From Oceanospirillaceae bacterium (GTDB taxonomy: Bacteria; Pseudomonadota; Gammaproteobacteria; Pseudomonadales; Balneatricaceae), in assembly GCA_013373085.1 (NCBI GenBank), contig JABXIM010000051.1, forward strand, positions 1 to 64,000: 64,000 nucleotides of DNA, in the 5' to 3' direction. Below the pieces are notes generated by a model. The model searched no databases and was not told where the DNA came from. It saw nothing but the letters and a program-made list of their open reading frames with translations. This document shows positions 1 to 64,000 of this stretch, piece after piece. How positions within the stretch are numbered: position 1 is the first letter of the stretch; the number at the start of each line of letters is the position of its first letter. Position numbers and translations under genes: made by a program.

Positions 1-369
1 CGGCTTGTTGGCGAATCCGGTTACGGGCAGACCGATGCCCTTGCGAGACAGCAGCTGCATCGAGCGCAGCTTGTCGCGCGAGCGCGAGATGGCGACCGAT
101 TCATTGAGCGGATAGGTGCCCATCATTTCGAACTGACGCAGTACCGCAGTGCCGTAAAAGGTCACCGAGGCGCCGATGCGCGGGATAACCGCGTCGAACT
201 CGGACAGCACACCGCCCTTAACATGGATTTCGGGATGCTGCATGTTGATGTTCATGTAGCATTTGAGGGCGTCAACCACCTGGACTTCATGCCCCCGCTC
301 CCGCGCCGCCTCGGCCAGCCGGCGAGTCGAGTACAAACGGGAATTTCGCGACATTATGGCCAGTTTCAT
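1..369 (-). CDS. rimK: RimK-type ATP-grasp glutamate ligase (ribosomal protein S6 modification), truncated by window start
   Basis: Reverse-strand translation [53 protein letters not shown]...[39 protein letters not shown] typical of RimK N-terminus; overlaps upstream gene by a few nt. Confidence 0.88.
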
Positions 370-794
370 GGTCGTCCTCCCTGCACGTAAGAAGCCGCCG
401 GGTCTACGTTAAAGCGCCCGTACATGGCGGTGCGCCCCAGCAACATGCGAAATTTCATGCTATCACGGTTGGTCAGCGTCATCTCGATACGCCATTCATG
501 ATCGCCGAGCCGCGCCAGCGTGTCGATAACAAAGCGTTGCTCGCGGTGGCCGCCGGAGTCGGAGACCTGTCTCTCATCCAGCACCGGCGCGACGAAACTG
601 ATCACTTTGTCCTGATCGTTCTGTACCGGGTGTACGTCGGCCGCAACCCAAAGCGCGCCCTTGTCCCGAAAGGGCTCGACCCGGAAGGCATGCAAACAGG
701 ACGTCCTCGCCCCGGTATCGACCTTGACCTTGATTCTGTCGATCCCCAGCTCAGGCAACGACATCCACTCGCGCCATCCTATGGTTTCCAGCAT
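366..794 (-). CDS. ATP-dependent zinc protease family protein (RimK-associated, retropepsin-like fold)
   Basis: [31 protein letters not shown] motif; coupled to rimK. Confidence 0.85.
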
Positions 795-837
795 CGCTAT
801 GCTCCGCTCCTGCTTATTTTAAAATCAGTGTAACGTT

Positions 838-1839
838 CTAAAGCCATTGCTTGCGACGGAATACCCATACCTGTATTGCCACCAGCAGCAACAGCAGCAC
901 GGAAAATTCCAGAAAAGCGCGGGGGTTTTCCGCACCGGGAATACCCCCGACATTGACGCCGAGCAATCCGGTGAGAAAGCCCAGCGGCAGAAAAATCGCC
1001 GCCACCAGCGACAGCACGTAGAGGCGGGAGTTGAGCTGATCCGACAAGCGGCTCATCAACTCCTCCTGGGTGACTGCGGCGCGTTCGCGCACCGCGTCGA
1101 GATCCTCGATATGACGAACCAGACGGTCCGAGACTTCACGCATACGCAGCCGGAACCCGTCGTCGAGCCACTCCAGGGCCTCGCTGGCCATGCGCACCAA
1201 GGCTTCCCGCTCGGGCGCCAGGTAACGACGCAGGCCGATGGTCTGGCGCCGCAACTGGGCCAGCGGCTGACGCAACTCGCCGCTGCCGCTGTGCAGAACC
1301 TGTTCTTCGAGCTCGGCGACCCGATCCTCGAAGTCATCGACAGTGTCGCTCATTCGCATTACCAGACGGTCTGCCAGTTCCACCAGAAATTCAGCACTGT
1401 TGCGCGGCCCCCGTCCTTGCCGCATCTGTTCGACCAGATCCGAAACCGACAGCAGCTGTCGTTTGCGCGTGCTGATGACCAGCGTATCAGTGACGAAGAG
1501 CCGGATCGACACCATGTCCTCCGGATTCGCTTCCGGATTGAGGTTGACGCCACGCAGGGCCACCAGCAGACCATTGTCCACCACCGTGGTGCGCGGCCGG
1601 GTATCCTCCGTCAGCAGCGCATTCGCCACCAGCGGATTGAGCCCGCAGCCCTCGCGGATCCATTGCTGCGCGTTACCGTCGGTATAATCGAAATGCAACC
1701 AGAGCACGCCCTGCTCAGGTTGCCATTCCCCGACACGGTCCCACTCGACCGGCCTGGCGCCGCCCTGGCGATCGAACAGGAATCCGTAGATCAGCCCGTC
1801 GGGCCCGCGCATCTGTTTCATCGTTTCATCCCTGAACAT
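838..1839 (-). CDS. zntB: Zinc transporter ZntB-like, CorA family
   Basis: C-terminal GVNVGGIPG loop between two TM helices, CorA-like coiled coil; start may be internal Met at 1821. Confidence 0.82.
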   Translation of the reverse strand: MFRDETMKQMRGPDGLIYGFLFDRQGGARPVEWDRVGEWQPEQGVLWLHFDYTDGNAQQWIREGCGLNPLVANALLTEDTRPRTTVVDNGLLVALRGVNLNPEANPEDMVSIRLFVTDTLVISTRKRQLLSVSDLVEQMRQGRGPRNSAEFLVELADRLVMRMSDTVDDFEDRVAELEEQVLHSGSGELRQPLAQLRRQTIGLRRYLAPEREALVRMASEALEWLDDGFRLRMREVSDRLVRHIEDLDAVRERAAVTQEELMSRLSDQLNSRLYVLSLVAAIFLPLGFLTGLLGVNVGGIPGAENPRAFLEFSVLLLLLVAIQVWVFRRKQWL

Positions 1840-1878
1840 AAAAGTATAGTCAGTGGCCCGTCCCGACCCGAAGGCGCT

Positions 1879-2859
1879 CTACATCAGCAGCAACGGCGGC
1901 TCGTTCAGCGCCGCCAGCTGCTCGCGAAGCTCGAGTATGTGCTCGCTCCAGTAGCGTGGCGTATTGAACCAGGTAAAGGCTTTCGGAAACGCCGGGTCGT
2001 CCCAGCGCCGCGCGATCCAGGCCGCATAGTGCATGATGCGCAGGGTTCGCAGCGCTTCGACCAGCCGCAACTCGCGCGGATTGAAGTCGTAGAATTCGTT
2101 GTAGCCGTCGACGACCTCGGCCAGCTGACGCGTCTGTTCGCGTCTGTCGCCCGACAGCAGCATCCAGATATCCTGCACCGCCGGCGCCATCCGCGCATCG
2201 TCGAAGTCGACGAAGTTCGGCGTGTCGTCGCGCCACAGTACGTTGCCGATATGACAATCGCCGTGCACCCGCAGCAGGTCAACCGGCTGCGCCATCATCT
2301 CGTCGATCCGCACCAGCAGATCCCGAGTCAGGGTTTCAAAGGCGTTGCGCAGGTCCGCCGGTATGAAATGCTTGAGCAAAAATTCAACGCTGTCGTGGCC
2401 ATAGCTGCGACTGTCGAGCACCGGCCGGTGCTGAAACGGCCGGCGTGCACCGATGGCATGCATGCGACCGAGAAACCGCCCCATAACCAGCAGATTGTCG
2501 TAGTTGTCGAGTTCCGGCGCCCGGCCGCCGCGGCGGGGATACAGCGAGAACCGAAATTCGCCGCAGCGCATCAGACTGTCGCCGGCCGCGTTCCGCAACG
2601 GCACCACCACCGGCAATTCCTGCTCGAGCAACTCGTAGCAAAATGCATGCTCCTCGAGGATCTGTTCATCGCTCCAGCGGTTGGGACGATAGAACTTGGC
2701 GATCAGCGGCAGCCCATCCTCGATACCGACCTGGTAGACCCGGTTCTCGTAACTGTTGAGCGCCAGCATGCTGCCGTCACACAGATAGCCGCAGGCCTCG
2801 ACAGCATCGATGATAAAACCGGGCGTGAGCGTGTCGAACGGATGCAGGGCGTCAGTCAC
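1879..2859 (-). CDS. srkA: Stress response serine/threonine kinase YihE/SrkA (RdoA) family
   Basis: LNSYENRVYQVG, HGDCHIGNVLWRD, FVDFDDARMAPAVQD kinase motifs; start set to GTG at 2859 rather than the ORF start at 2961. Confidence 0.85.
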   Translation of the reverse strand: MTDALHPFDTLTPGFIIDAVEACGYLCDGSMLALNSYENRVYQVGIEDGLPLIAKFYRPNRWSDEQILEEHAFCYELLEQELPVVVPLRNAAGDSLMRCGEFRFSLYPRRGGRAPELDNYDNLLVMGRFLGRMHAIGARRPFQHRPVLDSRSYGHDSVEFLLKHFIPADLRNAFETLTRDLLVRIDEMMAQPVDLLRVHGDCHIGNVLWRDDTPNFVDFDDARMAPAVQDIWMLLSGDRREQTRQLAEVVDGYNEFYDFNPRELRLVEALRTLRIMHYAAWIARRWDDPAFPKAFTWFNTPRYWSEHILELREQLAALNEPPLLLM

Positions 2860-3250
2860 CACCGGCTCCGAACAGAGCCTCGATTGCTTCGGACAGTTCC
2901 CGCGACGACACCAGCACGCCTTCGTCATCCAGGCGCGGGAACACCGCGACCAGGATGCCATCCTCTTCCAACCCCGGCGACCAGCGCTCGAACCAGGCTT
3001 CGAGATCGATCTTCAGCGGCTCACAGTCTTGCCAGCCTTCGGTCGCCCAGTCCGCCGCATAGTCGGGATGGGGCCAGACCGGAAGACAGCTTTCGCCGTC
3101 ATCGGTGGTCAGCATGACACAGCCTTCGCTGTCCGCCAGGCTCCAGATCTCCTCCCAGTCAGCGCATTTCTCGAGGAAGTGATCGAATCGTTCCTGAGCG
3201 TCGCGTGCCTGTACCCGGCCTCGCTGCTCTTCTGTCAGTTTGTAGGTCAT
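2852..3250 (-). CDS. DUF2750-type protein
   Basis: 132 aa; RFDHFLEKCADWEEIWSLAD...LPVWPHPDYAADWATEGW pattern. Confidence 0.7.
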   Translation of the reverse strand: MTYKLTEEQRGRVQARDAQERFDHFLEKCADWEEIWSLADSEGCVMLTTDDGESCLPVWPHPDYAADWATEGWQDCEPLKIDLEAWFERWSPGLEEDGILVAVFPRLDDEGVLVSSRELSEAIEALFGAGGD

Positions 3251-3389
3251 ATGTTGTCTTCTGTTGCTCGCGGGGAGGTCGGACGCTCCACCTGCTCGAT
3301 GCCGTGCAGCATGGACGAATGCGGCCCACCGATCAAGTCCGGAAAATAGGGTTAAACTGAGAGATCCGGCGATCCGGCAAGGAGTGGGA

Positions 3390-4418
3390 ATGGGGCGAAG
3401 GCACGCACGCTATGGCTGTCACTGGCTACTGTCACTGTCGCTGCTCGGCTGCGCCGCGCCCGCCCCGTTGCCCGACAAGCCCTCCACGGAAGCGATCGAG
3501 CGGGAAACCCTGTCGCAGCAGCAGCAGGCGCTGGCGCTCCGCCATGCGCGCGAATTCCGCCTGGCGCGGGTCTCGGTGCCGTTGCTGCACGCCGCTCTGC
3601 CGCTCTGCCCCGGCCATACGCGCAGCTGGTTTGGATTGAGCTTCCACTATCGCGACCGGTATCCCCCACAGTGGCGCGAGGCGGCAAAGACGCTCTACAG
3701 CCTCGACGAACACGCCCGGCTGCGAGCCCCGCTGCCCGACAGCCCGGCCGCACGGGCAGGCCTGCGAACCGGCGACAGGATCACGCGCATCCAGGGCCGT
3801 GATCTCGACAGCGAACAGTTACGTCTCGAACAGGTCGAGCAGTTGCTGCGCGACCAACCCGGCCCGGTGCGCGTCGAGTGGCTGCGCGACGGAGAATCGA
3901 ACAGCGCCGAACTGACACCACTCGAGCTCTGCGACTGGCCGGTGGAGCTGAGCTCAGGCGGTCCGGTCAATGCCTTCGCCTATGGCAACCGGGTACGTAT
4001 CACCGAAACCATGTTGCGCTATGCCGGCAGCGACGACGAGCTGGCACTGGTCGTCGCCCATGAACTGGCGCATAACGGGCTCGACCATATCGACAAGCAG
4101 CTGCGCAACTTGCTGCTGGGCGCCCTGCTGGATTTCGCAGCAACCCTCAACGGCATCCCCAGTCCCGGCCTCGCGGCCACGCTGGGCGTACGTCACGGCT
4201 CCGTCGACTGGGAGCTGGAGGCGGATTTCGCAGCACTGTCGCTGCTACAAGCGGCCGGCTACCCGATCGACCGGGCGCCGGAGTTCTGGCGCCGACTCGG
4301 CACCGATTTTCCGCAGGCGATACGCCACAGTCGCGGCACCCATCCGAGCACCGCGGAGCGTTACCTGCGCATGAAAGCGGACGTCGAACGACTGCAGACA
4401 GCGGGTGACTCGGGGTAG
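3390..4418 (+). CDS. M48-family metalloprotease lipoprotein with PDZ domain
   Basis: Lipobox LLSLSLLGCAAP; PDZ-like segment SPAARAGLRTGDRITRIQGRD; HELAH zinc motif; start at ATG 3390. Confidence 0.85.
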   Translation: MGRRHARYGCHWLLSLSLLGCAAPAPLPDKPSTEAIERETLSQQQQALALRHAREFRLARVSVPLLHAALPLCPGHTRSWFGLSFHYRDRYPPQWREAAKTLYSLDEHARLRAPLPDSPAARAGLRTGDRITRIQGRDLDSEQLRLEQVEQLLRDQPGPVRVEWLRDGESNSAELTPLELCDWPVELSSGGPVNAFAYGNRVRITETMLRYAGSDDELALVVAHELAHNGLDHIDKQLRNLLLGALLDFAATLNGIPSPGLAATLGVRHGSVDWELEADFAALSLLQAAGYPIDRAPEFWRRLGTDFPQAIRHSRGTHPSTAERYLRMKADVERLQTAGDSG

Positions 4419-4486
4419 CGGCACTGCGCCGTCACAGAACGGCCCCAGCAGGGTACCCCGAGAGCTCAGCTGCGCCACAGCCGGAT

Positions 4487-5491
4487 TCATTTCAGCATCC
4501 CCAGCAGAACCAGCAGGCGCTGCAGCGTCCAGTAGGCGCCGAGCGACCCCACCAGGTAGCCCGGCAATATCGCGATATAGCGGGGCCAGTGAATCTGCAG
4601 CACTCTGAACAACCGTCCCAGCAACACCAACAGCAGGACGAAACTCAGTAGCCCGAACTCAACGCCGATAATGAACATCGCAAGCGCCGGTACAACCTCG
4701 TCGACCGGCAGTGCCGCTCCGTTCAGTCCTCCGGCCAGTGCCGCCCCGTGCGGAAAACCGAATACCAGCGCCACCACCCAGGGATGATGCAATGCGAAAC
4801 TCTCCTCACCCCGCAGACGTCGCAGCATTTCCGGCCCCAGCGCCATCAGGCCCAGGGCGATGGTTACGTTCAGCGGCGGCAACGGCAGGCTGATGATGTT
4901 GAGCACCTGGAGGGCGAGAACAGCGCCATAGGCCAGGGTAAAGGCCGCTATCGTCATTGTCCGGGCGCCGCGGCCGGATGCGATCAGCATCAGCCCCAGC
5001 ACGAACAGCAACTGCTCGGCGCCCAGCAGCAGTCGTTCGAATCCCAGTCCGGCGTAGGTCAGCAGCCGCTGAGCCAGGGATGTCATGCCGTTCAGGGTGA
5101 GCTGCGAACTGACCGGCCGGATCAGGTGTTGCTCCAGGCGCCCGTCACGGTGATGCACCCTTACGACCACGTCGATTGCCGTCGCATCGAGTCCACGGAT
5201 CGAGACGGTTTTGCCTGCCAGTCCGTCGGTGCACTGCAAGCGGCCACGGCGCAACAACGCCTCCGGCATCTGCTGCTGTTCGATAGCACCATTGAGACGG
5301 CAGGCGACCGGCATCACCGGTTCGATATCGAGCACGCTGTCGCCATGCGACGGGGTTTTCCAGAGAAAGTCGTAGAGCCCGGGCAGCACTTCGCGGAACT
5401 CGAGCAGGGCCGGCCGTACCTCCTGGGCCTTCGACTGGACCCAGGGCGCCAGCAGCAGCAGCGTCAACAGCAGTTTCACAGCGGCGCTCAA
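4487..5491 (-). CDS. HupE/UreJ family membrane protein
   Basis: Signal peptide, multiple TM segments, FGFPHGAALAGGL and FIIGVEFGLLSF; TTG start apparent. Confidence 0.75.
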   Translation of the reverse strand: MSAAVKLLLTLLLLAPWVQSKAQEVRPALLEFREVLPGLYDFLWKTPSHGDSVLDIEPVMPVACRLNGAIEQQQMPEALLRRGRLQCTDGLAGKTVSIRGLDATAIDVVVRVHHRDGRLEQHLIRPVSSQLTLNGMTSLAQRLLTYAGLGFERLLLGAEQLLFVLGLMLIASGRGARTMTIAAFTLAYGAVLALQVLNIISLPLPPLNVTIALGLMALGPEMLRRLRGEESFALHHPWVVALVFGFPHGAALAGGLNGAALPVDEVVPALAMFIIGVEFGLLSFVLLLVLLGRLFRVLQIHWPRYIAILPGYLVGSLGAYWTLQRLLVLLGMLK

Positions 5492-6369
5492 GTACCGTCT
5501 CCCGTAGCAAGGGTCGCCTCCCCTTCCGACTCGATCACAACCGGATAACGCTGGCGCAGCGACCGGTACAGATCGTCCAGGGCCTCCCGACGCCGCGCGG
5601 CCAGGTATTCGCGCTCCACCTGTGGGCGGATTTCGCCAAGCGGCGGCACGGCACCGGTACGGCGATCATATAAATAGACAAGGTGCGCACCGAATTCGGA
5701 CCGGATCGGCCCACTCCAGCTGCCGGGCTGGAGCCGGATGACCTGTTGGGCGAATCGGTCGCCGAACACGCGGGCGATCTCACCGACCTTCATACGCTCA
5801 ATGTCCCGCGGGACCATCAGCGAATCACCGACATTGCGGATATTGGCATCGCCCCCCAATGCCTGCAGCCGCTGCAACAGCCTGGCGGCATCTTTTTCAA
5901 GCGCATCCCCGCGTTTCAGCGGATCGAGAAAGACCTGGCGGAAGGCATACTCGGGATCGGTACGGAAGGGATCCGGATGGGCATCGAGCCAGTCCTGCAA
6001 CTGATGCTCGGTCGGGGGCGAGGCCGTCACGCTGTCTTCTGCCAGGAATTCCAGTTTCTGACGCAGCCGGCGGCGTATTACGACATCATCCTGATCGAGC
6101 CCCATTGCCCGAGCCTCGCGGGCGGCCATGACGTCGCGAACATAATCGTCGACCAGGCCCTCGAGCTCCTGCGACGTTGGCGCACGCTGCCAGGTACGGG
6201 CGAACGCCTCGGCCATGGCATCAATGCGTTCCCGGGTGACCAGGATCCGGTCACCCGCCCGAACGTCGCCAAACCAGTGGAAGACAGGAAACAGCAGTAT
6301 GCCGATCAGCAGAAAATGCAGCAGCGGCTCGCGCCACCAGCGACGGGCTGACATACCGGACTCACTCAT
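5488..6369 (-). CDS. PpiC-type peptidylprolyl isomerase, membrane anchored
   Basis: N-terminal TM, SurA/PpiC-like N domain, WSGPIRSEFGAHLVYLYDRR; coupled to the HupE/UreJ gene. Confidence 0.78.
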   Translation of the reverse strand: MSESGMSARRWWREPLLHFLLIGILLFPVFHWFGDVRAGDRILVTRERIDAMAEAFARTWQRAPTSQELEGLVDDYVRDVMAAREARAMGLDQDDVVIRRRLRQKLEFLAEDSVTASPPTEHQLQDWLDAHPDPFRTDPEYAFRQVFLDPLKRGDALEKDAARLLQRLQALGGDANIRNVGDSLMVPRDIERMKVGEIARVFGDRFAQQVIRLQPGSWSGPIRSEFGAHLVYLYDRRTGAVPPLGEIRPQVEREYLAARRREALDDLYRSLRQRYPVVIESEGEATLATGDGT

Positions 6370-6920
6370 GACGCCCCGCCCCCGCGGTTGGCGAAACGGG
6401 TCTGATCGCACTTATCCCGGCTATCAGAAGTCTGCAACTCAGATCTCGGTACATACAGTACCTACCACTCCGTTGGCGAATGAGATTCGGGATCAAGGGG
6501 TATCTTCCCGGCTCCCCTGTCAGGACAAAAATACATTACCTCATGAGCACGGGTGCTGGCGATACCCCTGACGGCGGCGTCCTGCGCCGGCTCACCACGG
6601 ACCTTGCCAACCCCAGCCCGGTGCGCTGCGACGTGCAGCACGGCACCAGAGCAGGCCCGGATACATCTGATTCAGCGTAGTACGCAACAGGCGTCGCCGC
6701 TAAGGAACAGAACGCGATCAAGACCAATGACTGAAGAACCTGCGGCCCGACGAGCCTGTCTATGGATTGCGCTCTGTTTCAAAGATTACAAAGCGCCGCG
6801 TTGTCGTTAATTCGCCGTTTTTATTCCGCTGGCCAAATGGCCAGCATGTCCGGTAAGGGACCGAAGCCGGTGTCGCCACCAACCGGTGGCGACACTATAA
6901 CGACAAGAGGCACGGCAACC

Positions 6921-8228
6921 ATGAATAACAAAACCCCGATGGTCTTCCGGGAGATGATCCTCCCGTTCATTCTGCTTACCACCTGCTTCGCCGCCTGGGG
7001 CGTCGCCGCCAACATGACCGATCCCCTGGTCAAGGTCTTCAGCAAGATCTTCACGATGAGCTCCCTGGAGTCGGCACTGGTCCAGTTTGCCTACTACGGC
7101 GCTTATTTCTGCCTGGCGCTGCCGGCGGCCTTCATCAACCGCCGCTTCTCGTACAAGACCGGTGTCCTGACCGGCCTGGGCTTCGCCGCTCTGGGCGCGT
7201 TCATGTTTTATCCCGCCAGCCAGGCGATGACCTACGGCTACTTCCTGGCGGCACTGTTCATTCTTGCTGCCGGACTGTCGATCCTGGAGACATCAGCCAA
7301 CCCGTTTGTGATCGCCATGGGTCCGGTCGGCAACGCCACCCGTCGACTCAACTTCGCCCAGGCATTCAACCCGGTTGGTTGCAACATCGGTGTTTTCCTT
7401 GGCGCCACCCTGATTCTGACGCAGCTCAATCCGGCCACTGGCGAAGAGCGCGCAGCTATGGCGCCGGCTGAACTGCTGGCAATCCAGTCCTCCGAGCTCG
7501 ACGCCGTGATGGTTCCCTACGTCGGCATGGCCTGCGTCCTGGTGCTGATCTGGATGGCTATTGCCCTGATGCGTATTCGCCCGACCCGCGAGAAGATTGT
7601 TGCTCATAGCCGCGACATTCACCTGGGCGCCACGCTGGGCCGCCTGGTACGCAATCGTCACTACCGTTTCGGCGTTATCGCACAGTTCTTCAACGTCGGC
7701 GCCCAGACCTGCGTCTGGACCTTCACCATCCAGTACGTCATGGACGCCCTGTCAGTCAATGAAGCCCGTGCCGGTGACTTCCTTCAGTACAGCCTGATTC
7801 TGTTCCTCGTCGCACGCTTTGCCATGACCTGGCTGATGGGCTACATCCGTGCATCGAAGCTGCTGGCCGGCCTTTCGGTACTTGCCGCCGCACTCTGTGG
7901 CTTCATGATCGCAAGCCCTGATATCGCCGGTGTCTGGGCCCTGGTCGGCATCTCGGGCTGCCTGTCGCTGATGTTCCCGACCATTTACGGCATCGCCCTG
8001 CAGGGCCTCGGTGAAGACACCAAGTTCGGTGCCGCCGGCCTGGTCATGGCGATCCTTGGCGGCGCAATCATGCCGCTGGTCCAGGGCGCAGTCATCGATG
8101 CTTACGGCGCCACCCTGTCGTTCATCGTCCCGGCCGCCTGCTTCCTGGTCGTCGCCCGCTACGGCCTCTTCGACCTCAAGGCCGAGCGCAAGGCACACGC
8201 CTCCGCCGCACGTCCCGCCGTTGTCTGA
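6921..8228 (+). CDS. MFS L-fucose:H+ symporter-like (FucP family) sugar permease
   Basis: 12-TM protein; YYGAYFCLALPAAFINRRFSYKTGVLTGLG, LETSANPFVIAMGP; start at ATG 6921. Confidence 0.82.
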   Translation: MNNKTPMVFREMILPFILLTTCFAAWGVAANMTDPLVKVFSKIFTMSSLESALVQFAYYGAYFCLALPAAFINRRFSYKTGVLTGLGFAALGAFMFYPASQAMTYGYFLAALFILAAGLSILETSANPFVIAMGPVGNATRRLNFAQAFNPVGCNIGVFLGATLILTQLNPATGEERAAMAPAELLAIQSSELDAVMVPYVGMACVLVLIWMAIALMRIRPTREKIVAHSRDIHLGATLGRLVRNRHYRFGVIAQFFNVGAQTCVWTFTIQYVMDALSVNEARAGDFLQYSLILFLVARFAMTWLMGYIRASKLLAGLSVLAAALCGFMIASPDIAGVWALVGISGCLSLMFPTIYGIALQGLGEDTKFGAAGLVMAILGGAIMPLVQGAVIDAYGATLSFIVPAACFLVVARYGLFDLKAERKAHASAARPAVV

Positions 8229-8254
8229 TAGGTTTCAGTAGAGAACCGCACAAG

Positions 8255-8298
8255 CCGCGCCGCCGATGGGCAACCATTGGCGGCGCGGTTTTTTATTT
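8255..8298 (+). terminator. Rho-independent terminator downstream of the fucP-like gene
   Basis: ccgcgccgccgatgg-gcaa-ccattggcggcgcgg stem followed by ttttttattt. Confidence 0.85.
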
Positions 8299-8514
8299 AG
8301 TTCTTCGCAGATTAAAGGTTCCACCGGGTAACGAAACGGCGGGACGGGTGGAGCGCCTTCCGCGCGGTCTGACCGAACGGCGCCCGGCTATGGCGCGGCG
8401 GAATCCATCGTTGGCGCCGTCGGTGATGAAACGATGGGGTGCACGACGCTAAAGCTTCGCCCGCACCGGGATTTCCGCGCCCGGCCTCGTTCCACCCATC
8501 CTACATTTCGAGCT

Positions 8515-9783
8515 TCAAGCCTCCGCCTTCACCACCCGGCCCCCGCGACCGTCGACCCGCAGCAGCAACAGCCCTCCGGCCACCAGCAACAGCACCACCG
8601 ACAGGATGCCGTAACGCGAACTGCCGGTCATGATGCCGACCCAACCCACCAATACCGGCCCCAGCACCGCAGCGAACTTGCCCAGCATGTTGTAGAAACC
8701 GAAGAATTCACCGGTCCGCTCCGGCGGTATCAGCCGGCTGTAGAAGGCCCGGCTCAGCGCCTGAATTCCCCCTTGCACCAACCCGACCGTCACCGCCAGG
8801 ACATAGAACTCCTCGACCGATTCCATGAAAAACGCGTAGAAGGTCACGGCGATATAGACGCCGATGGCGATCAGAATGCCCGCCTTGGCGCCGATACGGC
8901 TGCCCAGCCAGCCGTACAGCAGCGCCGCCGGGAAGCCGACGAACTGGGTGATCAGAAGCGCCACGATCAGGCTGTTACTGTCGAAACCGAGCGCCACGCC
9001 ATAATCCACCGCCATACGGATGATGGTATCGACGGCATCGATGTACAGCCAGTAGGCCAGCAGGAACCAGAACACGTCTCGCCGCTGACGGATATGTGCC
9101 AGCGTTTCGCGCAACTGGCGAAACCCGCCCCGCACCGCACCGAGACTCGACTGTGCGGCGGCAGGTGCTGGCTCCTTGACGAACAGTATCAGGGGGACGG
9201 AAAACAGCAGCCACCAGAGCGCCACCAGAACGAACGACAGCCGTACCGCCTGTGCCGAGTCGGCCAGGCCGAAGGTTTGCGGCGACAACGTCATCCAGAC
9301 GTTGACCGCGAACAGTAACCCGCCGCCGAGATAACCGAGCCCGTAGCCCAGGGCCGAAACGCGTTCCCGTTCCGGCTCGCGACAAATCCCGACAATCAGC
9401 GCATCGTAGAACACGATGCTGCCGGAAAAGCCAATGACTCCACAGCCGAACAGCGACGCCGCCAGCAGCCACTGCCCTTCCGCCACCCAGCTGAGCGATG
9501 CTGTCATCAGGATGCCGAGAAATGCAAAGCCAAGCAGAAAGCGTTTGCGCAACCCACCGCGGTCGGCGATGGCACCGAGTACCGGCGCCAGTACCACGAC
9601 CATCAGGCTCGACAGGCCGTTGACCAGCCCGAGATGAAAGGTGCTTTCGGTACTGGAGACGCCCTGGCTCCAGTACTGCTTGAAGAAGATCGGGAAAAAA
9701 CCGGACATCACCGTGGTTGCGAATGCCGAGTTGCCCCAGTCATAGAGGGCCCAGGCCCAGACCCTGCGCTTATCGTTTTCCAT
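8515..9783 (-). CDS. MFS transporter, UMF1/Atg22-like family
   Basis: MENDKRRVWAWALYDWGNSAFATTVMSGFFPIFFKQYW; start at 9783. Confidence 0.82.
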   Translation of the reverse strand: MENDKRRVWAWALYDWGNSAFATTVMSGFFPIFFKQYWSQGVSSTESTFHLGLVNGLSSLMVVVLAPVLGAIADRGGLRKRFLLGFAFLGILMTASLSWVAEGQWLLAASLFGCGVIGFSGSIVFYDALIVGICREPERERVSALGYGLGYLGGGLLFAVNVWMTLSPQTFGLADSAQAVRLSFVLVALWWLLFSVPLILFVKEPAPAAAQSSLGAVRGGFRQLRETLAHIRQRRDVFWFLLAYWLYIDAVDTIIRMAVDYGVALGFDSNSLIVALLITQFVGFPAALLYGWLGSRIGAKAGILIAIGVYIAVTFYAFFMESVEEFYVLAVTVGLVQGGIQALSRAFYSRLIPPERTGEFFGFYNMLGKFAAVLGPVLVGWVGIMTGSSRYGILSVVLLLVAGGLLLLRVDGRGGRVVKAEA

Positions 9784-10091
9784 ACTGCGGCCCGGCCTCC
9801 GGTTTCCGATACCTAGGCCGGATATTGTCGACAATCGCCGGGCGCAGCGCCACCCCTGCGGGGCAACTACACTGAAAGCATCGGCATCATGAGACAGGCC
9901 GGCGCCGAAAAAAACGCAGGGACGCCCCCTTCGACGACCGGCCCAACCACATCCGCCAGCCGGGTGCAGCCGGCGGGTCCTGCGCATCAGAACCGGAGGG
10001 GCATATGTACCAGTTCGACAAAAGGAAGCGGTCTGGCGTTGCCGCCAGAGCACTCACACGGAATAGGGACCTGCACGGCAACAAGTTGCAT

Positions 10092-10787
10092 ATGCGGGTT
10101 TTACTGTTGTGCCTTGTCACGGCGGCCCTGCTGGCCGGTTGCAGCCTCAACCAGAACTATTCATCCGCACAGCACAACGACATCTCGCTCAACAGCGACG
10201 CCCTGGGCCGGGACGGTGTGGCTTTTATCAGCCCGTCGACCACCACCGGACAGGAAGAGGACAAACAAACGCTGGCGTTCGTTTTTGCCAAGACGCTGGC
10301 CGAACGCCGTCCGGATATCCGCGTTGTCACCCTGCCGCAAACGCTCGGCGCCATCAATCGCGCCGGACTGGCACAGGAATACAACAACATGTTCGAGGAT
10401 TACGGTCACTCCGGAATACTGAACCGCGATACGCTGCACAAGATCGGTGAAGCGGCCAACGCCCGCTACCTGGTCCAGCTCAACCTCGGCGGTTTCAGCC
10501 AGGAATCCCGCGGGCGTTTCAGCATGCTGGGATTCCGGGTCTACCAGACCACCCGCGCCAATATCAGGCTCTACGCCCAGGTCTGGGATACGCTGGATGG
10601 CAGCATCGCCTGGGAAGGCGTCGAGGAACTGAACCTCGCCGAAGAAACCGGCAAGGAAAAAACCATTACCTTTACCTCGGTAGTCGAGGAATCGGCGAAC
10701 AACCTGATCGACCTGCTGCCACCGCCGCGCAGCTCGAAGGCGCTTTCGGAGTCCGGGCTCGACGGCGAACCGATCGCGCAGCAGTAA
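10092..10787 (+). CDS. Predicted lipoprotein of unknown function
   Basis: MRVLLLCLVTAALLAGCSLNQ lipobox; 231 aa. Confidence 0.7.
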   Translation: MRVLLLCLVTAALLAGCSLNQNYSSAQHNDISLNSDALGRDGVAFISPSTTTGQEEDKQTLAFVFAKTLAERRPDIRVVTLPQTLGAINRAGLAQEYNNMFEDYGHSGILNRDTLHKIGEAANARYLVQLNLGGFSQESRGRFSMLGFRVYQTTRANIRLYAQVWDTLDGSIAWEGVEELNLAEETGKEKTITFTSVVEESANNLIDLLPPPRSSKALSESGLDGEPIAQQ

Positions 10788-10882
10788 TGCGTGGTCAGCG
10801 CGCCGTAGCCAGCGAGCATCTCCCCGGGGAGAATGCCCGCGCTTCAGTGATGCTAAGTTCGCAGCGGCGCGCCGCCCCTACT

Positions 10883-10957
10883 CGTGGGAGCGCCGCCCTC
10901 GGCGCGAATGCTTTTCAAGCTGCGCCGACGTTGTTCGCGGCGGGGCGCCGCTCCCAC
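10883..10957. repeat. REP-like imperfect palindrome, unit 1
   Basis: gtgggagcgccgccctcggcgcgaa...ttcgcggcggggcgccgctcccac. Confidence 0.85.
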
Positions 10958-11016
10958 ATCCACCCCATGCCGATCAGCCTCGGTCGAGTCCTCGATGACA
11001 GTGCACCGCTCCGACT

Positions 11017-11089
11017 CGTGGGAGCGCCGCCCCCGGCGCGAATGCTTTTCAAGCTGCGCCGCCGTTGTTCGCGGCGGGGCGCCGCTCCG
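11017..11089. repeat. REP-like imperfect palindrome, unit 2
   Basis: cgtgggagcgccgcccccggcgcgaatgcttttcaagctgcgccgccgttgttcgcggcggggcgccgctcc. Confidence 0.85.
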
Positions 11090-11091
11090 AC

Positions 11092-11167
11092 TCGTGGGAG
11101 CGCTGCCCCCGGCGCGAAGGCTTTTCAAGCCATGCCGCCGTTGTTCGCGGCGGGGCACCGCTCCCAC
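11092..11167. repeat. REP-like imperfect palindrome, unit 3
   Basis: tcgtgggagcgctgcccccggcgcgaaggcttttcaagccatgccgccgttgttcgcggcggggcaccgctcccac. Confidence 0.85.
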
Positions 11168-11183
11168 GACCGCCCCATACCGC

Positions 11184-12302
11184 TCAACCGCGGTCGATGC
11201 GCGCCTCGTTCTTCGGGTCGAAGAACACCGCCTTGCTCATGTCGAACATCAGCGGCACCGTTTCGCCCACCGGGGTGCTGTAGCCGGGATTGATCCGGCA
11301 ATTGATCTCGACACCGTTGATCTCGGTGACCAGCATGGTGTCGGCGCCGGTCGGTTCGGTCACCAGCACCTTCATCGGCACCTGCCGCACCAGCGGCTGG
11401 TCCGCCTTGTGCGGCACCGGGTCGGTGATCATCTCGGGACGGATACCCAGCACCACCTCCTGACCGGCAACGCCGGACAGGCGCTCCGGATGCGGCACCG
11501 GCAGCCAGGTCGGATTGCCGTTGCCATCCAGGATCTCGACACCCAGTCCATTATCCCCGGCCGCCAGGCGGCACGGCACGAAGTTCATCGCCGGCGAGCC
11601 CATGAAGCCGGCGACGAACTGGTTGGCCGGATTGTCGTAGATTTCCTGTGGCGTACCGAGCTGCAGCAGCTCCCCGGCACGCATCACCGCAATGCGGTCG
11701 GCCAGCGTCATCGCCTCGATCTGGTCGTGGGTGACGTAGACAATGGTGGTGCCCAGGCGCTGGTGCAGCTTCTTGATCTCGGTGCGCATCTCGACGCGCA
11801 GTTTGGCGTCGAGGTTCGACAGCGGCTCGTCGAACAGATAGAGCTTCGGCCGGCGGGCCAATGCCCGACCCATGGCGACGCGCTGCCGCTGGCCGCCGGA
11901 CAGCTGGCCCGGCTTGCGATCCAGCAGGTGCTCGATCTGCAGCAGCGAAGCGACACGCTGCACCTCCTGTTCCCGCTCCGGTTTCGGCACCTTGCGGATC
12001 TCGAGGCCAAAGGCGATGTTTTCGCGCACCGACATGTTGGGATAGCGCGCGTAGGACTGGAACACCATGGCGATATCGCGGTCCTTCGGCGCCGCGCGGG
12101 TCACATCGGCGTCGCCGATCAGGATGCGGCCGCCGGTGACGTCCTCGAGTCCGGCAATGCTGTTCATCAGCGTGGACTTGCCGCAACCGGAGGGACCGAC
12201 CAGGATCAGGAACTCCCCCTTGTTGATGGCGATATTGATGCCCTTGAGCACCTCGGTCTGACCGTAGGTCTTGACCACATTGTCGATAGTCAGGTTAGCC
12301 AT
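11184..12302 (-). CDS. Sugar ABC transporter ATP-binding protein (MalK/UgpC/GtsD-like)
   Basis: Walker [46 protein letters not shown]. Confidence 0.9.
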
Positions 12303-12326
12303 GTTCGTAAACCTCTTATTGTTCTG

Positions 12327-13199
12327 TCAGCCTTTTACGGCACCGGCGGTCAGACCGCGGACAAAATATTTTCCGGCCAGCACATAGACCACCAGGGTCG
12401 GCAGTGCCGCCATCAGCGCCGCGGCCATGTCGACGTTGTACTCCTTGCCGCCGAAGCTGGTGTTGACCAGGTTGTTCAGCGCCACCGTCACCGGCTGGGT
12501 ATCGCCGCCGGAGAACACCACGCCGAACAGGAAGTCGTTCCAGATCTGGGTGAACTGCCAGATCACGCAGACCACGATGATCGGCGTCGACAGCGGCAGC
12601 ACGATGCGGCGGAAAATGAAGAAGAAGCCGGCGCCGTCGAGCCGCGCCGCTGCGATCAGCTCCTTCGGCAGGCCGACGTAAAAGTTGCGGAAGAACAGCG
12701 TGGTGAAGGCAATGCCGTAGGTGATGTGCACCGCGACCAGGCCGGTGACGGTATTGGCCAGCCCCAGCATCGCCAGCATCCGCGCCATCGGCAGCAGGAT
12801 CACCTGGAACGGGATGAAGCAGCCCACCAGCATGGCGCCGAACAGCAGCTCGCTGCCGCGAAAACGCCACATCGACAGCACGTAGCCGTTGAGCGCGCCG
12901 ATCAGGGTCGAGATCGCCACCGCCGGGATGACGATCTTGAAGGAGTTGCCGAAGAACGGCGCGATGCCCTCGCAGGTACTGCCGGTGCAGGCACCGCTCC
13001 AGGCCTTGGCCCAGGCGTCGAAGTTGAGGCTGCCGGGCAACGAGAACAGCGTGCCGCTGCGGATCTCCTCGACATCCTTGAGCGACGTCAGCAGCATCAC
13101 CCAGAGCGGCATCAGGTAGACCAGCGCCGCAACGCCGAGGATGGCATAGAGACCGTAGCGCAGCAGGCGCTGGTTGAGGGTCTGTTGTGACTTAACCAT
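12327..13199 (-). CDS. Carbohydrate ABC transporter permease (GtsC-like)
   Basis: EAA-loop region GLPKELIAAARLDGAGFFFIFRRIVLPLSTP; start MVKSQQTLNQ at 13199. Confidence 0.87.
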   Translation of the reverse strand: MVKSQQTLNQRLLRYGLYAILGVAALVYLMPLWVMLLTSLKDVEEIRSGTLFSLPGSLNFDAWAKAWSGACTGSTCEGIAPFFGNSFKIVIPAVAISTLIGALNGYVLSMWRFRGSELLFGAMLVGCFIPFQVILLPMARMLAMLGLANTVTGLVAVHITYGIAFTTLFFRNFYVGLPKELIAAARLDGAGFFFIFRRIVLPLSTPIIVVCVIWQFTQIWNDFLFGVVFSGGDTQPVTVALNNLVNTSFGGKEYNVDMAAALMAALPTLVVYVLAGKYFVRGLTAGAVKG

Positions 13200-14127
13200 G
13201 TTTCTTACCCCGCAGCTCCGAATAGAGATAGGGGACCAGGATCGCCAGCACGCCGCCGAGCATGACGATGGCACTGGCCGCGCCGAGGCCCATCTGGCCT
13301 CGGGTAAAGGCATGCTGGTACATGAAGGTCGCCGGCAAATCCGAGGCGTATCCCGGACCGCCGCCGGTCAGCGCCATCACCAGGTCGAAGCTCTTGATGG
13401 CGATGTGCGAGAGGATCACGAAGGCGCTGAAGAAGACCGGTTTCAGGCTCGGCAGAATGATGCGGCGGTAAATCTTGGGCATCGAAGCGCCATCGAGCTG
13501 AGCCGCCTTGACCATGTCCTGGTCGACGCCGCGCAGGCCCGCCAGGAACATTGCCATGACGAAGCCGGAGGATTGCCAGACGGCAGCGATCACCAGGCAG
13601 TAGATGACCATGTCCGGGTTCACCAGCCAGTCGAACGAGAAGCTTTCGAAGCCCCACTCGCGGATGGTCTTCTCTAGGCCCAGCCCCGGATTCAGCAGCC
13701 ACTTCCAGGCGGTACCGGTGACGATGAAGGAAATCGCCATCGGGTAGAGGTAGATGGTACGCAGTGCGCCTTCGGCGCGGATCTTCTGATCCAGCAGGAT
13801 CGCCATCAGCACACCGATTACCAGGCAGGTCAGAATGAAGAGCCCGCCGAACAGCACCAGGTTGCCGACCGCGACGTCCCAGCGCTCGTTGGCGAACAGC
13901 TTGGTGTACTGCTCGGTGCCGATGAACTTCCACACCGGCAGGATGCGGGAATTGGTCAGCGACAGCAGCGCGGTCCAGATCATGTAGCCGTAGACGGCGA
14001 CCAGGGTAATGACAACGGTCGGCGCCAGCACGATTTTCGGTAGCCAGTCGGCCAGGCGGTCCGGCAGCGCGCGCGCAGCGGGGCGCGCCGCCCCGGATGC
14101 GGGCAGCGGTACGGATTGTTCGTTCAT
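13192..14127 (-). CDS. Carbohydrate ABC transporter permease (GtsB-like)
   Basis: LRGVDQDMVKAAQLDGASMPKIYRRIILPSLKP. Confidence 0.87.
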   Translation of the reverse strand: MNEQSVPLPASGAARPAARALPDRLADWLPKIVLAPTVVITLVAVYGYMIWTALLSLTNSRILPVWKFIGTEQYTKLFANERWDVAVGNLVLFGGLFILTCLVIGVLMAILLDQKIRAEGALRTIYLYPMAISFIVTGTAWKWLLNPGLGLEKTIREWGFESFSFDWLVNPDMVIYCLVIAAVWQSSGFVMAMFLAGLRGVDQDMVKAAQLDGASMPKIYRRIILPSLKPVFFSAFVILSHIAIKSFDLVMALTGGGPGYASDLPATFMYQHAFTRGQMGLGAASAIVMLGGVLAILVPYLYSELRGKKHG

Positions 14128-14180
14128 AGTGGATTACCGGTAGAGGTGGATGCGGGCAGGCGACGCCTGCCCGTCGGGCG

Positions 14181-15428
14181 TCACAGGCTTGCGTTGACGG
14201 CACGCGCCAGCTTGTCGACCGCGTCTTCGGCGCTCATGTCGGAGGTGTTGAAGAAGTTGGTCACGACGTCGTAGATGGCGCCCTGGACACGGGAGGACGT
14301 CGACATGCCGTGGGCCATGCTCGGTACCAGACTGCCGCTTTCGGCGCTGGCGGTAAAGGCATCCATCGAAGCGTGGGCACAGCTGTCAAAGGGCGTGCGG
14401 TCCATGCCCTGACGTGCCGGAATCGAGCCCTTGTTGAGGTTGAAGGTTTCCTGGAACTTGGGCTCCATCACCAGGCGCGCCAGATCCTGCTGCGCCTCGA
14501 TACGGCTGTCGTCGCTCTGCTGGAACATCGCCAGACTGTCGATATTGAAGGTGAACATGCCCTCGGTGCCCGGTGCCGGCGCGCAGATGTAGTCGGTGCC
14601 CGCCGTCTTGCCCGCCGCGGTGAACTCGCCCTTGGCCCAGTCACCCATCAGCTGCATCGCGGCCTGACCGTTGATCACCATCGAGGTGGCGACGTTCCAG
14701 TCGCGACCGCTGGCGTCGGCATCGATCAGGTCACGCACCTTGCGGAAGGTATTGAACACCTTGATCATGGTGTCGCCCTTCAGCGTTGCCTCGTCATGCT
14801 CGACGAAAGCCTTGCGGTAGAAGTCCGGGCCCTGCGCCAGCGCGATATCCTCGAAGACGGTCGCATCCTGCCAGGCCTGGCCGCCGTGGGCCAACGGGAC
14901 ATAGCCGGCCTCTTTGAGCTTGGGTCCGATTTCGATCATCTGCTCCCAGCTGGTCGGGACCTCGACGTTGGCCTTCTTGAAGGCTTCCGGGTTGGCCCAG
15001 AGCCAGTTGACGCGGTGCACGTTCACCGGCACCGCGACGTAATGACCGTCGTACTTCATCACGTCGCTGACCACCTGTGGCAGCAGCGAGTCCCACTGAC
15101 CGGCTGCGGCAACCTCGTCCAGCGGCGACAGAAAGCCGAGTTCGCCCCACTCCTGGATATCGAGGCCCTTGATCTGGGCAGCGGACGGCGGATTGCCGGA
15201 AATGGCGCGGGATTTGAGCACCGTCATCGCGGACTCACCGCCACCGCCGGCCACGGCGAAATCCTTCCAGGTATGCCCGGCGGCTTCCATTTCTTGCTTG
15301 AGTACATTGATTGCGGCAGCTTCGCCGCCGGAGGTCCACCAGTGCAGCACTTCGACTTCACCGGCTGAGGCAGTGGCGCAGGCAACAGATAGCGCCAGGC
15401 CGGACAGGCAGGTCTTGAGGGTCTTCAT
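14181..15428 (-). CDS. Glucose/mannose-type ABC transporter substrate-binding protein (GtsA-like)
   Basis: Signal peptide, GEVEVLHWWTSGGEAAAINVLKQEMEAAGHTWKDFAVAGGGGESAMTVLKSRAISGNPPSAAQIKG. Confidence 0.87.
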   Translation of the reverse strand: MKTLKTCLSGLALSVACATASAGEVEVLHWWTSGGEAAAINVLKQEMEAAGHTWKDFAVAGGGGESAMTVLKSRAISGNPPSAAQIKGLDIQEWGELGFLSPLDEVAAAGQWDSLLPQVVSDVMKYDGHYVAVPVNVHRVNWLWANPEAFKKANVEVPTSWEQMIEIGPKLKEAGYVPLAHGGQAWQDATVFEDIALAQGPDFYRKAFVEHDEATLKGDTMIKVFNTFRKVRDLIDADASGRDWNVATSMVINGQAAMQLMGDWAKGEFTAAGKTAGTDYICAPAPGTEGMFTFNIDSLAMFQQSDDSRIEAQQDLARLVMEPKFQETFNLNKGSIPARQGMDRTPFDSCAHASMDAFTASAESGSLVPSMAHGMSTSSRVQGAIYDVVTNFFNTSDMSAEDAVDKLARAVNASL

Positions 15429-15581
15429 TTTGTCGGTTTCCCTTTTATTGTTATACGCAGGCCGCCAACACGGCCACCGTCAGGTTGAAATCTAACAAAG
15501 CCCTCCGGGGAAATGGGTAAAGTAACGCAAGGAAAAGTAACAAAGTGTAACCGTGGGTCAGTCGCGAGACGCTGGGTGGTT

Positions 15582-15742
15582 ATTAACCTGGTGTGCAAAT
15601 AGGTTCCCCGCCCTACCTATTTGCACATCACGCCACTGAAACGGGCGCAGGTGCGCGGACATGCTGGTTTCCGCGGCGTTCGCATTGGCCTGCGGCCAAT
15701 GATGAAGCATCCCTGCTTCATGTATTAACCCGCCGGGTTAAT
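15582..15742 (+). repeat. Five-hairpin structured intergenic element, copy A
   Basis: attaacctgg...gggttaat with five consecutive inverted repeats; inverted homologous copy at 47502-47657. Confidence 0.9.
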
Positions 15743-15959
15743 TTGAGCGCAGTGAATTCCACCAGTGAGGCGTCAGGCGCCTGGCCGCTAGCGCAACGAG
15801 CATCTGTGATGCTTAACGCATACCAGGAAAGAGGCGTGGCGATGCAGGCAGACCGCCTCTGGTCTACCCGACACTGCGGTATCAAGGGGCAGTAGCACGG
15901 CTGTTGCGTTACACTTTTACCCGCATGACTCTTCTTTATCGACCGATTGGGCCTTGCCG

Positions 15960-16931
15960 ATGACGTTTGCCATCGAGTTCAACTTCAACACCAAGCAGGA
16001 ACGCCCGGTGTCGCTGGACGAGATCGCAGCGACCCCGGCGGAAGGGCTGTATTACTGGATCGACCTGGAGGGCGAGCCAAAGGCAACGGTGAGGACGTTT
16101 CTCGAGCGGATGCACATTGATCAGCTGACCCTGGACCTGCTTCTCGACGATGAGGCCCCGCCTAGGTTCAACGTGTTTTCCTCCTGCCTGCACTTCACGC
16201 TCAGGGAAGCCCGCGTGGTGAACGAAGATTGGTTCACTGTGCCCGTGCAGGTATTGCTTGGGCCGCATTTCTTGCTCACATCGCATCCGACACAGGTGGA
16301 GTTTCTCGTCGACATCAAGCAAACCTACAAGGAAGACTTCTACGAGCACAGCCATTCACCCGGCTTTTTGCTGTTTGAACTGGCGGACCATCTGACACAG
16401 GGTTACCGGCTGACGCTCAACGTCATCAGCGAAATGATTGAAGACATCCAGTCGCAGATTCTGGGCGAAACGGAGGGCGAGATGTTCCGCGAAGTCTACG
16501 AACTGCTCCGCTCGCTGCTGGAATTTCGCAAGATCATCATATCCACCCGGGAGATCGTGCACGAACTGGCCACGCGGAAATCGCCCTACGTCAGCCAGAC
16601 CACGCAGCCGTTTCTGGAGAAGAAAGGGGTGCTACTGGACCGCCTGAGCGCCGATGTCACCACGGAGCGCGAGGTCCTCTCCGAGAGCCTGAACCTCTAC
16701 ATGGGCATCGTCAGCCACCGCACCAACCGGGTCGTCACCAAACTGACGATGGTCAGCATGTTCTTTTTGCCGCTCTCGTTCCTCGCGGCTGTCTACGGCA
16801 TGAACTTCGGCTCGCCCGACTCCACGATGCCGGAAGTCGGCTGGGAATATGGCTATTTATTTTTCTGGTTCGTCGCAGCCGCCATCGTCGGCTTTTTGGT
16901 GTACTGGATGCGACGCAACAAATGGTTTTAA
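15960..16931 (+). CDS. CorA family divalent cation transporter
   Basis: C-terminal YGMNFGSPDSTMPE loop between two TM helices. Confidence 0.87.
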   Translation: MTFAIEFNFNTKQERPVSLDEIAATPAEGLYYWIDLEGEPKATVRTFLERMHIDQLTLDLLLDDEAPPRFNVFSSCLHFTLREARVVNEDWFTVPVQVLLGPHFLLTSHPTQVEFLVDIKQTYKEDFYEHSHSPGFLLFELADHLTQGYRLTLNVISEMIEDIQSQILGETEGEMFREVYELLRSLLEFRKIIISTREIVHELATRKSPYVSQTTQPFLEKKGVLLDRLSADVTTEREVLSESLNLYMGIVSHRTNRVVTKLTMVSMFFLPLSFLAAVYGMNFGSPDSTMPEVGWEYGYLFFWFVAAAIVGFLVYWMRRNKWF

Positions 16932-16983
16932 GAAACGAACCACTCCAAACCAAACTGCATCACTTTTATTCTGCGTCAGCTAA

Positions 16984-17039
16984 CGGCACGGAGCGGACGT
17001 CGGTTATTTGGGAAATAGGTATACTGTCCCCGGAATTCC
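16984..17039 (+). repeat. Composite accessory-region repeat, copy 1
   Basis: cggcacggagcggacgtcggttatttgggaaataggtatactgtccccggaattcc. Confidence 0.75.
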
Positions 17040-17082
17040 GCCCAGTTCTTTCTCCAGCTTGAGGCCGTTCTTGAGGGCTGAA
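17039..17082 (-). pseudogene. Fragment of a second DUF3604 gene
   Basis: 44 nt nearly identical to 19774-19817 inside the DUF3604 pseudogene (ALKNGLKLEKELG). Confidence 0.7.
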
Positions 17083-17131
17083 AGCACCTGACCACAGCCC
17101 TCGCGGTTTTTACTTCAGAAGAATCATCAAA

Positions 17132-19567
17132 TTAGTCGATCACTCTATACTCAGAAGCTTCCACTTCCTCTTCTGGATTTTTGATGTCAAAGACCACTTT
17201 GTGCAATTGCCCCGGGGTAAATTCAAATTTGCCCATATCGGCATATTCTTCATTGACGGGAAGCCCCTCATCACGGCCAATGTCGAAGGTTTCATGGCCG
17301 GTATATGCAGCGTAAACCGTTGCGATAATATCCATTTCACCAACCTTTTCATCATTGATGAAAAATTCGACGGTAGAAGGACCGTTCAGTTTTGGCTCCT
17401 TCATGGTGTGTTTCAGGGTGATTTTAATATCGCCATAAGGGATTCTCACATCGCCGTCAAAATCGTGCCAGTACAATCCGAGCGTGGAATAGCTGTAACG
17501 CAGTTTACCATCCATAATAAACAGTGCCTGTCCTCCGATGTGCTCACCCACGGCATAGATAACTCCCTCGGTAGTTTCATCGGCAGTTAGATAGGCATTG
17601 ATCTCGTAATTGGTGGATTTGATCTCGGGTCCGGCTAATTCAGGCACACGGTATACACTGGGCGTGAGTTCCCAGTGGCGCTTTCCGGCCCGCTGCGGAT
17701 TGGATTCCGGTTGCAACAAGCGGCCCAGAGAACCACCCACGGGAGATACATTGTATTTATCAGCTTCTTCCCAGAATATCTTTTCCAGCTCTTTCACTTT
17801 TTCAGGATACTGATCGGCTACATTCACCTGCTGTATGGGGTCTTCATTAATATTGTACAGCTCCCATTCGGTATTCAGGGGATCAAAATTTGCCATGGCC
17901 GATGGATCAGTTGACCAGGGAATTCGATAGGGCTTACCGGCGATGGTCCAGCCGTCATGATACAAGCCCATGAAACCCAGCATTTCAAAATACTGCGTGG
18001 GATGGTTGGTTTTTGCATCTGCATCGTTCCAGGCATAGGTCAGTGATTTTCCCGGATACTCTATTCTCTTTTGCCCGTTCACATAATCGGGTGCGGGTAC
18101 GCCAGTCACTTCAAGTATGGTTGGAACGAGATCGGTCACATTCTGAAACTGCCTGCGCCATTCTCCTCTTGCTGCAATTGCTTTCGGGTATCGTATGGCC
18201 GTGGCGGACATGGTTCCGCCGAAATGGGAAGCCATCTGCTTGGTCCACTGGAAGGGTGTTGATGATGCGTAGGCCCATCCAACCGAATAATGGTTGGCCA
18301 TATGAGGACCACCCCAGGCATCCAGACCGCCAAACTCTTTGAGTTTTTCAAGCTGCTGTTCCATTGTAAGGGGTGGAAACCCGTTCTGCATCAACAGCTC
18401 GGAGAATGTTCCGGTTGGCGTCCCTTCTCCCGTAGCGCCGTTGTCGGCGGAGAGATAAACAACAAGTGTATTGTCCAGCTCGCCCATTTCTTCAAGATGT
18501 TCGATCACCCGTCCGATGTGATAATCCACATGCTCCATAAAAGCGGCATTGACTTCCATTTGCCTCGATAGATAGGCTTTGCCCTCTTCGCTATAAGAAT
18601 CCCATTGGGGAATGGATTCGGGCCAATCGACCATCTCTGCATCTTCGGGAACCAGACCCATTTTTGTCTGGCGTTCCAGCTGCTGCGCCCTGTAGACGTG
18701 CCATCCATCGTCAAACTGTCCTTTATATTTATCGCGCCACTCTTTAGGTACCTGAATTGGCGCATGAACAGCTCCCGGTGTGTAGTACATGAAGAACGGC
18801 GCGTCTCGTAATCCTTTCCAGTTATCCAGCCATTTGATAGCCTGATCGGCCATGCCGTGGGATAGATGAAACTCTGATCCATCTGCATTGGTTTTGGGTG
18901 TTTCGATGGCGGTGGTGTTTTCGTACAACAGCGGATGGAACTGGTTGGTTTCGCCGCCGAGAAAACCCCAGAAATATTCGAACCCCCAGATGCCCGTCGG
19001 CCAGCTTTCAAAAGGCCCGGCAGGCGAAGCTTCTTCCATGGGTGTGTTGTGCCATTTGCCGAATGCCGCTGTCGCATAACCATTGTCGGTCAAAATTTTG
19101 GCGATGGATGGCGTCCTGTAATCAATTTGAGAATTGTATCCCGGATATCCGGTGGCAAACTCTGAAATGATGCCGGTGCCGATCTGGTGAATGTTGTAAC
19201 CGGTCAATAATGAGCCTCGTGTCGGTGAACAAACTGCGGCCACGGACATGTGGGTGTACCGTATCCCTTCATCACCAATCCGATCAAGGGTGGGCGTTTT
19301 CATAACGCCGCCAAATGAGGTCGCATTCGAATACCCGGCATCATCAAGCATGATGACCAGTACATTGGGTGCCCCCTCAGGCGCTTTGGGCTGACCGATA
19401 AAATCGGGTTTTGAGTCGGCAAGGGTTTTACCCTGTACACCTTCCCATTCAGGCAAGGGATAGGGTATTGCATTGCTCTCTGTTTGTGCGCTCGCCTTTT
19501 CTGCTGAACATGCGGTGATAAGCGCCAGCATGACCAGGCTTATGAATGTTAAGTTAGCGTTGTTCAT
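17132..19567 (-). CDS. Arylsulfatase-type sulfatase, predicted lipoprotein
   Basis: MLDDAGYSNATSFGGVMKTPTLDRI, CSPTRGSLLTGYN sulfatase signature, GKWHNTP; lipobox LALITACSAE. Confidence 0.9.
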   Translation of the reverse strand: MNNANLTFISLVMLALITACSAEKASAQTESNAIPYPLPEWEGVQGKTLADSKPDFIGQPKAPEGAPNVLVIMLDDAGYSNATSFGGVMKTPTLDRIGDEGIRYTHMSVAAVCSPTRGSLLTGYNIHQIGTGIISEFATGYPGYNSQIDYRTPSIAKILTDNGYATAAFGKWHNTPMEEASPAGPFESWPTGIWGFEYFWGFLGGETNQFHPLLYENTTAIETPKTNADGSEFHLSHGMADQAIKWLDNWKGLRDAPFFMYYTPGAVHAPIQVPKEWRDKYKGQFDDGWHVYRAQQLERQTKMGLVPEDAEMVDWPESIPQWDSYSEEGKAYLSRQMEVNAAFMEHVDYHIGRVIEHLEEMGELDNTLVVYLSADNGATGEGTPTGTFSELLMQNGFPPLTMEQQLEKLKEFGGLDAWGGPHMANHYSVGWAYASSTPFQWTKQMASHFGGTMSATAIRYPKAIAARGEWRRQFQNVTDLVPTILEVTGVPAPDYVNGQKRIEYPGKSLTYAWNDADAKTNHPTQYFEMLGFMGLYHDGWTIAGKPYRIPWSTDPSAMANFDPLNTEWELYNINEDPIQQVNVADQYPEKVKELEKIFWEEADKYNVSPVGGSLGRLLQPESNPQRAGKRHWELTPSVYRVPELAGPEIKSTNYEINAYLTADETTEGVIYAVGEHIGGQALFIMDGKLRYSYSTLGLYWHDFDGDVRIPYGDIKITLKHTMKEPKLNGPSTVEFFINDEKVGEMDIIATVYAAYTGHETFDIGRDEGLPVNEEYADMGKFEFTPGQLHKVVFDIKNPEEEVEASEYRVID

Positions 19568-19624
19568 ATTTTTTCCCTTTTAAAGGATGTGAGAACGGAC
19601 ACTCATAAATTAAATTGACATCGA

Positions 19625-21048
19625 TCAGGGCGGGTTCGCCATGAATGGATTCACCGCGCGCGTCGCATTGGGCTCATAAACTGATACCTTGGCGAAGAAA
19701 TTGTCTTCGTCCGCCGTGGAAAGCGCGGTATGGGTGTCGGTTGAACCGACCATGCCGAACTTGTAGGGATTGACGCCCAGTTCCTTCTCCAGCCTGAGGC
19801 CGTTCTTGAGGGCTGAACGGGCGTATTCGAACTCGAACATGGTGGGCTTCTTGGCCTCCGTCAGATCGAGGTTGCCCTTGTCCCAGGTCTCATAGTCGGC
19901 AAATTCATCGTTGGGGGAGAGGAACGGGTGCGTCTCGCCGTCACCCTTCATTTGGGTGACCTCGACGAGCGGCTCCCAGCGCGCGCGGACCTCGGCGTAC
20001 TCGCGATCTATCTGCTTGCCGGTAAACGACTCGATGATCGGGAACATCCGGCCATTGCTCACATTGCCGTTATGCGCGATGGCGAGCACCCCGCCATGCG
20101 TCTTCTCTTCATACGCTGCCATCCACTTCCAGAGATCGCGGGGATTGGGGCTTCCCCACGGCTGTGCGGTGGTGAGCGGATCGACCTGCCTGGCCAGGTC
20201 GCCACCGTCCCGGTAGATCACGTTGCGGTGCAGGTTGTTGCCGTTACCGTCGCCGCTACTGTTCGAGGTCCACTCATAACCGATGAACGCGGTGAAGCGG
20301 CCCGGTTCATTGGCCTCTTCCGCCGCCTGGATCACCTCGTGCCAGGCCGAGCGATTGCCGGGTTGGCTGGAATCAAAGCCTTCAACCGCGAATACTCTGG
20401 GTATCGTTCCGCTGGCCTGCGCGTTAACTATCGCATACGCGACCTCGGCGCCTTTACCGGCCTTCATCAGGTCATACCACTCTTTAACCGTTGGATCTGC
20501 AAGCAACTCACCGTCACCCTCGGAGAGGCGCGGGAACAGGCCAAAACCGTCCGAGTGATCGGCCACCACCATGAAGTCTAGCGGGCGGGACAGCCGGACA
20601 CGCTGCCCGCTGGACTACATGACTTCCTCACCTTTGCCAAAGTGTAGACCACCGGCCCGAGCTGGACCCCGGCCGCACCCGCATCGATAGAATAGGACGT
20701 GTGTACGTGCGTGTCGCCGAACAGAAGGCGAGCGGGGAAATTGAGGTCTGCGTAAGGCGAATACGGCGGCTTGTCAGGCAGAATTCTCTCGAGTGCCTGC
20801 TTGTCGATGGTGCCTTCCGGGTAGAGAGTTCCTTGTTCAGCGGCAAAAGCTGGTAATGCAAGCATCGCAGTAATGAGAACAAGTATCGCTTTCACCGTAT
20901 CGCTCCTTTTCATCACTCGCATCGACAACGAAGTGCAAATCAACTTTTCATCGGTCCTCGATAATCGTGCGCAGGAATCCAAAACATCGGCTTGCACGCG
21001 CCGACCCAACGTACCCTGCAACTTTCCAGACGCTACGACAACACGCAC
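19625..21048 (-). pseudogene. DUF3604 protein gene, frameshifted, nonsense-mutated and 3'-truncated
   Basis: N part FGDTHVHTSYSIDAGAAG (ORF 20578-21048) and C part MVVADHSDGFG... (ORF 19625-20572) in different frames; alternate frame reads FGKGEEVM*SSGQRVRLSRPLDFMVVADH with stop at 20615-20617. Confidence 0.82.
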
Positions 21049-21565
21049 TTTCCACTAGTCGCGGTACAGGCGCGCACACCGGAAAGTCGTGAGCCTATAA
21101 CTGAGCGTACTCAGAAAATCGGGTGGAACCAGGTGGCTATTTTTAGGTGATCTAACCCGTTGACACGGATGCCCACAGAACCACGAAAATCAAGCGGTTA
21201 CGGGTGTGCTCAACTCAGCGACTCCGATTGGGAAGCTGACGATATGCCTCCGCCCCATAACAGTCTGTTAATGAGGTCTCCGACCTCATAATACCTATTT
21301 TAAAGTATACCTTTTTATCTTCACCAGAGAATCCAGACCAAACTTAACTATCTGATTTAAAAAGATAAAAATATAACCATTGAGATTCGCTCTTGCTATG
21401 GTATACCTTTCGTCAATCTTCTACTCCAAAAGGTATGTGAAAAATTGGCTGCTACTGCTCGTCTACTCGTTTGAGTGTTGTACATTTGCGTGGAAATCGC
21501 CAGTACTCAGAAGAAAGGCCCTATATATGATGATGGGGCTATTCACTGCTTGCGGTCACAACTGG

Positions 21566-21633
21566 CAATGTCCGCTTTCGGCACAAAGCGGTCATTGGGG
21601 AGCTGGGAATTCGGTATACTGTCCCCGGAATTC
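21566..21633 (+). repeat. Composite accessory-region repeat, copy 2 (hairpin plus tail)
   Basis: caatgtccgctttcggcacaaagcggtcattg hairpin then gggaattcggtatactgtccccggaattc. Confidence 0.8.
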
Positions 21634-21813
21634 TCTGCAAGATCGGACCCGCTCGCATAGGTTACGTTTTTAGATTAATCTACTACCTTCTATGCAGACT
21701 CCGCCTTTCTATTAAAGTCACCAGAATGGATAAGTTCGTTTACCAATATATGGCAGTGAATACACTTGCTATTGACAAAGAAACATACTAGATAAATCTC
21801 TTTTCACAACGTC

Positions 21814-22980
21814 TTAACATCCAAAAATGAATGGCACGGAATCGTCAGAAAATCCATCGAACCAGTATTCCGTTTTCCCAGGGTCAGAGAACCTATATCT
21901 TTCTTTAAATTCGACCCTCGATTTTTCTTCATTTCGGAAATCTACAAATTTAACAGGAGCCTTTCTAAAGCCTAAAAAATCACTATCCCAAGAAAACCCC
22001 TGATAGTTCGAGACAACATTGTAGAGTACCTGGCGGATATATTCGTCATGCTCAGGAAGCGAAAATCCTACTACAGAAACCCCTAGATTCCACCCGCCTT
22101 GCCGATTAAGCCCATGCCAAAAGTCAAGCAATGGCGGAGCGTATACGAACTTAACTTGCGATGGCGAGAGCATAAAAGGTGCATTGAAACCGCGATCATG
22201 AAGGTAGTAGCCATCTACATCACGAATTCTAAATATGTTCTGAAGTGGGTCGTTATGTGGCCGAATTCCGTCAACAAGTGGCCTTGCACCGTACCGATCT
22301 CTTTCATCAAATACTGTATGTAAGTTAGTTGTTGGGCTCCCTATTTCTTCAAGTGATTTTTTACTTTCTAGATATTGCTTATTACTGAACCAATCAACTG
22401 AGCCATGAAGTTTTAGAATTACCAACTCATCCTTACTATCGTCTACTTCATTTGTATACCGGCCAACTTTCTTATATCTGGCTGGGAATAGGCGATAGGG
22501 CTTACCTATATGGTCTAGTGCTCTCTCAAGCAGCACATCATAGTTGAATGTAATAACAGTGTCATTTTCTGTTAAAGATTCAGCGAAACGATAGTATGCG
22601 CAGGGAAGTCTATCTAACTCTGGCGTTCGATTTTGTATGACTCTCCCCATTGCTTTTCGTATCATCAACTGAGACTCATTGCCCTCACTGCTCCACGTAT
22701 CACTCCCTCGCAGCCCAAGATAGTGCTCGATATCCCAAAATGAAATCAGTTCTTCTAGGTCAATTTCTGATTGGTCTATAACAATACCATCGCAATCTTT
22801 CCGATACTCAATATATGCCTCTATATCACGCTGAAATTTTGTTTCTCTGCCCCACTCCTTCTCTATTGCTTGTAGAGTCAAAGGGTACAACTCAGAGGCA
22901 AGCGGCAACCCAGCCAGCTTCGAGAAACCAGCTCCAAGCACAAATATTCGAAACCCAGGATGCTTATCTGTCATTATCAT
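21814..22980 (-). CDS. SIR2-like domain protein
   Basis: N-terminal RIFVLGAGFSKLAGLPLASELYP, VITFNYDVLLERAL, LKLHGSVDWF motifs of SIR2-like proteins. Confidence 0.75.
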   Translation of the reverse strand: MIMTDKHPGFRIFVLGAGFSKLAGLPLASELYPLTLQAIEKEWGRETKFQRDIEAYIEYRKDCDGIVIDQSEIDLEELISFWDIEHYLGLRGSDTWSSEGNESQLMIRKAMGRVIQNRTPELDRLPCAYYRFAESLTENDTVITFNYDVLLERALDHIGKPYRLFPARYKKVGRYTNEVDDSKDELVILKLHGSVDWFSNKQYLESKKSLEEIGSPTTNLHTVFDERDRYGARPLVDGIRPHNDPLQNIFRIRDVDGYYLHDRGFNAPFMLSPSQVKFVYAPPLLDFWHGLNRQGGWNLGVSVVGFSLPEHDEYIRQVLYNVVSNYQGFSWDSDFLGFRKAPVKFVDFRNEEKSRVEFKERYRFSDPGKTEYWFDGFSDDSVPFIFGC

Positions 22981-23318
22981 AACCTAACATTCTTGTGCGA
23001 AGGCTCTAATTCCGCTTTCCGAAGTGAACTTTTAAATCCGAACTATATATGCGATCAGCCTTAGTATACGATATTTCCGAATAAGGTCACGATAGACTAT
23101 GTCTGCCATTTTTCAAGGTTCTCGTGGATCTCCTGATAAACGACCGTTAATATGAGCGCATTTATCAGTAGCAATCATGCAACTGACATCACCAGTCGCC
23201 GTCTGGCATATACACGTGATCAATACAGTCACTAACGGTACAAAGCGGACATTGAGTTAGAGAAAAGTGCTATAGGCAAATTGCAAGACTCGCTCTCGAC
23301 AGCCCGTGGCCCACAGGA

Positions 23319-23942
23319 TCACAATTTTGAGAACACAATAGTCTCAATACGGTCAAGTGAGCTACGTATTTCAGTATTTGACTCGGCTTCTCGAATAGGT
23401 TCGAAAAAGTACTGGCGGTACCAAAGAGCTCTTGATGCTAGCGCCTTGTTGAGAATAACTTCATCGACTTCATTTAATTCGACAAGCACAGCCCACTTTT
23501 CAAAGAAATGATACAGCCGGAACGCATGAACTCTCAGATCAAGTTCCGATTGTTCTAACTCCGACAGGGTATTTAATACCCGTTCATTCCGACTAACAGA
23601 CGAGATAAGATCACTTACGACTCTTCGGCTTTCGTGCAATGATGGTTCATGCCACTCGGAGTAGAGGTCAAGGCTAAGCCGTTTAGTTGCAAGCGTTTTT
23701 TGTTGCGCCTCTGTAACGCGCACTGCGATTAACAGTAGAGCACACAAATTTAAAACACCCAGAATAGGGCTCAGTAAACCACCAAAGTAGCTACCAAAGT
23801 TTGACCAATCGCCGGAGTCCTTAGAAAACGGTAAGTCATAAAACACTAGGCAGAATGCGCCAATTACAAGCACGCAAGAAACTCCTGCTACAAAAAGCAG
23901 AAGCCATACCAATGTATCAGTTTTTCCGGACGATGAGTTCAT
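23319..23942 (-). CDS. Two-TM membrane protein resembling putative phage abortive infection / DUF4760-type proteins
   Basis: SGDWSNFGSYFGGLLSPILGVLNLCALLLIAVRV motif followed by an alpha-helical cytoplasmic domain. Confidence 0.5.
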   Translation of the reverse strand: MNSSSGKTDTLVWLLLFVAGVSCVLVIGAFCLVFYDLPFSKDSGDWSNFGSYFGGLLSPILGVLNLCALLLIAVRVTEAQQKTLATKRLSLDLYSEWHEPSLHESRRVVSDLISSVSRNERVLNTLSELEQSELDLRVHAFRLYHFFEKWAVLVELNEVDEVILNKALASRALWYRQYFFEPIREAESNTEIRSSLDRIETIVFSKL

Positions 23943-24490
23943 GACGTAAAGACCTCTTTAAAAGGACTAGGGTCTCTTCAGCGTTCTGACGGATGCCATT
24001 AAGAGCAAGGGACCATGCAAGGACATAGAGCGCTAACCCGAGATCCGAGACATAAGACAGGCCTGAGCCTGTTAATCTTTGATGTACTATAGTAAAAAAT
24101 CCATCTTGTGAGCTACAGATTCAACTAAAATATTTACCTTTTCCTAGCAATCGGTCCAAAAGTCATGTGCGAAAGATAGTTGCATCTGGCCATCATGATT
24201 ATTTGATTCAGGTACTAATGTCTGGTGATTTACAATGCTCGCAGGAAGGATCTTATAGGTGATTGTAAAGCTATTGGCTACCTCAGGCTAAGAGAAAATA
24301 TGTCCACTATGGGCACTCTGTCGACTCGTCTCCAGGTCGACGTTAGCACTATGGGTCGTTAGCCACTTTGGCTTCATTGCCCCAATATTCGATCTTCTGC
24401 TTTTTCCGTATATTCAGATAATGCCAAACTGGCTTCGCTCTAGGTTGGTACGCGACCTAACACCTGAGAGCTGATTGAAGCAACCAAGAA

Positions 24491-24555
24491 GGTCACATCC
24501 GGCACAAAGCGGACCTCGATGGACTTGGAAATGGGTATACTGTCCCCGGTACTCC
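24491..24555 (+). repeat. Composite accessory-region repeat, copy 3
   Basis: ccggcacaaagcggacctcgatggacttggaaatgggtatactgtccccggtactcc. Confidence 0.75.
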
Positions 24556-24621
24556 TTAAAGCTGCATCGCAGAGGAGGCCCCAATCCATGCGCGGGCGAC
24601 TACGATTATTTGTTACGTAAT

Positions 24622-24915
24622 TTATATTTCTGGTTTAAAAAGCTTAACTTCCTGAACCTCAATTTTTTCCCAAACTTTTCCAATCATATATGGATCGTTA
24701 TTTAACCACTCATTTAGTAGATCTATATTGGGAAACTCAACGTGTACGGAAGAGCCAACCATTTTTCCATTTTTATCTAAGATAGCGCCCCCACTTTTAA
24801 ATATTCCTTCTTTTGATATTTTTTCCAATCCATTTAGATGCGCATCCCGATTATCTAACCTTCTGATTATCGCTTCTTCGTCAGTGTAATCATATGCTGT
24901 TACTACAAAGTGCAT
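24622..24915 (-). CDS. YciI-like protein
   Basis: MHFVVTAYDYTDEEAIIRRLDNRDAHLNGLEKISKEGIFKSGGAILDKNGKMVGSSVHVEF. Confidence 0.75.
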   Translation of the reverse strand: MHFVVTAYDYTDEEAIIRRLDNRDAHLNGLEKISKEGIFKSGGAILDKNGKMVGSSVHVEFPNIDLLNEWLNNDPYMIGKVWEKIEVQEVKLFKPEI

Positions 24916-25563
24916 TTCTGGTTCCTTTTCTTGGATGTATTGGTCACATAGAGGTCTGTTAATGTGGTTTTCTACCTCATAACACTTATCAGAAGGAATA
25001 GCTTCTAATATTTGTCGACCTACTTAGGCTTTTTATAATATATCAGTTAAAGATCATACAATTCCGCCCACCTAGCTGGTACTCCATCGATAAACCATAC
25101 CTATTCTCAACTGGCAAAATCAAAAAAGCATTTTAATAATGGCTACATCAGCTCGTCCACTTTTCTGATTATTATACAAATGCGATACGATTTTCAGTGC
25201 TAAAGGGGTGAGCCACATGGATGTTAGTAGAATTGTTGACCGCTTACCGTCAGCTTAGGGCCGGGAGAAGACAATGATCTAGGTACTGCCCGACGAAACT
25301 GTGTGACACGACCGCGCAATTCTCACCGTTTGCATGGAAACCTGTTGAAGTCGCCAAGCTATTTGCTTGACGATACTCCACCGAGTAAACCTTCTCTGAA
25401 AATTAACGCAGACTAATCTTGCTGTACCATTACTACTCTTACTATTAAACCGGCGACAATTTAGGCTGTCAAAACATGGTGTTAAGGCATATTACGACTA
25501 GACCTGTGACAACTGGAACTATCGCCGGCTTAACAATAAAAAACACATTCACATTTTATTCGA

Positions 25564-27063
25564 TTAAGATCTGGCTATCCGACCCACCCACTCCTTAATG
25601 AAGCTAACTTTAGATAGCAGAATCAGCATGATTGCACTCAGCAAGATCAGTGATAGTGGGCTTGCAAAGATTCCAGCGAAGAATGCCCCCAAGTCTTCCC
25701 GTTCGGCGATAATTGCACGCCGCCAGTTTTCATCAATCAGCCTGCTGAGAATTACACCGAGAATGACAGGGCCAACCTGATATCCATAGAGCTTCATGAA
25801 GTAACCGAGGACCCCGAAGCCCAGCATCCACCAAATATCGGCAACGCTGTTATTGATCGAGTAGGCACCGACAATCGACAGCACGAAGATAACGGGGATC
25901 AAAATCCCTTTCGGACACTGGATCAGCTTGGAGAAAATTTTTATCCCCGTCAGGCCGAATATCAGAAGGAATATATTGGCCATGGTTAACGTGCCGACCA
26001 TAAACCAGAACATGTCCGGCTTGGTCTCGAGCAACAGCGGACCGGGGTTTAGGCCGTGAATAAACAGCGCGCCGATAAACACAGCAGTCACAGCATCGCC
26101 CGGAATACCCAGGGTCAGCATAGGGATAAAGGCACCGCCAACCGCTGCATTATTGGATGATTCAGCGGCAATCAGGCCCTCCTTGGCACCTTGGCCAAAA
26201 GGTACTTCCGGCTTTTTGCTCACACGCTTGGCATGATCGTAGGCCATCAGTGCAGCGATCTCGCCACCGGTGCCCGGCAGCGCCCCGATGATTACACCGA
26301 TGGAAGATGTCTGCAGACTCAACGGCAGGAACCTTTTTACATCTTTCCAGGATGGAACGATGCGCGATACCTTCTGCTTGATAATCGCCTTATCCAGATG
26401 GTGCAGTTGCTCCAGTGATTCCGCCAGACCAAACAGGCCGATCATCACCGCCACCGGATGGATCCCTTCCCACAACTCAACGTGGCCAAAGGTAAAACGC
26501 TCTTCGGCGGTCAGCGGGTCGAGGCCCACGGTGCCAATCAGCATACCGAGCGCACCTGCAAACATACCTTTTGCCAGGCTTTCTCCGGAGAGTGAGCCCA
26601 CCAGCATGATCCCGAGGATACCCAGCATCATGTAGTCACGCGGTTGGAAAGCCAGCGCAAAGTCACTCACCAGCGGCGCAGCGACTGCGAGTACAAAAAT
26701 ACCGACGAAGCCACCGACCACCGACATCACCGTGGACAGTCCGATCGCCTGCCCCGCCATGCCCTTTTTGGCCAGGGGATAACCATCGAGTGCGGTCGCT
26801 ATCGCGGCCGGAGCTCCGGGTATATTCAGCAGAATTGCTGTGCGGGAGCCGCCGTAAACCCCCCCCATATAGATACCCACCATCAGACAGAGGGCATTAT
26901 TGATATCCCACGCAAAGGTGAACGAAATCAGTATCGACACCGCCATCGTTACCGACAGGCCAGGAATCGCACCGACATAGATACCCAGAAAGGTCCCCAA
27001 CGCGGTCAAAAGCATCAGGTCTGGTGACAGCCAGGAGGTGGCAAAAAACTGCAGAGACTCCAT
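25564..27063 (-). CDS. tctA: Tripartite tricarboxylate transporter large permease TctA
   Basis: GAIPGLSVTMAVSILISFTF, YGGSRTAILLNIPGAPAAIATALDGYPLAKKG. Confidence 0.9.
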   Translation of the reverse strand: MESLQFFATSWLSPDLMLLTALGTFLGIYVGAIPGLSVTMAVSILISFTFAWDINNALCLMVGIYMGGVYGGSRTAILLNIPGAPAAIATALDGYPLAKKGMAGQAIGLSTVMSVVGGFVGIFVLAVAAPLVSDFALAFQPRDYMMLGILGIMLVGSLSGESLAKGMFAGALGMLIGTVGLDPLTAEERFTFGHVELWEGIHPVAVMIGLFGLAESLEQLHHLDKAIIKQKVSRIVPSWKDVKRFLPLSLQTSSIGVIIGALPGTGGEIAALMAYDHAKRVSKKPEVPFGQGAKEGLIAAESSNNAAVGGAFIPMLTLGIPGDAVTAVFIGALFIHGLNPGPLLLETKPDMFWFMVGTLTMANIFLLIFGLTGIKIFSKLIQCPKGILIPVIFVLSIVGAYSINNSVADIWWMLGFGVLGYFMKLYGYQVGPVILGVILSRLIDENWRRAIIAEREDLGAFFAGIFASPLSLILLSAIMLILLSKVSFIKEWVGRIARS

Positions 27064-27079
27064 AACGAAGCTCCCTAAA

Positions 27080-27598
27080 CTATTTAAACAAGGACTCGAA
27101 CCAGGCGATGATTTCCCGCTCTGGTACTATCCCTTCAGGCAGTACCACCTGAAAGACCAAGCGAAAGACCACGTAAATCACCGCCAATACCGCAAGAGAC
27201 AGCGCAGCTGTTTTCAAAAAGCCGGACTGGTAAAGGAACTTGATGGTGATAAACAAGAACACATAGGCAGTTATCAGGAAGCCGACACTCTCGACCACAA
27301 CCGCAAACGCCAGCAGCGTGGCCAATATAATGACGACGGGCAGTGGCATAATCGATATGCGCTTTTTAGCCAATCCATCGACGCGAAAATGCTTAACGGC
27401 GGTATTATAAAAGGTAATCGACGATGTGACGAACATAACCGCCGCAGCCGCCATCGGAAAGGCACCCGGTGACTTTAACGAGCTGAACTCGTCAATCTGA
27501 TATGCCTGCCAGAACAATACACAGCTCACCAGCAGAAGAATCAGGCTAAAAAAGAGTTCACCTGGGGCCTTGCTCTGGGTCTCATGCATAACTAACAA
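27080..27598 (-). CDS. tctB: Tripartite tricarboxylate transporter small subunit TctB
   Basis: Four TM segments, position between tctA and tctC. Confidence 0.82.
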   Translation of the reverse strand: MLVMHETQSKAPGELFFSLILLLVSCVLFWQAYQIDEFSSLKSPGAFPMAAAAVMFVTSSITFYNTAVKHFRVDGLAKKRISIMPLPVVIILATLLAFAVVVESVGFLITAYVFLFITIKFLYQSGFLKTAALSLAVLAVIYVVFRLVFQVVLPEGIVPEREIIAWFESLFK

Positions 27599-27657
27599 CC
27601 TTTGAAAACAATGCGCGTAAGGGCGTATCCGAAAAACTCCAGATACGCCCGGTTTGA

Positions 27658-28659
27658 TCAGTTCGACTCAGGACGGGGGATATCGAAATCCGCCGGTGAG
27701 TGTTTGGCATAACCCGCATCATAGACCAGCCAGGATGAAACCGACTTGTACTTGTCGAGGAATGAACTCGCCTCGTCACCGGACAGGTTCATCATGGTGT
27801 AGCCACGATTGGTCATAATATTGACAAAATCCTCGTTGGTGGCTGCCTTCCTGAACGCATCTTGCAACTTGATGACCGCCTCTTCAGGCGTTCCTTGTTT
27901 CACGAAAACGCCGAAGAACGGCCCCCAGGGAAGATAATTTGAAAGCCCCGGAAAATCCTCGGTGATCGGTTCAACGCCTGGCACCAATGCGTTCTCACTG
28001 TTATCCATCAGGCCTATAACCTTCATGCGCCCGGCGCGAACATGATCGATCGCCGCGCCCAAAACGGTAGACATGACATCGATGGTGCCACTCTGAAGCG
28101 CGGTCAGCGCCGGACCATCGCCATTGTAAGGCACGCGGGTCAGATCCAGTTTTACCTGTGAATCCAACATTGCCAGCACAATTGACGTGAGGCCACCGTT
28201 TCCGGTCATACCGGTACGAACCTCACCCGGGTTTTGTTGCACATACTCAACGAACTCGCGCATGTTGTTGTACGGTGCGTCATTCTGGGCGACGAATATG
28301 GGCGTGCCGCGAGCCAGGATGCTGATCGGCACCATGTCGCCATAGTCGATCTCGCCCAGACCCAGCACCTTGTACATCTGCGGGTTTTCCGCACCCATCA
28401 ACAGGGTGTAGCCATCCGCCTTTTGGGCGTAGACGTATTTAGTAGCGATGGCCCCAACACCGCCGGTGCGGTTGATCATCACTATATCTGTGCCGAGCTC
28501 GTCTTCCACGTGGGGGGCGATAGAGCGCATCACCGTATCGGTGGAGCCACCTGCTCCCCACTGGATAATGCCCTGGATATCCTTTTCCGGATAATCTGCG
28601 AATACGGGGCTGGCTGCAATAGAGAGTATAGCCAGAGTGCTTTTTATCTTGTTTATCAT
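27658..28659 (-). CDS. tctC: Tripartite tricarboxylate transporter solute receptor TctC/Bug family
   Basis: YPEKDIQGIIQWGAGGSTDTVMRSIAPHVEDELGTDIVMINRTGGVGAIATKYV. Confidence 0.88.
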   Translation of the reverse strand: MINKIKSTLAILSIAASPVFADYPEKDIQGIIQWGAGGSTDTVMRSIAPHVEDELGTDIVMINRTGGVGAIATKYVYAQKADGYTLLMGAENPQMYKVLGLGEIDYGDMVPISILARGTPIFVAQNDAPYNNMREFVEYVQQNPGEVRTGMTGNGGLTSIVLAMLDSQVKLDLTRVPYNGDGPALTALQSGTIDVMSTVLGAAIDHVRAGRMKVIGLMDNSENALVPGVEPITEDFPGLSNYLPWGPFFGVFVKQGTPEEAVIKLQDAFRKAATNEDFVNIMTNRGYTMMNLSGDEASSFLDKYKSVSSWLVYDAGYAKHSPADFDIPRPESN

Positions 28660-28748
28660 CGCAAAACCTCTCGTGCTTTTTTATTTTAAAATTTGTAATA
28701 TTAACATTGTTTTCAGGCAGTAAACCGATAATAGGCTTATAGCCCTTT

Positions 28749-29396
28749 TCACTTGATTTCGTTCAATATTTCCAGAAGCTTATAACATTGAACGATGATA
28801 TTTTTGGCAGCGCCAAATTTTGTTAGCCGATCTTCAACAACTAGGCACTCCTTATCTTTTTCAAATCCACTCTCCAGCTCGACGAGCAGTACGTAGGCTT
28901 CGTTCTCGGTTTCGGCACAGTCTCGCCAGGCTATCGAACCGGTTTCGACTGAAGCCTTGCCCAGATGCGTCGCACAAACGCCTTCGGTAGCGGTGAGATA
29001 ACTCACCAGCTCTTCTTCGGATACACCCGCATCCAGCTCACACATCAGGGTTACGATACGCTCCCCCACCGGTTCGCCTTGGGACACCCGATTCGATGCA
29101 GGCACACGCTTCATATTGGTGAACTTAGTGCGCATGCGCCGAGACCAGGGTGTCGGATGTTCGATCAACGTCCTATAGGGCGCGGATTCCAGCACGTCCA
29201 GGTCCAGCAGCTCGTATAGCGTGAAATAGGGATAGGTCGCGTCGTCAGCGTTTTTATAACGCCGAGCCCGCACGATGCCCGGAACGGTCAACCGCTCCGG
29301 CACATGCTCGGTTGAGTGCCATGCGTTGTACTCTTCATCCAACTCAACCGCCGTATCATTCCAAAGCGCCAAAACCGCCTGCCCTTCGAGTTTCAT
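28749..29396 (-). CDS. Dimeric alpha/beta-barrel-like protein of unknown function in a catabolic operon
   Basis: ALWNDTAVELDEEYNAWHSTEHVPERLTVPGIVRARRYKN. Confidence 0.55.
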   Translation of the reverse strand: MKLEGQAVLALWNDTAVELDEEYNAWHSTEHVPERLTVPGIVRARRYKNADDATYPYFTLYELLDLDVLESAPYRTLIEHPTPWSRRMRTKFTNMKRVPASNRVSQGEPVGERIVTLMCELDAGVSEEELVSYLTATEGVCATHLGKASVETGSIAWRDCAETENEAYVLLVELESGFEKDKECLVVEDRLTKFGAAKNIIVQCYKLLEILNEIK

Positions 29397-29416
29397 AAGC
29401 TGTCACCTCGTTGTCG

Positions 29417-30478
29417 TCAGGGTTTGATCATTACCTTGGTGGCACTCTTATCGAACGCCAGATCAAAGCCTTTCAACCCCTCTTCGATAGAAACAACATG
29501 TGACACCATGGGCTTGAGCATTTCATGGTGCTCTGCCAGAAAATCGATCATTTCCGGCCAAACCTTCTCGGCAGGACGGAAAGAGCCTTTGATCTTCTGC
29601 TGCTTGCGCACCACGGCAGTGAGGTCCATCTCAACCGGGGCGGAGAGGATTCCAGCTACCACGATGCAGCCGTTGTTCTTGAGAATCGCAAGGCCTGAGT
29701 TGACCGCGTGAGACGAGCCTGCAGCTTCAAAGACCACATCGAACTTGCCCCCATCCCCGTAACGGGCAACACCCTCAAAGAGGTCTTCGTCGTCCAGATC
29801 CAGGGTTTGCGAGATACCCATCTCCGCGAGGCTTGTCAAACGGAAGGCATCACCCTTGCCGATCACGACGACGTCGCTCCCTCTAGCCCTGGCCAGAACG
29901 GCGATCGCTTCACCTATGGTACCTGGCCCGAACACGGCGACCTTCTGTCCCGGCTGCAGATCGGCAGTATTGATCGCCTGCGCAGCAATGGTGAAGGGCT
30001 CCGCCAGTGCTGCGATTTCATCTGGCAGACCTTCAGGGATGGGAAGACAGTTCTTCAGCGGCACAAGAACCTGTTGCGCGAATGCGCCATCTCGCAGCAT
30101 GCCAATACTATCCCGATGGGTGCAATCATCCGGGCGCCCCACTTGGCACTCCGGGCATACACCACAGGTAATCGATGGCCGCACCACCACCCGATCGCCG
30201 GGTTTAAATGATCTATCACCTTCACCTACCGCGAGGATGGTGCCTGAAAACTCATGCCCTAGGGTCAGCGGCAGGCTGTTGCGCATCCATTCATAACTAG
30301 GAGTCCATTCATGCACATGCAGGTCACTGCCACAAATGCCAGCCGCTGCTACAGAGATTAGCGCTTCTCCAGCGGTCGGCATCTTCGGCGCGGGTACATC
30401 GACCAGTTCTACCCCAGGCTCTGGCCCGATCTTTCTCAACGCTAGCATTAACCCGTTCCTCAAAATCGCTCGTGTCAA
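29417..30478 (-). CDS. Zinc-dependent medium-chain alcohol dehydrogenase family protein
   Basis: GICGSDLHVHEW, GHEFSGTI, CGVCPECQVGRPDDC, VAVFGPGTIG. Confidence 0.88.
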   Translation of the reverse strand: MTRAILRNGLMLALRKIGPEPGVELVDVPAPKMPTAGEALISVAAAGICGSDLHVHEWTPSYEWMRNSLPLTLGHEFSGTILAVGEGDRSFKPGDRVVVRPSITCGVCPECQVGRPDDCTHRDSIGMLRDGAFAQQVLVPLKNCLPIPEGLPDEIAALAEPFTIAAQAINTADLQPGQKVAVFGPGTIGEAIAVLARARGSDVVVIGKGDAFRLTSLAEMGISQTLDLDDEDLFEGVARYGDGGKFDVVFEAAGSSHAVNSGLAILKNNGCIVVAGILSAPVEMDLTAVVRKQQKIKGSFRPAEKVWPEMIDFLAEHHEMLKPMVSHVVSIEEGLKGFDLAFDKSATKVMIKP

Positions 30479-30602
30479 TTTCTGGAAGCTGCCGCAATGG
30501 CAGGACGCTTCATCATCATGGGTACAGTGTATGACTGTAATTGATATATATAAAATATTTATATAAGATATCTACCATACTTAATACATATGGATAGAGC
30601 TT

Positions 30603-31520
30603 ATGGAGCTTCGCCATCTGCGCTACTTCGTCACCGTGGCCGAAGCGGGTAGCCTGTCCGGCGCCGCTGAAAAGCTCTTTATTTCTCAACCCCCGCTTTC
30701 AACGCAGATCAAGCAGTTGGAGCATGAGATCGGCACGCCCCTCTTTATTCGTCAATCCAGGGGGATCCTACTGACTGCTGCCGGCACGCGTTTTCTGAAA
30801 GAGGCTAAAGAGATACTCGAGCATTCGGAGCGAGCCAAGGCTCTAGCTCGTCAGGCCGATAATCCTAGAGGTGGCCTGATTCGAATCGGATTCGTGCCTT
30901 CAGCCAGTCATACGGTCCTACCTCGGTTTATGAAGCAGCTACGAAGGCAAAGGCCAGAAATCGAAGTGATAGTACGGGAGTTGGTTACGGCGGAGCAGTT
31001 GCTAGCACTTGACGAAAATCGCATCGATGTAGGGATCGCACGTCCCTCAGCATCAGCGCGATACCATGCCTGGGTAGCACAACAGATCAATGACCCCTTG
31101 TGCTTGGCCATCCCGAGCAACCATCCGCTTTCCCAACATAAAGCGATCAAGCTCGAAGCGGCGGCGGAGGAATCATTTGTATTCTTCACCCGTTTTCGAG
31201 CTCATACCTACTATGACCAAATTATCGGATTATGTACCGACGCAGGGTTTTCACCCCGAATAAGTTGCGAAGCGAGCACTATATACGGGGTGTTGGATCT
31301 AGTAAGTTCTGAGCTGGGAATCGCCATCGTGCCAGCGTCTTCGGTACTACTGGCGACTGAAAATGTTACGATTAGGGTAATTGAAAATCCGACTCGAAGA
31401 AGCGAAATGGCACTGATCCAAGCTCCAGGCAATCAAGATCCTCTCATCTATGACGCATCCACCTGCATGAAGAAGGTGTTTGAAGAATTAGTAAAAGATC
31501 GTGATCAAAAGATAGGTTGA
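30603..31520 (+). CDS. LysR-family transcriptional regulator, divergent to the MDR-Tct operon
   Basis: MELRHLRYFVTVAEAGSLSGAAEKLFISQPPLSTQIKQLEHEIGTPLFIR. Confidence 0.9.
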   Translation: MELRHLRYFVTVAEAGSLSGAAEKLFISQPPLSTQIKQLEHEIGTPLFIRQSRGILLTAAGTRFLKEAKEILEHSERAKALARQADNPRGGLIRIGFVPSASHTVLPRFMKQLRRQRPEIEVIVRELVTAEQLLALDENRIDVGIARPSASARYHAWVAQQINDPLCLAIPSNHPLSQHKAIKLEAAAEESFVFFTRFRAHTYYDQIIGLCTDAGFSPRISCEASTIYGVLDLVSSELGIAIVPASSVLLATENVTIRVIENPTRRSEMALIQAPGNQDPLIYDASTCMKKVFEELVKDRDQKIG

Positions 31521-31647
31521 ATTTCTAATATTTTAGTTTCTAGTGTTACGGTAGACTCTGAGCGCCCCCAGTTATTGAGGGCGTTCCACGCAACCGGCCA
31601 GTGACATTACTGACGAAAACCTTAATATGTGCGGAAATTACAGCTAT

Positions 31648-31697
31648 GAATTCTCGGGACAGTATACCTATGTCTCAGCTCAACAATGTCCGCTTTG
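31648..31697 (-). repeat. Composite accessory-region repeat, copy 4 (inverted)
   Basis: Reverse complement reads atccaaagcggacattgttgagctgagacataggtatactgtcccgagaattc. Confidence 0.75.
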
Positions 31698-31828
31698 GAT
31701 CGCAACCAGCAGCTTGGTTTTGGTAACCAGGCTGCGTCGCGTACCGGCACAAAGCCGACATTGGCGAGCCATATTGAGACTCAAGCTCCGTCGTCGCCGA
31801 ACACCGGTTCGAACTCTCTCGGCTACAG

Positions 31829-34582
31829 CTAGCCAGGGACGTTTTTCGTAACGAGCATTTTTACTCCCGTGCGAGGATTACCCTCCAACTGAATCGTACT
31901 CAGCAGATGACGATCAGTAATACTCGAGAATTTTTGCGCCATGTGCCGAGCAAGCCCATCGCTCGCTGTGGTAAGAATCAGATTTATGTTTGGCATCGAT
32001 GTAGCGACGAGTCTGAAAATATCTAGCATTGCAACTCGGTTTAGGTCATCCAAATGCGCAATCGGCTCATCGAGGAAGAAGCTGCCTCCAGTATTTCTAG
32101 CCCTAGCAAGATAGAGAGATAGAGCCAGATCCTGACGCTGACCTTGGCTGAACTTTTCTTCAGCATCCAAAGCAAAATCATGGCCTTCAGCGAAGACTGT
32201 CCATCTAAGCGCCTCATCCCCCTCTGACACCCCCAGCCCCTGGTAGACCTCATTCGCATGCATCCGAGAGAAAAGCTCGGCAGCTGGTCCGAGAAGTGGT
32301 GCGAGACTGGAGGTGGTCAGCTCCCTAACGTGTAGGGTGTAACGATCAATCGTGCGGTCAGCCTCTGTGATGTAATTTCGCCCCGCCTCAAGCTTCTTGG
32401 AAAGCTCATCTTTCTCATACTTCAGCTTGGCCAACTGCTCAGAGTCCGATTCAATAGCTACGACGGCTTCACACTCCGCCAACATAGTCTTATAAACATC
32501 GACCCGCGCCCTATTCGCTTCGACTTTTTCGAGAGCAGTATTATAGTTGTCGAGTACAATAGGGTCTTTACCAACTACCTCACTCCAATGATTCTCGAAA
32601 TGGTCAACAGTTTGAGAAATAGCCGCGATATTCGAGTTCAGTCCATCTATTTCGCGGGACTTGGCCTGAATTTTTTCAATTGCCCCCTGAACTAAAGGGG
32701 CGAGTCTAAGTTTTTCAAGATTGGCTTGATTCGAGCGGCCCTGATAGTAATCCATATAACTAGTGAGATTTTCACGCGCCGTTGATAGTCTTAAGACTGA
32801 ACCCTCAGCAGAGTCTGTTTCAAAAAATGCTTCTACTTCCGTCAAACTATCGAAAATCTTTCTCAACTCTATGGCTGATCTAACCCGGCTATCAAGATAT
32901 AAAAGGTTATCAGAATTAAATTTAGAAAAATCACTAACACCCATTACTTCCAGATATTTGGTTCGTTGAGCAATAGTGTCAAGTTCTCCATTAATCGATC
33001 TCAAACGAGATATATAATTGTCATAGGAGGCCTTTTGGCTATTTGCCAATGTAAGTTTTTCTATACATTCTCTCTCAAATTCCCTAGCCTCTGACAAGTT
33101 TATAGTGGCAGCATTAAGCTCAGGCGTCAGTATATTTTCACCAGCTAATTGCTTACGCAATTTATCATTAGACTCCCAATCATGATTACAGAGCGGGCAA
33201 TGCCCACTCTCATGAGAGTGAACAATATCTCGTCCAATTGCCCTGAGCTTATCAACAATGCTTGACAGGGCATTAAATTCCGACTCAGCCTTCACCCTCG
33301 CACTCTTAGCTAATTCTACCTGGCGATTAATGTTAACGATGTCCGCAGGGGGCTGGACGACATTCGCAACTAAATCTTGCTTTTCCCGAATAAGATCAAG
33401 TAAGAAGCCTGCATGCTGCGTCAAATAGCTTATCGACTGAAGCCACGCCTCTTGCTTCTCAGAACTCCATGAGAACTCAACAAATTGCTGTTCTATCCGA
33501 ATTTCACTCACGTTCCCCGACGAAAAATAATCATGTATGCTTGGCTCTGATGTAATCAACTCCCATTGACTGAGTATATCGAAGCGTTCTTTTGCCCAAC
33601 TTACGCAACGCGTGCCTTCAGCCGCTTTCACCTCCGCGTTGGACAGATCAGCAGACAGTTTACTGTGCTCTTTACTCAGCGTCTCACTGGTTTCTAATAG
33701 GCTGACAAGGGTTTGTCGAAGAGTCTTTAGCTGACTCTGCCCTACACTGTATTGCTCCCATTGATCTGACAAAAATCTAAATATACCGAGGTGACTCTGA
33801 ACATCTTTTTCGAGAACCCTAACTTGAAATTGAGCCGTTTTAAAGTCATCCTTTAGGGTCCCAAACATTTCCGCCTGAGGAAAATCAAACAATATCTTTG
33901 AGAGCTGACTCGTTGCTCGCTCTTTCCAAGGTGAATTTTTAGCTAATTTAGCTTCAAGCTCTGATATCTCTGCACTAAGACGAATAAAGCTTTCTTCAAG
34001 CCCCTTAATACTCGGCAGTTCTTTTCGATAGTCACGCAACTCACGCAGGGTGCTTGTAATATGCCCAAGCCCGAGAATATCAGCAAAAATCTGCTGTCTT
34101 TCTTCCGCTTTATTATTATCAACCAGTAAAGATAGTGAATTAGAGTACAGCCAACGGCTATTGCGTAGCCAACCACGCTTCGCTTTACTAATAGCTTGAG
34201 CGGTTCGACCAGAGACAGAGCTCGGAGTAAGCATCTCTAGCAAATTGGACTCTTTTATTCTCGTTCTTCTCGTGTCATTTTTAGATATCCACACTGTACG
34301 GCCTTCACGGGTAAGCTCATGAAGATGCTCACCAATCAAGCAGGTTGCCGAGACGGAGGTCGCCCCCTCTCCCCATTGGCATGCGAAATTAGTTGTGTTA
34401 CGAAGATCTTCGACCCTACCGGTCAGCAACCACTCTAGCGCGTAGCAGATAGTGCTCTTGCCCGTGCCATTGGCCGCGTGTATGACAGTCAACGGCGCAT
34501 CCAGAGGAATCACCAACTCGTCCGGGACGCCTCGAAAGTTTCGGATAGTGACCGAAAGGAACTTGATTGATTGGTTATTCAT
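31829..34582 (-). CDS. Rad50/SMC-like ABC ATPase with zinc hook (LmuB / ABC-3C ATPase-like)
   Basis: Walker A HAANGTGKST, hook-like CPLC, coiled coils, FSQGQRQDLALSLYLARA signature and FFLDEPIAHLDD Walker B. Confidence 0.85.
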   Translation of the reverse strand: MNNQSIKFLSVTIRNFRGVPDELVIPLDAPLTVIHAANGTGKSTICYALEWLLTGRVEDLRNTTNFACQWGEGATSVSATCLIGEHLHELTREGRTVWISKNDTRRTRIKESNLLEMLTPSSVSGRTAQAISKAKRGWLRNSRWLYSNSLSLLVDNNKAEERQQIFADILGLGHITSTLRELRDYRKELPSIKGLEESFIRLSAEISELEAKLAKNSPWKERATSQLSKILFDFPQAEMFGTLKDDFKTAQFQVRVLEKDVQSHLGIFRFLSDQWEQYSVGQSQLKTLRQTLVSLLETSETLSKEHSKLSADLSNAEVKAAEGTRCVSWAKERFDILSQWELITSEPSIHDYFSSGNVSEIRIEQQFVEFSWSSEKQEAWLQSISYLTQHAGFLLDLIREKQDLVANVVQPPADIVNINRQVELAKSARVKAESEFNALSSIVDKLRAIGRDIVHSHESGHCPLCNHDWESNDKLRKQLAGENILTPELNAATINLSEAREFERECIEKLTLANSQKASYDNYISRLRSINGELDTIAQRTKYLEVMGVSDFSKFNSDNLLYLDSRVRSAIELRKIFDSLTEVEAFFETDSAEGSVLRLSTARENLTSYMDYYQGRSNQANLEKLRLAPLVQGAIEKIQAKSREIDGLNSNIAAISQTVDHFENHWSEVVGKDPIVLDNYNTALEKVEANRARVDVYKTMLAECEAVVAIESDSEQLAKLKYEKDELSKKLEAGRNYITEADRTIDRYTLHVRELTTSSLAPLLGPAAELFSRMHANEVYQGLGVSEGDEALRWTVFAEGHDFALDAEEKFSQGQRQDLALSLYLARARNTGGSFFLDEPIAHLDDLNRVAMLDIFRLVATSMPNINLILTTASDGLARHMAQKFSSITDRHLLSTIQLEGNPRTGVKMLVTKNVPG

Positions 34583-35144
34583 TTAGATTCCATTCTTTAC
34601 CATGCAGTCGAGCGAGCCCTCTGCTACCCAGCCTATCCAACGACTCCAGTAGCTGAGAAGAAGCTGCGCTATCAGGGGTGAATACGGTGTCTTGAACTCC
34701 ACTCAAAGAGCTAACAAGCCCTAATGGAGTTATACGCTGATACCGCACCCAGCCTTCTGCCCCCTCGTAAACCACATGTTTCCTGACAAACCTAGTGTCC
34801 TTTTCGACTTCTATCATGAATGGTTTGAGACCATCGTGCATTTGTGTCATTGCCAACACTAGATAACCATCAACAACTGAACCATTTTTTTCTCGTTGTA
34901 AAAGCGCGGCATCAAGGTATGTTTCAGCACGCCTAGACAGTGCCCAAGCCTCAGAATAGGTTTCACATTTTACTTCTACCAATAAAATAGACGCGAAATC
35001 GCTATACCAATAATGCAGTTGATTTTCGAGAGCAGGCTCCGGCCAGTTCTCATCACTCACCACCGCCAGATATCCATGACTTGACGATTTAAAACCAGCG
35101 GATAAAGCTCGCTCATCGATTATATTGATCAGATCACTGAGCAT
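34575..35144 (-). CDS. Small middle component of Lamassu/ABC-3C-like system (LmuC-like position)
   Basis: 189 aa, overlaps both neighbours; position and size match; domain not recognised from sequence alone. Confidence 0.5.
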   Translation of the reverse strand: MLSDLINIIDERALSAGFKSSSHGYLAVVSDENWPEPALENQLHYWYSDFASILLVEVKCETYSEAWALSRRAETYLDAALLQREKNGSVVDGYLVLAMTQMHDGLKPFMIEVEKDTRFVRKHVVYEGAEGWVRYQRITPLGLVSSLSGVQDTVFTPDSAASSQLLESLDRLGSRGLARLHGKEWNLNE

Positions 35145-37494
35145 CTAAACTTCTCCTACGCTTTAGAATATCATCCATGAAGTCTTCTGCCGAGAGGGCC
35201 ATATTATCATCGTAGAGTGACTCGATTTCACCCAGATTAAACATATGTACATTTCTAGGGACATCAGCTTCTGTAATCGACCCTCTAACGGGCGGCATGC
35301 TAGTGTAATCAGATCGAGGATGGTTGATATTTTTATCTTTGACATATCCCATAGCATGCGCAAACACAATCAAACTAGGGTGACTAACGTCTCTTCTCGC
35401 CCATCGAAATAAATCACCCTCCATCTGCCTAACATGATAGGTATGGTTTGCCCAAGCCATCACATTAATATCACCAACTTCCGGATCAGTAAATTTTATA
35501 TGGCCATCGGCTCCTGGCTCTACTACCCACTCAGCGTTTTTGTGAGACTTAATATAACTCAGCGCTTGTACCGCCTTCATGACGTACTCACCAGAAGCAG
35601 CCATATCTTCTAATGAAAAAGGCTCATTCTTCTTCACGCCATATTTAGTCCGATAGGTAAACCCTTCGGGGTCAGCCAGAACTGCGCTTTGAACCAAAAA
35701 ATTCAACAGGTCGAGCTCTTTCCTCACGCACTCGAGGTAGCCATCCAAAGGAGGATGCCGTTCAAAGAGCTCATGGAACTCGAGTGCTGCTGGCGGAAGA
35801 TCTTCTCGGACATCACAATCAACCAAGCGATGCCCCTTGACAGCCTCGAGAGACAAGTTGGTTGCCCAATTAATGGTCAGCGTTAGAGCTCCATTGCTGC
35901 TCCTTCGCATGACCCTGCTCGGAGGGTGGACTGCTGGAGGTGTGGCTCGGGTGGTATGCTCCACATCCAAAGCAGGGAACACTCCTGTCGTACTGTGGAG
36001 GCCGACTTCACAATCACGTAGTCGAGCGCTATTCGCGATGGCTATGGCAATCGGCGACCTGCTCCGCTGGCCATGGTAGTCCGTGACCGCACCCAACACG
36101 TTGAGGATACTGCGCACATTCTGCGACGCTAATACCAAGTTAGGACGATCAGCTTTATCTTCAGATTGACTGACCATGATACGCCTCAATTGCGATTGAG
36201 CATTGGAAAGCGGATTGGTGAAGTCGTTACCTAGTGTTGGCCATACGATCACATCCTTGAACGCTAACCGTAACGATAGGTTTGCATGATCATAATTCGG
36301 ATCACCTGTCTCGTTTTCGACCAAGACGTAACAATCATACGTTTCATTCTCAGGATCCGTTACCCAACACCAGCCCGCCTTGTAATTACGAGCGGGTGCT
36401 GGTTTCCATTTGGGGTCGATCCAGGAAATATCATCAGATTCCATCCACTCCAAGAGCATGGAGCCTGATACGTCGCCACAACCGGTGGTGAACACTAGTG
36501 GGTATGGATAGCCTTTCACCAGATCGTTTATCTCGCTCCACTGGCTTGCCTCTGCCGCCGTTGCACCCGCTACGACCAATGCCGGGCGAGAGCCGAAATT
36601 GGTGAAGAAGGTACCTGCTCCGGGCTCAAACATGCTCTTAACAAAAGGCAGTAGTTCGTTACCTTGGATCAAACCTATATTGAAACGATCACTACTACCT
36701 AGCGTGCGGCCTATATACTCAGTGCGCACCGCCGAAACAAGTTTTTCATCTTCCTCTGAGAGTGTAGCTCCGTGAGAATGGAGCAACCTTTTAATTTCTT
36801 CAACGATCCTTGCTGTATCCGATTCAAGCTTAAAATAGGTGGATTTAATTTCTGGATAGTCCGCAATCATCCTAGACAGACTGTCTTTCTTGTGAATTTC
36901 GGTATGAAGATGATCAATTCTTTTCCAGACAATATCGCACAACTGCTCTTGAGTTAAGTTTCTAAGATCGGGATGATTCCTCAATGTCGCCGAGGCTTTC
37001 CGCGCGGCCAGTGCTTTCTCCTCGAATAGTACGCGCAAATCCTCGAAACGTTCCCGTCCTTTCCCTACCATAAAGTCAAATAATTTACCCTGCGCCCGAT
37101 CAGACACCGCGAGGTAGTACCGAAAATCACTACCCGGAGGTGGCGCTATATGTGGTTTTATTGTGGCATACAGGAAAAATTTGCATATTTCTTGGACTAT
37201 CATCGGGAGCTGGACGATACCGTTGTAGCGTTTGCACTGGATAACTCCAACGGGAATCGAATCTTGGAGAAGGATCACGTCCCGGCCTTGGTCAGCACCG
37301 TCGTTCAAGCGACACGCCTTGTCGAACCAGTCCTCTTTACCCGCCTCTGCTCGAGCTGTGTAGAGATCCGCCAGCAGAAGCTCGAAATGAGCGTCACCCA
37401 TTCTCTCAAAAGGCAGTTGCCCACAGTCGAATGCGAACACTTCAGGAGCCTGCGAATCGGCGTTCCGCACCGCCTGATCGTCTTCGTCGCTCAT
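35134..37494 (-). CDS. Large effector-like protein with N-terminal Mrr/PD-(D/E)XK-type nuclease domain
   Basis: ERMGDAHFELLLADLY...GADQGRDVILLQDSIPVGVIQCKRY (G-D...D...QCK); start uncertain, ORF open to 37668. Confidence 0.65.
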   Translation of the reverse strand: MSDEDDQAVRNADSQAPEVFAFDCGQLPFERMGDAHFELLLADLYTARAEAGKEDWFDKACRLNDGADQGRDVILLQDSIPVGVIQCKRYNGIVQLPMIVQEICKFFLYATIKPHIAPPPGSDFRYYLAVSDRAQGKLFDFMVGKGRERFEDLRVLFEEKALAARKASATLRNHPDLRNLTQEQLCDIVWKRIDHLHTEIHKKDSLSRMIADYPEIKSTYFKLESDTARIVEEIKRLLHSHGATLSEEDEKLVSAVRTEYIGRTLGSSDRFNIGLIQGNELLPFVKSMFEPGAGTFFTNFGSRPALVVAGATAAEASQWSEINDLVKGYPYPLVFTTGCGDVSGSMLLEWMESDDISWIDPKWKPAPARNYKAGWCWVTDPENETYDCYVLVENETGDPNYDHANLSLRLAFKDVIVWPTLGNDFTNPLSNAQSQLRRIMVSQSEDKADRPNLVLASQNVRSILNVLGAVTDYHGQRSRSPIAIAIANSARLRDCEVGLHSTTGVFPALDVEHTTRATPPAVHPPSRVMRRSSNGALTLTINWATNLSLEAVKGHRLVDCDVREDLPPAALEFHELFERHPPLDGYLECVRKELDLLNFLVQSAVLADPEGFTYRTKYGVKKNEPFSLEDMAASGEYVMKAVQALSYIKSHKNAEWVVEPGADGHIKFTDPEVGDINVMAWANHTYHVRQMEGDLFRWARRDVSHPSLIVFAHAMGYVKDKNINHPRSDYTSMPPVRGSITEADVPRNVHMFNLGEIESLYDDNMALSAEDFMDDILKRRRSLDAQ

Positions 37495-38173
37495 GAATAC
37501 ACCGTTAACCATTGCCAAAATCATGCTCCTAGCATTGAGTTGCCCCCATAGGTGATGGCTCCCGTTAGCGCCACCGCAACGTAGCAACCGATCTCGCGAG
37601 AAGGGTGCTTGAAGGCGTTTTTCTCTTTTCTTCGCAAGGTAGTAAACCCTGCGCCCGGAAGGAGGCAACTCGGGCTCCCTCTCCCGTTTACTGTCTTAGC
37701 TTTCCAGGTCATTTGAGGGTATATCACCACAACACCTAGACGGTACGAAGCTGGCATCATGCTAACGCGGGAAAAGCACCGTTGCCAATAACCAAAATAC
37801 TAGTAGTGTGGGCCTACACGCTTAGTAATAAATATTTCCGTAATGCAAACAAAGTCAAGGGCTTGCTCGCATGGAATTCAGGCTGCGTGGGGATGCAATC
37901 GCAGACTCATGAGATACAAATGATTTGTTACTCATCGCGCTTAAGTACCAATCGAAATAATGAATATAGGAAACGTGCCTTAGTACGACAAAAGTCAAAT
38001 TGATCTCCATTCCTGAATGAGAACAGGCAATGTCCGTTTTGGGCACAGAGCAGACAAATATATGCGATAACACAACCCCATAATTACTGAAATATTCGGC
38101 AATAAACGAATTTTCAGAAACCCTGTTCAGGCCCCCAATCACGCAAGGCTTTTAGCAAGCATCCAAAAGTGAC

Positions 38174-39091
38174 TCAACACTGCACAAATGCCTTTGCGAT
38201 CTGCGCGGCCAGACGGGCATTATTGAGCACGAGCTGAATATTCGACTCGAGACTGTCACCGCCAGTCAGTTCGGCGACGCGCGCCAGCAGAAATGGTGTC
38301 GTCGCCTTGCCGTGAATCCCCTGCGCATCCGCTTCCTGCAGGGCCTGCTCGATGGCGGCGTCGATGGCCTCTGTCGCCATTGCGTACGGCTCCGAGATCG
38401 GGTTGGCGATCACCACCCCGCCTCGCAGCCCAAGATCCCACTTGGTCCTTAGGGCCTGCGCGACAGTTTCAGGCGAGTCGAGGCGATAGTCGACGGCGAA
38501 GCCGCTGTCGCGGGTATAGAACGCAGGCAACGAATCGGTTCGGTAACCGACCACCGGCACGCCCTGGGTTTCGAGATATTCAAGGGTCAGACCCAGATCC
38601 AGAATCGACTTGGCGCCGGCGCACACCACGGCGACATCGGTTTGCGCCAGCTCCTGCAGGTCAGCCGAGATATCGAAGGTTTGAGTCGCGCCCCGGTGCA
38701 CACCGCCGATGCCGCCGGTGGCGAAGATCCTGATGCCTGCCATTGCCGCCAGAATCATCGTCGCCGCGACCGTCGTGGCGCCGGTTCCGCCTGCAGCAAC
38801 GATAAAGGGAATATCGCGACGGCTGACTTTCGCCGCTTCGCGACCTTCCCTGCCGAGGGCCTCGATCTGTTCCCGCTCGAGGCCCACTGTCAGCCGCCCC
38901 TCGATAATGGCGATGGTTGCCGGAATCGCGCCTTGGGACCGTACCGCTTCCTCGACCCGGAGCGCTGTTTCCACATTGCGGGGATACGGCATGCCATGGG
39001 CAATGATCGTAGACTCCAGCGCCACCACCGGTCGATTGTCGGTGAGGGCTTCGGCCACTTCGGGGTGAGTATCCAGATAGGGTTTCAGCAT
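38174..39091 (-). CDS. psuG: Pseudouridine-5'-phosphate glycosidase
   Basis: [73 protein letters not shown]. Confidence 0.93.
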
Positions 39092-39122
39092 GCGTCGTTA
39101 CGTCATAACGAAATCCCGTTTA

Positions 39123-39362
39123 TCAGGATGCAGATTCTGGTTTGATTATCAGTAGGTTAACAGGGTCGCCATTGTGCAGGATGACCTGCGTATTCTCAGC
39201 GCCCGCGGAAAGCTGCACAACCTGACCCGGTGCCAGCTCCATGTCGACTCGGCATCCGTTACCACAAAGCAGGCTTACCGAAAGCTCTTTCGAATACGTA
39301 TTTTCGATGCTGGCCATCTCGCCAGCACCAATGGTTTCATGAATATCTTTATTATCATTCAT
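39123..39362 (-). CDS. Small hypothetical protein
   Basis: MNDNKDIHETIGAGEMASIENTYSKELSVSLLCGNGCRVDMELAPGQVVQLSAG. Confidence 0.45.
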   Translation of the reverse strand: MNDNKDIHETIGAGEMASIENTYSKELSVSLLCGNGCRVDMELAPGQVVQLSAGAENTQVILHNGDPVNLLIIKPESAS

Positions 39363-39514
39363 AAGGAATGCTCTCTCACCATGACGGTACGGCATTCGCA
39401 CGAATACCGGGGGCGTTAACGCTATGCATTCAACCGTGTTATACCCTTCCTTGTTCTGAGTACACTTCCTTCCGCTTCGTCTACAGTTTGGTTCGCATCT
39501 TACGGGTGAGCAAG

Positions 39515-39535
39515 GGAACCTATGAACAAGTCCCA
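39515..39535. repeat. Solo arm related to the MITE-like element terminus
   Basis: ggaacctatgaacaagtccca versus ggaacctgcgaacaagtccca. Confidence 0.6.
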
Positions 39536-39755
39536 GTTGCGCTCTGCGGTGCCCTCGGCACAGACCGCAAAAATCGGATGCGCCCTTTCCCGACTGGCCG
39601 CTGCATGTTTCCGAAGCGGCGCCGCTTGCGTCTCGCGCTGACTCGTCGGCACCATTTCGCGGGCGCGAAAATATCTGAAAAACTTGCTATTTTTCATTTA
39701 CCGGGATCATCGGCGTGTCCGGCACGTTCCCATTACGGAAACAGGGAGAGGCGTA

Positions 39756-40832
39756 ATGTCAGTTGCAAAGAAGTCGAGCCAGCACCGGGAGCTCTCCTGT
39801 CGCGAACAGGCGTTCCAGGAGTGTGTAGCCATGACCCGCTACGTCCTGTCGTCCGGACTCAAGTTGCCCGCCTCACTGGCACAGAAGCTGGAATCCCTGG
39901 CCGGGCCGGATTCAGGCTCTGCACCTGACCTCGATGCCGGCGAACTGGCAGTTGCACACGGCCATCTGGCCCAGATCGTGGCGCCGGCAACACCGAGAAC
40001 CATCCTGCTACTGGACCGGGAGTCGGCCAAACGCGGCTTCTGGTTCTTTCTCGGCCCCGTGTCCCATATCCGACGGATGATGCTGGCCACGATTTTGTTT
40101 CTGGCCACCTTCATCGCGACCAGCACCTGTGAGGAAGTGACCGGGAATGTCAACGTGTCCGTTGAGCATGGCAAAATCCTCTTCCTCAACGAACTCTTTC
40201 TGCTTGCCGCCGCCGGGCTTGGCGCCTGTTTTGCCGCCCTGTACCAGGCCAACCGGTATATTGCCGAAGGCACCTTCGACCCCAAGTACGAGGCCTCGTA
40301 CTGGATCAGAATCTTCATGGGAGTGATTGCCGGTTTACTGTTGGCCGTGCTGCTGCCGCTCGACTCGCTTACCGATCTGCAGATGGGCGGGAGCCAGGCA
40401 TTCGGCGCGGACTCCGATTCAACGGGACAGGGCGAAACCGCAAAGGCGCTCAATCTTGCCATGCCGACTCTGGCGATGCTGGGCGGCTTTTCGGCAACGG
40501 TTGTATACCGAATGCTCAATCGTGTTGTAGAAGCCCTCGAAACGCTGGTTCGAGGCGACACCCGGGATATCCTCAACGCCCGTGAGCAGGCCGCGCAGGC
40601 CCGGCTCGCCGAACAGGTCACGCAAAGCCGCATGCAACTGGCCACCCGCCTGGTCAGCTTGCAGCAACAGCTGGGCGCCGGTACCGGCGCCGAAGAAGTG
40701 AGCCAAAAGCTCTCGGGCCTGCTGGAGGAACTGCTGCCTTACGGCCCGGAGGGAGAAAAACAGGCCGGAGCGTCCGGCAAGGAAGGCTCCAAAATGCCGG
40801 TTGCCGTGCAAAGCCAAGACGCGCCGGAATGA
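39756..40832 (+). CDS. Membrane protein with coiled-coil C-terminus, unknown function
   Basis: Multiple TM segments (LATILFLATFIATSTC, IRIFMGVIAGLLLAVLLPL); RBS acagggagaggcgtaATG. Confidence 0.65.
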   Translation: MSVAKKSSQHRELSCREQAFQECVAMTRYVLSSGLKLPASLAQKLESLAGPDSGSAPDLDAGELAVAHGHLAQIVAPATPRTILLLDRESAKRGFWFFLGPVSHIRRMMLATILFLATFIATSTCEEVTGNVNVSVEHGKILFLNELFLLAAAGLGACFAALYQANRYIAEGTFDPKYEASYWIRIFMGVIAGLLLAVLLPLDSLTDLQMGGSQAFGADSDSTGQGETAKALNLAMPTLAMLGGFSATVVYRMLNRVVEALETLVRGDTRDILNAREQAAQARLAEQVTQSRMQLATRLVSLQQQLGAGTGAEEVSQKLSGLLEELLPYGPEGEKQAGASGKEGSKMPVAVQSQDAPE

Positions 40833-41203
40833 ATACCCGGCGCTTAATCGGCGGCCAGGACCGCTATCGGCATACGGCGGTGCCTGATGGGGGAACTTGT
40901 CGAAACCCGATGCCTTGCTCCAGGCACGGTCGGTTTCGGCGAGCGCCAGCACCGCCCCAAAGCCGCGACCTTCGAAACCCGCGGCCAGGTCCGGCCGGCC
41001 ACAGTGATCCACCGGCAGGCGCGCGCCGGACCCTGTGAACATATCGGCCAGCGGGACGAGCTGGTCGCCTCCGACCTGCTGCTGTGCAACCATGCCCCGC
41101 TGTGCCACAGGATCCAGCACCAACTGATTCCCGTCCCGGGCCATTCAGAATTGATTGAACGGCCGTTGAGACGAAGAGGCGCCGTTCACAGGCTCATTTC
41201 ACC

Positions 41204-42655
41204 CTAGCGCGGCAGCGACAGGCAGGCTTCGAGGCCTCCTTCTGGACGATTGCGCAGCCGCAGATCGCCACCGTGGGCGCGGGCGATATTACGTGCGATC
41301 GAAAGCCCCAATCCCATGCCACCATGCCCACTGCGTTGCGGCGCCAACCGGGTGTACGGGGCGAACGCCCGCTCCAGCTGTTCTTCGGGGATGCCCGGCC
41401 CGCTGTCGAGCACCCGGACTTCGAGCCCTTCTTCGCTATCGTCGAGGTGAACCTCGGCGCCGCCGCCATAGTAAAGCGCATTGTCGATCAGGTTGCCGAG
41501 GCAGCGCCTGAGCGCCAGCGGCTTGCCAAGAAACGGCGCCTTTTGCTCCCCCTGCAGCGTCACCGTCTGCCCGCCGAGCGCGGCGCTGTCGCACAGATGC
41601 TCGAGCATATCGCGCAGATCCACCTCGACACGGTTTTCATGAATATCGGTCTCCTTGACACTCTGCAGCGCCCCTTTTACGAGCATGTCCAGATCTTCAA
41701 GGTCGCGGCAGAAGGCTTCACGGTCGGCATCGTTTTCCAGCATTTCGGCGCGCAGCCGCAGCCGCGTGATGGGCGTCTTGAGATCGTGTGAAATGGAGGC
41801 GAACAATCTCTCGCGGTCATCAAGATAACGCTGGATGCGCAGCTGCATGCCGTTGAACGCGCGGGCCGTCATCTCCAGTTCGCGGCTGCCCTCTTCCGGC
41901 ACCGGCTGCGCCTGCCCCTGACCGAAGCTTTCGGCAGCGCGGGCCAGCCGGCGCAGGGGCCGGGTCAGGGTGCGCACGATCCAGACGCCGAACAGCATCA
42001 TCACCCCCAGCGACACCAGCAGCGACATCAGGCGCTCCGGTGACAGCGGCGTACCGGTCTCGAGAAAGCCGGGGTCCGGCATCAGTGTCGCCAGGTACAG
42101 CCACTGCTCCGGACCTACCGGTATCTGAATCACCAGAATCGGCGCATTGCGGTCACCGACCAGCAGCGCCTGGCTGCCCCAGCGATCCGGCAGGTCGGTC
42201 AGCAGGATATCGTTGCGGATCACATGGAGATCGGCGGGTCGGGAGAAGGCGATCCGTACGCGTTGATCGAAGCCCAGCTCGTGCCGCAAAACCTCGCGAA
42301 ACTGGTCCACGACAATATTTTTCAGGCGCGAGTCCGGCAGGTCGTTGATGCGAATCTCTTCGCGGTTGAAGGTAACGAAAAAGCGGGTTCCGCCCATATC
42401 GCGCAACTGATCGAGTACCACGTGGCGGTACGCCGTGGGTAACGAGGTGAAGAACTGCACCGTCGAGGCCACGCGAAAGGCCATATGCCGCGACATTTCC
42501 TGCACATTACGCTCGTTGTCCGCCCGGAACTGCGTAAACCAGATGGCACTGGAGACGATCTGCGCCAGCAGTACACCGAGCCCGAGCACCAGCAGAATCC
42601 TGCCGCTGACCGACCGCGGCCAGCCGAGCCATTTCGCCACGGACCCGCCGGTCAT
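41204..42655 (-). CDS. gtrS: Sensor histidine kinase, GtrS/GltS-like (glucose block)
   Basis: HAMP, SISHDLKTPITRLRLRAEML, GGMGLGLSIARNIARAHGG; next to GltR-like regulator and HexR. Confidence 0.8.
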   Translation of the reverse strand: MTGGSVAKWLGWPRSVSGRILLVLGLGVLLAQIVSSAIWFTQFRADNERNVQEMSRHMAFRVASTVQFFTSLPTAYRHVVLDQLRDMGGTRFFVTFNREEIRINDLPDSRLKNIVVDQFREVLRHELGFDQRVRIAFSRPADLHVIRNDILLTDLPDRWGSQALLVGDRNAPILVIQIPVGPEQWLYLATLMPDPGFLETGTPLSPERLMSLLVSLGVMMLFGVWIVRTLTRPLRRLARAAESFGQGQAQPVPEEGSRELEMTARAFNGMQLRIQRYLDDRERLFASISHDLKTPITRLRLRAEMLENDADREAFCRDLEDLDMLVKGALQSVKETDIHENRVEVDLRDMLEHLCDSAALGGQTVTLQGEQKAPFLGKPLALRRCLGNLIDNALYYGGGAEVHLDDSEEGLEVRVLDSGPGIPEEQLERAFAPYTRLAPQRSGHGGMGLGLSIARNIARAHGGDLRLRNRPEGGLEACLSLPR

Positions 42656-42673
42656 CGTGGTCCCGCTGAGCAG

Positions 42674-43408
42674 TCAGGCGCCGGGCGCATCGCCGGCCAC
42701 CACCGGTACCGCCAGCACGTATCCCTGGCCACGCACCGTCTTGATCAGCCGAGGCGAACGGGCGTCATCGCCCAGACGCTGACGCAGGCGGCTCACCTGA
42801 ACGTCGATGAAGCGATCCATCGGCAGATTGTCGCGCCCACGCGTGGCTTCCGCGATGCGGTCCCGGCTCAGCACCTCGCCGGCATGCTCGAGCAACAGCC
42901 GCAGCAAATCGTATTCCGCGCCGGATAGCGTCACCGGTGCGCCCTGCGCATCGAGCAGCCGACGCTGGACCATATCGAGCTCGAAGCCGGCAAAACGCTG
43001 ATAACGACCGCCCGATGGCTGCACCGGCGCACCCTGTTCGCTGCGCCGCAGGATGGCGCGAATACGCGCCAGCAACTCACGGGGGTTGAACGGCTTGGCC
43101 AGATAGTCGTCGGCACCGATCTCCAGTCCGACGATACGATCCATTTCATCCGAGCTGGCCGTCAGCATGATCACCGGCACCCGGGAGAAGGTGCGCAGCT
43201 TTCGACAGACCTCGAAACCATCATCCCCCGGCAGCATGACGTCCAGCACCACCAGCGACGCAGCGTCGCCGTCGCGCAGGGAGCGCAATAGCTGTTCCCC
43301 ATCCTCTGCAGTACGCACCGAAAACTGGTTGCGCTCGAGATAGCTGCGCAGCAACGAACGGATTTCGGCGTCATCGTCGACAATGTAAACCGGTTTGTCC
43401 TGGATCAT
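42674..43408 (-). CDS. gltR: OmpR-family response regulator, GltR-like
   Basis: VYIVDDDAEIRSLLRSYLERN...VVLDVMLPGDDGFEV...IGADDYLAKPFNPREL; winged-helix C-terminus. Confidence 0.83.
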   Translation of the reverse strand: MIQDKPVYIVDDDAEIRSLLRSYLERNQFSVRTAEDGEQLLRSLRDGDAASLVVLDVMLPGDDGFEVCRKLRTFSRVPVIMLTASSDEMDRIVGLEIGADDYLAKPFNPRELLARIRAILRRSEQGAPVQPSGGRYQRFAGFELDMVQRRLLDAQGAPVTLSGAEYDLLRLLLEHAGEVLSRDRIAEATRGRDNLPMDRFIDVQVSRLRQRLGDDARSPRLIKTVRGQGYVLAVPVVAGDAPGA

Positions 43409-43470
43409 CTTTTACGATCGTTCCACTCCATGTAACCAAGACCGGCGCGGGCAAGCAGGCGAGATCTCTC

Positions 43471-44331
43471 CTACTCCTGCGGATAACGCGTCGGAATGAG
43501 GCTGTCCTTGATTTTCTTCAGGTAGCGCTGGAAATCGACGCCCCGGCGCAGCGTCACGCCGGTCGCCAGCACATCCAGCAACGTCAGCTGGATAATCCGC
43601 GAGGTCATCGGCATGTAGATGTCGGTGTCCTCCTGCATCGGCACCGGCAGCAGCAGCGTGCACTGCTCGGCCAGCGGCGAGCGTTCGCTGGTGATGCCGA
43701 TCACCGTAGCCCCGCTTTCGCGCGCCAGTCGGGCAATGTCGACCAGCTCCCGGGTTCGGCCGGTGTAGGAAATCACCACCACGACGTCACCGGTATTGGC
43801 ACCGGCGGCGATCATGCGCTGCATCAGCACATCATCGTAAGCCATTACCGGAATGTTGAGACGGAAGAATTTGTGCTGGCCATCGAACGCCACCGGCCCC
43901 GAGGCGCCGAGGCCGAAGAAGGCGACCTGCTTGGCCTGGCTGAGATAATCAACGGCACGGGTGATCAGCGCCGGCTCCAGGCTCTGACGTGCCGTATCGA
44001 GGGCGGCGATGGTCGAGGAGAAAATCTTGTCGGTGTATTCCTCGGTACTGTCGTCGTGTTCGACGCTACGCGAGACATATGGCATCCCGCCGGCCAGGCT
44101 CTGGGCCAGCTGAATCTTGAAATCGGGATAGCCGCGATTGTCGAAACTGCGGCAGAAACGGTTAACGGTGGGCTCGCTGACACCCGAGGCCTGCGCCAGC
44201 GCCGTGATGCTGAGCCGCGTCGCCGACTGCGGGTCACGCAGAATCACCGTCGCGACCTTGCGCTCGGACTTGTTCAGGGTATCGAGGCGCTGGCGAATCT
44301 GCTCCAGTAGATTAACACTGTTAGTGTTCAT
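43471..44331 (-). CDS. hexR: HexR-like RpiR-family regulator (HTH + SIS)
   Basis: [57 protein letters not shown]; divergent from zwf. Confidence 0.9.
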
Positions 44332-44346
44332 ATTGAGGATATCTTT

Positions 44347-44370
44347 GTTTGTAAATTATCTACATTTTTA
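44347..44370. promoter_or_regulatory. Candidate HexR operator near hexR start
   Basis: gtttgtaaattatctacatttt. Confidence 0.4.
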
Positions 44371-44463
44371 GTGTTCAGGCCACTATAACGTCGCCACGCG
44401 GTTGCTTCCAGCCCCCGCTCACCCGACACAGCGGGTCAAAGAGCCGCCCGAAGATGGACAAAT

Positions 44464-44480
44464 TATGTAAATTTTACAAA
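44464..44480. promoter_or_regulatory. Candidate HexR operator upstream of zwf
   Basis: tatgtaaattttacaaa contains the palindrome tgtaaa-t-tttaca. Confidence 0.5.
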
Positions 44481-44558
44481 TTTAGTAATTGACTCGCCCC
44501 GGAACGCCCGATAGGATCGGTGCATGTTCGTTGAATAACCAAAAAACAGGCCACCGCC

Positions 44559-46014
<1,456 letters not shown>

Positions 46015-46028
<14 letters not shown>

Positions 46029-46725
46029 GCTGACGTTGCCGCCAAACGTGCACCTTGAGCGTTTCGACGACGCCGACAGCCTGTGCGACGCCCTTGCCGG
46101 CCACATCGCCGAACGCATCGGCGCCGCGGTGTCCGAACGCGATACCGCCGCGCTGGCGCTGTCCGGCGGCCGCACGCCGCTGCCCCTGTTCGAACGCCTG
46201 CGCCGTGAAGCCCTGCCCTGGGATCACGTGCAGATTACCCTGGCCGACGACCGCTGGGTCGCGACCGACTCGCCGGACAGCAACGAGGGCCTGGTGCGGG
46301 AGCACCTGCTGCAGGACAACGCAGCCGCTTCCCGCTTCATCGCCCTGTGGCAGCCTGACAGCAGCGCCCGCAGTGCCGAAATGGACTGCAACCGCCGCCT
46401 CGCCGTACTGCCGGAACTGCTCGACATCGTGATACTGGGCATGGGTAACGACGGCCACACGGCATCGCTGTTCCCCTGCTCGAACGACCTCGGACGCGCC
46501 CTGACCACGGCCCAACCCTGCTGTGCCGTAACGCCGACCAGTGCGCCACATGACCGCATGACACTGAGCGCGCGACGCCTGCTGGCCAGCCGCGAACGCA
46601 TTCTGCATCTCAAGGGCGAGGACAAGCTGGAGACCCTTCAGCGCGCCCTGTCCGGAGAGGATGTCAGCGAAATGCCGATTCGCCTCTTCCTGCAACAGCC
46701 ATTGACGATTTACTGGAGCCCCTGA
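46015..46725 (+). CDS. pgl: 6-phosphogluconolactonase
   Basis: [42 protein letters not shown]; overlaps zwf by 14 nt. Confidence 0.92.
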
Positions 46726-46787
46726 GGCTGCCGGCCCGAAACTTAACCGACCCGGCACGCAAACGCCGCCCAGACCAGGATACTGTT

Positions 46788-47447
46788 ATGACTTTGAAGA
46801 CTCTGCCCGAGACTACAACCGCCCAGATCGACGCACTCTGCGCCCTGGCGCCGGTAATTCCGGTACTCACCTTCAACTCCGCCGCCGAAGCGTTGCCGAT
46901 CGCCGAAGCACTGGTCGAGGGAGGCCTGCCGGTACTCGAAGTGACGTTGCGCACCGAGGCTGCGCTCGAGGCGATCCAGCTGCTCGCCGACAAACTGCCG
47001 GAAGCCCGCATCGGCGCCGGCACCATTGCCAACCCGGCCCAGTACCAGGCCGCATGCGAAGCGGGCGCAAGCTTTATCGTCACCCCGGGCTCCACCCGCG
47101 AGCTGCTCGAAACCGGCATCGAAAGCCCCATTCCGCTGCTCCCGGGCATCCAGACCATCTCGGAAATGATGGAAGGCCTGCAGCGCGGCTATCGCCGTTT
47201 CAAGTTCTTCCCGGCCAGCGTCGCTGGCGGCCCGGCGGCACTGAAAGCCTATGGCGGCCCCTTCCCGGACGTCCGCTTTTGCCCCACCGGCGGCATTCGT
47301 CTGGAAACCGCAAGCGACTACCTGTCGCTCGGCAACGTAATGTGCGTCGGCGGCTCCTGGCTGACCCCCGCAGAACTCATCGCCCAGCAGAACTGGGCCG
47401 GCATCCGGGACATCGCCCGCGAGACCGTACAGCGCCTGCAAGACTGA
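46788..47447 (+). CDS. eda: KDPG/KHG aldolase
   Basis: LVEGGLPVLEVTLRTEAALEAI, RIGAGTI, FKFFPAS, FCPTGGI. Confidence 0.94.
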   Translation: MTLKTLPETTTAQIDALCALAPVIPVLTFNSAAEALPIAEALVEGGLPVLEVTLRTEAALEAIQLLADKLPEARIGAGTIANPAQYQAACEAGASFIVTPGSTRELLETGIESPIPLLPGIQTISEMMEGLQRGYRRFKFFPASVAGGPAALKAYGGPFPDVRFCPTGGIRLETASDYLSLGNVMCVGGSWLTPAELIAQQNWAGIRDIARETVQRLQD

Positions 47448-47471
47448 CCATCCTCTGCCAATCACAGCCAC

Positions 47472-47500
47472 AGACGCCGCCGTTTGGCGGCGTCTCTATT
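47472..47500 (+). terminator. Rho-independent terminator after eda
   Basis: agacgccgcc-gttt-ggcggcgtct followed by ctattt. Confidence 0.8.
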
Positions 47501-47501
47501 T

Positions 47502-47657
47502 ATTAACCCGGCGGGTTAATAGGTGAAACAGGGATGTTTCACCATTGGCCGCAGGCCAATGCGAACGCCACAGAAACCAGCATGTCCGCGCACCTGCGCC
47601 CGTTTCTGTGGCGTGACGTACAAATAGGTAGGGAACCTATTTGTACGCCAGGTTAAT
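47502..47657 (-). repeat. Five-hairpin structured intergenic element, copy B
   Basis: Reverse complement aligns end to end with 15582-15742, one 5-nt loop indel and about a dozen substitutions. Confidence 0.9.
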
Positions 47658-47850
47658 AGCACCACTTTCCGCCGCAACGGGCAATGGCGGGTGTTTATCC
47701 CTCTCCAGATCGTCTATGCTAGCCCGAAACGCCGAGCGCTCCAGAGTGAGAACGGGGCCCGCGCCAACGCTAGATTGCTGTACTGTCCGGCCGAAGGAAT
47801 CGACCGGAAGGTAATCTTTAAGTAACGTGGAAACAGGAAGTAACCACGCC

Positions 47851-48852
47851 ATGAAGACCGCGCCACTGTCCCGGCCCGCCATGCTGTTGCTCGCCATCAG
47901 CCTGACGGTACTCGGTATTGCTTACGTGCTGCTCAGGCAACCTTCCACACCGCTCGCCAAGCTGAGCATTGCCGTTTCCCGCACACCGCTTTCCACCCCC
48001 ATCTACGTCGCCGCCGCCAAGGGCTTTTTCCGGCAACAGGGGCTCGACGTCGCACTGGACGAGATAATCGGCGGCAACCGCGCCTTCGACCGCATGATCG
48101 AGGGCCATGCGGACCTCGCTACCAGTTCCGACTCCGTGGTCATATTCCGCAGTTTCCAGCGCCGCGATTTTGTGGTGCTGGCCTCTTTCGTCACCTCCGA
48201 CAACGACGTCAAACTGCTCGCCAGCGCCGACGGTCCTCTGCGGGACGCGGACGACCTCGCGAACAGCCGCATCGCGGTCACCCCCCAATCCGCCAGTGAG
48301 CATTTTCTGCACAACGTCGCCCTGATGCACGGCATCGGCAGCGAGACCATCGACACCCTCGACGTCAATCCGGAAGACATGGACGCCGGACTGCTGGAGA
48401 ACAATATCCAGGCACTGTCCACCTGGGAACCCTATGGCTATACCATCGCTCGGGAACTGGGCGAAAAAGCCGTGGTACTCCCGACCCGAGGCCTGCACAG
48501 CACCAGCTTCAACCTGATCGCGACCGAGGCCACACTGCAGGGTAAGCGGGAATTTCTGGTGGCCGCAATGCGCGCCATCGACCAGGCGATCGACTTCATG
48601 CATCAGAACCCGAAACAGGCCCAGGCGATCATCCGCCAGCAACTCGATCTCGAGACCGGCTTCGTCGACTGGGTCTGGCCTGACTACAACTTCCGCCTCG
48701 GGCTGCCCAGCTCACTGCTGATTTCGCTCGACAGCGGCGCCCGCTGGGCCCTCAACAACGGCCATGTCGAGCCGCAACCGCTGCCGGATTTCCGCGAGCT
48801 GCTCGATGGCTCGCTGTTGCAGCAGGTCATTCCGGCCGTCGGTCAGCGGTGA
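47851..48852 (+). CDS. NMT1/SsuA-like periplasmic substrate-binding protein with N-terminal membrane anchor
   Basis: LSIAVSRTPLSTPIYVAAAKGFFRQQGLDVALDEIIGGNRAFDRMIEGHADLATSSDS; no permease or ATPase nearby. Confidence 0.78.
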   Translation: MKTAPLSRPAMLLLAISLTVLGIAYVLLRQPSTPLAKLSIAVSRTPLSTPIYVAAAKGFFRQQGLDVALDEIIGGNRAFDRMIEGHADLATSSDSVVIFRSFQRRDFVVLASFVTSDNDVKLLASADGPLRDADDLANSRIAVTPQSASEHFLHNVALMHGIGSETIDTLDVNPEDMDAGLLENNIQALSTWEPYGYTIARELGEKAVVLPTRGLHSTSFNLIATEATLQGKREFLVAAMRAIDQAIDFMHQNPKQAQAIIRQQLDLETGFVDWVWPDYNFRLGLPSSLLISLDSGARWALNNGHVEPQPLPDFRELLDGSLLQQVIPAVGQR

Positions 48853-48859
48853 GGCCAGG

Positions 48860-51706
48860 ATGAAAGTAGGGACACGACTGCTGTTGCTGGCATCCTTTGC
48901 CGCCACGGTCGCGCTATCGGGATGGGCGGTCAACCAGTGGAGCGCAGCTCAAACCGAACGCGCCATGCAGCAGCTGCAATATGCCAACGCCGTGCAACGC
49001 GGGGTTACACGCCTCAATACCCGATTCGGGCTTTATCTGTCGCTGCACGATGCACGCTCCCTCGAGGAGTGGCTTCGGGCGCGGGAGCAACTGCCTGCGA
49101 TACTGGCGCAAAGGCCCGAAAGCCACTCGCGCTACGTCAACAGCATCAGCTACCAGAGCAACAGCCTGGCCCAGCTGTCGACGCTGATCGGTCGCGAAGC
49201 GCACGATAGCCCCGGCCAGATCCAGCTCACTTACAGAATCTACGCCACTCTCCAGGGAATGACCGACGACGCCCTGCGCCTGGCGTCGGCGGCCGAGCAG
49301 CGTATCCGCGATAACAGCGAGCGGAACCGGCTGATCTCGCAAGGGCTGATGTTCGCCATGGCGCTGGCACTGTCGCTGATCGCATTCCCGCTCGCCCATG
49401 GGCTCAAGCGCCGCCTGGACGAGATGCGCCGGCAGATGCAGCGCGTAACCGCCGGCAACCTCTGGCTATCGCTGGCTGATCGCCACAACGACGAACTCGG
49501 CGAACTGGCGCGCGGATTCGACACCATGCTGAACCGCCTTCGTAACAGCACCTTCTCGATCGATCAGCTGAATGACGAAATCGGACGCCAGACGGCGGCG
49601 TTGAAAGAGCAGCAGGAATACCTGCAGACGCTGATCGAGGCGGAACCCGCCTGCGTTCTCACCCTGGACCGTGCCGGCTGCATCCTCAGCCTCAACAATG
49701 CCGGCGCCCGCATGCTGATGACAGTCAGCGACAGCGCCCTCGGCCTCAACTTCAACGAACGCTTCGTCGCCCGCCACGACCGCGAAGGCTTCTCCGCACT
49801 GCTCCAAAGCGCCTTCGACGGCCGCGGCGGCACCCTGCAGTACCGCCTTTACCGCCCCTATGCGCGGAAGGACACCTGGCTTCAGACCTACGCGGTCCCG
49901 TTTTACGACCGGCTTGGCAACGTGCAGTGCATCATCACCGTATCCCACGACGTCAGCAGCCGGGTCCGCGAAGAGCAGCAGGTGCGCGAGGCTCATGCCT
50001 TCCTGCAGGACGTCGTCGACAGCGTGCAGGATGCCATCGTGGTGCGCGACATCGACCGCAACGTCCGGCTGATGAACCGCGCCGCCCGTGACAGCGAGTT
50101 CAACCACCCCTGCAACCGGACGCTACCGCGCACTTCGCCCGAGGGCGACCGGTTGCCGGCGAGACGGATTCTGACGGGAGACGGCCGCACCGCCGAACTG
50201 CACACCTATATGGACCGGGACGGTGAATGGTGCCATATCGAACGCATCGAGACGCCGCTGAAACAGCCGGACGGCACCCTCAGCGGCGTCATCGAGCTGT
50301 TCCGCGACATTACCGAAAACACCCGCCTGCTGCACGAACTGCATGAAGAACAGGCGCGCCTGAAGCAACTGGCCCACCATGACCTGCTGACAGGGCTGCC
50401 GAACCGCACCCTGTTTCTCGACAGGCTCGAGCAAACCATGCTGCGCGCCAACCGCGAGAAGCAACATTTCGCGCTGCTGTTCATCGACCTGGATCGTTTC
50501 AAGGAGATCAACGACAGCCTTGGCCACCAGGCAGGAGACGCCGTGCTGCGCATGGCGGCGCAGCGGCTGAGCAAGACTATTCGCGCCAGCGACACCCTGG
50601 CGCGCCTCGGCGGCGACGAGTTCACGGTCATCATGTCGCCGCTACCGCACACCGACGATGCCGCGGTGCTGGCCCAGAAACTGATCAAATGCATCGAGCC
50701 GCCCTACCCGATCGACAATCATCGGCTGTTTGTCACGACCAGCATCGGTATCAGCACCTATCCGCATGACGGCATCACCACCGAATCGCTGATCAGTGCC
50801 GCCGATGCCGCCATGTACAAGGCCAAGGATGACGGCAAGAACATCTATCGTTACTACTCGAAACAGCTCACCCGGCGCGCGATGGAGCAGGTTTCGCTCG
50901 CCTCCGAACTGCACAGGGCACTGACGCGGGACGAATTCCGAATCCACTACCAGCCCCAGTACGATCTGCAGACGCTGGCGCCGATCGGCATGGAGGCGCT
51001 GGTGCGCTGGCAGCATCCGCAGCAGGGCCTGCTGCTGCCCGGACGTTTTCTGACGATAGCCGAAGGATCCGGCCTGATACTGCGCATTGGCAACCTGGTG
51101 ATAGACAAGGTCATGCAGCAGACACGCCAGTGGCGCCAACAGGGGCTCGCGCCCGGCGTCGTCGGGATCAATCTGTCGGGCCGGCAGATCGAATGCGAGC
51201 AACAGCTGGAGTGGCTGGAGGAGCGGCTCGAACGGCACAGCTGCCGACCCGAGTGGTTCGAGCTGGAGGTGACCGAAGACTTCCTGATGCAGAATCCGGA
51301 GCGGGCGATTGCGATGCTCCATCGCCTGCGCGAAATGGGGTTCGAACTGGCCATCGACGACTTCGGCACCGGGTTCTCGTCGCTGTCCTACCTCAAGCAG
51401 CTGCCGCTGACACGACTCAAGATCGACCGCGCCTTCGTGCAGGATCTGCCCGGAAACACCGACGATCAGGCGATATCCCGCGCCATCATCACGTTGGGAC
51501 AAAACCTGCGACTTAAAGTGATCGCAGAAGGCGTGGAAACACAGACGCAGGCCGAGTTCCTGCGAAACGCCGGCTGTGACGAGGTGCAGGGCTTCCTGTT
51601 CAGCAAGCCACGGCCAGTGGCAGCCATCACCGCAGAGCTGGAACAGCAACGACGCCCGTTGCGGCAACTCCCCAGCATTCCGACAGAAAGCGATAAAACG
51701 CCCTGA
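48860..51706 (+). CDS. HAMP-PAS-GGDEF-EAL c-di-GMP enzyme
   Basis: LARLGGDEFTVIM and GMEALVRWQHP motifs; 7-nt gap from upstream SBP. Confidence 0.92.
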   Translation: MKVGTRLLLLASFAATVALSGWAVNQWSAAQTERAMQQLQYANAVQRGVTRLNTRFGLYLSLHDARSLEEWLRAREQLPAILAQRPESHSRYVNSISYQSNSLAQLSTLIGREAHDSPGQIQLTYRIYATLQGMTDDALRLASAAEQRIRDNSERNRLISQGLMFAMALALSLIAFPLAHGLKRRLDEMRRQMQRVTAGNLWLSLADRHNDELGELARGFDTMLNRLRNSTFSIDQLNDEIGRQTAALKEQQEYLQTLIEAEPACVLTLDRAGCILSLNNAGARMLMTVSDSALGLNFNERFVARHDREGFSALLQSAFDGRGGTLQYRLYRPYARKDTWLQTYAVPFYDRLGNVQCIITVSHDVSSRVREEQQVREAHAFLQDVVDSVQDAIVVRDIDRNVRLMNRAARDSEFNHPCNRTLPRTSPEGDRLPARRILTGDGRTAELHTYMDRDGEWCHIERIETPLKQPDGTLSGVIELFRDITENTRLLHELHEEQARLKQLAHHDLLTGLPNRTLFLDRLEQTMLRANREKQHFALLFIDLDRFKEINDSLGHQAGDAVLRMAAQRLSKTIRASDTLARLGGDEFTVIMSPLPHTDDAAVLAQKLIKCIEPPYPIDNHRLFVTTSIGISTYPHDGITTESLISAADAAMYKAKDDGKNIYRYYSKQLTRRAMEQVSLASELHRALTRDEFRIHYQPQYDLQTLAPIGMEALVRWQHPQQGLLLPGRFLTIAEGSGLILRIGNLVIDKVMQQTRQWRQQGLAPGVVGINLSGRQIECEQQLEWLEERLERHSCRPEWFELEVTEDFLMQNPERAIAMLHRLREMGFELAIDDFGTGFSSLSYLKQLPLTRLKIDRAFVQDLPGNTDDQAISRAIITLGQNLRLKVIAEGVETQTQAEFLRNAGCDEVQGFLFSKPRPVAAITAELEQQRRPLRQLPSIPTESDKTP

Positions 51707-51824
51707 GCGCCCGCTAGCGGTCCTTCCCAGAACCCGCGCAGCGGCAAAGAAAAAGCCCGGCAAATCGAAACCGGGCATTCTGAATAGAGGACCAGGCGCT
51801 TAAGCTCGCGCGCCCGCAACGGGA

Positions 51825-52775
51825 TCAGCCTTCGAGTTCGGCCGCCATCGGCAGCGCCTCGAAGGCACCGTAGCGGGATACCGTCAGGGCGCCACAGCGG
51901 CTGGCGAAAACGAGCCCGCCCTCAACCCGCTTGCGGTCCTCGAGCCAGCTGGCAAGCGACGCCCGCCCCGGAACCTCGATCGCCAGCCGGTGCAGAAGAC
52001 CGGCGACAAAGGAATCCCCGGCCGCGGTGCTGTCGACCACCTTCGCCTGCGGCGGCGCCAGACGCATCGAAGCGCCGGCCCAGTGTGCCTCCAGCGGTTC
52101 GCCGCCATCGGTAACCAGCAGCAACTGAACACCGGCTTCCAGCAGCCGTGCAGGCAGGCTTTCATCCCGACCGTAGAGCGCCTCAAGCTCCTCGCGACTG
52201 ATCTTGACCAGATCCGATGCCGCCATTGCCGACCAGATCGGCTCCCGCGCATCCTCACCCTCGGGCCAGAGATTATGGCGATAGTTAACGTCGAAGCTCA
52301 CCATGCAGCCGGCTTGCCGGGCACGCGCCATCAGTGCCAGGTGCGCCTCGCGGATACCGGGCTCGGTCAGGGTATTGGAACAGCAATGGAAGATCGCCGC
52401 GTCCTCCAGAAAAGCTTCCGGGCACTGCTCTGCCCGGTACAGCAGGTCCGCACTGCGATCACGATAGAAGGCGAAACTGCGCTCCCCCTCGGCATCGAGG
52501 CTGACGAACGCCAGCGCCGTATGCGCCTCACGGGTCTGCACCATCTGCGAAGTATCGACGCCAAACCCCACCATGGTCTCGACCAGACTGTCGCCGAACA
52601 TGTCCTGGCCGACCTGGCCCAGGAAGGAGACCTTACCACCAAGCTTGGCGATGCCGACCGCAACATTGGCCGGCGCCCCGCCCGGGTGCGCGATAAAGTT
52701 GACCGGGCCGGAAGCCTGCGGCCGCGCCAGCATATCGATCAGGGCCTCACCGAAGGCGATCACTTTAGCGGACAT
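51825..52775 (-). CDS. PfkB-family carbohydrate kinase, probable fructokinase
   Basis: VIAFGEALIDMLARP, HPGGAPANVAVGIAKLGGKVSFLGQVGQDMFGD, VDSTAAGDSFVAGLLHRL. Confidence 0.87.
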   Translation of the reverse strand: MSAKVIAFGEALIDMLARPQASGPVNFIAHPGGAPANVAVGIAKLGGKVSFLGQVGQDMFGDSLVETMVGFGVDTSQMVQTREAHTALAFVSLDAEGERSFAFYRDRSADLLYRAEQCPEAFLEDAAIFHCCSNTLTEPGIREAHLALMARARQAGCMVSFDVNYRHNLWPEGEDAREPIWSAMAASDLVKISREELEALYGRDESLPARLLEAGVQLLLVTDGGEPLEAHWAGASMRLAPPQAKVVDSTAAGDSFVAGLLHRLAIEVPGRASLASWLEDRKRVEGGLVFASRCGALTVSRYGAFEALPMAAELEG

Positions 52776-53155
52776 GATGGAATTCCTCCTGGCTCAACCG
52801 GCCAGCGCCGGAATTGTATGGAAAGGGCTCGGCCGAAAACCGGAAGGTAGTCGGGAAACAGCAACTATAAGCAACGCACATGACGCAACCTTCGCATGAT
52901 TATTATAGGTTAATTGCCCGATAATAACGCCTACAATTAACTCGATAAAGGCTAATTTAAGTAAATTTACATAAATACTAATAGCAAACAAAGCCGATTC
53001 CCTGTTACCCGGCGCCCTGGACGGATGAAAACCCGGCGGGACCGGGAAGGTATGGGATTATAGGTGTAACATTTGCAATAGCCATTTCAACTGGCTGTGA
53101 TATCACACTAGACCATCCGCCGCGTTACTGGCGCCAACACTGCTCAAAGGACAAG

Positions 53156-53883
53156 ATGACAGAGACCAGACGCCCCAAAATTCTGATCGTCGATGACGAA
53201 CCCGACATGCGCGAGCTGCTGCAGGACCTGCTCGATGACAACGGCTTCGAGGCCCTGGCCGTCGCCGACGGTGATGCCATGCAGAAAGCCCTGGCCGAAG
53301 ATGCTTATTCGCTGGTCATTCTCGACCTGCGCCTGCGCGGCGAGGACGGACTGCAACTGGCCAAGATGCTGCGAGCCGAATCGTCGATTCCGATCATGAT
53401 GCTGACCGGCAAGGGCGACGAGACCGATCGTATCCTCGGCCTGGAGCTGGCGGCCGACGACTTCCTGATGAAGCCGTTCAACGTCCGTGAACTGCTGGCA
53501 CGCGTGCGCGCCCTGCTGCGCCGATCCTCCTCCGGTGCGCCCCGTGCCGAAGACCGTCACAGTCATCACCGACTGGCGTTCGGGGACTGGGTGCTCGACC
53601 TGACCGCGCGCCAGCTGAGCCGCAGCGATGGCACTCCGGTGGAGCTGACCTTCGGCGAATTCAACCTGCTCGAGGCACTGGTGCAGTCGCCGAACCGCGT
53701 ACTCAGCCGCGACCAGCTGCTGGACATGACACGCAGCGACAACAGCGAGGTCTTCGACCGTACCATCGATGTACTGATCCTGCGCCTGCGCCGCAAGCTC
53801 GAACCCAACCCCCGGCAACCGCGCTATATCCGTACCGAACGCGGCCTCGGCTATTGCTTCTACGCCCAGGTCAGCCGCCTCTG

Positions 53884-53884
<1 letters not shown>
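53156..53884 (+). CDS. OmpR-family response regulator
   Basis: ILIVDDEPDMRELLQDLLDDNGF...LELAADDFLMKPFNVREL; winged helix RYIRTERGLGYCF. Confidence 0.9.
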
Positions 53885-56361
<2,477 letters not shown>

Positions 56362-56417
56362 TTGGCGCATTTCCCGCCATCCGCGGCGCGTTATTCCCGA
56401 AAGCACCAAAAAGCCAA

Positions 56418-56683
56418 GGAACCTGCGAACAAGTCCCATTTGGTCTCTGCGGGCCCTGAAGCGTGCAGCTGAAAGGCGCAGTGCGCAGGGAATTGCCGTA
56501 GTCCTTTTCAAGCACTGCAACACATCAGATGCATGCTTCAGGGCCCGCCCTTAGGGGCTTGCCGCGCGAACCGGACTCTTTGTTGCCGTTTCTCGACAGG
56601 CCACCAGCATGCCTTCGAAACGGCGCCTCGATTTCGGTCCGCGCTGCAAGCCAGAGCCTCATTGGGACTTATTCGCAGGTTCC
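56418..56683. mobile_element. MITE-like non-coding element with ~23-bp terminal inverted repeats
   Basis: Left ggaacctgcgaacaagtcccatt, right attgggacttattcgcaggttcc (inverted, 2 mismatches), plus internal inverted repeats. Confidence 0.75.
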
Positions 56684-56801
56684 CTATACTATTTCAATTG
56701 TTAACAGGCTCCATGGATTGAAAAAATTCGCCGTTAACACGACGGCGCTCCAATGCGTTTATCCGAAAAGCGCATCACAAAAAAAACAAACGGAGACAAC
56801 A

Positions 56802-57815
56802 ATGAAAAAGCAGCTCAGCGCACTGGCCCTGGCCATTAGCATCGCTTCCCCCTTCGCCGTCGCCGATGACAAGCCCATCATTGGCCTGATCACCAAAACC
56901 AACACCAATCCCTTCTTCGTCAAGATGAAGGAAGGCGCGGCCATGAAAGCCGAAGCCAGCGGCGCCGACCTACGCACGTTCGCCGGTAAATTCGACGGCG
57001 ACAACGAGTCCCAGGTACAGGCTATCGAAAACCTGATCGCAGCCGGCGCCAAGGGCATCCTGATCACCCCCAACGACTCCGCCGCTATCGTGCCGGCCGT
57101 CGATCGCGCCCGCGAAGCCGGTCTGCTGGTCATCGCCCTGGACACCCCGCTCTCCCCGGCAGAAGCCGCCGATGCCACCTTCGCCACCGACAACTTCAAG
57201 GCCGGCGAGCTGATCGGTGAATGGGCCCGACTGAAACTCGGCGGCGAGGCCGAAAACGCCAAGATCGCGATGCTGGACCTCAGCAGCAGCGAAATCAGCG
57301 TCGACGTGGCTCGCAACCAGGGCTTCCTCAAGGGTTTCGGCATTGACCTGAAGGATCCCAATGACATCGGCGATGAAGACGATCCCCGGATCGTTGGTAA
57401 CGACGTCACCGCCGGTTCCGAGGAGGGCGGCCGCCGCGCGATGGAGAACCTGCTGCAAAAGGATCCGGGCATCAATGTCGTCTACACCATCAACGAACCG
57501 GCCGCCGCCGGCGCCTACGAGGCGCTGAAGGCCGTCGGCAAGACCGACGCGATCATCGTTTCGGTGGACGGCGGCTGCCCGGGCGTCGACAACGTCAAGG
57601 CTGGCATCATCGGTGCCACCTCGATGCAGTTCCCGCTGCGCATGGCGTCCATGGGTGTCGATGCGATTCTCGAGTTCGCCAAGACAGGCACCCGTCCCGA
57701 AGCCAGCGAAGGCCTGGACTTCGTCAACACCGGTGTCGAACTGATTACCGATCAGCCTGTCGAGTCCCTGGAATCGAAGAGCTCCGCCGAAGGCCTCGAG
57801 CTCTGCTGGGGCTAA
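56802..57815 (+). CDS. Sugar (fructose/ribose-type) ABC substrate-binding protein, FrcB-like
   Basis: [51 protein letters not shown]. Confidence 0.86.
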
Positions 57816-57985
57816 AACCAGGGATCCACTGAACGCCGCCCTACACAACAGCATGGTGCTGGCAGATTGCGGTAACAGCCGCAATCTTAGCCAGCCCCGC
57901 CAGCGTTTCAGTACCCGTTCAAAGACGACCCGCCGGGCGTAACAGCGCCCGGTTCCCGGTGACAATAAGAACAAGGGATACCGTT

Positions 57986-59062
57986 ATGAGCACTACACCC
58001 GATACGCGGTCCTCCATGGCCGATCATGAAAAGGTTGCCGATGCGGCGACCGGCGATTTCGCCCGCTTCGAACCGGAGCAGGTCTCCTTCGGCGAGAAGC
58101 TGCACCAGTTTTTCCACCAGTACCCTGTTGCGGCACCGACCATCGTGTTGCTTGCCGCCATCGCGCTGTTCAGCATCCTCGTCGGCGAGCGCTTTCTGCA
58201 CCCGTTCAACCTGTCGCTGATTGTGCAACAGGTCACCATCATCGGAATTCTCGGCGCCGCCCAGACGCTGATCATCCTGACTGCCGGCATCGACCTGTCG
58301 GTCGGCGCCGTCATGGTGCTGACATCCGTGATCATGGGGCGCATGGCCATCGACGTGGGTCTGCCGGCCGGGCTGGCGCTGAGTATCGGCCTGTTTGCCG
58401 GGGCCGTCACCGGCTGGATCAACGGCCAGCTGGTCACCCGCTTCCGACTGCCGCCGTTCATCGTGACGTTGGGCACCTGGAATATATTCTTCGCGCTGAA
58501 CCTCTGGTATTCGCGCAGCGAAACCATTCGCTCCCAGGACATCGATGCAGCGGCGCCGCTGCTGCACTGGACCGGCACCGCCTTCGAATTCCTCGGCGCG
58601 CGCTTTACCTACGGCGCCATATTGATGCTGGCCCTGTTCGTGGTGCTCTGGTACGCGCTGAAGTGGACCGCCTGGGGCAAGCACGTATACGCCACCGGCG
58701 ATGACCCCGATGCCGCTCGCCTTGCCGGTATTCGGGTCGAACGCGTGCTGCTGTCGGTCTACATCGTCGCCGGCGTGCTTTGCGCCGTCGCAGCCTGGGC
58801 CCTGATCGGCCGTATCGGCTCGGTCAGCCCGCAGGCGGGCATGATGTCCAACCTCGACAGTATCACCGCAGTGGTGATTGGCGGCACCAGCCTGTTCGGT
58901 GGCCGTGGCTCCATCTTCGGCACGCTGGTCGGGGCCCTGGTCGTCGGCGTATTCCGCAACGGCCTGGCGCTGGCGGGTGTCGATGTCCTCTGGCAGGACT
59001 TTACCGTTGGCCTGCTGATCATTGTCGCCGTCGGCGTCGATCAGTGGATTCGCAAAGTCTGA
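57986..59062 (+). CDS. Sugar ABC permease, FrcC/RbsC-like
   Basis: GILGAAQTLIILTAGIDLSVGAVMVL, TAVVIGGTSLFGGRGSIFGTLVGAL. Confidence 0.9.
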   Translation: MSTTPDTRSSMADHEKVADAATGDFARFEPEQVSFGEKLHQFFHQYPVAAPTIVLLAAIALFSILVGERFLHPFNLSLIVQQVTIIGILGAAQTLIILTAGIDLSVGAVMVLTSVIMGRMAIDVGLPAGLALSIGLFAGAVTGWINGQLVTRFRLPPFIVTLGTWNIFFALNLWYSRSETIRSQDIDAAAPLLHWTGTAFEFLGARFTYGAILMLALFVVLWYALKWTAWGKHVYATGDDPDAARLAGIRVERVLLSVYIVAGVLCAVAAWALIGRIGSVSPQAGMMSNLDSITAVVIGGTSLFGGRGSIFGTLVGALVVGVFRNGLALAGVDVLWQDFTVGLLIIVAVGVDQWIRKV

Positions 59063-59076
59063 GGAGGATTGCAGTC

Positions 59077-59874
59077 ATGACCGAACAAAAGAAAATCGTG
59101 CTCGAAGCCCGTGGCCTGGTAAAACGCTACGGCCACGTCACCGCCATCGACCATGCCGACTTTGATCTCCGCGCCGGCGAAGTGCTGGCGGTCATCGGCG
59201 ACAACGGCGCCGGCAAGTCGTCGTTGATCAAGGCCCTGTCCGGCGCCCTGGTGCCCGACGCCGGCGAAATCCTGCTCGATGGCGAACCGGTGAATTTCCG
59301 TACCCCGATGGACGCCCGCGCCCAGGGCATCGAAACCGTCTACCAGAACCTCGCGGTTTCGCCGTCGCTGGATATCGCCGACAACATGTTCCTCGGCCGC
59401 GAGCGCCGCCGCCCCGGCATTCTCGGCAAGGTGTTCCGCATGCTCGACAAGAAAGGTATGCACGAAGACGCCAAGGCCAAGCTGTCGGAGCTGGGCCTGC
59501 TGACGATCCAGAACATCAACCAGGCCGTGGAAACCCTGTCAGGCGGCCAGCGACAGGGGGTCGCGGTCGCCCGCGCCGCCGCCTTCGCGCGCCACGTCGT
59601 GATCATGGACGAGCCCACCGCCGCGCTCGGCGTCAAGGAATCGCGCCGCGTACTGAACCTGATCAAGGACGTACGCGACCGGGGCCTGCCGGTGATACTC
59701 ATCAGCCACAACATGCCACATGTGTTCGAGGTCGCCGACCGCATCCATATCCACCGTCTCGGCAAGCGAGTCGCGGTGGTGAAGCCGGATACCCACACCA
59801 TGTCCGATGCGGTGGCGATCATGACCGGGGCGCTGGATCCGAACGATCATCCGGCCGGCGCCTTCGCCGGCTGA
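59077..59874 (+). CDS. Sugar ABC ATP-binding protein, FrcA-like (single ABC domain)
   Basis: GDNGAGKSSLIKALSG, LSGGQRQGVAVARAAAFARHVVIMDEPTAALG. Confidence 0.9.
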   Translation: MTEQKKIVLEARGLVKRYGHVTAIDHADFDLRAGEVLAVIGDNGAGKSSLIKALSGALVPDAGEILLDGEPVNFRTPMDARAQGIETVYQNLAVSPSLDIADNMFLGRERRRPGILGKVFRMLDKKGMHEDAKAKLSELGLLTIQNINQAVETLSGGQRQGVAVARAAAFARHVVIMDEPTAALGVKESRRVLNLIKDVRDRGLPVILISHNMPHVFEVADRIHIHRLGKRVAVVKPDTHTMSDAVAIMTGALDPNDHPAGAFAG

Positions 59875-59878
59875 TCCT

Positions 59879-59942
59879 GTGGGAGCAACGCCCCGTTGCG
59901 AAATCGCCAGCGCGTTTATTCGCACCGGGGCGGCGCTCCCAC
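59879..59942. repeat. REP-like palindrome, same family as 10883-11167
   Basis: gtgggagcaacgccccgttgcgaaa...attcgcaccggggcggcgctcccac. Confidence 0.8.
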
Positions 59943-59991
59943 GGACGCTCCCCGTGGCGGACATTCAATACAATTCAACAAGGAGTTTCAA

Positions 59992-60414
59992 ATGACACAG
60001 CTGCTCGACCGTAATTTTCAGGGCTTACAGCACCTGGGGGTTCCCGTTACCGACATCGAAATCTCGAAGACCTTTTACGCCCGACTGGGGTTCCGGCCGG
60101 TGATGGAGAAAAGCTTCGCAGACGACCAGGGCCCGGTGACCGCGGTCATGGTGCAGCGGGGCAGCATGGTGATCGAACTCTACCAGCAGCCGGGCGAGCG
60201 CCGTGAGGAAGTGTTACGCCGCCGTGACGGTCATATCGACCATGTTGCCTTTTCAGTACAGGACATCGACGCCGCCTTCGAAGAACTTCGCGAAGCCGGT
60301 TTCGAGCCGCAACAGCCGGCGCCGGTAGAGCTGCCGTTCTGGGAGAAAGGCTGCAAGTACTTCTCGATCCGCGGCCCCGGCGGCGAAACCCTGGAGTTCA
60401 ACCAGATTCTGTAA
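59992..60414 (+). CDS. VOC (glyoxalase/dioxygenase superfamily) protein
   Basis: LQHLGVPVTDIEISKTFYARLGFRPV, DHVAFSVQDIDAAFEELREAGFE. Confidence 0.85.
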   Translation: MTQLLDRNFQGLQHLGVPVTDIEISKTFYARLGFRPVMEKSFADDQGPVTAVMVQRGSMVIELYQQPGERREEVLRRRDGHIDHVAFSVQDIDAAFEELREAGFEPQQPAPVELPFWEKGCKYFSIRGPGGETLEFNQIL

Positions 60415-60557
60415 CGCTACGCTCGCCCGGCGTGCGCCAGCGCAGCGGCACTGAACCTTGCATCGGGATCCACGTCTGAGCCCTTGATTGACCTGTAGCC
60501 CGTGCGACGGGTTAATATGGCACCAACGCTGCAATCGCCTGTACGGAATTCCTGAAG

Positions 60558-61511
60558 ATGCATAACCGCGTCCTGCTGAGCGCGCTGATCGCCGGCGCCA
60601 TGCTTCTGCCTGGCCAGGCGCACAGCCAGCCGGCCACGCCGATTGGCGCAATGGGGGTGTCTGTCTCGGACCTCGGCAACCCCTATTTCGTCGCCGCCGC
60701 CCGCGGCGCCGAACGCCGCGCCCGGACGCTGGATCCCGAGGTACGGGTCGAGGTGCTCTCCAGCGCTTACGATCTCGACCGGCAGATTGCCCAGATCGAC
60801 CATTTCATCGCCTCGGGCATGCGTCTGATCCTGATCTCGGCGGCCGATCCGGAGGCCATCGGCCCGGCGGTGCAGCGGGCTCGGGATGCCGGCATCCGCG
60901 TCATTGCCATCGATGTAGAAGCCACCGGCGCCGACGCCACCATCACCACCGACAACCGCCAGGCCGGCATCGAAGCCTGCCGCTATCTCGCCGAGCGCAT
61001 CGACCGCAAAGGCAATGTCGTGATCATCAACGGACCACCGGTCTCGTCGATCACCGAGCGGGTGTCGGGTTGCCACGACGCGCTCGACCATTACCCGGAT
61101 ATAGAATTGCTGTCGGACAGCGAAAACGGCGCTGGCGCGCGCGAGGGGGGGATGGAAAAAATGACGGCGCTGATGACCGCCTATCCCGATATTCAGGGCG
61201 TTTTCGCCATCAACGATCCCTCTGCACTCGGCGCTGAACAGGCCGCCCGACAGGCGGGACGTGACAGTTTCGTCATCGTCAGCGTCGACGGTTCGCCGGC
61301 TGCCGTCGAGCGACTGCAACAGCCCGACAGTCGACTCCAGGCCACTGCAGCTCAGTTCCCGCGCCGTATCGCCGAACAGGCCGTCGATGTCGGCGTACGG
61401 CTGCTTCAGGGCGAGACGGTCGAACCGCGCCGCATCCTGATCGAACCGAAGCTGATCACCCGCGAAAATCTGGACGAAATCGGCGACGCCTGGGATATCA
61501 GGTCGCCTTAA
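60558..61511 (+). CDS. Orphan RbsB-like sugar-binding protein
   Basis: Signal peptide; GVSVSDLGNPYFVAAARGAERRAR; no own permease/ATPase adjacent. Confidence 0.82.
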   Translation: MHNRVLLSALIAGAMLLPGQAHSQPATPIGAMGVSVSDLGNPYFVAAARGAERRARTLDPEVRVEVLSSAYDLDRQIAQIDHFIASGMRLILISAADPEAIGPAVQRARDAGIRVIAIDVEATGADATITTDNRQAGIEACRYLAERIDRKGNVVIINGPPVSSITERVSGCHDALDHYPDIELLSDSENGAGAREGGMEKMTALMTAYPDIQGVFAINDPSALGAEQAARQAGRDSFVIVSVDGSPAAVERLQQPDSRLQATAAQFPRRIAEQAVDVGVRLLQGETVEPRRILIEPKLITRENLDEIGDAWDIRSP

Positions 61512-61518
61512 CCGGCCC

Positions 61519-62253
61519 CGCCCTGCGGGGCTTTCCGCGCTGGCACTGGGAGAGCTGGCGCTCGAGGCCGGCTATCCCCCGGGTGTGCTCAACGTGGTCA
61601 CCGGTTACGGCCACAATGCCGGCGCAGCGCTCTCCAGCCACCCCGACGTCGACAAGCTGACCTTCACCGGCTCCACTCCGGTCGGCAAGATGATCGGAAA
61701 GGCGGCGATGGACACCATGACCCGCGTCACCCTCGAACTCGGCGGCAAGTCGCCGACCATCGTGCTGGACGACGCCGACCTCGGCGTCGCCGCCCAGGGA
61801 GCCGCCAACGCCATTTTCTTCAACCACGGCCAGGTCTGCTGCGCCGGCTCCCGCCTGTACGTTCAGCGCAAGCACTATGACAGCCTGGTGGCCGACATCA
61901 CCTCGATCGCCGAGAAAATCACCCTCGGCAACGGTCTCGACCCCAATGTCCAGATGGGCCCCCTGGTATCCGCCAGGCAGCAGGAGCGCGTGCTCGGCTA
62001 CATCGAGCAGGGACGCCGGGACGGCGCCATCATCACCACCGGCGGCGAAAAAGCCGGACCCGGCTACTTCGTCAAACCCACCGTCGTCGCCGGTGTCGAT
62101 CAGCATTCGCCGCTGGTGCAGGAGGAGATCTTCGGCCCGGTACTGGTCGCGTTGCCGTTCGGCGGCTACAAGCAGTCGGGTCTCGGCCATGAAATGGGCG
62201 CCGAGGTGATCCACCACTACACCGAGGTCAAGTCGGTCCTGATGAGCGTCTAG
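61519..62253 (+). pseudogene. Aldehyde dehydrogenase remnant lacking N-terminus and an internal segment
   Basis: VTLELGGKSPTIVLDDAD, NHGQVCCAGSRLYV, then EEIFGPVLVALPF fused directly to GGYKQSGLGHEMG. Confidence 0.85.
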
Positions 62254-62447
62254 GAAGCCTCCTATCCGTGTCTGCGCGCAGGCTCGATCCTGCGCGCACT
62301 CTCCTCTTCCGGCCGGTCCGGCCTGGGCGCCGGGCCTGATTTCCGCCAGCTATACTTGAGCGAGCGGGGATCCGCTTCTATATATTCTCTTGGCGATCCC
62401 TGACATGAGCGGGAGCCGGAGAATAAAAAGCAACCGGAGGTGTCTGC

Positions 62448-62792
62448 ATGAATACATTCAATCTCGAGTCCTGGTGCAAACCCAAGGGCGCGGCCAAATC
62501 GGAACCGATGGGGCTGATGACATTCAGGGTCAGCGAGGACGCTCACCTGAAAATGGAACAGGCGGAAGACCAGATGACCGTCGACACCCAGGCCCACGAA
62601 ACCGACATCCCCGTCGATATCGACAGCCTGGAACTCCAGTTGCCGCCTGAGTGCGATGCCCTGTCGGATGCCGCTTTCCACGTATATCGCCATCCACACG
62701 AAGATCGCAGCCACTTCTTTCTGACCGGTCACCGCGCCAGCGACGGCGCCCTGGTCTACTCCAACGCCGTACTGGTCGACCAGTTGGGCTGA
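62448..62792 (+). CDS. Small hypothetical acidic protein
   Basis: 114 aa MNTFNLESWCKPKGAAKSEPMGLMTFRVSEDAH; RBS ggaggtgtctgcATG. Confidence 0.55.
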   Translation: MNTFNLESWCKPKGAAKSEPMGLMTFRVSEDAHLKMEQAEDQMTVDTQAHETDIPVDIDSLELQLPPECDALSDAAFHVYRHPHEDRSHFFLTGHRASDGALVYSNAVLVDQLG

Positions 62793-63082
62793 TTCCTCCT
62801 CTTGCGCTTTTGTGCCGGCGGACTCCAGTCCGCCGCCTACTCTGCTCTGCTCTGCGCCCTCCCGAACGGTTTCCACTTCCTGACCTCAAGGTCCCCATCA
62901 TCCGTTAACCGCACTGAAATATATTTCCATATGCTAATCATTTGCGTCGCACACAAGACCTTTGGCAAAAAAATATATCCGTAAATAAAGGTTTTTCCAT
63001 AAAAATATTCCTTCGATTTGCGAAATATATTTCGCTTCCTTATGATAAAAAACCACGTAAAAAATCTACCAAGGAGAGTCGA

Positions 63083-63916
63083 ATGGTCCGCACACTGACC
63101 CTGGTCCTCGCAGGGCTTTTCAGCACCCTCGGCATGGCCGACACCCTGGACGACGCCAAAGAATCCGGCACACTGACGCTGGCAGTGGCTAACGAGGTGC
63201 CCTACGGCTACCTCTCGTCGGATGGCGAGCCGAAGGGCGAAGCACCGGCAATCGCCCTCCACGTGCTCGATGAGCTCGGTATCGACGATGTGGAGGTACT
63301 GGTGACCGAGTTCGGTTCCCTGATACCCGGCCTGAAAGCGGGACGCTTCGACGTGATTGCCGCCGGCATGTACATCAACCCGAAACGCTGCCAGCAGATC
63401 CTGTTCTCCAACCCCACCTACACCATCGGCGAAGGCTTCCTGGTCAAGTCGGACAACCCGGAATCACTCGACAGCTACGCCGACATCAAGGACAACGACG
63501 CACTCAAGCTGGGCGTCATGGCCGGCGCCGTCGAGTTCGGCTACGCCAAGAATTACGGTATCGCGCTGGACCAGATCGTCACCCTGCCGGATTACCCCAG
63601 CGGCGTCGCCGCACTGAAAGCCGGCCGTATCGATGCCCTGGCGGGCACCGTGCTGACCATGGCGGAACTGGGCAAAAAGGATGAGGCTGTGGAACTGGCA
63701 CAACCGTTCGAAGACCTCGTCATCAACGGCGAGAAGGTCAATGGCTACGGCGGCTTCGGCTTCCGCCCGGGCGACGAACGCCTGCGCGACGCCTTCAACG
63801 AGGCGCTGGCCGGCTTCATCGGCAGCGACGATCATATCGCCATGGTGGAACCCTATGGCTTCGGTCAGCACACCCTGCCCGGCGATGTCACCGCCGAACA
63901 GCTCTGCACCCCCTGA
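63083..63916 (+). CDS. Amino-acid/ectoine-type ABC substrate-binding protein (EhuB-like)
   Basis: DDAKESGTLTLAVANEVPYGYLSSDGEPKGEAPAIALHVLDELGI; PGLKAGRFDVIAAGMYINPKRCQQILFSNPTY. Confidence 0.82.
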   Translation: MVRTLTLVLAGLFSTLGMADTLDDAKESGTLTLAVANEVPYGYLSSDGEPKGEAPAIALHVLDELGIDDVEVLVTEFGSLIPGLKAGRFDVIAAGMYINPKRCQQILFSNPTYTIGEGFLVKSDNPESLDSYADIKDNDALKLGVMAGAVEFGYAKNYGIALDQIVTLPDYPSGVAALKAGRIDALAGTVLTMAELGKKDEAVELAQPFEDLVINGEKVNGYGGFGFRPGDERLRDAFNEALAGFIGSDDHIAMVEPYGFGQHTLPGDVTAEQLCTP

Positions 63917-64000
63917 CTCCGGCGCCGGTCGCTGACCGGCGCTAGGGACGCGTCGCTCCGGGCAATCCGACTCCGGAGCGGCCAGACAGGAAGGAGACCT

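Follow-up and report, generated by a model that had tools for sequence, protein, structure and literature searches.

A non-autonomous IS630-type element with a conserved five-hairpin interior and candidate CsrA/RsmA-binding loops

Why should a block of five back-to-back hairpins occur twice in one stretch of bacterial DNA, once on each strand? The window analysed here is a 64,000-nucleotide stretch from an Oceanospirillaceae bacterium (contig JABXIM010000051.1 of assembly GCA_013373085.1). Copy A lies at 15582-15742 (+) and copy B at 47502-47657 (-), and the two are 89% identical. An initial annotation had described two inverted copies, each with five hairpins and complementary outer ends, and all of these were found again in both places. 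Hairpin 2 is mismatched in copy A and perfect in copy B; the difference in length falls within the hairpin-1 loop, where the annotation had placed the sole indel. A scan of the whole window for at least three back-to-back perfect hairpins (stem of at least 7) returned only copies A and B. Their RNA folds depart strongly from dinucleotide shuffles (z of -5.6 for copy A and -8.2 for copy B), and very stable folds are predicted on either strand of the element. No open reading frame accounts for the block, as had been claimed; at ~160 bp it is too short for a transposase. Copy A sits between a sugar-ABC binding-protein gene and a corA-like gene, copy B between eda and the gene for an NMT1/SsuA-like binding protein. 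Downstream of eda there is a terminator-like hairpin (window 47472-47495), and copy B starts directly behind its T-rich tail. When the TA duplication described below is included, the limits move outwards by one base at either end, to 15581-15743 and 47501-47658. The features are as follows.

15581..15743 (+): copy A of the proposed MITE with five hairpins, TA target base pairs included (the right TA now reads as TT)
15581..15591 (+): left terminal inverted repeat of copy A, TATTAACCTGG, matching the IS630 ends of L057-L063
15592..15627 (+): hairpin 1 of copy A, with an enlarged GGA-type loop, AGGGCGGGGA on the - strand
15631..15678 (+): hairpin 2 of copy A, with an internal loop and an inner stem-loop at 15647-15664
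15683..15701 (+): hairpin 3 of copy A, CATTGGCC-TGC-GGCCAATG
15702..15721 (+): hairpin 4 of copy A
15708..15715 (-): CAGGGATG inside hairpin 4 of copy A, fitting the RsmA/CsrA consensus CANGGAYG
15724..15742 (+): hairpin 5 of copy A, containing the right terminal inverted repeat
47501..47658 (-): copy B of the proposed MITE, with TA at either side
47502..47520 (+): hairpin 5 of copy B; terminal inverted repeat TATTAACCCGGCGG at 47501-47514
47522..47543 (+): hairpin 4 of copy B
47529..47536 (+): CAGGGATG inside hairpin 4 of copy B, a CANGGAYG-type motif
47543..47561 (+): hairpin 3 of copy B
47566..47613 (+): hairpin 2 of copy B
47617..47647 (+): hairpin 1 of copy B, with an AGGGA loop on the + strand
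47648..47658 (+): terminal inverted repeat of the other end of copy B, with TA

The ends of the block point to how it may have moved. A terminal-repeat scan of G001, a complete sister genome, found TATTAACCCGGCGG in pairs that point towards each other across 1102-1105 bp. The resulting elements of ~1.1 kb are bounded by the terminal repeat of the MITE, TATTAACCYGGCGG, and contain open reading frames of 344 and 346 aa that match an IS630 transposase model (E of 3e-66 and 3e-70; IS630 family by NCBIfam NF033545, Pfam DDE_3). The left end of the MITE and one end of the insertion sequence have TATTAACCYGGCGGACAAATAGG in common, and one insertion-sequence end extends, like the MITE, into ACAAATAGG, so that TATTAACCYGGCGG(ACAAATAGG) stands at the ends of both. 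TA duplication, which is typical of IS630, was read from L142, a copy of a 183-bp subfamily related to the copies in the window: it is flanked by TA, whereas the empty site in three sister species has a single TA, implying duplication of the target. The empty site of L081, a 156-bp copy, is altered, and the flanks of L081 and L138 have changed too far to be read. The copies are dispersed and have no transposase of their own, as expected of a MITE. The shared ends and the TA duplication thus bear out the earlier suggestion of a non-autonomous mobile element and support its assignment to the IS630 type, as a MITE that an IS630 transposase would have moved. Within G001, L057 and L058 are two distinct IS630 elements that have the same terminal repeat and transposases ~52% identical, and in the IS630 copy L063, IS21-like and IS3-like genes break up the element (judged by eye from the open reading frames). 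L064 and L066 are solo 21-bp palindromes, TATTAACCCGGCGGGTTAATA, either minimal elements or deletion remnants.

The same evidence bears on the proposal, also made in the initial annotation, of a RAYT/REP complex repeat (BIME-like) mobilised by a Y1 transposase. REP, REPIN and BIME sequences with RAYT (TnpA-REP) are likewise short intergenic hairpins in many copies, but they need the Y1 enzyme and have neither such terminal inverted repeats nor a TA duplication. The element is no short palindrome devoid of terminal repeats and target duplication; its ends are those of a DDE IS630 element. We reject the RAYT/REP reading as exceedingly improbable.

How widely is the element spread? The annotation had called for a search for further copies in the host genome and its relatives, and many were found. 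The host genome (5.78 Mb in 249 contigs) gave 33 BLAST matches, fragments included, and 32 matches to R1, a covariance model made from element copies, which amounts to ~30 copies; R1 found 30 and 43 in two complete sister genomes. Many copies are present in all six genomes of the same genus, and few other genera in the family have any. Among named genomes, a pattern scan placed the element in Marinobacterium profundum, rhizophilum, sedimentorum and nitratireducens, and also in Motiliproteus coralliicola and Pontibacterium granulatum. Insertions were intergenic in 94 of 94 checked cases, often no more than tens of bases from a gene end. They occur in both orientations, with no clear or significant bias relative to neighbouring genes. 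Searches of plasmids and phages gave no match to the element, and spread by these routes was rejected on that ground; two relatives likewise had no match in plasmids. An intact matching transposase is present in G001, G003, G004 and G005, and only stop-ridden copies in G002; none was found in the draft assemblies G000 and G006. A MITE can outlast its partner transposase, and since the window's genome yielded no matching one, its copies of the element may be stranded. Draft contigs of G006 (for example L048 and L055) begin or stop in near-identical copies, implying that the element breaks assemblies.

The copies also show what has been preserved. Differences between copies A and B had been noted to keep pairing, and among 33 copies this pattern holds: 24 of 54 pairs carry double changes, in 111 cells compared with 32 +/- 4.5 when shuffled and 8-18 when partners were slid. 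This excess over both controls upholds the view that selection has acted on the nucleic-acid structure of the element. A functionless parasitic MITE, in which arm-to-arm template switching keeps palindromes perfect and so mimics covariation, would look similar, and the inverted loop of L041 and a partial internal duplication in L178 (= L014/L017) do resemble template switching. Instant copying between arms, however, should yield compensated changes even among the closest copies. In 57 copies of the 156-bp subfamily, the compensated share of differing pairs rises from 0% below 2% divergence to ~40% above 12%; below 4% there are 53 single and 1 double pair changes, close copies differing on one side of a pair only. 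Loops, moreover, are conserved where stems have been replaced. Template switching as the only cause of the covariation is thus disfavoured by the divergence test, and the parasitic reading is very unlikely. Close copies differ on one side and compensation climbs with divergence; compensation is therefore stepwise and takes place in the propagating lineage, so that inserted copies decay while the lineage that spreads is held to pairing.

The hairpin core reaches well beyond these genomes. R1 matched 15 of 296 genomes drawn from the order; these relatives keep the hairpin order with different stems, many with ends TATTAAC-YGGC. R2, a model built from this order-level set, matched 37 of 369 genomes of the class (Gammaproteobacteria), and in several of these relatives the same core lies within quite different ends, such as TTAAGGAACCTCTGAA and TAACAGGATGTTGAAAAA (L293-L315 have other terminal repeats). 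In the 152 kb searched for the class-wide alignment there was no match at E <=1e-5 outside an element. Since the order- and class-level matches include elements with different ends, the five-hairpin core is, to judge from these comparisons, much older than the MITE of the window. Across 55 class-wide sequences the stems are almost wholly replaced yet still paired: 52 of 54 pairs are doubly changed, with 817 cells versus 230 when shuffled and 117-223 when slid, in an alignment that was fitted to the structure and so leans these counts towards it. The covariation that the annotation had proposed to seek in relatives is thus present, and its idea of a repeat family is borne out in genus, order and class. 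One class-level locus differs in layout: in genome G340, at L305 (about 1501-2100), four to five core units follow one another in tandem next to a tRNA gene, and the array has no transposon ends.

What could the interior be for? On the strand complementary to that used in the initial annotation, here called the GGA strand, the outer stem of hairpin 4 varies and its loop stays fixed: C 98%, A 98%, N, G 94%, G 96%, A 93%, N (mostly a pyrimidine), G 98%. CA(N)GGANG fits hairpin 4 in 46 of the 55 class-wide sequences, and A(N)GGA occurs in the hairpin-1 loop in 47, compared with 0-1 of 55 for hairpins 2, 3 and 5 and 0-3 on the opposite strand; these frequencies are partly selected, the class-wide matches having come from models that already contained the loop sequence. 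Genus copies retrieved by BLAST instead of a model have the motifs likewise (50/57 and 51/57). For RsmA the consensus is CANGGAYG; for CsrA, SELEX gave RUACARGGAUGU (PMC7705225). The element thus presents GGA in hairpin loops of this consensus, and the two variable positions of the hairpin-4 loop are precisely those at which CsrA/RsmA accepts different bases. Hairpin 2 has a conserved apical loop and a conserved internal loop of its own. Additional hairpin modules, GTACAGGAAGTAC with CGCATGGATGCG and CCATGGATGG with GCAGGAGC, whose GGA loops are on the opposite strand, are present in some of the copies (L143, L144, L169, L172, L174, L179, L189, L190, L194; L016, L091, L185, L196), and in L041 the hairpin-4 loop is inverted on an unchanged stem, a loop-inversion event.

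We consider the best reading, with a probability of roughly 55%, to be a transposable element with an RNA cargo that carries two CsrA/RsmA-type sites. The DDE transposase of an IS630-family insertion sequence would recognise the inverted ends of the MITE, excise it and reinsert it at a TA, which would be duplicated. Its interior is a conserved structured module, with hairpins in the order 4-3-2-1 on the GGA strand. Read-through from a neighbouring gene would produce GGA-strand RNA, in which hairpins 4 and 1 could present CANGGANG and A(N)GGA loops to the global regulator CsrA/RsmA; the transcript in which the element lies would then come under CsrA control, or CsrA would be titrated if many copies were transcribed. 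Transcription, CsrA binding and any effect on genes are predictions from sequence. Several observations weigh against the CsrA reading: insertion is unbiased in orientation relative to neighbouring genes, a sigma-70-like promoter was looked for near copy B and not found, and the extra GGA hairpins of some copies lie on the opposite strand. RNA is also expected to tolerate G-U on its own strand. As a pointer to the RNA strand, G-U asymmetry amounts to a weak lean to the GGA strand within the genus (40 versus 22; 69 versus 52) and is absent across the class, where G-U pairs are scarce, equal on both strands and as rare as A-C mismatches (65 versus 61 per 2700).

Because G-U is rare on both strands and orientation is unbiased, a role as DNA also fits, with the hairpins single-stranded or cruciform at replication or transposition and a DNA-binding protein reading the conserved loops. 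Almost purely Watson-Crick pairing suits DNA, as do elements in both orientations and the inverted hairpin-4 loop of L041. However, no requirement for hairpins is known for IS630 transposases, the partner IS630 elements lack such a row, and the conserved loop is a consensus for RNA binding that only one of the strands preserves. We regard the DNA role as rather unlikely. An RNA role without CsrA, in which insertions are tolerated because the element shields or terminates read-through transcripts or serves as a substrate of RNase III, is doubtful to a slightly greater degree. The exclusively intergenic insertions close to gene ends and the very stable folds on both strands are in its favour, and RNase III is known to process NEMIS, another MITE; but no T-tract follows the element's hairpins, and the fixed CANGGANG loop and the apical and internal loops of hairpin 2 would go unexplained.

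As a MITE, the element belongs to a known kind. RUP of pneumococcus and Correia/NEMIS of Neisseria are IS630-mobilised bacterial MITEs with a TA target, and they are similarly short, intergenic and numerous, with no open reading frame, IS630-family terminal inverted repeats and TA duplication. Unlike them, the element of the window has an interior of five hairpins whose loops are fixed and whose covariation extends through order and class, and related cores occur with other terminal repeats. The enterobacterial repeats RU-1/2/3 (ERIC-like) are comparable by description in being about 100-170 bp, intergenic and MITE-like, and the abstract on them mentions no five separate hairpins with CsrA-type loops (PMC2759123). 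Searches of Rfam, including the CsrB, RsmY and RsmZ covariance models, gave only tRNAs and chance-level matches, and a known Rfam RNA was rejected. The initial annotation had staked its proposal on further copies, covariation and the absence of a known Rfam or repeat family; copies and covariation were found, with no Rfam match. Open-licence papers, searched for the end and hairpin sequences, for a MITE with CsrA and for Marinobacterium MITEs, held nothing relevant. The conserved interior, the CsrA-type loops and the survival across different transposon ends thus match no Rfam family and no open-licence paper that we found.

The decoy RNAs CsrB/CsrC and RsmX/Y/Z present GGA motifs in hairpin loops. 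The motifs of the element are of the same CANGGAYG type, and the L305 tandem array resembles a decoy RNA; unlike these RNAs, the element is dispersed and mobile rather than a fixed sRNA gene, has only two sites per unit and matches no Rfam family. A broader reading, which we put forward tentatively and think somewhat doubtful, is that of a class-wide transposable family with a CsrA/RsmA-binding RNA module as cargo, repeatedly given different transposon ends and rewiring or buffering the Csr/Rsm network through dispersed decoy or regulatory sites, with a CsrB-like tandem array in one genome.

Even without a role for CsrA, this is an undescribed structured nucleic-acid family, with stems nearly all replaced across the class and pairing and two loops fixed, for which a function is wanted. 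Mobile elements usually carry promoters or genes. If the preferred reading, a mobile CsrA/RsmA-type RNA module, is true, bacteria may carry an undescribed transposable regulatory RNA. It would offer a simple evolutionary path to CsrA targets or decoys. Scattering an RNA module that is under selection and serves a global post-transcriptional regulator would also give transposons a new means of shaping the regulons of bacteria.
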